From Microcaldota archaeon (GTDB lineage Archaea; Micrarchaeota; Micrarchaeia; Micrarchaeales; Micrarchaeaceae), in assembly GCA_027339055.1 (NCBI GenBank), contig DAHWRK010000001.1, positions 70,289 through 102,885 on the forward strand: a DNA stretch of 32,597 bases, given 5' to 3'. The position numbers and the translations under genes are program-made. This document shows, piece by piece, positions 1 through 32,597 of the stretch (positions within the stretch are counted from its first letter, which is position 1; each line of letters begins with the position of its first letter). The notes beneath the pieces were generated by a model. The model saw nothing but the letters and a program-made list of their open reading frames with translations. It was not told where the DNA came from and did no database searches.

Positions 1-2
1 AC

Positions 3-641
3 AGCGACCTGAAGATGAAAAGGTGGAACGAGGCCAACGAACCGAAGCACGTAGCCATAAGCCTTACCGGAGAGCCGACTTTTTATCCGAAGCTGGCCGG
101 GCTCCTGAGCGCTTTCCACAAGAAAGGCATAAGCACATTCCTGGTAAGCAATGGAACGCTTCCGGAAGCAATAGCAAAGCTGGACCCGCTGCCTACCCAG
201 CTCTACATATCGCTCCAGGCCCCTGACGAAGAGACTTACATTTATGTCACAAGGCCGAAGATAAAGGACACGTGGAACAGGTTCATGAAGTCATTGGACA
301 TGCTGCACACGCTTAAAACCAGGACGGTGCTCAGGATGACGCTTATAAAAGGGCTGAATATGAAGAATGAGGAAGGCTATGCGAGCCTCATAAAGAGGGC
401 CATGCCAAATTATGTTGAGGTGAAGGGTTTCTCGTACGTTGGAGGAGCTAGGAACGAAGAGAGAGGGCTGAGCCTCTCAAGCATGCCCAACCATTCGGAA
501 ATCAGGGATTTTGCAGACAGGCTCGCGGAGCTTACGGGATACAGGCGCGTATCCGAGCATGCTCCAAGCAGGGTGGTGCTGCTAGCCCGTGACGAGGAAT
601 CCGCCCGCGACAGGATAATAGATTTCAGCAAGATTGGCTGA
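3..641 (+). CDS. taw1: tRNA 4-demethylwyosine synthase TYW1, 5'-truncated by the window
   Basis: This is the C-terminal part of the radical-SAM enzyme that builds the tricyclic core of wyosine on G37 of tRNA-Phe from N1-methylguanosine and pyruvate. The reading frame is open through the window edge, so the true start and the CxxxCxxC iron-sulfur motif lie upstream. Recognisable family blocks are HVAISLTGEPT at the start, TFLVSNGTLPE, PTQLYISLQAPDEETY, LKTRTVLRMTLIKG and the C-terminal SEHAPSRVVLL. These follow archaeal TYW1 proteins closely. The gene is convergent with the AIM24-like gene, with only 4 bp between the stop codons. The methionine at position 15 is internal and should not be taken as the start. 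Confidence 0.93.
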   Translation, partial: SDLKMKRWNEANEPKHVAISLTGEPTFYPKLAGLLSAFHKKGISTFLVSNGTLPEAIAKLDPLPTQLYISLQAPDEETYIYVTRPKIKDTWNRFMKSLDMLHTLKTRTVLRMTLIKGLNMKNEEGYASLIKRAMPNYVEVKGFSYVGGARNEERGLSLSSMPNHSEIRDFADRLAELTGYRRVSEHAPSRVVLLARDEESARDRIIDFSKIG

Positions 642-645
642 CAGC

Positions 646-1335
646 TTATTTGTTGTTTTTTGTATCTTCCTTTCCCTCCAGATATAGCTCGCTCGACAGC
701 TTGTATCTTGATACTGAGTGGGCCACCACTTTCCCATTTCCCTCAAACTTTGCGAGGAAAAGGCCGACGCCGCCGAACATCGCGGTTTTTATGTTGTCGA
801 CAAACGTTATTTTGTATTTAAGGGATGCGTCAAAACCTGCTATGTGCCCCGGATCTATTTCCAGCGGGTCTGCATCTGTGACGTTGTATTCTATTATGTC
901 TCCGGCCACGTGTATGAACAGGGTTCCTGGGCCCGTAAACCTCTGAAGTATTAGGCCTGCGCCGCCAAAGAATGCAGCGCCTATGCCGACGGTCTCTATG
1001 CTGAATTTGACGCTTTCCTGTGCGGCTATGAAGGCAAAATGCTCGGCTATGAATTCCTCACCGTCTCCGAGCTGGACCGCGTATATCTTTCCCGGTATTA
1101 TTCCTGCGACGTTCAATACTCCTTCTGAGCCAGCTGCCTTGAATTCTGTAAGAAATCCTGATGCGCCGGTAAATTTCCTTTCTATGGCGCCCACTATGCC
1201 GCCGGCCAGCTTAGGTTCCATTTTTATGGCTGACGATTTGCTTATGACCTTTCCAGAATCTGCGTATATGGCTTCGCCAGACTCAAGCCTTATTGCCAGA
1301 GACTGCATGCTGTTGCCGACTATTTTATATTCCAA
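646..1335 (-). CDS. AIM24 / TIGR00266 family protein
   Basis: A 229-residue protein of the AIM24 family, a beta-rich fold found in bacteria, archaea and mitochondria with no settled biochemical role. The family repeat is clear: MEYKIVGNSMQSLAIRLESGE at the N-terminus, an IYADSGKVI block, two glycine-rich GGAGLILQRFTGPG / GGVGLFLAKFEGNG repeats, and the FIHVAGDIIEY strand between them. There is no signal peptide or membrane segment. The start is TTG at 1335, chosen because GGTG lies five bases upstream, the same spacing seen at several other starts here. It follows the RNase P gene on the same strand by 24 bp and is probably the last gene of that operon. The family assignment is firm; the function is unknown. 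Confidence 0.85.
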   Translation of the reverse strand: MEYKIVGNSMQSLAIRLESGEAIYADSGKVISKSSAIKMEPKLAGGIVGAIERKFTGASGFLTEFKAAGSEGVLNVAGIIPGKIYAVQLGDGEEFIAEHFAFIAAQESVKFSIETVGIGAAFFGGAGLILQRFTGPGTLFIHVAGDIIEYNVTDADPLEIDPGHIAGFDASLKYKITFVDNIKTAMFGGVGLFLAKFEGNGKVVAHSVSRYKLSSELYLEGKEDTKNNK

Positions 1336-1359
1336 GCAAACACCATAAGCTCTTGTTTG

Positions 1360-1677
1360 CTATTTTTTATATACCTTGTGCAGCTCCTTGCCGCAAACCG
1401 CGCATTTTACCACGATGTATCCATGGCTGCTTGAAAGCCTTGTAGAAGAAGTTATTCCCGGGACAAGGATTGAGCCGCAGGCTTTGCATGTCTTGTACCT
1501 GAGAGACGGGCGTATCCTGTAATGGGATTGTATCTTGGAAGCCAGCGCGGCATAGCGCCTTGAAAGCTCTGCATTCCCGTCCCTGAGAGCCTTTTCGGAC
1601 AAAGAAAGAAGGCCTGCTGTGCGCTTCCTTGCTATGATTCTCGAAAGATCCTTTGTTTTAGAACTTTGTCTTGGCAT
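1360..1677 (-). CDS. rnp4: Ribonuclease P protein component 4 (Rpp21/Rpr2)
   Basis: A 105-residue zinc-ribbon subunit of archaeal RNase P, which removes the 5' leader of pre-tRNAs. Two helices at about residues 10-50 precede the motif RIRPSLRYKTCKACGSILVPG. The zinc ligands are C64, C67, C92 and C95, in two CxxC pairs. Length and order match archaeal Rpp21 proteins, including the basic tail (KELHKVYKK). The start is the ATG at 1677, 4 bp after the DJ-1-like stop, so the two genes are probably co-transcribed. No ribosome-binding site is obvious, which fits translational coupling. Confidence 0.9.
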   Translation of the reverse strand: MPRQSSKTKDLSRIIARKRTAGLLSLSEKALRDGNAELSRRYAALASKIQSHYRIRPSLRYKTCKACGSILVPGITSSTRLSSSHGYIVVKCAVCGKELHKVYKK

Positions 1678-1681
1678 GGGA

Positions 1682-2203
1682 TTACTTTATGTTGAGGTCT
1701 GACAATATTGAGTCGATGCTTGATTCCATCGCAGCGCCTGAGCTTATAGTGACCAGATTTCCGGATATCTTATAGGAAGAAGGAGAGGGCTCGCCATGGA
1801 AAAGCCTTACTAGGCGCAGCGTTTCTTCGTTCTTTGGCACAGATAGCTCCTTGCCCTTTATTATATTCGCCCTTGCCACGATCTTGACTGCGTTGCCTAT
1901 CGCCCATATTTGCTTGCCTGCGTTGTCGAACACCATCGCGAGGTCCAGAAGGGGCCTGAACTCATAAAGCCTGGAAGCGTCAACCCCGTCTCCGTCGAGG
2001 AGCACTATGCCGTCATAGTCGTGCACGTCGATGTTTGCAGTGTGCATGTCTGGCTTGACTGAAGCCCCGTGCTTGCCCCTGCATTCGGACTTGGTATAGC
2101 TGGTCGTGGAATAGCCTATGCCCCATCTGTCGAAGAAAAGCTTCAGAGTTGACAGGCTTTCCTCCCTGAAATCGACAGGCGGCAGAAATATTAGCATGCG
2201 CAT
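1682..2203 (-). CDS. DJ-1/PfpI-like protein lacking the nucleophilic cysteine
   Basis: A 173-residue protein with the DJ-1/PfpI fold. It begins MRMLIFLPPVDFREESL, followed by a family-like SECRGKHGASVKPD segment, then DYDGIVLLDGDG. The nucleophile elbow, normally AIC, reads WAIGNAVKIVARANIIKGKE here, so the catalytic cysteine is replaced by glycine. The later LVTISSGAA block matches the family C-terminus. A protease, deglycase or glyoxalase activity is therefore unlikely, and a binding or structural role is more plausible. The ATG at 2203 is preferred over an in-frame TTG at 2212 because it fits the family N-terminus and lies about 30 bp from a TATA-like element (2231-2242), giving a near-leaderless mRNA. 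Confidence 0.75.
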   Translation of the reverse strand: MRMLIFLPPVDFREESLSTLKLFFDRWGIGYSTTSYTKSECRGKHGASVKPDMHTANIDVHDYDGIVLLDGDGVDASRLYEFRPLLDLAMVFDNAGKQIWAIGNAVKIVARANIIKGKELSVPKNEETLRLVRLFHGEPSPSSYKISGNLVTISSGAAMESSIDSILSDLNIK

Positions 2204-2230
2204 TTGAATCAAGTATAATTGGCAAGAAAA

Positions 2231-2242
2231 AGATTTATAACA
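2231..2242 (-). promoter_or_regulatory. TATA-like element for the DJ-1-like / rnp4 / AIM24 operon
   Basis: Read on the minus strand this is TGTTATAAATCT, centred about 33 bp before the ATG at 2203. It sits in the short gap after the ThrRS editing gene and would start a new transcript for the three downstream genes. It was recognised by eye only. Confidence 0.45.
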
Positions 2243-2257
2243 TTCCGAAATGCCGGC

Positions 2258-2668
2258 TCAGAAGGAACGTGATATTCTTGAGAGGGGATGCCCTTTTGCC
2301 TTTAGCTCCAGCTCGTAGAAAATCCCAAACGACATCTTCTTGACCGTGAAATTGCGGTCCAAAAGAGCCTTTTCCAGCATAGAAAGCATTATCGCCGATT
2401 CCTGTGGAGAGGCATTGTCGCCGAAAAGGTGAGCGAATGGATTGAGCACTATGGATCCTACCTTGAGCTGAGCCGCTATCTTCTGTATCTCGAACGTTAC
2501 GGCGTCCACAGTGTTCTGCTTTGACGATTCGTCCTTTTTCTCGAAGTTTGCGAATATGAGGAGCGATTCTCCGGCTTCTATCGGAGATCCCTGCTCTATG
2601 ACGCCTGACCTTCCTGCGCCTTTGGGCTCTGCCTTTACGTAATCCACATGCCAGCACATGAAACGCAT
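2258..2668 (-). CDS. Stand-alone archaeal threonyl-tRNA synthetase editing domain
   Basis: A 136-residue protein matching the N-terminal editing domain of archaeal ThrRS (D-aminoacyl-tRNA deacylase-like fold), which hydrolyses Ser-tRNA(Thr). Family blocks are MRFMCWHVDYV, VLNPFAHLFGDNASP and KGHPLSRISRSF. The protein stops after this domain: no catalytic or anticodon domain follows, so this is a free-standing editing gene like the ThrRS-ed of some Crenarchaeota. The active-site histidine is kept (H80, matching H83 of the Pyrococcus domain). The catalytic lysine (K121 there, in YYK) is replaced by tyrosine (IFY, Y118). The ATG at 2668 is chosen over GTG at 2674 because GGTG precedes it by five bases and it fits the family N-terminus. 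It begins 2 bp after the MscS stop. Confidence 0.83.
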   Translation of the reverse strand: MRFMCWHVDYVKAEPKGAGRSGVIEQGSPIEAGESLLIFANFEKKDESSKQNTVDAVTFEIQKIAAQLKVGSIVLNPFAHLFGDNASPQESAIMLSMLEKALLDRNFTVKKMSFGIFYELELKAKGHPLSRISRSF

Positions 2669-2670
2669 TG

Positions 2671-3549
2671 TCACACCTGTTTCGTAGAAGAGAGCACTTC
2701 GAGAGATTTCTCCCTTATGATTTTTGATATCTCACGGTACTGTTTTACCGGAACTTCCGCTTTAAGGCTCACTCCGTAAAACGTGCTGTTTATGTCAGTG
2801 ATTTCGATGTCGAATGAGGAAATATGCCTGCGCACCGATTGCGGAAACGATTTGACGCTTTTGTACATTTTGGACTTGAAGTCGTCGAAGCTTTTCGCAA
2901 GGAGCAGCTCGACGCGCTGCTCCATGTGCATGGTTTCGCTTCTTTCGTAGTTTATTACAAGCGCCTGTATAAGTATCCCGTTTGGTATGTAGGTCCTTAT
3001 ATTGTCAGGGCCCAGAAGCGATGCGTATACCAGGCCCACCTTTTCTACTTTGCCTTCAAAACCCGGGACTATAAGGCCATGGGGCCACGTAGAGGCTATG
3101 TTGCCATACTGCCACGTCGACACTTTTACAGTGTCGCCGATTTTGAACGGCTTTGTAGCCATAATTTCAAATCCGGCGAGTATGTTTCCTAGGGTGTTCT
3201 GCGCTGCGAGGCCAAGGACTATGCCCAGAAATCCAGCACCGACCAGTAATCCAGTAACGTTGACCTTAAGCTCATAGAGCACGGTAATGGCAACTATGGC
3301 ATATGCCACGACCCTGAACAGGTCTGCAAGGGCCGAGCCCTCCTCTTTGAGGGTTTTGCTGCTTATAAGCAGCATGCCACGGGCTATCAGCTCGACTATG
3401 ATTATGCTAAATACAACAGTAAAGGCTACGTTGAAATACATGACGTATGAATCTGGAACTACGCGGTAGGCGAGCAGAGCATGTACTAGGACAACCCCGA
3501 AAACGAGTATTGCTATCCCTGCCGCAAGATTCCTCTTGAACTTATTCAA
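2671..3549 (-). CDS. MscS-family mechanosensitive ion channel
   Basis: A small-conductance mechanosensitive channel that releases osmolytes on hypo-osmotic shock; an integral membrane protein. From the chosen TTG start it has 292 residues. There are membrane segments at about 8-28, 38-64 and 78-95. The Gly/Ala-rich pore helix runs at about 99-127 and contains VGAGFLGIVLGLAAQNTLGN. The cytoplasmic beta domain follows, with KPFKIGDTVKV and YIPNGILIQALVINYER. An open frame extends upstream to 3675, but that would overlap the end of PCNA and adds a charged, non-homologous tail. The TTG at 3549 lies 8 bp after the PCNA stop and has AGTG five bases upstream. The channel sits between PCNA and the ThrRS editing domain, so co-transcription is likely. 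Confidence 0.87.
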   Translation of the reverse strand: MNKFKRNLAAGIAILVFGVVLVHALLAYRVVPDSYVMYFNVAFTVVFSIIIVELIARGMLLISSKTLKEEGSALADLFRVVAYAIVAITVLYELKVNVTGLLVGAGFLGIVLGLAAQNTLGNILAGFEIMATKPFKIGDTVKVSTWQYGNIASTWPHGLIVPGFEGKVEKVGLVYASLLGPDNIRTYIPNGILIQALVINYERSETMHMEQRVELLLAKSFDDFKSKMYKSVKSFPQSVRRHISSFDIEITDINSTFYGVSLKAEVPVKQYREISKIIREKSLEVLSSTKQV

Positions 3550-3557
3550 AAAAACAC

Positions 3558-4301
3558 TTAGCTTTCCATGTAAGGAGCCAGATAGTACGCCACTTCGGCA
3601 TCGCCTATCTTGTAGTCTACCTTTATCGGCTCGTCGGTCTTTATCGAAAGGTTTATGTACGAGCTTGACGGGCATGCCTTGACTATCCTTCCCAGGTAGT
3701 CCAGGTTGAAAGTCGCGGATGCCGGCTTCACGGACTCTATCTTCTTTATGACCTCAGCTGCGTTCATGTGCTCCTCTTCAAGCTCTCCGGCATCTCCCTT
3801 GGCGGACACCACGAAGGAGTCCTTGTCTGCCTTGAAGCCTATGTACGTAGAAAGCAGGTTCGCGTCCCCAAGTATGTCCTTGAAGGAGTCGCTTTTCACT
3901 TCGACCTTGGACTCGAATTCCACCTTTGGCTCCTTTTCTACGTCCTTTTTCACTTCTATCATTGGCAGCCTGTAGCGCCTTCTGCTCTTCTCCCCTATAA
4001 ACTCTATTGCGAACTTGTTGTTTGAATCCTTCATTAGCAGCTGCTCTCCGGGCCTTGAGCTCGCGAGTATCTTGCTCAGGTTGTCTATGTTTAGGCCTAT
4101 CGACGACTGCTTCTCTACCTCGTACTTGGAAAACGCCTTGTTTGGTATGAAGAACGATATCATGCTTATGCCGCTCGGGTCCATTGCGCGAAGGGTTATG
4201 CCCTCCTTGGATATCGAGAATGTCCCTTCGTCTATAAGGTTAACTATCGAGTCAATGCAATTCTTCCAATACTTAGCGTCGTCTATTTTTATTTCGAACA
4301 A
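3558..4301 (-). CDS. pcn: DNA polymerase sliding clamp PCNA
   Basis: The archaeal sliding clamp, a homotrimeric ring that tethers DNA polymerase, FEN1, ligase and other PIP-box proteins to DNA. The sequence shows the N-terminal FEIKIDDAKYWKNCIDSIVNL, the central ITLRAMDPSGISMISFFIP, RYRLPMIEV near the interdomain connector, and the C-terminal VAYYLAPYMES. An in-frame TTG at 4322 would add seven residues. The TTG at 4301 is preferred because it gives 247 residues, the usual PCNA length, and has GGTG five bases before it. It is the first gene of a minus-strand group followed by MscS and the ThrRS editing domain. It is divergent from PRPP synthetase and shares an AT-rich promoter element with it. 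Confidence 0.93.
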   Translation of the reverse strand: MFEIKIDDAKYWKNCIDSIVNLIDEGTFSISKEGITLRAMDPSGISMISFFIPNKAFSKYEVEKQSSIGLNIDNLSKILASSRPGEQLLMKDSNNKFAIEFIGEKSRRRYRLPMIEVKKDVEKEPKVEFESKVEVKSDSFKDILGDANLLSTYIGFKADKDSFVVSAKGDAGELEEEHMNAAEVIKKIESVKPASATFNLDYLGRIVKACPSSSYINLSIKTDEPIKVDYKIGDAEVAYYLAPYMES

Positions 4302-4375
4302 TGAATCACCAAAGATTAGCAAGGCATCAAGCAGGCACAGTATCTGGCTCTAATGTCGTAGCAATTAGATTTGTT

Positions 4376-4391
4376 GCAAAAAATATTTAAC
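4376..4391. promoter_or_regulatory. Shared AT-rich promoter element between pcn and prs
   Basis: The sequence around AAAAAATATTTAA can be read as a TATA box on both strands. It lies about 60 bp before the prs ATG and about 80 bp before the pcn TTG. No second TATA-like stretch of similar quality is seen in this divergent gap. Confidence 0.4.
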
Positions 4392-4448
4392 CCCTTCTGT
4401 GAGGCAGTAAAAGCATTCGGATAAGTAGATGCAGGATGGCATAACGCT

Positions 4449-5372
4449 ATGGATATTAATTGTTTGTTAAAAAATAGATTTGGTAGAATGATTGTTGCTG
4501 GAGTAACCGCAGATTACGGAATAGGGGAGGGGGTTGCAGGCCGTTTGAGATCTGAGTACTGCAGATTCTCTTCGAAGGTATTTCCGGACGGCGAATCTTA
4601 CCTAAGGCTGGATAAGGAAATGAAAGGAGAGGACATACTGCTCGTGCAGAGCATGGATTCGGAGCAGGACAAGCGCCTGTTCGAGATGCTGATGGCTGCC
4701 GACGCCGCCGTTAGTGCAGGAGCAAGCAATGTCTACGGGCTCGTAACGTATATGGCTTATGCAAGGCAGGATCGCTCGTTCAGGCCCGGAGAACCTATAA
4801 GCGCTAAGGTTGCGCTAAGAGCGTTGCATGATGCAGGAATATCAAGGCTTGCAGTCATAGAGCCGCACAAGAATGAAGAGCTTTCGTATTTCAGGGGAAG
4901 AGCCATGCCAATAGAAGTTTTGGGAAGCGTAGCCAGGGAAGCAGTAAAGAGAACTGGCGCCGAGAAGCTTATAGCTCCTGATTACGGCAGTTCTGAGAGA
5001 GTGAAAAAGATTGCCGATTCTCTTGGCATCGGATGGGATTACATAGAAAAGAAGCGCAGCAGGGAAGACGGCAGCATCAGCATGGAAAAAGGATTGGAAA
5101 GAATGGACGGCATGAAGGCATTGGTGCTCGATGACATGATAAGCACCGGAGGAACCGCGGCGCAGGCGGCAAGCGAAGCCATTTCAAAGGGAGCAGCAGG
5201 CGCATACGTGGCGGCTGCGCACGCGTTGCTCGTTGGAGGAGCTTATGAAAAGATAAGAAGCGCAGGGGCAAGCCGAATTTTCGGGTCTAACAGCACTGGA
5301 AGCAGAAGCTGCGAGATCGTGGACGTATCGCACGAGGCAGCTGATGCGCTGTCTGAGCTCATAAGGGATTGA
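4449..5372 (+). CDS. prs: Ribose-phosphate pyrophosphokinase (PRPP synthetase)
   Basis: Makes 5-phosphoribosyl 1-pyrophosphate from ribose 5-phosphate and ATP for nucleotide and histidine synthesis; cytoplasmic. Key blocks are FPDGESYLR (about 45-53), the catalytic flexible loop YARQDRSFRPGEPIS (about 104-118), the EPHKNEEL segment (about 138-145) and the PRPP loop VLDDMISTGGTAA (about 226-238). Length is 307 residues from the ATG at 4449. A second in-frame ATG at 4488 (MIVAGVTADYG) aligns better with typical archaeal N-termini and may be the real start. The stop is followed after 1 bp by the TTG of the ABC ATPase, so prs probably leads that operon. PRPP also links it to pyrimidine synthesis (CarAB lies further along the window). 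Confidence 0.93.
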   Translation: MDINCLLKNRFGRMIVAGVTADYGIGEGVAGRLRSEYCRFSSKVFPDGESYLRLDKEMKGEDILLVQSMDSEQDKRLFEMLMAADAAVSAGASNVYGLVTYMAYARQDRSFRPGEPISAKVALRALHDAGISRLAVIEPHKNEELSYFRGRAMPIEVLGSVAREAVKRTGAEKLIAPDYGSSERVKKIADSLGIGWDYIEKKRSREDGSISMEKGLERMDGMKALVLDDMISTGGTAAQAASEAISKGAAGAYVAAAHALLVGGAYEKIRSAGASRIFGSNSTGSRSCEIVDVSHEAADALSELIRD

Positions 5373-5373
5373 A

Positions 5374-6285
5374 TTGGAATACCCAATACGCATAAACGGC
5401 ATAGGTAAAAGGTTCGGAAAGGAATACGCGCTCAGGGATATAAGCTTGGAGATTGGAAAAGGCATAACGCTGGTCCTGGGGCCGAATGGAGCAGGAAAGA
5501 GCACGCTTCTAAGGTGCATGGCAGGGCTCTACAAGCCAGACGAGGGCAGTATAAAAGTACTGGGAAAAGACCCTTATTCGGATGCAGGAATCAGGAAAAG
5601 AATCTCGTTCATGCCTGACAATTACGGGCTTTATGATTTCTTAAGCGTAAGGGACAACATACTTTTTTTCTCCAGGCTTTATGGCGTGAACGACGATACT
5701 GCGATATCGAAAGCCATGGAGACGCTCAAAATGCTAGATGCTGACGGCTACATAGACACAAAGGTGGGCCAGCTCAGCAGGGGCACGAAGCAGAAGATGC
5801 TTTTCTGCAAGGCTTTGGTTAACGACCCGGACGTAATACTGCTTGACGAGCCGACTGCGTTCCTTGATGCAAGCAGCTCTGCGCAGGTAAGGGAAGCCTT
5901 GTCCGATTTGGCAAAGGCTGAAAAATGCGTAGTTTTCGTTACGCAGAGAGTCGACGAGGCAACGAGATTCAATTCTCGCATATGCGTGATAAGGAAAGGC
6001 AGAATAATCAAGGATACGGATACGCGAGGGCTTTACGATGAGGTGCTTAGCGGAATAACAGTGAGCATAAGGCTAGCGAGGCCAGTAGCACGCAGTATTA
6101 GCAGCAAGCTGGGAAAAAACGTGATAATTGAAAACGGCAACATAGTGAAGGCAAGGATACGCGATTACAAAGGCATAAACGAAGTGGTCGGAAGGCTCAT
6201 TAAAAACGGGGCTTACATAGCCAGCGTCGATTATGCGGAGCCCATTATAGAAAAGCTTTATGCTGGTGACAATGACGAGGAGTAA
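5374..6285 (+). CDS. ABC transporter ATP-binding protein (ABC-2 exporter type), altered Q- and H-loops
   Basis: The nucleotide-binding subunit of an ABC-2-type exporter, paired with the permease just downstream. It has 303 residues from a TTG start 1 bp after prs. Walker A is GPNGAGKST (36-44), the signature is LSRGT (134-138), and Walker B is VILLDEP (154-160). Two positions are unusual: the Q-loop reads FMPDNYGLYD, with D in place of Q/E, and the H-loop reads VVFVTQRVDE, with Q191 where the switch histidine normally sits. Residues from about 225 to the end form the C-terminal domain common in exporter ATPases. The substrate cannot be told from sequence. The altered H-loop may mean low ATPase activity or a different catalytic arrangement. 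Confidence 0.88.
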   Translation: MEYPIRINGIGKRFGKEYALRDISLEIGKGITLVLGPNGAGKSTLLRCMAGLYKPDEGSIKVLGKDPYSDAGIRKRISFMPDNYGLYDFLSVRDNILFFSRLYGVNDDTAISKAMETLKMLDADGYIDTKVGQLSRGTKQKMLFCKALVNDPDVILLDEPTAFLDASSSAQVREALSDLAKAEKCVVFVTQRVDEATRFNSRICVIRKGRIIKDTDTRGLYDEVLSGITVSIRLARPVARSISSKLGKNVIIENGNIVKARIRDYKGINEVVGRLIKNGAYIASVDYAEPIIEKLYAGDNDEE

Positions 6286-6289
6286 GCCA

Positions 6290-7057
6290 ATGGCTATAGC
6301 CATTAAGGACATGCGCGAGGTTTTCAGCAGCGTGTCAATCTATGGGCCGATGATAGGCGTGCCGCTTTTCTTCGCGGTTGCGCTGCCGCTCCTGACAGTG
6401 TACGTGGCCCTGCACGCTGCGCCTAGCATAGCTTCTAGAATAGCCATAACGCCCATAGCCAGCGCATCAGCATCCCAGGTAAACAGCCTTTCGTTCATGT
6501 ACTTTTTTGCCATAAACGTACTTGGCCCGATATTCCTCACTATACCGATATTCACCGCTTCCGTCATAGCGGCTGACAGCTTCGCGGGAGAGAAGGAGCG
6601 CAAAACTTCGGAGAATTTGCTTGCATCTCCCATAACTAACGGCGAATTGCTCTTAGGGAAGATACTTGCTTCCCTGATACCTACGATACTGCTAACGCTT
6701 GCTGTTTTCGGCATATACGGAGCTACGGTTAATTTCCTTTCTTTGCGCGAGTTCGGCACCGCTGTGCTCCCTACGCCCACATGGCTTATGATGCTGGCAT
6801 CTGCGCCCTTATTGGCCCTTGCGGCCATAGCCGTAGTTGTTTTTGTGTCTGCACATGTAAAAGGCATAAAAGAGGCACAGCAAATCAGCACGTTATTGGT
6901 TCTTCCCATACTCCTGATACCGTTCATTTCCATACTCGGAATAGCTAACCTAAACGTAGCTTTCTTCGCATACGTAATAGCAGCATTGTGCATAGTCGAT
7001 GCGGTAATTTTTTATATAAGCGTGAGGGATTTCAAGAAGGAAAAGATTTTATATTAG
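6290..7057 (+). CDS. ABC-2 type transporter permease
   Basis: The membrane subunit of the exporter, about 255 residues with six predicted membrane segments. These include a first one near MIGVPLFFAVALPLLTVYVA and later ones around FFAINVLGPIFLTIPIFTAS, SLIPTILLTLAVFGIYGA and two C-terminal hydrophobic blocks. FAGEKERKTSENLLASPI between segments 2 and 3 is the hallmark cytoplasmic loop of ABC-2 permeases of the NatB/CcmB-like group. The ATG at 6290 is chosen because GAGGAG lies 7 bp upstream. In-frame ATGs at 6260 and 6272 would overlap the ATPase gene and are possible alternatives. It is the last gene of the prs-ATPase-permease unit; a gap of about 150 bp with a possible new promoter follows. 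Confidence 0.86.
   Translation: MAIAIKDMREVFSSVSIYGPMIGVPLFFAVALPLLTVYVALHAAPSIASRIAITPIASASASQVNSLSFMYFFAINVLGPIFLTIPIFTASVIAADSFAGEKERKTSENLLASPITNGELLLGKILASLIPTILLTLAVFGIYGATVNFLSLREFGTAVLPTPTWLMMLASAPLLALAAIAVVVFVSAHVKGIKEAQQISTLLVLPILLIPFISILGIANLNVAFFAYVIAALCIVDAVIFYISVRDFKKEKILY
7045..7057 (+). promoter_or_regulatory. Possible TATA box ahead of the prenyl synthase
   Basis: The stretch GATTTTATATTA at the end of the permease gene is TATA-like. It would give a leader of roughly 125 nt before the ATG at 7209. That leader contains a TGCATATGCA palindrome (7165-7174). This is weak, visual evidence only. Confidence 0.3.
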
Positions 7058-7208
7058 GATGGCATATGAATGTCTATTCGGCTTGTCCCAAAGCACTGAT
7101 GCGCAGGGGTTTTTCCAAGAAAGACCAAAGTGCGGCGATTGCTTCCTTCAAAAAAGCCAATGTATGCATATGCAAAATGCATTAAAGAATCCAAAAGGCG
7201 AAAACCAA

Positions 7209-8263
7209 TGGCAACCATGGAAATTAGAAAGGAGCGCGAACATGAAGTAGCGGACATTATCTCAAGGATGAAGGAAGACGCGCATTCCGAAATAATAAAG
7301 GCAATCAAAAGCATTTTGGTATCGCAGCCCAGAGGCACAATCCAGGCACCGGGATTGATAGATATGCTAAGGTACTATCCGGATTCGATGGGCAAGTACT
7401 CCAGGGCTTCTATAATGATGCTTTCGGCGTTGGCCTCTGGCGCAGATTACGAAGATTGCATACTTCCAGCGGCAGCCATACAGCTTTTTGAGGATTTTGC
7501 CCTCGTTCATGACGATATAGAAGACGGAAGCCTGCTTAGAAGAGGAAGGAAAACAATACATGCAGAATACGGGGTAAGCAGGGCCATAAACGCTGGAGAC
7601 ATGCTGCATAGTGCAGTTGAGGGGCTGCTTTACAGGATATCCAAGCAGGAGAACGGGGATGCCATTTATAAAAAATTTAGGGAAATAGGCAGTATAACTT
7701 CGATAGGGCAGGATAAAGACATATATTACACAGGAAGAAACGCTTTGGAAGCCACAGAAAAGATTTACATAAGCATAGCGGCTGACAAGACCTCGGCATA
7801 CAGCATATACGGCCCTCTTCAGATAGGCGCGCTAATAGGCAGTTCCGGGGCCAGGGAGCTCGAGGCGCTTGAAAACATAGGGCTACCAGCAGGGATAGCC
7901 TTCCAAATAAACGATGACATAAAGGATACAGAAGGAAAGGTCGCAGGGAAGGACAAGTACGAAGACATAAGGCAGGGAAAAGCCACGTTAATGTCAATAA
8001 ACGCTTATAAAAATTCCGAGCCCGATGAGAGGGCGATGATGGAACATATATATTCGAAAAAGCCTTTTGACAAGGATAGCGCAGACATAAATTATATTTT
8101 AGGCGTTATACAGAAAACAGGCTCGATAGAATATGCAAGGAGAATAAAAAAAGAATACGAAAAGAGTGCCGTAAACGCGCTAATAGGCAGCAGGGATATA
8201 ATCCCCGAAAACCATTATTCCAAAGCCCTTATTGAGCTTATAGGCACCCTTTATGTCGAATGA
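7209..8263 (+). CDS. Polyprenyl (geranylgeranyl-type) diphosphate synthase
   Basis: A trans-isoprenyl diphosphate synthase that condenses isopentenyl diphosphate with allylic diphosphates to give the chains of archaeal ether lipids. From the ATG at 7209 it has 351 residues. The first Asp-rich motif is DDIED (102-106), followed by RRGRKTIH. The second is NDDIKD (235-240), with D236, D237 and D240. F97, five residues before the first motif, is an aromatic chain-length determinant position and suggests a short C20 product. The frame stays open upstream to 7130, but those residues (SKKPMYAYAKCIKESKRRKP) do not look like family sequence. The second synthase at the window end is a clear paralogue, so the genome encodes at least two. 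Confidence 0.88.
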
Positions 8264-8272
8264 CTTTCTGCC

Positions 8273-8287
8273 TGCCTTCTTTTTTCC
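8273..8287 (+). terminator. T-rich terminator-like tract after the prenyl synthase
   Basis: The 39-bp gap between the convergent stops holds CCTTCTTTTTTCCC on the plus strand. Archaeal RNA polymerase stops at such T tracts, so this can end the prenyl synthase transcript. No hairpin is needed or seen. Confidence 0.35.
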
Positions 8288-8302
8288 CGTAACTATTGGT
8301 TT

Positions 8303-8947
8303 TCACCATCTCCTTTTTCTCACAGCCAGATATACTACCACTGCTATTATTATTATGACGACTATCGCTGCAATCATGTATTCTATGGTGTTAGGAGCCA
8401 GAGTCGTTGTTGGCGGCACAGTTGTGGCCAGCGGCACAGTGGTTGGAGCCGTTGTCGGTGTAGTGGTTACCCTATTTGATGGGCTTATAGTAGTAGTTGT
8501 GGGCGTAGTTGATGTCGAAGTAGTTGGAATGGTTTTATTATAGACAACTATGTATATTGCTGCTACCCCGTGGGTATTAGACATTGAGGGGCTTGTTGCA
8601 AGATATGCGGTATAGTTTCCCGGAGTCGCATTGGCATTGACGTGGAATCTTATCTTTCCGCTGTAAGGCGGAAGCCCCGAATTCGGTATGAAACCTATGT
8701 TTATGCCGTACGGAGCCAGCGCCGGGCTTGATCCTACAGTCACATTGCTTGCTGTGCCGTTATAGACAGTTATAGTGTAATTTATATAATCGGTAGAATT
8801 TAGGTATAGGAAAACGTGGCTTGGATTGACTTTTGGAAATGCTACCCCGGTAGGCGACGACGCAAACGATATTAAAGTTATTGAAAATAGCATAACCAAC
8901 GTTATGGCTAGATATTTGGGCATTTTAGCGCGCATTTTATACACCAT
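8303..8947 (-). CDS. Exported, C-terminally anchored surface protein with Thr-rich stalk
   Basis: A 214-residue hypothetical surface protein. It has an N-terminal signal segment (YLAITLVMLFSITLISFASS), then a beta-sandwich-like domain of about 110 residues with many N-glycosylation sequons (NST, NYT, NGT, NVT, NAT). A Thr/Pro/Ser-rich stalk covers about residues 140-188, and a C-terminal membrane helix (MIAAIVVIIIIAVVVYLAV) is followed by RKRRW. Topology is outside-facing with a C-terminal anchor, the same plan as the large surface protein at 28855. The domain resembles small Ig-like folds that often appear in secreted archaeal proteins; no specific family is claimed. The ATG at 8947 lies about 25 bp from the TATA box at 8968-8977, which fits a leaderless mRNA. 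Confidence 0.75.
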   Translation of the reverse strand: MVYKMRAKMPKYLAITLVMLFSITLISFASSPTGVAFPKVNPSHVFLYLNSTDYINYTITVYNGTASNVTVGSSPALAPYGINIGFIPNSGLPPYSGKIRFHVNANATPGNYTAYLATSPSMSNTHGVAAIYIVVYNKTIPTTSTSTTPTTTTISPSNRVTTTPTTAPTTVPLATTVPPTTTLAPNTIEYMIAAIVVIIIIAVVVYLAVRKRRW

Positions 8948-8967
8948 TTAGTATAACTTGGGCAAGA

Positions 8968-8977
8968 TTTATATAAC
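8968..8977 (-). promoter_or_regulatory. TATA box of the anchored surface protein
   Basis: The minus-strand sequence GTTATATAAA is centred about 26 bp before the ATG at 8947, the spacing expected for a leaderless archaeal transcript. It lies about 60 bp outside the island that follows and remains intact. Confidence 0.55.
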
Positions 8978-9067
8978 TAATCTTTATTGTTGTGCTTTGG
9001 CTTATGCAGCGCTTTGATACTGCTGGCCCCAAGTGGCTTTGCTAATAAACCTTGCTAATGACCTCCT

Positions 9068-9687
9068 CCACGGTCTTTAGCTCGTGGTATCCAGGTAATC
9101 ACATCGCAAGTTTCGTCTGGCCTCCAGAAATGTCCTGCCTCCTTATGTAATTCTTGATCGTTTCTTCTGTCGCAGGGCCGACACTGCTGTTACTGTATCC
9201 AGCAGTCCAGAAAGTTCTTCTCGGATATCTGAGTCGATGATTCGGTATTTCCCTGAAGACAACATACGCCGAATATCCTTTCAACAGTTGAGCGACTTTC
9301 GATACGGAAATTGTATTCGGTATGTCAAGTCCCATATGCACATGTGCAAAATCTTCACCGAACGACAGCTCTTTCACAATGATTCCGAATTTCTCCGCCC
9401 TTCATTTATTGTGCGTCGGATTATTTCAACGGTCTTCTGGTTCCTGAACATTTTGTAACAGTATTTCGTCACAAAAATCATGTGCTGCCAGTTGTACTGA
9501 TGACAAGTTCTTTGGCCGGTAGGTTTATATTTTTCCCATTCGTTTCTCTATTCATGTTATCACGTTTCTGGCAGTTTGCAGCGCAAATTTTTTATGTACT
9601 GCACTGTCATTAACGGATATTCTGAAAAAGAGAATTTAGCCTGTTGCGAATGCTGTGGACAATTCGTCCACGACTTAAAAGTCGTGG
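9068..9687 (-). mobile_element. IS200/IS605-type element remnant
   Basis: The decayed tnpA lies between two hairpins typical of this family, which moves as single-stranded DNA and has no terminal inverted repeats. The hairpin past the tnpA stop (9068-9087) is CCACG...CGTGG with a TTTA loop and is imperfect. The hairpin beyond the tnpA start (9668-9687) is CCACGACTTAAAAGTCGTGG, a near-perfect stem. Both are followed by TAT on the plus strand and lie exactly 600 bp apart. No tnpB is present. The stretch from 9548 to 9667 contains only short frames and nothing I recognise. The exact cleavage sites cannot be fixed by eye. Confidence 0.68.
9099..9547 (-). pseudogene. tnpA: IS200/IS605-family TnpA transposase, frameshifted
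   Basis: A Y1 HUH single-strand transposase broken by one frameshift. The downstream frame (9377 to 9099) contains the HUH motif HVH in FGEDFAHVHMGLDIP, then VSKVAQLLKGYSAYVVF, the catalytic tyrosine in AGYSNSSVG, and NYIRRQD. The N-terminal part lies in another frame from 9547: KPTGQRTCHQYNWQHMIFV, TKYCYKMFRNQKTVEIIRR. It runs into a TGA if not shifted. The frames must be joined near 9396-9402, a CG-rich run where a base appears lost or gained. The catalytic residues remain, so the decay looks recent, but no intact protein can be made without frameshifting. No ATG fits the N-terminus. Confidence 0.75.
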
Positions 9688-9723
9688 TATACTTGCCCCT
9701 TCAAATTAAAAACTAGCTTAAAC

Positions 9724-10029
9724 TTAAGTTACAGTTGGTACTGACTCCTTCTGAAATTGGCCGTTCTTAGAAGATGTTACTTCATGCGTACGTCTTCTTC
9801 TCAATAAATCGTCAAGATATGAAGGTAATGCAACACTTTTAGGGTTTTTCTTTATTGCGCTTTCAATGGCGTTTATTGCGCCATCAAAATCACCATTGGC
9901 TTCGGATTTAGCAGATCTCAGCATAAGATTGTTAGGATTTCTTTGATGCATTAGTCTATGTCCTTCCTCTACTGACCAAACACGTTCAGTAGGGGATTCT
10001 GATTTATGTTGTACACTTTTTCTTGGCAT
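9724..10029 (-). CDS. Small TPR-like protein of unknown function
   Basis: A 101-residue hydrophilic protein with one TPR-like helical hairpin at about residues 34-67, seen in LRSAKSEANGDFDGAINAIE and SAIKKNPKS, where GD, A-I-A and NP fall at TPR positions. Basic segments flank it: MPRKSVQHK at the start and LLRRRRTHE near the end. The ATG at 10029 is preferred to a TTG at 10038. A TATA-like AT run lies directly upstream (10037-10060). The gene is inside the island and AT-rich, unlike the housekeeping genes, which suggests transfer. It could be real or a fragment of a longer TPR protein. No function is assigned. Confidence 0.45.
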   Translation of the reverse strand: MPRKSVQHKSESPTERVWSVEEGHRLMHQRNPNNLMLRSAKSEANGDFDGAINAIESAIKKNPKSVALPSYLDDLLRRRRTHEVTSSKNGQFQKESVPTVT

Positions 10030-10116
10030 TGTAATCAAATATATACTTAATAATTTACTAATAAATAAATCAATAAATTACTACTAATACTACTTATACT
10101 AAAAGTGTCATAGTAT

Positions 10117-10287
10117 TTATCTGTTTTGGTGTTTTATGGTTGACCTTAGATTTCTAAGCTGATCAAAATGGATGTTATGCGGATACGCTCCGCAGGTATC
10201 ACAACTCATCGACCCTTGTTTTACTCCACCGTGACAGGATGCACATTCGTTTTCTTTTCCGCGTATTGGAGGTTTTGGAGATTGCAC
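10117..10287 (-). CDS. Putative 56-residue zinc-ribbon protein
   Basis: A short minus-strand frame starting at GTG 10287. It encodes KENECASCHGG, then SMSCDTCGAYPHNIHFDQL and a basic tail ending in TIKHQNR before a TAA. Two CxxC pairs 12 residues apart, each with a nearby His, make a convincing zinc-ribbon. It may be a full microprotein or the C-terminal remnant of a larger protein whose start was lost; a TAG lies just upstream in frame. The N-terminus overlaps the broken specificity gene on the other strand. It was recognised from the cysteine spacing alone. Confidence 0.42.
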   Translation of the reverse strand: MQSPKPPIRGKENECASCHGGVKQGSMSCDTCGAYPHNIHFDQLRNLRSTIKHQNR

Positions 10288-10639
10288 CTGATATACCTAT
10301 CCCTTTCAACAATAGTTATAGGTTAATAGAATTGGAAGACATAGACGAGGGCTTAGGAGAAGTATCTGCCACGCCGAGAACCGTCTTAGACTTAAGCTCT
10401 CAAAAAGTAATGTTAAAAAAAGATGAATTGGTAATATCACAGGTTCAACCAGAGACCACATAGGAAAATCGGAGCTATACGATACTCTAATCCCTTTCCC
10501 AGACAAAACCATACAGGAGCGCATAATAAAAGAGACGCTTGAAGTAATGGAGAAGGCCAAAGAACAGGGGAAGTTATATGGGGAGAATGTAAAGAACTCG
10601 GAGAAGGTATTTGTTGAAAATCTTGAAAAAGCAGTTTAG
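10278..10639 (+). pseudogene. Type I restriction HsdS-like / DNA-methylase specificity remnant
   Basis: Two coding-like segments in different frames together resemble one target-recognition domain of restriction-modification specificity proteins. The first (to the TAG at about 10463) reads EIAPDIPIPFNNSYRLIELE, DIDEGLGEV and KKDELVISQVQPET, like the start of an HsdS-type domain (IELEDI...KKGDVIIS). The second, in another frame, reads GNITGSTRDHIGKSEL, then LYDTLIPFPDKTIQERIIKE and a long coiled-coil-like charged helix up to the TAG at 10637. In intact proteins these blocks are separated by roughly 60-80 residues, so an internal deletion plus frame change is likely. No methylase or nuclease subunit is present. 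The family call is from memory of motif patterns. Confidence 0.5.
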
Positions 10640-10703
10640 GTGACGAAAACAACAAAAAGTGCAGGAAAGCCTACGAATCTGCTTTGAGCAACATAACGAG
10701 TTA

Positions 10704-10757
10704 GTTTATTAGCAACCCCCAGAATAAATTAGCAGAAGGCAATAAATTAGCAAAGCC
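10704..10757 (+). repeat. Iterated TTATTAGCA / AAATTAGCA repeats
   Basis: Three spaced copies occur: GTTTATTAGCAA (10704-10715), AATAAATTAGCA (10723-10734) and AATAAATTAGCA (10741-10752). The last two are exact 12-mers 18 bp apart. The innermost motif, read in inverse, also occurs twice at 9039-9059. They could be subterminal sites of the island or operator sites for the adjacent multi-winged-helix gene. Confidence 0.55.
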
Positions 10758-10773
10758 GCCCCAGGTGTAATGC

Positions 10774-10783
10774 ATAAATATAT
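10774..10783 (+). promoter_or_regulatory. TATA box of the 599-residue protein
   Basis: ATAAATATAT is centred about 31 bp before the ATG at 10810, consistent with a leaderless transcript, and lies just outside the right repeat of the island. This position supports ATG 10810 over the in-frame TTG at 10795. Confidence 0.5.
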
Positions 10784-10809
10784 GGCCGTATAGATTGGTT
10801 TTGTTTTGC

Positions 10810-12609
10810 ATGGATGACTACAAAAAGAAGCTGGCATTGGCAATAAGGTCCGGCTATTTCTTAAGAAATTTGGAAATGGACCCCAAGGATGCTTCAGATC
10901 TTGCAGACTATCTCTTGTCGTTCTTCGGCTACGAAGAGGAGATTATAGACAACGTGCTTATGAAATATGACAGGGACATCTTCTACCAGATGGAAGACAA
11001 GGAGGTTCTCAAAACCAGCCAGTCCATGGAAAGAATCATAGAAGGCAGCCGTGCAGGAAAGGAATGGACTTTGAACAGATGGATACTCGATAAAGACGGT
11101 TTGCAAAGGCTCATCGAAAAGGCTTATGAAAAAACAAGGAGCATGCGAGCGCCAGAGGCCATATACAAGACCCTTTTCGGTTTCGCTTCCGTAGAAGAGC
11201 TGAAAAATGCAGATAACGATAATCTCTCAGATTCGGAATTCGCCTTTAATGAGGAATGGTATTCTTCCATGGAAAAAGAGCTTGGAAGTTACATGGAATC
11301 AAAAAAGGAAAAACACATACCAGACAGTAATTTTTACGATTGCCTCTCGATTTTTGTTGCAATGCTTAGCCCAGACACAAAACCTTTGGCTTATCTTGCC
11401 ATGGATCCGGAAAAAGAATATACGATTTCCGGAGTCCTTAAAGCCATGGCGGAGAAATTCGGATGCAGGCATGAAGAACTTGAAAACCACATAAACTTCG
11501 CATCGATAATGGAGAGTTTAGTATCCATAGGAGGGCTCCGAGAAAAGAGGATTGAAGCCCACAATAAAGAAACCAGGGTCTACTTCAAAAGCCCGCAGTA
11601 CAAAGTTTTCGACCTAATTGCAGCACACGCAGTAAAAGCATCGAGGGAAGAATTAGAACAAGCAAGGCTGATGCTCTCCGATGTATTTTCTGCGTCCGTA
11701 TCGCAAAAGACCATCTGTACTCATTCGCAAAACCTTTTCGGCCTGATGAAACTGCTTGCCGAAAATAGAGATAGGGGTTTCACGCTTAGCGAAATCAAGG
11801 GAATTATGAATAATGATAGCATAAAGCACGAAGTAGGAACGTTCAAATCGCTCGAAATTTTGGATTATGAATCTTTTTCGAGCACGGGCAGATCAGAAGG
11901 CAAGCTGAATTATAAAGTGTTAAGGACAACAAGCCTTGAAGAATTGCACAGGACGGGTTTTGTGAAAAGGCCCGAGAAATGCTTGAGGCTGGGAAAAGTC
12001 ATAGATTTCACAAATGAAAACCTGGATAGGGACATTGATAGATTTGATGTATCGCGGGCTTCGGGAAGCGACGTCTGCTTTTCTTCGAAATGCTTGGTAA
12101 TGCTATCGAAGGCCGGAGTGCTGGAGCGCAAAGCAGAGTGGAATGCAAAAAGATCAACGGTAAAGGCAAACGAAAATACCGTTAGGATATGGGATGGATT
12201 ATTATCGTGGCTATATCATATAGCCATGGAGGCAAGTTTTAGGGATAGCGTTGAAGAAAAGCCTTTGGACAGGCTTGACGCAGTGCTGCTCGGCGACGAC
12301 AGCCACTCGAGAGAACTGCAGGATTATGCCAAAGGAAACAGGTTAATTGAAGATTGTTCAGCCCATTTAAGATATCTTTCCGAAAATAGGCACAAGATTG
12401 TAAAAAATTCCGAATTTGCTGCGATAATGCCGGATGCCGCCAAGGATGGCGTCAGGCTGTACGAAATAGCGGAAAGGCTCGGGAAAAACACCAAAGTCAC
12501 TTATGGCATGGTACAATGGCACGTAAATGAACTGCTCAGGAAAGGCTCATTGGTAAAGAAAGGAAACGTTTATACGACGAAAACTCAACAAAAGGCTAAA
12601 AGCCAATAG
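10810..12609 (+). CDS. Large protein with several winged-helix-like segments; unknown function
   Basis: A 599-residue soluble protein with no signal peptide or membrane segment. The N-terminal 100 residues (ASDLADYLLSFFGYEEEIID, NVLMKYDRDIFYQMEDKEVL, AGKEWTLNRWIL) recall a domain of unknown function that I believe is found in Thermoplasmata-type archaea (DUF6015-like; from memory, unverified). At least three later segments look like winged helices: about 190-262 (EYTISGVLKAMAEKF to TRVYFKSP), 308-372 (GFTLSEIKGIMN to KLNYKVLRTT) and 545-590 (GVRLYEIAERLG to GNVYTTK). A weaker one lies at about 405-452. A chain of such domains suggests a DNA-binding regulator or a protein-scaffold role. It precedes the RHH-CysD-CysN group but is separated from it by a possible terminator and a new promoter. 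Codon use matches the core genes, not the island. Confidence 0.7.
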   Translation: MDDYKKKLALAIRSGYFLRNLEMDPKDASDLADYLLSFFGYEEEIIDNVLMKYDRDIFYQMEDKEVLKTSQSMERIIEGSRAGKEWTLNRWILDKDGLQRLIEKAYEKTRSMRAPEAIYKTLFGFASVEELKNADNDNLSDSEFAFNEEWYSSMEKELGSYMESKKEKHIPDSNFYDCLSIFVAMLSPDTKPLAYLAMDPEKEYTISGVLKAMAEKFGCRHEELENHINFASIMESLVSIGGLREKRIEAHNKETRVYFKSPQYKVFDLIAAHAVKASREELEQARLMLSDVFSASVSQKTICTHSQNLFGLMKLLAENRDRGFTLSEIKGIMNNDSIKHEVGTFKSLEILDYESFSSTGRSEGKLNYKVLRTTSLEELHRTGFVKRPEKCLRLGKVIDFTNENLDRDIDRFDVSRASGSDVCFSSKCLVMLSKAGVLERKAEWNAKRSTVKANENTVRIWDGLLSWLYHIAMEASFRDSVEEKPLDRLDAVLLGDDSHSRELQDYAKGNRLIEDCSAHLRYLSENRHKIVKNSEFAAIMPDAAKDGVRLYEIAERLGKNTKVTYGMVQWHVNELLRKGSLVKKGNVYTTKTQQKAKSQ

Positions 12610-12630
12610 AGCACAGGCAAGCTCTTTTTC
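12609..12630 (+). terminator. Possible terminator after the multi-winged-helix gene
   Basis: A weak stem GAGC (12609-12612) / GCTC (12621-12624) is followed at once by TTTTT (12625-12629). The T run alone would be enough for archaeal termination. It separates this gene from the RHH-CysDN promoter. Confidence 0.35.
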
Positions 12631-12639
12631 CAGATGCAA

Positions 12640-12658
12640 GATGCATAATACGTGCATC
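12640..12658. promoter_or_regulatory. GATGCA inverted repeat upstream of the TATA box
   Basis: GATGCA (12640-12645) and TGCATC (12653-12658) form an inverted repeat with a 7-bp spacer. A further direct copy of GATGCA occurs at 12633-12638. The repeat lies just upstream of the TATA-like run of the RHH gene and could be an activator site or a hairpin. Confidence 0.4.
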
Positions 12659-12666
12659 GCAAACCT

Positions 12667-12678
12667 TTTTATATATTA
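12667..12678 (+). promoter_or_regulatory. TATA box of the RHH-cysD-cysN operon
   Basis: The T/A run TTTTATATATTA is centred 48 bp before the ATG at 12721 and would place the start of transcription at about 12697-12702, inside the palindrome that follows. This position favours the ATG at 12721 over the in-frame ATG at 12679. Confidence 0.55.
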
Positions 12679-12710
12679 ATGTATTATTATGTTATAACAT
12701 TAAAATACAT
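12679..12710. promoter_or_regulatory. 32-bp near-perfect palindrome, candidate operator
   Basis: The sequence is symmetric about 12694/12695 with 14 of 16 base pairs matching. The inner core is ATGTTATAACAT (12689-12700) and the outer arms are ATGTATT (12679-12685) and AATACAT (12704-12710). It covers the expected transcription start between the TATA box and the start codon of an RHH protein. RHH dimers bind such symmetric AT-rich sites, often as two adjacent dimers, so autorepression is the simplest reading. Confidence 0.65.
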
Positions 12711-12720
12711 AGATGATAGC

Positions 12721-12948
12721 ATGGCTTTGCCGGAAAAGGAAAGGAGGAAATATACAACGATAACCATACCTACGCCGCTGTTCGAGAGCATAAAAAAGAG
12801 CATAAATGGCACAGGATTTTCTTCGGTTTCGGATTACGCGACATATATCCTTAGGGAGACAACAGCCGAATTGAACTCGAAAAGCAGCGGGAAAAAATCT
12901 GAAGACAGCGCTATAGTGAAGAAGCTGAGGGCGCTCGGCTATATATGA
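12721..12948 (+). CDS. Ribbon-helix-helix (CopG-like) protein with a CysD-like C-terminal tail
   Basis: A 75-residue protein. The RHH fold spans about residues 10-46: the strand YTTITIPTPLFESIKKSI, then GTGFSSVSDYATYILRETTA. A polar linker (KSSGKKSEDSA) leads to the tail VKKLRALGYI. The tail matches the end of CysD downstream (MEKLRALGYM) and the coding DNA is an exact 25-nt repeat. The start ATG at 12721 has GATG five bases upstream; an open frame extends to 12652 but crosses the promoter and palindrome. The gene precedes cysD by 12 bp. It probably represses its own operon by binding the palindrome at 12679-12710, with the tail perhaps reading the state of the sulfurylase. The regulatory role is inferred. 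Confidence 0.78.
   Translation: MALPEKERRKYTTITIPTPLFESIKKSINGTGFSSVSDYATYILRETTAELNSKSSGKKSEDSAIVKKLRALGYI
12920..12944 (+). repeat. 25-nt direct repeat, copy 1 (end of RHH gene)
   Basis: This stretch, starting AGAAGCTGAGG and ending CGGCTATAT, is identical to 13736-13760 at the end of cysD. After one differing base both copies run into TGA, so both genes stop at the same place relative to the repeat. Confidence 0.9.
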
Positions 12949-12960
12949 TAATTTGCCGCA

Positions 12961-13764
12961 ATGGAGCTGATTTACATGATAGAGCAAAACCTTGATGAAT
13001 TGGAGGAGAAGAGCATATACATAATGAGGGAAGCCAAGGAGCGCTTTGGAAACATGGCAGCGCTTTGGAGCATGGGAAAAGACAGCACAGTAATGCTGGC
13101 GCTGGCTCGCAAGGCTTTCATGGGCAAGGTCCCTTTCCCTGTCATACATATAGACAATGGAATAGACTTCCCGGAAACTTACGAGTTTAGGGAGAAACTG
13201 GCCAAGAAGTGGAAGCTTGACCTCATAGTGCAAAATAGCGACATAAAGCCGGAGATATCTGGATACGCCTGCTGCGGTGCCAACAAGACGGTGGCGCTCA
13301 AGAAGATAATGAGAGAGAGGGGCTTCGATGCCCTTATAGTTTCGATAAGGAGGGACGAACACGGGATAAGGGGGAAAGAGAGGTACATATCCCCAAGGAC
13401 CAAGGACTTCAAGTGGAAATACAAGAACCAGCCAGCGGAACTGTGGAACGATTATTCGTCAAAGCAGGGCAATGGGGGCCACATACGCGTGCACCCGCTG
13501 CTGGATTGGAACGAGATAGATATATGGAATTACATAAAACGCGAAAAGATACCGATAAACAGCCTCTACTTCGCAAGGGACGGGACGAGATATAGAAGCC
13601 TTGGATGCACGCACTGCACCGTGCCGATAAAGTCAAACGCTGACAGCATTGACAAGATAATAAGCGAGCTCAGAAGCACCAAGGTGGAAGAAAGGAGCGG
13701 AAGGCAGCAGGACAAGGAGACGGCCTATATAATGGAGAAGCTGAGGGCGCTCGGCTATATGTGA
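12961..13764 (+). CDS. cysD: Sulfate adenylyltransferase subunit 2 (CysD)
   Basis: The catalytic PP-loop subunit of heterodimeric ATP sulfurylase, which makes adenosine 5'-phosphosulfate from ATP and sulfate with CysN. The 267-residue sequence has the CysD form of the PP-loop, LWSMGKDSTVM (36-46), then LARKAFMGKVPFPVIHIDNG, VSIRRDEHGIRGKERYISPR, NQPAELWN and IRVHPLLDWNEIDIWNYI. The C-terminus has YRSLGCTHC, TKVEERSGRQQD and MEKLRALGYM, corresponding to the end of bacterial CysD. It is shorter than the E. coli protein (302) because a segment before YRSLGC is reduced. ATG 12961 is used; ATG 12976 has GGAG 9 bp upstream and may be the real start. cysN begins 9 bp downstream. PAPS reductase is less likely because of the CysD-specific blocks and the CysN partner. 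Confidence 0.88.
   Translation: MELIYMIEQNLDELEEKSIYIMREAKERFGNMAALWSMGKDSTVMLALARKAFMGKVPFPVIHIDNGIDFPETYEFREKLAKKWKLDLIVQNSDIKPEISGYACCGANKTVALKKIMRERGFDALIVSIRRDEHGIRGKERYISPRTKDFKWKYKNQPAELWNDYSSKQGNGGHIRVHPLLDWNEIDIWNYIKREKIPINSLYFARDGTRYRSLGCTHCTVPIKSNADSIDKIISELRSTKVEERSGRQQDKETAYIMEKLRALGYM
13736..13760 (+). repeat. 25-nt direct repeat, copy 2 (end of cysD)
   Basis: Identical to 12920-12944 and in the same reading frame. It encodes KLRALGY at the CysD C-terminus. Confidence 0.9.
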
Positions 13765-13773
13765 GGTATCCGT

Positions 13774-14994
13774 ATGCACATCCAACAGATAACCATGCTA
13801 GGACACAAGGACCACGGCAAGTCCACGCTGATAGGTTCCCTTCTTATGAGCACCGGGTCGGCTACAGATGAGCGCATAGCAGATGCAAAGAGCACCAGCA
13901 AAAAGCTCGGGAGGCAGTTCGAGCCTGCTTTTATACTGGATGCATTTTCCGAGGAGCGGGAGGGAGGCCTCACGATAGATACGGCCAGGGCTCAGATAAA
14001 ATACAGAGGAAAGGCATTTGAGCTCATAGATGTCCCGGGGCACGATGAACTGATAAAGAACATGCTCAGCGGAGCATCATACGCAACCACTGCAGTGCTG
14101 GTGGTATCGGCTGCGAAGGACGAGGGCATAAAGCCGCAGACAAAAAGGCATCTTTTTCTTGCCAAAATGCTTGGAATAAGGCATTTTGTAGTTGCCGTCA
14201 ACAAGATGGACACGGTAGGCTATTCGCAGAACGATTATGAAATGATAAAGAACGATATAGCCGCTTATCTTGACGGCATAGGAGTCCATTCCCAAAGCGT
14301 AAACTTCGTGCCCATATCTGCATATAAATCGGAGAACATAATCTCGAAGTCCGGGAACATGCATTGGTACAGGGGCAAGCCACTGATGGAGCTCCTCCTC
14401 ACGTGCCACACTAAAAATTTTACGGGAAAGATGCCGCTTAGAGCCATAATCCAAGGAACGCTCGAGACCGAAAGCGGGATGGCGTATACGGCGAAGGTGC
14501 TGAGCGGCACCATAGAAGCCGGATCGAGCATAAGGATACTGCCGCTCAACAAGAAGGCAACCGTAAAAAGGCTTTATGTTAAAGGCAGGGAAGCGCGCAG
14601 CGCAAAGGCAGAGGAGAACATAGCGATAAACGTATCGCAGGATATGGGCAACATGCGAGGCGCGGTAATAAGCAGCACCAACATGACGAAATCTGCAAAC
14701 GCCATAAGCACTATGCTGTTTTTTGTAAAACCAGTTGGAGGAAGCGCGGAACTAAGGTTCAACGGCAATAGCACTAAAGCAAAGATAAGCCTGGACAAAG
14801 TCATAGACACCGTCACAGGCAAACCGAAAAATACCCAGAAGCCAAAGGCCCTTGACGCTGCCGAGTGCATAATAAGGCTGGAAAAAAAGGTAGCCGTAGA
14901 GGAATTTTCAAGCTTCAGAGACCTTGGCAGGTTCGTTGTCTACAGCTCAGGCAAGTTTGCAGGGATAGGAGTAGTGGAAAAGGTGCTTGGATAG
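13774..14994 (+). CDS. cysN: Sulfate adenylyltransferase subunit 1, GTPase (CysN)
   Basis: The EF-Tu-like GTPase subunit of ATP sulfurylase, whose GTP hydrolysis drives sulfate activation by CysD. It has 406 residues. G1 is GHKDHGKST (10-18), followed by the CysN-type switch EEREGGLTIDTARAQIKY, G3 DVPGH (86-90), G4 NKMD (143-146) and G5 near SAYKS. Two beta-barrel domains follow, with FTGKMPLRAIIQGTLE and TAKVLSGTIEAGSSIRILPL. No APS kinase (CysC) domain is fused. EF-1A is excluded by the switch sequence and by the CysD neighbour. The ATG has GAGGTATC upstream and lies 9 bp after cysD. The heterodimeric sulfurylase is mainly bacterial, so ancient transfer is possible. Confidence 0.87.
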   Translation: MHIQQITMLGHKDHGKSTLIGSLLMSTGSATDERIADAKSTSKKLGRQFEPAFILDAFSEEREGGLTIDTARAQIKYRGKAFELIDVPGHDELIKNMLSGASYATTAVLVVSAAKDEGIKPQTKRHLFLAKMLGIRHFVVAVNKMDTVGYSQNDYEMIKNDIAAYLDGIGVHSQSVNFVPISAYKSENIISKSGNMHWYRGKPLMELLLTCHTKNFTGKMPLRAIIQGTLETESGMAYTAKVLSGTIEAGSSIRILPLNKKATVKRLYVKGREARSAKAEENIAINVSQDMGNMRGAVISSTNMTKSANAISTMLFFVKPVGGSAELRFNGNSTKAKISLDKVIDTVTGKPKNTQKPKALDAAECIIRLEKKVAVEEFSSFRDLGRFVVYSSGKFAGIGVVEKVLG

Positions 14995-14998
14995 ATGA

Positions 14999-15170
14999 GA
15001 TTGCAGCAATCGGATGGATAATAACTAAGCCCTGAAAATTTCAGGGATGTAAACCTGCAAGGACTGGAATGATGCGGTTTGAGGTACATCAGAAAAACAT
15101 ATAAGGGCTTTTGGAAAAGATAATGCTGGAGTTGTAGGCGCTGGAATCCTAAAAGCGCCGAAAGGCGCAA
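14999..15170 (+). ncRNA. Candidate structured RNA in the gap after cysN
   Basis: A 242-bp gap without genes contains several complementary segments: GATTGC/GCAATC (14999-15011), TTGCAG/CTGCAA (15001-15006, 15055-15060), hairpin CCCTGAAAATTTCAGGG (15030-15046), TGATG/CATCA (15070-15074, 15087-15091), GGCGCT/AGCGCC (15137-15142, 15154-15159) and GCGCC-GAAA-GGCGC (15155-15168). Several are mutually exclusive: the last two share a strand, and AAGCCCT (15027-15033) can instead pair with AGGGCTT (15104-15110). The TATA box of the next gene lies downstream, so this would be a cysN 3' UTR or an independent RNA. No known RNA family was recognised. Confidence 0.3.
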
Positions 15171-15236
15171 TGCCTTTAAGGAAGCCGATATCAAAGTAAT
15201 TTTATACAATAGAGATCAACAAATTCAAAAGGTGTC

Positions 15237-15881
15237 TTGACGAAAATAAGGAGCGCTGACCTGGTTACATACATCAGAACCGCGCTTATAATAGTTGTCG
15301 CTTACTTGGTGATTGCAAAATTCTACGCATTCGCTATAATAATACTGCTTGCAATCGCAATGCTCTCCGATGCGATAGACGGATACTTCGCAGTCAGGGA
15401 GGAGAGCAAAGGCAAAATAGGCTTCATAACCTATGTCAGGGCCGCAACAGGAGACAAAAAGGAGTGGGAAGTAGTACATAAAATCAAGCAGCGCGTTGGG
15501 AAGAGCGCGCCTTACGGCCCGAGGATAGACATAGCAGGAGACAGGATAAGCGAATATGTATTGTGGGTGACGTTCGCGTTCCTCCATATAGTTCCGCTGT
15601 TCATACTCTTCATAATAATTATAAGGCACTCGTTTGCCGATGCACTTCTTGGCGCAAAAGGAACATCTTCAAAAATGCATTCCAGGATTGCACGCGCTCT
15701 CTACGCTTCCAACATAAGCAGGGCAGGCATACAGATAACCAAGTTCGTAACCTTCGCATACCTGGTGCTTGTGTACGTGCTTTCATACCCTCTTTGGATG
15801 GGCTATGTGCTTATAGGCATACTTACCGCTTACATACTTATAAGAGGTGTCGCCGAAATCTTTGAGGCTTTGCATGGCTGA
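15237..15881 (+). CDS. CDP-alcohol phosphatidyltransferase family protein with motif insertion
   Basis: An integral membrane enzyme family that moves a phosphatidyl-type group from a CDP-lipid to an alcohol such as glycerol phosphate, inositol phosphate or serine, in archaeal ether lipid synthesis. It has 214 residues and about five to six membrane segments. The signature D-x2-D-G...R...G-x3-D-x3-D is present as DAIDGYFAVR (45-54) and GPRIDIAGD (94-102), so D45, D48, D98 and D102 can bind metal. The spacing after the Arg is 39 residues rather than the usual 8, with an inserted charged loop (TGDKKEWEVVHKIKQRVGKS). The substrate cannot be told. The start is TTG at 15237 with GGTG just upstream and a TATA-like TTTTATAC at 15200-15207. 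Confidence 0.82.
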   Translation: MTKIRSADLVTYIRTALIIVVAYLVIAKFYAFAIIILLAIAMLSDAIDGYFAVREESKGKIGFITYVRAATGDKKEWEVVHKIKQRVGKSAPYGPRIDIAGDRISEYVLWVTFAFLHIVPLFILFIIIIRHSFADALLGAKGTSSKMHSRIARALYASNISRAGIQITKFVTFAYLVLVYVLSYPLWMGYVLIGILTAYILIRGVAEIFEALHG

Positions 15882-15889
15882 GCCCAAAT

Positions 15890-15904
15890 GACAATATATT
15901 TATA
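15890..15904 (+). promoter_or_regulatory. TATA box of the Yip1-like gene
   Basis: The run AATATATTTATAG is centred about 41 bp before the ATG at 15939. It suits a short-leader transcript. Confidence 0.45.
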
Positions 15905-15938
15905 GCCTGTTTGAGATTATTTGGCGATTAGTGATTAC

Positions 15939-16946
15939 ATGGATTTGAAAAACGGCACAACGAATAATGAGAAGCTTTCGCTCTGGGGCTATACCAAAAA
16001 GGCTTTGGATATAGCCCTGCATCCTAGCAGCGTAAGTGAGAGCTATAGCATAGGGGATGCTTTGGCATTTTATTACAAGGCAGCCATAATACCGGCCATA
16101 GCTGCAGCAGTTTTGGGATTCCTGCTGTTCTTCGCGTTCGGAAGCTTAGCGTTTGGAATTTTCAGCATATTTGACACGCTTCTGGGCGGAATAGTTGCTG
16201 TTGCGGGCGTGGTCATTGGGTTAGTGGGAGCCGCCATGGGGCTTGCTTATATACTACTTTTCATACCGATAGGCATAATCGTTGACGGGGCGATATACCA
16301 TTTCTTTGCAAAAACGCTATTCAAGCTTTGGAAAAATGACATATCAAAAACCATAACTGCCACTATGTATGCGACTTTTCCCGCAATGCTGTTAGTGTGG
16401 GCCTTTTTCATACCTATACTAGGCATGGTAGTTGCAATTGTGGTATCGATATGGAGCTTCATTATTTTGATAATATCCATGGCAAGGCAGCAGCAGGTAA
16501 GCGGATGGAGAGCCTTCGGAGGCATATTGATATCCAGCATAGTACTTGGCATAATAATTGTTGTGATAGAATTTATCTTTTTGCTGCCATTTTCGACCGG
16601 TATCGCAGGCCCTGCAATAGGGTCATCATATTGCATAGCCAATCCTGGGTTTCTATGCCTTAATGGCTCTTTCTCTAACGGAGTCATTTCTGCAGAAGTG
16701 GGCCAATCCATAGGAGTAAACATGATGAAGAGCAGGCTGTTCTTCGTCCCTTCCGGGCAGAGCCTTAGCGCTTCGGATCCATCTTATTACATAGGCAATT
16801 TAAGCAGCGGCAGTTTAGTTAACGTAAAAATTGCGGGAGTAAAGGCGGTAAATAATGTAGTAGTAGGAAACCTAACTCTAGAGTATTATACTTCGGTATC
16901 GCAAAGCACGCCATATATAAAAAATCTTGCGTATTATGAAAGCTGA
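15939..16946 (+). CDS. Yip1-like multi-pass membrane protein with exposed C-terminal domain
   Basis: About 335 residues. The first 220 resemble the Yip1 domain of prokaryotes: an N-terminal cytoplasmic segment with LDIALHPSSV, then five hydrophobic segments including GDALAFYYKAAIIPAIAAAV, GAIYHFFAKTLFKLW, KTITATMYATFPAMLLVWAF, IPILGMVVAIVVSIWSFI and GGILISSIVLGIIIVVIEFI. The last 110 residues are hydrophilic and beta-rich (GQSIGVNMMKSRLFFVPSGQ, NVKIAGVKAVNNVVVGNLTL), probably outside the membrane, and resemble small domains seen on archaeal pilin-like proteins. Function is unknown. An in-frame TTG at 15921 is an alternative start. It stands alone between its own promoter and that of carA. Confidence 0.68.
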   Translation: MDLKNGTTNNEKLSLWGYTKKALDIALHPSSVSESYSIGDALAFYYKAAIIPAIAAAVLGFLLFFAFGSLAFGIFSIFDTLLGGIVAVAGVVIGLVGAAMGLAYILLFIPIGIIVDGAIYHFFAKTLFKLWKNDISKTITATMYATFPAMLLVWAFFIPILGMVVAIVVSIWSFIILIISMARQQQVSGWRAFGGILISSIVLGIIIVVIEFIFLLPFSTGIAGPAIGSSYCIANPGFLCLNGSFSNGVISAEVGQSIGVNMMKSRLFFVPSGQSLSASDPSYYIGNLSSGSLVNVKIAGVKAVNNVVVGNLTLEYYTSVSQSTPYIKNLAYYES

Positions 16947-16952
16947 TTGCGT

Positions 16953-16965
16953 AGTATATTTATAA
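16953..16965 (+). promoter_or_regulatory. TATA box of carAB
   Basis: AGTATATTTATAA is centred about 36 bp before the carA ATG at 16995, as expected for a near-leaderless archaeal message. No carbamoyl-phosphate-related operator is evident. Confidence 0.5.
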
Positions 16966-16994
16966 TAGTACGGTTAAATTCCTATACAGATTAG

Positions 16995-18092
16995 ATGTCT
17001 GAGAGAAACGATGTTGCTTACCTCGTTCTTGAAGACGGTTCTGTTTATCCTGGCATACGCTTTGGCTCTCATTCTAACGCGGAAGGCGAAGTAGTCTTTA
17101 CCACTTCCATGAACGGATATGTCGAATCGCTCTCTGATCCATCTTATAAAGGCCAGATTCTCGCAATAACACATCCGCTCGTAGGGAATTACGGCGTACC
17201 GGAAAAAATCAGGCGCAACGGAATACTCACGAATTTCGAATCCGAAATGATACAAGTTTCTGGATTGATACTAGGCGAGATAACCCACGGCTCAGAATGG
17301 AATTCCGAAAAAAGCCTTGAGAGATGGCTCGATGATGAAAACGTTCCGGGAATATCCGGCATAGATACGCGGGCTCTTGCACTGCATATACGTGAGAAGG
17401 GCACAATGGCAGGCATCATTTCTAGTTCGAAAGAGTTTAATAAAGTCAGAAATTACGAAAGCATAAATTTTGTAGAAATGGTATCGATAAAACAACCATT
17501 AATTTACGAGAACAAAGGGCCAAAAATTGCAGTCATAGATTATGGCTTGAAGGAGGGAATTTTGGAATGCATATATTCAATGGGATATTCGATAGTAAGG
17601 CTGCCGCATGATGCGACTGAAGAACAGGTTCTTTCTTACAATCCAAAGGGCATAGTTCTGACCAACGGGCCTGGAAACCCATTGCTGCTAAGCAGAGAGA
17701 CCGAAAACGTTGCTAAGCTGATGGAACATAACATACCGGTTTTGGGCATATGCTTGGGACATCAGCTTGTAGCCATGGCATCGGGAATGGAGATAAGGAA
17801 AATGGGCTTCGGGCACAGGGCAATAAACAAAGGAGTAATGGAATTGCATACAGGAAAGTGCATGATAACGACGCACAATCATGGCTATGCGGTTTTTGGA
17901 GATGTGCCTGACGGCGTTGAGATTTCGCACGTTTCGCTTGACGACAGAACCATAGAAGGAATGACAATCAAAAGGCATAACGTTATTACGGCACAATTCC
18001 ATCCTGAGGCAAGGCCTGGAACTAAAGACGGATTCAGGATATTTGAACTTTTTGATTATGCAGTAAAAGGTTTTATCGGTGGAAAAAGATAA
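16995..18092 (+). CDS. carA: Carbamoyl-phosphate synthase small subunit
   Basis: The glutaminase subunit, which releases ammonia from glutamine and channels it to CarB for carbamoyl phosphate, the precursor of pyrimidines and arginine. It has 365 residues. The N-terminal CarA domain shows VLEDGSVYPG, FTTSMNGYVESLSDPSYKGQ and GIDTRALALHIREKG. The class I amidotransferase domain starts near 175 with IAVIDYGLKEGIL, the nucleophile C253 is in LGICLGHQL, and the H336/E338 pair is in AQFHPEA. All catalytic residues are present. The last 14 bp overlap the GTG start of carB in another frame, so translation is probably coupled. Confidence 0.96.
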   Translation: MSERNDVAYLVLEDGSVYPGIRFGSHSNAEGEVVFTTSMNGYVESLSDPSYKGQILAITHPLVGNYGVPEKIRRNGILTNFESEMIQVSGLILGEITHGSEWNSEKSLERWLDDENVPGISGIDTRALALHIREKGTMAGIISSSKEFNKVRNYESINFVEMVSIKQPLIYENKGPKIAVIDYGLKEGILECIYSMGYSIVRLPHDATEEQVLSYNPKGIVLTNGPGNPLLLSRETENVAKLMEHNIPVLGICLGHQLVAMASGMEIRKMGFGHRAINKGVMELHTGKCMITTHNHGYAVFGDVPDGVEISHVSLDDRTIEGMTIKRHNVITAQFHPEARPGTKDGFRIFELFDYAVKGFIGGKR

Positions 18093-21000
18093 GAAAAATA
18101 AAGTACTGCTCATAGGCTCTGGAGGCATAAAGGTAGCAGAAGCAGCAGAATTCGACTACAGCGGTTCCCAGGCGCTGCGCGCACTAAGGGATTCCGGAAT
18201 TAAGAGCATTGTGCTAAACCCAAACGTGGCTACCGTGCAGACCAGCTACACAATGGCGGATTCTGTTTACATATTGCCAATATCTTCCGAATATATCAAG
18301 CGCGTAATAGAGAAAGAAAAGCCAGATGCGATACTGCCGGGGTTCGGCGGGCAGACGGCGCTCAGTGCATGCCTGGAGCTTTGGGACGAAGGATTTCTTC
18401 AGGCCAAAGGAGTAGAATTTTTTGGCACGTCTCCTGACGGGATTAAAAATGCGCTGGGAAGGGCGGATTTCCAAAGGCTGATGAGGAAGCTCAAAATACC
18501 GGTTCCCCCTAGCTTCGGGGTCAGAAGCGCCGAGGAAGGGATTGATGCAGCTAAGAGGCTCGGATTCCCGGTAATGTGCAGGGTAAGCTTCAACTTGGGG
18601 GGCAGAGGGTCTTTCGTAGCACATAGCTTGGAGGAGTTCGAAAGCTCAATATCTAGGGCGTTTGCGCAGAGCGGAACGGGCGAGGCGCTTGTTGAAAAGT
18701 ACCTTAGCGGCTGGAAAGAGCTCGAATACGAAGTAATGAGGGACAAAGAAGGAAATACTGCCATAATCGCGTGCCTCGAAAACCTGGACCCTATGGGCAC
18801 GCATACCGGAGAATCGGTAGTAGTGGCTCCCGCTCAGACCTTGGACAACTATGTGTACCAGGAGATGCGAAGCATGGCAATACGCGTAGCCGAATCGATA
18901 AGCTTAATAGGAGAATGCAACGTGCAATTTGCTCTGAATCCAAACAGCTACGAATTTTTCGTGATAGAAACCAACCCGAGGATGTCAAGGTCCTCGGCGC
19001 TAGCAAGCAAGGTGACAGGGTATCCGATAGCGTATGTAGCGGCAAAGCTGGCGCTCGGATGCAGGCTTCACGAACTGCAAAACGAGATTTCGCGCAGCAC
19101 AAGCGCATATTTTGAGCCCAGTCTGGATTATATTGCGATAAAGATGCCGCGTTGGGACAATAAAAAGTTCGAGATGGCTGAGGATTCTGTAGGCAGCGAG
19201 ATGAAAAGCATAGGAGAAGTAATGAGCATAGGCAGGAATTTCGAGGAGTCATTGCAAAAGGCAGTAAGAATGTTGGATATTGGCGAGGAGGGCGTCATAA
19301 GCACGAACGAAGCGATAAAGGCCATGAGCAAAGGCGAGGCAGTGTCGGCCCTGAGGACGAGGAAACCATATTGGTTTCTTTACGCCGCCAAAGCTTTTGA
19401 AGAAGGCGCAGGCGTTGAAGAAATTCACGATGCCACGGGAATAAACGCATTCTTTCTCGAAAAGATTAAGAATTTGGTCGGCAAATATGCCGAATTTTGC
19501 AATCTGAAAGAGGATAAGAAAAAAGAGATTGTTGAATTCATGCTCGGCCTCGGATTTTCCGAGAAGCAGCTTGGCTACAAAGGCCCCGGTCAAAAGGCAA
19601 AGCACATAGATACGCTGGCCGGCGAATGGCCTTCCGATGCAAATTACATGTACCTTACCAGAAATGCGATTTTGGACGAGGCAGAAAAGCAGGATGGAAA
19701 AGATAGCGTGCTATTTCTCGGAGCAGGGTGTTTCAGGATAGGCGTTTCCGTAGAATTTGATTACGCAACCGTGATGGCTGCGAGCGCGGCTAAGAAGCTG
19801 GGAAAAAGCGTGGTTATGCTAAACTGCAACCCTGAAACCGTATCTACCGACTGGAATTTCTCAAAAATACTGTTGTTCGATCGCGTAGGTGCCGAATCTG
19901 TAATCTCTATATCGAAGAGTTTCGGCGTAAATGATGCAGTTGTTTTTACAGCCGGGCAGATAGGCAACAATATATCCGAGGAATTGCACGGGAGTGGGAT
20001 AAATATACTTGGCAGCGGGCACAAAGCAATAGAAAGTGCGGAAAACAGGAAGTTATTTTCAAACATAATAAATGAGCTCGGCATAAAGGAACCGGAGTGG
20101 GAGAGCGTAGCTTCGGTATCCGAAGCAGTAAATTTTGCAGCAAGAGCGGGTTATCCGCTCATGGTCCGGCCTAGCTTTGTGCTCAGCGGATCTTCCATGG
20201 GGATAGTAAAGAATGAAGACGAGCTAAGAAGAAAGGTTTTGGGAATAGAAAAACGATACATGCACAAGCCAGTAGTTATATCAAAGTTCATATCCGATGC
20301 TGAAGAAGCAGACCTGGATTGCGCAACCGATGGGAAATCAATAATCGGAGTTCCGCTTTTCCATATAGAGGAGGCAGGAATCCACAGCGGCGATTCTACA
20401 ATGCAGGCTTTCCCGACAGAGTCAAAAGAGGCCAAGGATAGGGAGCACGTTGTTGAAAAGATGAAAAGAATTGCAGAAAGCTTGGTGGAAAGGCTTCGCA
20501 TACGCGGGCCGTTCAACCTGCAGTTTGCCATAAAAGATGAAGTACCTTACGTTATAGAGCTCAACCTCAGGGCCAGCAGGTCCATGCCATTCAGTTCCAA
20601 AGCCACCGGCACAGAAATCCTGGATTATGCAATGAAGGGATGCCTGTACAATTTTGACTGGGACGGGTTCTACAACCCGAAGCTAAAGGCATATGGGATA
20701 AAATCGCCGCAATTCTCATGGGCACAGATAAAGGGGGCGTACCCTTGCCTTGGAGCAGAAATGAAAAGTACTGGAGAGGTGGCCTCTTTCGATAAGGACA
20801 TAGATGCAGCGCTTCTTAAAAGCTGGATTTCCGCCCAGCCAAACAGAATGCCGCAAAAGGGGGCGTTGGTTTATGGGAATGGAGCATCTACCGAAACGCT
20901 CGAAAGGGAGTTGGAGGATAGGACAAGCCTGAAACTTTACAGCCTAGAAGGTTTTGAAGCCAGCAGAGGAGCAGAGACATTATCAGAAAAAGAAGCACTG

Positions 21001-21189
21001 AATTTTCTTAGGGACAAAACCATAGATATAGTTTTTACTGACGGACACATCCCCGAAAAGGATTACAGTGTAAGGAGGGCTTGCGCAGATTTTAATGTTC
21101 CGATGGTATTAAATTCCAGGCTTGGATTAGGGCTTGCGAAAGCCTTGGGGGCAAAAACCGATGCTAATGAGCTCAAAGATTATTGGTGA
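18079..21189 (+). CDS. carB: Carbamoyl-phosphate synthase large subunit
   Basis: The ATP-grasp subunit that makes carbamoyl phosphate from bicarbonate, ammonia and two ATP. It has 1036 residues, slightly below the bacterial 1070. Both homologous halves are present: the first with LLIGSGGIKVAEAAEFDYSG, GFGGQTAL and FFVIETNPRMSRSSALASK, the second with LFLGAGCFRIGVSVEFDY, VRPSFVLSGSSM and VIELNLRASRSMPFSSK. A short oligomerisation segment near 400-545 separates them. The C-terminal MGS-like allosteric domain is shortened but recognisable (KGALVYGNGAS to VVLNSRLGLGLAKALG-like end). The start is GTG, overlapping carA. The stop overlaps the convergent aldo/keto reductase by 10 bp. Confidence 0.95.
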   Translation: MEKDKKNKVLLIGSGGIKVAEAAEFDYSGSQALRALRDSGIKSIVLNPNVATVQTSYTMADSVYILPISSEYIKRVIEKEKPDAILPGFGGQTALSACLELWDEGFLQAKGVEFFGTSPDGIKNALGRADFQRLMRKLKIPVPPSFGVRSAEEGIDAAKRLGFPVMCRVSFNLGGRGSFVAHSLEEFESSISRAFAQSGTGEALVEKYLSGWKELEYEVMRDKEGNTAIIACLENLDPMGTHTGESVVVAPAQTLDNYVYQEMRSMAIRVAESISLIGECNVQFALNPNSYEFFVIETNPRMSRSSALASKVTGYPIAYVAAKLALGCRLHELQNEISRSTSAYFEPSLDYIAIKMPRWDNKKFEMAEDSVGSEMKSIGEVMSIGRNFEESLQKAVRMLDIGEEGVISTNEAIKAMSKGEAVSALRTRKPYWFLYAAKAFEEGAGVEEIHDATGINAFFLEKIKNLVGKYAEFCNLKEDKKKEIVEFMLGLGFSEKQLGYKGPGQKAKHIDTLAGEWPSDANYMYLTRNAILDEAEKQDGKDSVLFLGAGCFRIGVSVEFDYATVMAASAAKKLGKSVVMLNCNPETVSTDWNFSKILLFDRVGAESVISISKSFGVNDAVVFTAGQIGNNISEELHGSGINILGSGHKAIESAENRKLFSNIINELGIKEPEWESVASVSEAVNFAARAGYPLMVRPSFVLSGSSMGIVKNEDELRRKVLGIEKRYMHKPVVISKFISDAEEADLDCATDGKSIIGVPLFHIEEAGIHSGDSTMQAFPTESKEAKDREHVVEKMKRIAESLVERLRIRGPFNLQFAIKDEVPYVIELNLRASRSMPFSSKATGTEILDYAMKGCLYNFDWDGFYNPKLKAYGIKSPQFSWAQIKGAYPCLGAEMKSTGEVASFDKDIDAALLKSWISAQPNRMPQKGALVYGNGASTETLERELEDRTSLKLYSLEGFEASRGAETLSEKEALNFLRDKTIDIVFTDGHIPEKDYSVRRACADFNVPMVLNSRLGLGLAKALGAKTDANELKDYW

Positions 21190-22103
21190 TGCTCCCTCCT
21201 TCTTTTCTCGTTCTGTTCCATCAGCTTGGCCCATAGCGTAGTGTTTTTCAGGAAGGCTTTCAGCATCTTTCCGGTAAGAGGAGGGCGCGAAAGGCCCTTT
21301 AGCGATTCTAGGTATTTCATGTCTGCTTCGGAAAGGCTCCATGACATTGCGTCGGCATTTTCCTCAATGTGCTTTTGCGAAGATGCCTTAGGTATCGCCA
21401 CAACTGTGCCTTTCCCTTTCTGCAGGACGTAGCGCAGCGCCACTTCTGATGCAGGCTTGGAATACTTATTCCCTATCTCCGATAGCGCTTGCATTATCGA
21501 CTTTTTGCTGAATATAGCGCCCCTTGCCAATGGGCTGTATGCTATCAGTGCTATGCCTTCCTTTTTGCAGAATTCGAGCAGGTCGGATTCCGGATCTCTT
21601 ACCGATATGCTGTATTCAACCTGGTTGGATACTATTTTTGAATGGTCCAGTGCCTGTTGGGCCCTAACCATTTCCTCTACCGAAAAATTGCTTACCCCTA
21701 TATTCATTATCTTTCCTTCGTCAAGAAGCTCTTCCATTGCATGCATCGTTTCTTCTATTGGTACCCTGTTGCTGGGCCAGTGCAGCTGATAAAGCCATAT
21801 GTTTTTCCTGCCCAGGCGTTTCAGGCTTGACTCGCACGCCTTTATCAAATCGTCGTGCCTAAAATGCGATGGCGAAACTTTTGTTGTTAGGAAGACGTTT
21901 TCAAGTCCTTTTATTGCTTTCCCTACGAGTTCTTCGTTTTTATACATCTCTGCAGTATCAACAAAGTTTATGCCTAGGGAGATGCCACGCCTTATTGCGG
22001 CAATGCCGGGCTCTGAATCGTTCGGGATCTTCCATGTCCCTAGGCCTATCGCAGTAATCTTTGCCTTAGAATCCCCATATCCGATAGTTACATATTCGGC
22101 CAA
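21180..22103 (-). CDS. Aldo/keto reductase
   Basis: An NADPH-dependent (beta/alpha)8-barrel oxidoreductase acting on aldehydes or ketones; cytoplasmic. It has 307 residues. The catalytic tetrad is D49 (INFVDTAEMY), Y54, K75 (VFLTTKVSP) and H108 (YQLHWPS). Other family blocks are IGLGTWKIP near the start, GKIMNIGVSNFSVEEM, NQVEYSI, AYSPLARG and the nucleotide-binding VAIPKASSQKHIEENADA. The substrate is unknown. The start is TTG at 22103, supported by AGGTG five bases upstream. It is convergent with carB and appears to be transcribed alone. Confidence 0.92.
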   Translation of the reverse strand: MAEYVTIGYGDSKAKITAIGLGTWKIPNDSEPGIAAIRRGISLGINFVDTAEMYKNEELVGKAIKGLENVFLTTKVSPSHFRHDDLIKACESSLKRLGRKNIWLYQLHWPSNRVPIEETMHAMEELLDEGKIMNIGVSNFSVEEMVRAQQALDHSKIVSNQVEYSISVRDPESDLLEFCKKEGIALIAYSPLARGAIFSKKSIMQALSEIGNKYSKPASEVALRYVLQKGKGTVVAIPKASSQKHIEENADAMSWSLSEADMKYLESLKGLSRPPLTGKMLKAFLKNTTLWAKLMEQNEKRRREHHQ

Positions 22104-22318
22104 ATTATCACCTAATTCTTTTTATTTGTGCAAGCAGTACGATTTACTGAGCAGTCTGGAGGTTGAAGACCCAGACACATTGGCGTATTTTATGTTTATA
22201 CATGTTTCTGTTGTTCGTTTTTGTTATACCTTCGGGAATGCTTTGCATCCTTCGTGGCGTTGATTTTTGCAGTTTACGAATAGCTTTATAATATGAATTG
22301 ATAATTTAATGTGATTCG

Positions 22319-22690
22319 ATGGAAGCACGGAAGAGGCACATTGCCAAACGAAGAAGGCATAGGGAAAAAGCCTTGAAGAAAAAGCCAAAACTTGGAGTTT
22401 CGCTTTTGGTTGTAGCAGGAGCGATTGCCGTTGCAGCAAGCATAATAATAGGAATAACCGCCTTTTCGGGCGAACCTATATTCGCTGTCGCAGATGCAGG
22501 GGCAGGGGTCATAATAGGCATCGCAATAATAGCCGGAGCTATGAATGCTTACACGGCAGATGCCAAAAAATCTGAGACATGGGCAGTTGTAGCGCTAATA
22601 TTATATTTGATCGAGATACCTTCTTTGTGGGGTTTTGGGATAGGATTCATAATCGCACTGGCCGGAACCATAATGACCCTTAGAAATTGA
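22319..22690 (+). CDS. Small four-helix membrane protein, unknown
   Basis: A 123-residue protein with a strongly basic start (MEARKRHIAKRRRHREKALK) and four hydrophobic segments at about 26-51, 57-79, 88-106 and 107-121. The positive-inside rule puts the N-terminus in the cytoplasm. No catalytic residues stand out. It resembles the many small membrane proteins with Ala/Gly/Ile-rich helices in archaea, and no family is assigned. The 215-bp gap before it holds an AT-rich run (22282-22310) usable as a promoter and nothing else that I recognise. Confidence 0.6.
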   Translation: MEARKRHIAKRRRHREKALKKKPKLGVSLLVVAGAIAVAASIIIGITAFSGEPIFAVADAGAGVIIGIAIIAGAMNAYTADAKKSETWAVVALILYLIEIPSLWGFGIGFIIALAGTIMTLRN

Positions 22691-22694
22691 GACG

Positions 22695-23483
22695 TTACCA
22701 TTTTCTTACGGCATTATATATGTATCCCTTGAACTTTGATGGGAATAGCCAGTTTAACCTTGACCTCGATATCCTGAATCCTAGGGTAGCTATAAACATC
22801 TGCGGTATTTGCTTGTGCAGCACGAGCTTGGTGCCCTCGTTAACCTGGTGGTAGGTTATAGGCATTTCTTCCACCTTTAGACCAAGCGTTTTGGCCGAAT
22901 AGAGGAGATTTATGTCGAAGCTCATATCCACAACCGAAAGCGTCGGAAGTATTTTTCTAATCGCATCGGATCTAAAGACCTTTGCACCGCATTGTGTGTC
23001 TTCATAGTTTATACCAAAAAGCATCCGGATCATAAGATTGTAAAGCCTGCTCGACACGTACCTGGAAAATGGAAGGTAACCGGTAATTTTTCCGCCTCTT
23101 GCATACCTGGAGGCTATTACGCCTGCGATCCCCTTGCTTGCTTTCAGGTGATCGACCATGCGCAGGAACTCTGACGCATAAACTGCATTGTCGGCATCGA
23201 CAAAACCTATTATGTCGTTTGATGACGATTCTGAAATTGCATGCTGGAAGCCTTTAGTTATTGCTCCGCCCTTTCCCAGCCTTTGCCTTGAATAAATGAG
23301 CAAGACGTCCCTGCGCTTGCTTTTAATGTCCTTTACGATCGAGTTTGTTTTGTCCGTTGATTCTGAAACCACTATTATTGAATGCTTTATTGCGTTCTTT
23401 CTGAAAACGTCTTCGTAGAATTTCAATGTGTTGATTATCCTGGCCTGCTCGTTATAAGCCGGTATGATTAGGTATACTTTCAT
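22695..23483 (-). CDS. GT2 glycosyltransferase (dolichyl-phosphate sugar synthase-like)
   Basis: A GT-A-fold family 2 glycosyltransferase that probably transfers a sugar from a nucleotide donor to dolichyl phosphate on the cytoplasmic face. It has 262 residues. Motifs are LIIPAYNEQARI (5-16), IIVVSESTDKT, LGKGGAITKGFQ, the metal-binding DAD in GFVDADNA (93-100), and DTQCGAKVFRSDAIRKILP, which is typical of the ALG5/DPM1 group. No C-terminal membrane helices are present, so it would act as a soluble or peripheral enzyme. It is the last of a three-gene minus-strand unit with a GT-C-like membrane protein. A lipid-linked sugar made here could be used by the GT-C proteins. Confidence 0.87.
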   Translation of the reverse strand: MKVYLIIPAYNEQARIINTLKFYEDVFRKNAIKHSIIVVSESTDKTNSIVKDIKSKRRDVLLIYSRQRLGKGGAITKGFQHAISESSSNDIIGFVDADNAVYASEFLRMVDHLKASKGIAGVIASRYARGGKITGYLPFSRYVSSRLYNLMIRMLFGINYEDTQCGAKVFRSDAIRKILPTLSVVDMSFDINLLYSAKTLGLKVEEMPITYHQVNEGTKLVLHKQIPQMFIATLGFRISRSRLNWLFPSKFKGYIYNAVRKW

Positions 23484-23495
23484 TTATAATCAACT

Positions 23496-24281
23496 TCAGC
23501 CAGCCTTGTTGCTGAAAAGGGTGTCTACGTGCTGTTTGAAGCGCTCAAACCCTATTGATGCTATCGAGTTTATGGATTTGTAGCCTTTGTAATACATATC
23601 TTTTAAGGAACGTTTTACGTCGCCGCCTTCGGCAATTACTATAGCTACGGCAAGCACACGGCCCACGAGGTCTATGGATTCGTAATCCTCCTCTCCGTAT
23701 ATGCCAGAGATGAATTTTTCTAGATAGCCACCCGTTATGTTTTTATATAACAGAAGCAGCATCTCCTTCAGATTCGGTATATCAGCCAGCTCCTGCTTGC
23801 GAAATATGTTGCCGGCAAGAAGCGCGGTTGAATTGCCGGGATCGGAGGCGGTTGCAGTAAAAAGTGAAGAAAAGCTTACCTTAAGCAGATGGTCTGTGGC
23901 GTAGTTTGCAGGGAAATCGTTGTCTGAAGCCCGATGCTTCTGTTTTTCTTGATAATAGTGCGCGGAGACTACCCCGTTTATTACCATGCGAGGGAATTGC
24001 TCTTCGGCGCCCTTGGCTGCTATTGTTATTGTATTGTTGTTATTATCGTATTTTATGTATGACTCTTTGCGTTTGGAATCAAAGACCAGCTTTGGGGCCG
24101 AAGGCATGAGCTTTTCGGGATTCTCGCCAAGATACAGTGAAAATTTCAACACCGCAGATTTCATGATTTCATAAGCCTTGCTAGCGGTTTCGTCCACTTT
24201 TCCAGGTTTTTGAGTATCCAACCAAGCACCGCGGCACACGTCCGAAAGGCCATGCTTATGGACAGTTGAGCTTATAAACAT
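23496..24281 (-). CDS. Hypothetical protein within the glycosylation locus
   Basis: A 261-residue soluble, mostly helical protein I do not recognise. It has no signal peptide and no transmembrane helix. Readable features are a long helix with ASKAYEIMKSAVLKFSLYLG, the beta-strand pair SYIKYDNNNNTITIAAKG, a helix with MVINGVVSAHYYQEKQ, and a C-terminal helical region (ESIDLVGRVLAVAIVIAEGG). The size and pattern are reminiscent of inactive metallopeptidase-like proteins, but no HExxH is present. The start is set at ATG 24281, overlapping the end of the upstream GT-C gene by 26 bp; a longer frame to 24395 would overlap far more. It lies 12 bp upstream of the GT2 gene. Confidence 0.6.
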   Translation of the reverse strand: MFISSTVHKHGLSDVCRGAWLDTQKPGKVDETASKAYEIMKSAVLKFSLYLGENPEKLMPSAPKLVFDSKRKESYIKYDNNNNTITIAAKGAEEQFPRMVINGVVSAHYYQEKQKHRASDNDFPANYATDHLLKVSFSSLFTATASDPGNSTALLAGNIFRKQELADIPNLKEMLLLLYKNITGGYLEKFISGIYGEEDYESIDLVGRVLAVAIVIAEGGDVKRSLKDMYYKGYKSINSIASIGFERFKQHVDTLFSNKAG

Positions 24282-26265
24282 AAATCTTTTGCGGGATTGA
24301 TGGCTGCGAGTAGTTGAACGCCATTTTGAAACCGGAATCGTTGAATAGCGCAAGCGTCGTAGAGTTAGGATTTTCCAGATATGCGTAGGAGACATTGTAT
24401 TTTATTGCAGCGGCGCATGATGCCTTGGATACTATTTGCATTGTTGCGCTTATCATCTGCGGCGGCGGATATTTGTATATCCCCCCAACATATTGGCCTA
24501 TTGAAATCAGCGTCTGCCTCATTGCTATACTTGAAACAGGATTCCTGAACGCATTGTAATCATTGACAGCAAAGACTGCGCCGGTAGGTGTATTGTTAGT
24601 TATGTAAGATGCCGCTGCAATTTCTGCATTTGTTAAGAGCGGCTGCCTGAACGCAAAAACATCATGGATGAAAAACAATGGGAAGTTTATGATGACCAAT
24701 ATCACCAACAATATCCCCAATGCCCTCAACAAAAGGCCTTTCTTCCACATTGCATCTACCAGATAAGCCATGAAAAGGCAGAGCATCAAGAACACGTATA
24801 TGAATATCTTGTTTGAATCCGCGGGATTGGGCTGTGGGGTGTATACGGTCACGAATACCCATAAAGCCATAAAGGGTATGAAGAATGCTTTTGAATTGCG
24901 CTTTGCGTAATAAATGCCTAGCAGCCCCAATATGACAGGTATTCCTGCAACCTGGAGCCAGAAGAATACGATATTTTCCATGCTCATTACGGCAGTAATG
25001 AATGCATTGCTTCCATGCAGCACATAGCTTTGGTATATGAAGTATGACCAGTTGGCTTGCCTTTTCTGTGAATCCATGTATAGCAGCTCTATGGATCCGA
25101 TTATCGCAAATGGTATCGCAACAAGCACGAAATTATATAAGCCCTTGAGCCTGCCTTTTTTTGCAAGCACGTAGAACAGGGCGGATATTCCCAAAAATAC
25201 GACAAGTATTACGCCCTCGGCATTGGCAAGCGGAAGCATTCCTGCCAGTACGCCTAGGAACAGGTATTCCTTGGCTCCAAGCTTCTTTTCAGAGAAGAAA
25301 CCCAGATATATTATGTATATTGCGGCCAGCGCAAGCGGAAGGCCAAGCAACAGATCCCTTTGGGCAAGAAGCAGGGTGTTTATTATGCTGGTCCAGTATG
25401 ACGTAGGTATTTCAGACATCTTTAGGACCGAGTAGATGAAAGAGAGTATGGTATTGTGAGGTTGGGGCAAGTAGAAAAGATGCGCGGGCTGAAATAATGG
25501 AGTAATCTGCTTTATGAATGGGAAATCAAGTATTTTTATGAATCCAACTCCGCCGAACCAGAACATAATAGTTGAGATTACCGATATCCTGGTGCTTTTT
25601 GATATTGCATAGGCTACCATCATGCTCAGCCACACGAATGAGAACACGAGCAGCACGTCAGGCAGCATCAATGCCCCCACTATACCCAGTCCGAACCTGT
25701 GTAGCATCCCCATGTAAAGGTCGCTCATGAAGGGGAAAACATTTTTTGTACCTATTGTAAAATAGTATTCCGGGGGAAAATGGCCGAACGCCACAGAATA
25801 CCCTATACCTATATGATAAAGAGCATCTGAACATGAGGCATCTATGCAATATATGCCATTGCTATAATTCCCCGTTCCGGCTATGAATATTATGGCAATT
25901 ATTATTGCTATGGCAAGCGCGAATATCCAGGCCCATCTGGGGAGAGACGTTATCGGTATCTTGGGATTTTTTCCCCTGTGCTTGTGGCGGCTGCTTAAAG
26001 CGCAATTATAGATAGGCTTTGAATAAACCGATGCCAAAGCGCCAAGCATAACCAAGAATGACAGCCATATTGCGTATGAATTTATGCTCCCGAAAACATA
26101 GTCAAAAGCAAAAAGAAGGGATGAAAAAGAGACTATGCCGAATGGTATCCCGATGGCGATAGCTTCGATGACGCTTCTTGAGAATTGCATCCTCAAGGCT
26201 ATTAGCGAGGCGATCAGTGCCGGAAGGATAGCGATTATAATCCAAAGCATAGAAATACAACCCAT
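24256..26265 (-). CDS. Polytopic GT-C-like membrane glycosyltransferase
   Basis: A 669-residue integral membrane protein with about 13 hydrophobic segments and a C-terminal soluble portion. After the first segments it has an acidic external loop, IDASCSDALYHIGIGYSVAF followed by GHFPPEYY, where the Asp-rich pattern and the GxFPPE stretch resemble the catalytic loop of GT-C-fold enzymes using lipid-linked sugars. A cytoplasmic basic segment (SRHKHRGKNPK) lies between segments. The last 130 residues, starting LLTNAEIAAASYITNNTPTG, form an outward soluble domain with sequons. GT-C membership is by analogy, and donor and acceptor are unknown. It reads away from a divergent promoter shared with the next operon. 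Confidence 0.66.
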   Translation of the reverse strand: MGCISMLWIIIAILPALIASLIALRMQFSRSVIEAIAIGIPFGIVSFSSLLFAFDYVFGSINSYAIWLSFLVMLGALASVYSKPIYNCALSSRHKHRGKNPKIPITSLPRWAWIFALAIAIIIAIIFIAGTGNYSNGIYCIDASCSDALYHIGIGYSVAFGHFPPEYYFTIGTKNVFPFMSDLYMGMLHRFGLGIVGALMLPDVLLVFSFVWLSMMVAYAISKSTRISVISTIMFWFGGVGFIKILDFPFIKQITPLFQPAHLFYLPQPHNTILSFIYSVLKMSEIPTSYWTSIINTLLLAQRDLLLGLPLALAAIYIIYLGFFSEKKLGAKEYLFLGVLAGMLPLANAEGVILVVFLGISALFYVLAKKGRLKGLYNFVLVAIPFAIIGSIELLYMDSQKRQANWSYFIYQSYVLHGSNAFITAVMSMENIVFFWLQVAGIPVILGLLGIYYAKRNSKAFFIPFMALWVFVTVYTPQPNPADSNKIFIYVFLMLCLFMAYLVDAMWKKGLLLRALGILLVILVIINFPLFFIHDVFAFRQPLLTNAEIAAASYITNNTPTGAVFAVNDYNAFRNPVSSIAMRQTLISIGQYVGGIYKYPPPQMISATMQIVSKASCAAAIKYNVSYAYLENPNSTTLALFNDSGFKMAFNYSQPSIPQKIYVYKLNCP

Positions 26266-26269
26266 TATA

Positions 26270-26325
26270 TTCTTAAAGTTATAAGATTTAAAGCTATAAA
26301 GATTATTATAATGATTTTATAGACT
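26270..26325. promoter_or_regulatory. Divergent promoter region of the glycosylation locus
   Basis: A 72-bp AT-rich gap separates the two divergent operons. On the plus strand GATTTTATAG (26313-26322) lies about 20 bp before the ATG at 26338. On the minus strand an AT run near 26275-26290 is usable for the ATG at 26265. Both messages would be leaderless. Confidence 0.42.
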
Positions 26326-26337
26326 TGTTAAGCAGAG

Positions 26338-27051
26338 ATGCATAAGATGAAGCCTGACGCTTTTACAGTAACTTTAATATTCATAATAATTCTTGCAGGC
26401 ACGCTGGTTTATGCACAGAACGTGCATGGAACCCATAACAATAGCGCTGCTACCCAGACAGGTTCCCAAAACAACGTGATTGCAGGGCAGATAAGCAGGG
26501 TAAAAAATATAACTTATGAGTATATATACGCAGATAATGGAAAGCCCGAAGGCACAGCCGAAATGGTAGGCATAAAGTCAATAACCGTCAACCCTAGCAC
26601 TTATAATGTCCAGCCAGGGAAGACGTTTTCGATACACATACTCTACAGCGGCTATTTCGGTTTTGATACCGGGGATTACAACAGCAGCGCCTTCCTTCGG
26701 AATACAGTCGACTTATATTATTTTGGATACAGAAGTGCGGGTGCCAAAAACCTTATAGTATATAACAATTTAGCCAATGTTTCCAAATATTTTATACTCA
26801 AAAACTCCACGATGGAAGTGCCTGCTGGGCTGAACCCCTCTAATTACCTGCAGGAAACTGTTTACCTTGAGCCAACATCCAACGCAAGCGGAAAAGACTG
26901 GAATTTCTGCGGTGGTCTTTTCCTTGCATACTTTAATGATACGCACTACGGAGATCAATTTAATTATTTAAGCTTCAACGGCACATATTTCCACAATTCT
27001 AGCTTGCTTAACATTTTATCGAATAACTGCACTGGTGTGAAAGTCTCATGA
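26338..27051 (+). CDS. Exported hypothetical glycoprotein-like protein
   Basis: A 237-residue protein with a signal-anchor (residues 8-26, FTVTLIFIIILAGTLVYAQN) and an external domain rich in N-x-S/T sequons (NNS, NIT, NSS, NVS, NST, NAS, NDT, NGT, NCT). The domain is beta-rich, with blocks such as IKSITVNPSTYNVQPGKTFS and a C-terminal pair of cysteines (FCGG, NNCTG) that could form a disulfide. The family is unknown. Its stop overlaps the start of the next GT-C gene in an ATGA, so they are translated together, and this protein may be an accessory or substrate of that enzyme. Confidence 0.65.
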   Translation: MHKMKPDAFTVTLIFIIILAGTLVYAQNVHGTHNNSAATQTGSQNNVIAGQISRVKNITYEYIYADNGKPEGTAEMVGIKSITVNPSTYNVQPGKTFSIHILYSGYFGFDTGDYNSSAFLRNTVDLYYFGYRSAGAKNLIVYNNLANVSKYFILKNSTMEVPAGLNPSNYLQETVYLEPTSNASGKDWNFCGGLFLAYFNDTHYGDQFNYLSFNGTYFHNSSLLNILSNNCTGVKVS

Positions 27052-28796
27052 ACAGAAAAACGGCACTGGTTTATTTGATACTCGCAATAATAGTTGCGAA
27101 TGCAGCGTATTACGGCTTCACCCATTACGAGGGCCCAAGCGTTTACGGGGACGACCCGAACTACCTCTACCTTGCAAGCTCTTTGCTCCAGGGAACATAC
27201 ATAATGAATCCGGGCTATATATTTTCTCTAAGGATAATGCAGTTCGTACCCATAGCAATGTTTTACGCGATATTCGGAGTGCATACCTATTCGGCATCCG
27301 CATGGGATATATTCTCATATCTCGGCGCAATAATAGTAACGTTCCTGCTCGGAAGATTCTTTTATAATGACAAGGCAGGGCTGTTCGCCGCCTTTACCTT
27401 AAGCATATTTCCCCTGCTGACTAAATATGCAGTTACTACAGGCGAAGATCCTCCGCTGATGTTCATTTCTTCTCTAGCCATACTCATGCTTCTGTACGGC
27501 ATCAGGACCCATAAGCCAAAATATTACACCGCAAGCGGAATATTGCTCGTGGCTGACTGGCTTATAAGCTATGAAGCGGGAGTAGTGATTGCATTTGTTT
27601 TGGTGATGGTGCTTTATTACACGATTAAGCGCTTTTACGAGCATAGGAAGCGCTTTGGCAACGCCGTGGTAAATTCGTTCTATGGGTTCTTTGACCATCT
27701 GGCCAAGGGAAAGTACGGAAAAATATACGGCCAGGCTAGGCATTTTTACGACTGGCTAGGCAAGCAGGGAAGCGTATTTCTTGCTTTGGGGATAATAATC
27801 GGGTTTTTGCTTACATTCATATTCAGCGCTTATTTTTCCAATTACGGGCCTTACATTACAGTGACAAGAAACCTAAACTTTTACAGCGCGGTCGGAAGTT
27901 CAATCAATGGCCTGCCAACCATACCCACTACTGACGTAAGCCTGATGTTTTACCCGGACGACATGTTTCCGTACCACTTCGTAAACCTGCTTATGGCACA
28001 CATGAGCTTGGGCCAGTTGCTCAAAGCCATTAGCAACAACGTCTTTGGTATAGGCACGCTGACGGAATTTGGAATTTCGTTTTACGTTGTTGTGCTTGCA
28101 ATAATAATACTGGTGCTTGCAAGGGAGAGAAAAGCACTTTTCGCAGGAATATGGTTTGCGTTTATGTTCCTTTTTCTGCAGTTTGGCCCAATGTCAGCAG
28201 GCATAAGCCTTGATCCGCTGAGCATCCATTACATACTGGCTTACAGGCTTGGGAGGTTCCTCATTATAACCATACCTGCGGCCTCGATTATGATTGGCAT
28301 TGCCTTTTCGAAGCTTACTGAATTCAAAAGGCTCTACTTCCTGATCCCCGGAATAATATTAGTCATAGGCTTGCTGGCAATAATGTATTTCAACAACACT
28401 GCAGTATCTACTTTTTGGTATTACTGGCAGTATTACCCGGAGTCCATTGTGATACAAGCAGGGCAGTACATAAGGTATGACAGCAACGCGACAGCTACGA
28501 CACCCATATACACAGAGGCGTTCTACAACAACGCAGTGGTGCCTTACACAGGCTCAAACTTGCCCGAATACCTGGGAGACCCAGCTACGGACATGCTGCA
28601 TTTCGAAATAGACAGTTCGACTGCGTGCAGTGATTTCTACAATTACAGTTATGTGATATGGCACGGGCCAGCGCACTGCAGCAACTGGATAAACGTATTC
28701 AACGTTTCGAAACCCAGAGGCATACCCGAATATTTCATAGAGTATGAGACACCTTCGCTCCCGTATGTTCCGACAAATGTTTATTATATCAGATGA
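27048..28796 (+). CDS. GT-C-fold membrane glycosyltransferase (GT39/ArnT-like)
   Basis: A 582-residue polytopic protein with about 11-12 membrane segments. The first external loop has YGDDPNYLYLASSLLQG (33-49), the DD-x-Y type acidic motif of GT-C enzymes that take sugars from polyprenyl phosphate carriers. LSIFPLLTKYAVTTGEDPPL is a second family-like loop. A charged cytoplasmic segment (RFYEHRKRFGNAVV to KGKYGKIYGQARH) lies near residues 195-235. The C-terminal 120 residues are an external soluble domain. The donor may be made by the GT2 enzyme across the divergent promoter. The exact family (GT39, ArnT, or an archaeal relative) is not certain. Confidence 0.72.
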   Translation: MNRKTALVYLILAIIVANAAYYGFTHYEGPSVYGDDPNYLYLASSLLQGTYIMNPGYIFSLRIMQFVPIAMFYAIFGVHTYSASAWDIFSYLGAIIVTFLLGRFFYNDKAGLFAAFTLSIFPLLTKYAVTTGEDPPLMFISSLAILMLLYGIRTHKPKYYTASGILLVADWLISYEAGVVIAFVLVMVLYYTIKRFYEHRKRFGNAVVNSFYGFFDHLAKGKYGKIYGQARHFYDWLGKQGSVFLALGIIIGFLLTFIFSAYFSNYGPYITVTRNLNFYSAVGSSINGLPTIPTTDVSLMFYPDDMFPYHFVNLLMAHMSLGQLLKAISNNVFGIGTLTEFGISFYVVVLAIIILVLARERKALFAGIWFAFMFLFLQFGPMSAGISLDPLSIHYILAYRLGRFLIITIPAASIMIGIAFSKLTEFKRLYFLIPGIILVIGLLAIMYFNNTAVSTFWYYWQYYPESIVIQAGQYIRYDSNATATTPIYTEAFYNNAVVPYTGSNLPEYLGDPATDMLHFEIDSSTACSDFYNYSYVIWHGPAHCSNWINVFNVSKPRGIPEYFIEYETPSLPYVPTNVYYIR

Positions 28797-28854
28797 AAAA
28801 TTTTCAAATCAAAAAGAGATAAAGAACTTTGCTAAAAAATTAGTTTGTGCCTAT

Positions 28855-30555
28855 ATGAAGAATAGAGCATTGCTTGCGGCATTCTTTGGCTTCGTGCTAG
28901 CCATAATGCTTTACGGGACTGCAGCCCATGCAGCCGCCACGGGATCTTACTGCGGCTTGACTGTGAGTTCCAATGGAATCTATAGCATCGTTTCTTCTTG
29001 CAGCGGCGCAGCGATAAGCGTTCCCGCAGGAGTGTCCCAGTCCAAAGTTTACTGCGATCCGGGTTCTAGCGTAAGCAGCGTGTTTTTCGGCAACAATACT
29101 TACAACAATACGCTTTTCAACTGCACGTTTGCAGGTGCCAGGATAGCAAGCATGCACGACGCACAGAATAACATAATAAGCCCGTATGGCAGTTACAACA
29201 CCAGCTTCTTGGGGAATTTCTCCAACGTGGCAGTTGGATACTATTTTGTTTTTGTTCCTAGGGGCCCAGGAGGTAACTATTCTCTTGAGGGCTTTGCCGC
29301 AATAATGCCTGATGCGCTCGTCAGATTCAACGCAGGGGTAGGGGATTCGCAGCAGACCACATATGGACAGATAGCGAGTGATGCTCAGATAAACCACTAT
29401 AATCTGCCGCGCTTCGGAGTCGTCGCGCCAGGGCCCGTGCTTTCCGGCCCAAAGCGCTTTGCGGTAGAGGCTTACAGCATATACAAAAACCGTACGTTCA
29501 ATTACAACCCTTATTTTTTCATATGCCCGTTCTGGGGCTGGGACGAGCTTACGTTCAAAATAATAAACGTAACCTCGAACGTCAACTTCACTCCGACGCT
29601 CGTCTATCCGCGCATGACTGAGAACGTACAGTTTCCGGACAACACGTCCATTTACTGGAACTACACTGTGATAAGGTACAGCAACGCCACCAATATGACC
29701 TTCTATTTCTGGAAAGGATACCAGGTTTCCCCAAACGGTAGGATAATGTATGAAGTGCATAACGTGACTAACGGCAACTATGACTATGACAGAGGGGTGC
29801 AAATCCCAGGAATACACGAAACCATAGCCGTGATTAAATCCCCAGAGTTCCAGGAGCACGACAATTCTACCACAGAGACTTACGGAGTGGGGCTGGCGTT
29901 TTGCACGGAGAAGGAGCCGGCCATTTTCATTCCGGGGTATTACACCATGGCTTACAAGTACCTTGGGCTGCTTCATACTTTCTTTCCTTCGAACCAGACT
30001 TGCAATACCGCATTGGCAGTAGCAAACAGCAACATAAGGATAAATTGCCTTGGGGGCATAATAAACTCTACAAATACTAGCATACAGGCGATCGGCGCAG
30101 ACAATTTATCCTTGGAGAATTGCAGGATATTCGGAAATGCGATAAAAGCTTTAGGATCCAAAAATATAAGCGTATACAACAGCACGATAATCGCAAACAA
30201 CGATACCAACGTGCCATTCGCACTTAACGATTCCAGCCTTTACTTGCATGATACGGAACTGGTAGGGTATTCGCATAACGGAACCCTTGTTGATGATTCA
30301 AGCATAAAGTCGTACAACAGCTCTTTTAACATAGTAACTACAACTATAGACTATAACACTACTACAGTATCGACCACCATACCTAAAACAACAACCACAA
30401 TTAGGCCCATCCTCCCCAATGCAAATAGCTTTGAAGGAAAAATCTATTCGCATATGCTCGAACTGCTGCTGATTTTCCTTTTTGCTACGCTGATAATAGC
30501 AGTGCTTTATTTCTTGGTTGCAAGCACGTTAAAAACCAAAAAGGCCAAGAGATGA
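28855..30555 (+). CDS. Large anchored surface glycoprotein with a beta-helix-like segment
   Basis: A 566-residue exported protein. It has a signal peptide MKNRALLAAFFGFVLAIMLY...AHAA, a large beta-rich external region with dozens of N-glycosylation sequons, and a right-handed beta-helix-like stretch at about 390-480 (SNIRINCLGGIINSTN, NLSLENCRIFGNAIKALGSK, NISVYNSTIIANND). A Thr-rich stalk follows (TTVSTTIPKTTTTIRP), then a C-terminal membrane helix (MLELLLIFLFATLIIAVLYF) with a basic end KTKKAKR. The plan is that of an S-layer or adhesin-type anchored protein. The ATG at 28855 is chosen for the signal peptide; the frame is open upstream to 28744 but overlaps the GT-C gene. A substrate of the neighbouring glycosyltransferases is a natural guess. 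Confidence 0.72.
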   Translation: MKNRALLAAFFGFVLAIMLYGTAAHAAATGSYCGLTVSSNGIYSIVSSCSGAAISVPAGVSQSKVYCDPGSSVSSVFFGNNTYNNTLFNCTFAGARIASMHDAQNNIISPYGSYNTSFLGNFSNVAVGYYFVFVPRGPGGNYSLEGFAAIMPDALVRFNAGVGDSQQTTYGQIASDAQINHYNLPRFGVVAPGPVLSGPKRFAVEAYSIYKNRTFNYNPYFFICPFWGWDELTFKIINVTSNVNFTPTLVYPRMTENVQFPDNTSIYWNYTVIRYSNATNMTFYFWKGYQVSPNGRIMYEVHNVTNGNYDYDRGVQIPGIHETIAVIKSPEFQEHDNSTTETYGVGLAFCTEKEPAIFIPGYYTMAYKYLGLLHTFFPSNQTCNTALAVANSNIRINCLGGIINSTNTSIQAIGADNLSLENCRIFGNAIKALGSKNISVYNSTIIANNDTNVPFALNDSSLYLHDTELVGYSHNGTLVDDSSIKSYNSSFNIVTTTIDYNTTTVSTTIPKTTTTIRPILPNANSFEGKIYSHMLELLLIFLFATLIIAVLYFLVASTLKTKKAKR

Positions 30556-30558
30556 AAA

Positions 30559-31035
30559 TTAGGGCTTGTAGCCTAGCTTCTTTAGCAATTCCCTTCTCTG
30601 CTTTATGTGTTCTTCGTCCTCCGCCCCGATGCACGTCTGCCCGTCTACCACGCCTATCACCGCTTTACCAAGGTCCGTAGAGACCGTTACTACCTGTACT
30701 TTGTTTGCGGTAGCGCAGAATATTTCAGATACTTCTGGTACCGACCTTACCGCATTTATAACATTTATTGGAAAGGCCCCAGTAAAGAGTATTATAAACG
30801 TATGTCCTGCTGCTATTCCAAGGGCATTCTTTTTCGCAGCATCTATGAGCTCTGAATCGTTCCCTTCATACCTCACCAATCTTTCTCCGCTTGCTTCAAC
30901 AAAGGCGAGGCCGAATTTCACGCTCGGAGCTGCCGAGGCCATTGCCTCATAGAGATCCTCCGCAGTTTTTATGAATCCCGCATGGCCTATTATGCACTGC
31001 CAGTCATCTTTCTTGTATAATTCATAGGCATTCAT
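30559..31035 (-). CDS. Adenosine-specific kinase family protein
   Basis: A 158-residue protein of the archaeal and bacterial family annotated as adenosine-specific kinase (PF04008). The conserved blocks are almost complete: IGHAGFIKTAEDLYEAMASA, PSVKFGLAFVEASGERLVRYEG, NALGIAAGHTFIILF, GAFPINVINAVRSVPEV, IFCATANKVQV, and the tail RRELLKKLGYKP. The true cellular role of the family is poorly known. The start at ATG 31035 overlaps the stop of the upstream methyltransferase as ATGA; a TTG at 31041 is possible. Co-transcription with that gene is likely. Confidence 0.9.
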   Translation of the reverse strand: MNAYELYKKDDWQCIIGHAGFIKTAEDLYEAMASAAPSVKFGLAFVEASGERLVRYEGNDSELIDAAKKNALGIAAGHTFIILFTGAFPINVINAVRSVPEVSEIFCATANKVQVVTVSTDLGKAVIGVVDGQTCIGAEDEEHIKQRRELLKKLGYKP

Positions 31036-31637
31036 CTCCAATTGAAAACACCCATTTTCTTGTTGTTTTTATATGTTATTGCAACGATATCCTCAAAAAA
31101 CATGTGCTTTTTGCCTATCACCTTGGCATTCAGCTTTTCTACATCAAGATCGTATTTGTTCACTGTGCTCTCGACCATTATCACCCTCCCAGTCCCTGAC
31201 AGGTGGCTGAATGAGTCTTTGATGAACCTATCTATTAGGCCGCGCCCGTCTTCTCCCCCGTCGGTCGCGATCTTCAGATAGTCTTTTGTCTCTGCTCCGA
31301 AACGCGCCGATTCCAGATAGGGAGGATTGAATATTATTGTGTCAAACCTTCCTTTTATGTGTTCAAAGAGATCGCTAACCACAAATGTGCCACCTACATT
31401 ATTCTGCTCGACGTTGTGTCTTGCACACCTTATTGCGTGTATGCTTACGTCGGAAAAAGTTACCTCGCAGCCCTTCTTTGCCGCCATTATTCCCTGTATC
31501 CCTGTGCCGGTTCCCATGTCTAGGGTTTTGCCGGAAGCCAGGCGCTGCACTGCCTCAGACAGCAAATCCGAATCTTCTCTTGGCCTGTAGACGTTATGAC
31601 ACTCCGTTATTTTTATCCCGTTTTTTACTAGCAGCAA
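31032..31637 (-). CDS. HemK/Mtq2-like release factor glutamine methyltransferase
   Basis: A SAM-dependent Rossmann-fold methyltransferase predicted to methylate the GGQ glutamine of archaeal release factor aRF1. It has 201 residues. Motifs are VYRPREDSDLLSEAV (about 16-30), the SAM loop LDMGTGTGIQGI, VTFSDVSIHAIRCARHN and the catalytic FNPPYL, the signature of glutamine and adenine N-methyltransferases. The short length with no N-terminal helical domain matches the eukaryote/archaeal Mtq2 type rather than bacterial PrmC. The start is TTG 31637, preceded by AGTGAT. The archaeal partner Trm112 is not in the window. Confidence 0.88.
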   Translation of the reverse strand: MLLVKNGIKITECHNVYRPREDSDLLSEAVQRLASGKTLDMGTGTGIQGIMAAKKGCEVTFSDVSIHAIRCARHNVEQNNVGGTFVVSDLFEHIKGRFDTIIFNPPYLESARFGAETKDYLKIATDGGEDGRGLIDRFIKDSFSHLSGTGRVIMVESTVNKYDLDVEKLNAKVIGKKHMFFEDIVAITYKNNKKMGVFNWR

Positions 31638-31707
31638 ATCACTTCGTCAGTTTATTAGCCCTATGCTAACCATTTTATCTTTAACCATATTAAAAATTAC
31701 GATACTT

Positions 31708-32597
31708 ATGGATTTCTTGGAGTACATAGAAAATTACAGGAAGCTCGTATATGGGAAGATATGCGAATACGTGCCGATGAAAGAGCCGCTGGGCCATTAT
31801 AAGATAGTCAGGGACTACATAGACCGGCAGGGCAGTTACAGGAGGCCGGGGCTCGTAATGCTTACGGCACAGCTTTACGGAGCCAGGCCGGAAGACGCGC
31901 TGCTCCCGGCTGCGGCACAGCAGCTTTCCGAAGACTGGATTTTGATGCAGGATGACATAGAAGACGATTCAGAATTGAGGAGAGGCTTGCCAGCATTGCA
32001 TAAGAAATATGGAATCATACACGCAATAGATGCAAGCGATACGGGCCAGATAGCCATGTGGAGAATGCTTAAGGATTACATAATCCAGGCAGGAACGGAA
32101 AAGGGCAACAGGCTATATGAAAAATTCTACGACATGATGACTTATACGGTAGAAGGCCAGTATATCGAAAACACGTTTATACACGACACAAAGGATCTTA
32201 GCAAGGCTGACGAGAGCCTTTACATGAGAATAGTTGACAGCAAGACTTGCTATTATACTGTTTACGGGCCGATGCAGCTGGGAGCCATCGTTGCAGGCCA
32301 GAGCGATGAGACACTAGAGCTGTTAAAGAAAGTTGGCGAGAATGCAGGAGTCGCATTCCAGATAACAGACGATATCCTTGACATGACGGCTGACGAGAAA
32401 AAGTTCGGGAAGAAGAACTTTGGGGACCTCTACGAAGGAAAGCTCACGCTGATTATACTGCATTCGTACAATAGTGCCACTCAAGAAGAAAAGCAGAAGA
32501 TAGATGCCATATACAGGAAAAAAAGACAGGAGAAAACGCAGGAGGAAATAGATTACCTAAAGTCAATAATAGAAAAGTACGACGGAATAGGTTATGC
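31708..32597 (+). CDS. Second polyprenyl diphosphate synthase, cut by the window end
   Basis: A paralogue of the prenyl synthase at 7209, open to the last base. About 296 residues are visible. The first Asp-rich motif is DDIED (82-86), followed by LRRG. EGQYIE stands for the GQ motif, and the second Asp-rich motif is TDDILD (220-225), followed by KKFGKKNFGDLYEGKLTLI. W77 stands five residues before the first motif where the other copy has Phe, so the products may differ. Both Asp-rich motifs are intact. The ATG at 31708 is preceded by an AT-rich stretch (CATATTAAAAATTACG) consistent with a leaderless start. Only the last helices are missing. Confidence 0.85.
   Translation, partial: MDFLEYIENYRKLVYGKICEYVPMKEPLGHYKIVRDYIDRQGSYRRPGLVMLTAQLYGARPEDALLPAAAQQLSEDWILMQDDIEDDSELRRGLPALHKKYGIIHAIDASDTGQIAMWRMLKDYIIQAGTEKGNRLYEKFYDMMTYTVEGQYIENTFIHDTKDLSKADESLYMRIVDSKTCYYTVYGPMQLGAIVAGQSDETLELLKKVGENAGVAFQITDDILDMTADEKKFGKKNFGDLYEGKLTLIILHSYNSATQEEKQKIDAIYRKKRQEKTQEEIDYLKSIIEKYDGIGY

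Follow-up and report, generated by a model that had tools for sequence, protein, structure and literature searches.

A conserved RHH protein as likely autoregulator of the sulfate-activation operon in Micrarchaeota, and the C-terminal peptide that it shares with CysD

In the RHH autorepressors and type II antitoxins (ParD, VapB, RelB, CopG and Arc), a small RHH protein is encoded by the first gene of the operon, a palindromic operator lies near the promoter and a C-terminal segment extends beyond the DNA-binding domain. The micrarchaeal RHH protein described here has the same layout, with a putative operator. It differs from the type II antitoxins in its neighbours, which are sulfate-activation or sulfation enzymes, and in its tail, which is an invariant LxxLGY helix and not a neutralising domain. 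No toxin gene adjoins it, and it is not placed among the type II antitoxins because the genes downstream are mid (where present), cysD and cysN, of which the last two match metabolic enzymes. Its best structural match is the N-terminal RHH domain of NikR (2wvd_B) but, with 75 residues only, it is devoid of the nickel-binding C-terminal domain. The enzyme encoded downstream resembles the CysDN ATP sulfurylase (1zun) in having CysD and CysN subunits and in a CysD C-terminus which aligns with that of P. syringae, whereas the micrarchaeal CysD, unlike the bacterial CysDs examined, carries Leu (sometimes Phe) before the Gly-Tyr pair.

The features of the locus are given below, with coordinates counted along the window, i.e. 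the whole 32.6-kb stretch of DNA that was analysed.

12666..12677, + strand: TATA-box-like element of the operon promoter, TTTTTATATATT, from the sequence
12677..12712, no strand: four half-sites with 10-bp spacing (TAATGT at 12677, TTATGT at 12687, ACATTA at 12697, ACATAG at 12707)
12687..12702, no strand: putative core operator palindrome TTATGTTATAACATTA, from conservation, with one mismatch to TAATGT-N4-ACATTA
12721..12948, + strand: RHH DNA-binding protein, 75 aa, likely autoregulator
12910..12945, + strand: RHH C-terminal tail AIVKKLRALGYI, a helix with a Gly-Tyr end behind a variable linker
12920..12944, + strand: direct repeat copy 1, 25-nt identity
12961..13764, + strand: cysD, sulfate adenylyltransferase subunit 2, 267 aa (PF01507, NF003587, 1zun_A)
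13726..13761, + strand: CysD C-terminal tail YIMEKLRALGYM, from alignment with the P. syringae CysD C-terminus
13736..13760, + strand: direct repeat copy 2, 25-nt identity
13774..14994, + strand: cysN, GTPase subunit, 406 aa, without an APS-kinase domain (family matches; 1zun_B among the structural matches)

The window RHH protein gave no match in Pfam or NCBIfam, and its relatives gave weak RHH_1 matches under the Pfam cut-off. The beta strand of RHH proteins pairs only in the dimer. In the AlphaFold2 model, which is a monomer built on an alignment of 25 relatives, helices are predicted at residues 18-28 and 36-55 behind an N-terminal TTITIP segment, and the model is consistent with the beta strand and two helices of an RHH-type fold, the strand being seen as a segment. 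Foldseek placed the RHH domains of NikR, ParD and Arc among the matches of this model with weak E-values; the NikR match has a probability of 0.93, an E-value of 0.51 and an rmsd of 1.6 over 48 columns.

The product of the second gene is firmly identified as CysD from its PF01507 core (4e-41), its score with the CysD subfamily model NF003587 (2.5e-92, 309 bits against a cut-off of 195) and its CysN partner. The P. syringae CysD (1zun_A) aligns with it through ...SMEEKKRQGY, which bears out the earlier statement that bacterial CysDs end in a similar way. The bacterial CysD ends examined (FERLRSSGYL, FERLRATGYL, LEELRKDGYM and LETLRREGYM) follow LRxxGY(L/M), and therefore the micrarchaeal tail is taken as the usual CysD C-terminus in which Leu precedes Gly-Tyr. 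Searches of the open literature on the CysD C-terminus returned nothing about the tail. RHH relatives were found in 131 of 295 Micrarchaeota genomes in a search with the RHH query, and the CysD model scored above its cut-off in 129 of the 295. The usual gene order is RHH, mid, cysD, cysN, and in several genera the RHH gene is divergent from mid-cysD-cysN. The mid gene encodes a conserved protein of ~95-100 aa (e.g. L056:4243-4542) with no Pfam family above cut-off; in most Micrarchaeota it separates RHH from cysD, and it is absent in the genus of the window, where RHH adjoins cysD. That RHH and cysD belong together, as had been supposed, was upheld by the conservation of both the operon and its upstream operator in Micrarchaeota. 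RHH, cysD and cysN (12721-14991) share one reading frame, in which nothing but stops (TGA TAA, then TGA) and ~9 nt per gap divides them. No known RNA element of Rfam was matched at 12400-15200.

The putative operator lies between the TATA-like element and the RHH start codon, and most relatives likewise have T/A-rich TATA-like runs directly before the operator. The four half-sites at 10-bp steps suggest binding of more than one RHH dimer; outer extra half-sites recur in many relatives. When the operator was scored as the best match to the 16-mer TAATGTTATAACATTA in the RHH upstream regions of 78 loci, at most four mismatches were found in 76 and none in 23, as compared to mostly 5-7 mismatches in shuffled sequence. 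In the congener genome G056, a single site has two mismatches or fewer, and it lies in front of RHH. The perfect palindrome TAATGT-N4-ACATTA occurs at 29 places in 97 genomes, 23 of these being directly upstream of RHH genes, and is absent from the searched genomes of other families of the same class which have no RHH gene. The six perfect sites away from RHH (G036:C11:366367, G029:C16:12187, G095:C13:10711, G052:C12:18160, G015:C13:65706 and G026:C37:9261) may possibly be extra regulon members or may have arisen by chance.

A subclass of the RHH proteins has a different DNA-contacting strand (EFTSxSIP/GFPSVSSY), and its gene is often divergent from mid-cysD-cysN. For this subclass every one of the 24 upstream regions contains TAATTAT-NN-ATAATTA (at most two mismatches), and 20 of them contain it two or more times. 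Two operator classes correspond to two RHH subclasses and, since the operator class follows the RHH class, this provides good, though indirect, evidence that the RHH protein would bind this DNA. Upstream of haloarchaeal and some other RHH genes, neither operator class was recognisable. The protein is likely to be a local autoregulator of sulfate activation, because the operator is conserved upstream of it and the operator class is matched to the RHH subclass. No description of this regulator-operator pair was found in literature searches, and Micrarchaeota gain a concrete and testable pair for sulfate activation.

The two tails are joined by an exact 25-nt identity, AGAAGCTGAGGGCGCTCGGCTATAT, at 12920-12944 and 13736-13760 on the same strand and in the same frame. 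This repeat at the ends of the RHH gene and cysD had been reported in the preliminary description and was confirmed from the sequence; no other direct repeat in the window reaches 18 nt. The RHH protein ends in ...VKKLRALGYI and CysD in ...MEKLRALGYM, the common KLRALGY being encoded by the repeat. Such ends are rare. In a whole-genome survey of congener G056 (a single contig of 989,838 bp, of which 72 kb were masked), only the RHH and CysD open reading frames end in (K/R)LxxLGY plus one residue, and in 60 Micrarchaeota genomes a 27-nt C-terminus pattern gave ~60 matches, almost all falling on RHH or CysD genes. The likeness of the two C-termini exceeds chance.

Both tails are also strongly conserved. 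Residues L69, L72, G73 and Y74 are invariant among the 25 aligned RHH sequences behind a variable linker. In a census of 117 distinct RHH proteins every one has an LxxLGY-like end (followed by 0-5 residues); the proteins were gathered by the RHH-domain motif only, and the tailed members stand beside cysD, a PF01507 paralog, sulfatase genes, sulfotransferase/flippase genes or in haloarchaeal glycan clusters. On the CysD side, L, R, G and Y of the tail are invariant in 75 unique locus pairs, and L-x-x-L-G-Y is found on nearly all CysDs.

RHH proteins that lie near sulfur genes of other kinds and carry such tails, which the preliminary description had mentioned as ALGYL-like, were indeed seen in Micrarchaeota and in haloarchaeal clusters. 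Haloarchaeal plasmid RHH relatives, encoded in surface-glycan clusters, end in LxSLGY or LxxLGY, and most have sulfatase or alkaline-phosphatase-family genes no more than a few kb away; the relatives outside Micrarchaeota were gathered with tail-containing queries and are biased to tailed members. No bacterial RHH relative with this tail was found in the plasmid collection. In Micrarchaeota, a PF01507 (PAPS-reductase-like) paralog near RHH with the tail RE(R/T)xMK(K/Q)LRxLGY is found at L068, L076, L084, L086 and L230-L234, and several such loci have a sulfatase-like gene and no CysN.

The tail of each protein was predicted, with low confidence, to be a short helix by AlphaFold2, at residues 64-71 of RHH (pLDDT ~65) and 250-263 of CysD, which end directly before LGY in the same register. 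When CysD and CysN were modelled as one chain read through the intergenic stop, the CysN part was good and the CysD tail was mostly below 50 pLDDT. Schellman loops are the commonest helix C-caps, and their Leu-rich triangles at C3, Ccap and C'' are fully buried in 87% of cases (PMC9951308). L-x-x-L-G-Y fits such a cap, its hydrophobic residues falling on C3, Ccap and C'', and matches the XAAXGX pattern (PMC9951308). Since capped hydrophobic triangles are usually buried and the tail is an invariant element on a variable linker, docking on a protein surface is suggested. A C-terminal peptide common to unrelated proteins of one pathway is brought to light, the docking of which is directly testable.

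The conservation of the operon and its operator, the conservation of the tails and their mutual independence are established computationally. The reading which we hold to be rather probable is that RHH autoregulates the sulfate-activation operon, that the KLRALGY tail is ancestral in this RHH family and the CysD tail is the conserved C-terminus of CysD itself, and that the two are alike by helix capping. RHH would bind the palindrome that separates the TATA box from the RHH start codon, as conservation and class co-variation suggest, and once bound would control RHH-(mid)-cysD-cysN, presumably by repression. Both tails would be short terminal helices under the same L-x-x-L-G-Y Schellman-type cap, and would look alike because this pattern is kept by selection and not because of recent copying. 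The RHH tail would then dock on a protein, perhaps on RHH itself, which would give cooperative dimers over the repeated 10-bp half-sites.

It is extremely improbable that the RHH of this lineage recently acquired a duplicate of the CysD tail; a recent duplication had been read from the 25-nt identity in the preliminary description. The tail is present on all the RHH relatives examined in Micrarchaeota and Halobacteria, both tails are kept phylum-wide, and the number of identical codons between the two tails across the phylum equals that expected from codon usage (162 vs 161.2, z = 0.08). What speaks for copying is local: in the genus of the window, all codons of the tail pair are identical (7/7) both at L002, which is this genome, and at L006, against 0.009 such loci expected among 13 comparable ones, an excess spotted post hoc in few genomes. 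L002 and L006 use different codons from each other in their identical tail pairs, and there is no excess at L005 and L008, which belong to this genus too. Gene conversion, also proposed earlier, may therefore possibly have homogenised the tail DNA within this genus; it does not hold phylum-wide. The proposal that the RHH tail mimics that of CysD and contends with it for a CysN pocket, by which RHH would sense free CysN, draws on the presence of both proteins with the same tail in one operon in most Micrarchaeota, on their being the only such C-termini in the congener genome and on antitoxins of similar general layout, which act by C-terminal partner binding (PMC4803016). It is nevertheless very unlikely. 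Five genomes in which no RHH was detected (G017, in one contig, G159, G160, G168 and G066) retain the CysD tail as LRAMGYM, LRALGYM or LRSLGYM. The RHH tail is kept in G190, G138, G092, G277 and G081, which have no CysD over cut-off and CysN matches only at the EF1A/eIF2-gamma level; these are drafts of 83-92% completeness, so that single absences are soft and five together less so. In the first four of them RHH lies near a PF01507 paralog ending in KLRxLGY, with a sulfatase-like gene in at least some, and G081 has two RHHs, with a flippase and a sulfotransferase-like gene nearby and a sulfatase-like gene alongside (function from sequence). As each tail persists without the other, and the RHH tail also in haloarchaeal glycan clusters, CysN is unlikely as the general docking site, and the competition does not stand as a general role. 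The expected co-variation of the tails was not borne out either, substitutions at two variable positions being not significantly linked (Fisher p = 0.12 each, 75 locus pairs). Independent variation had been named beforehand as evidence against the proposal, and in large part the tails do appear to vary in this manner.

Two further readings concern what the motif is for. LxxLGY may be merely a handy helix end, with unrelated jobs for the two tails and no functional link; this is possible, albeit doubtful. It agrees with the Schellman pattern cited above, and only a small step separates bacterial ends such as LRSSGYL and LRKDGYM from LRALGYM, but the motif is rare genome-wide and RHH and CysD, which are neighbours, are almost its sole carriers. 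Alternatively, LxxLGY may be a transferable C-terminal docking motif of sulfate-activation and sulfation clusters, an address tag on the regulator and on unrelated enzymes, whose tails would compete for one common partner so that RHH reports its occupancy and enzyme abundance feeds back on transcription. Such an arrangement is unlikely, though it has points in its favour. In G138 (L231, 26-2741) the unrelated neighbours PF01507 paralog, RHH and mid end in KLRELGYA, KLRALGYIK and KLSALGYM, respectively, which favours a shared outside partner over self-docking, and some alkaline-phosphatase-superfamily proteins in RHH-bearing haloarchaeal clusters end in LRALGYV, LKGLGYME or LEDLGYA. Against it, no common partner gene was found, most neighbouring sulfatases are without the tail, the mid tail is a lineage-specific extension in G138 which is absent from mid in all the other loci listed, and a common helix cap could arise by convergence. 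Returning to the autoregulatory reading, the most likely picture of the RHH tail is a C-terminal helix with a cap, docking on a protein that is possibly RHH itself. The neighbours differ between lineages, so RHH itself, which is always present, is the most economical docking surface; self-docking is modestly ahead of a shared outside partner, which is the second choice.

Elsewhere in the window, a PF04008 adenosine-specific kinase (30559-31041) also ends in LLKKLGYKP. Its relatives end in LKKFGYKP, VRKIGYKK and LLRDLGYKLK, and this end is probably the own C-terminus of the PF04008 family.
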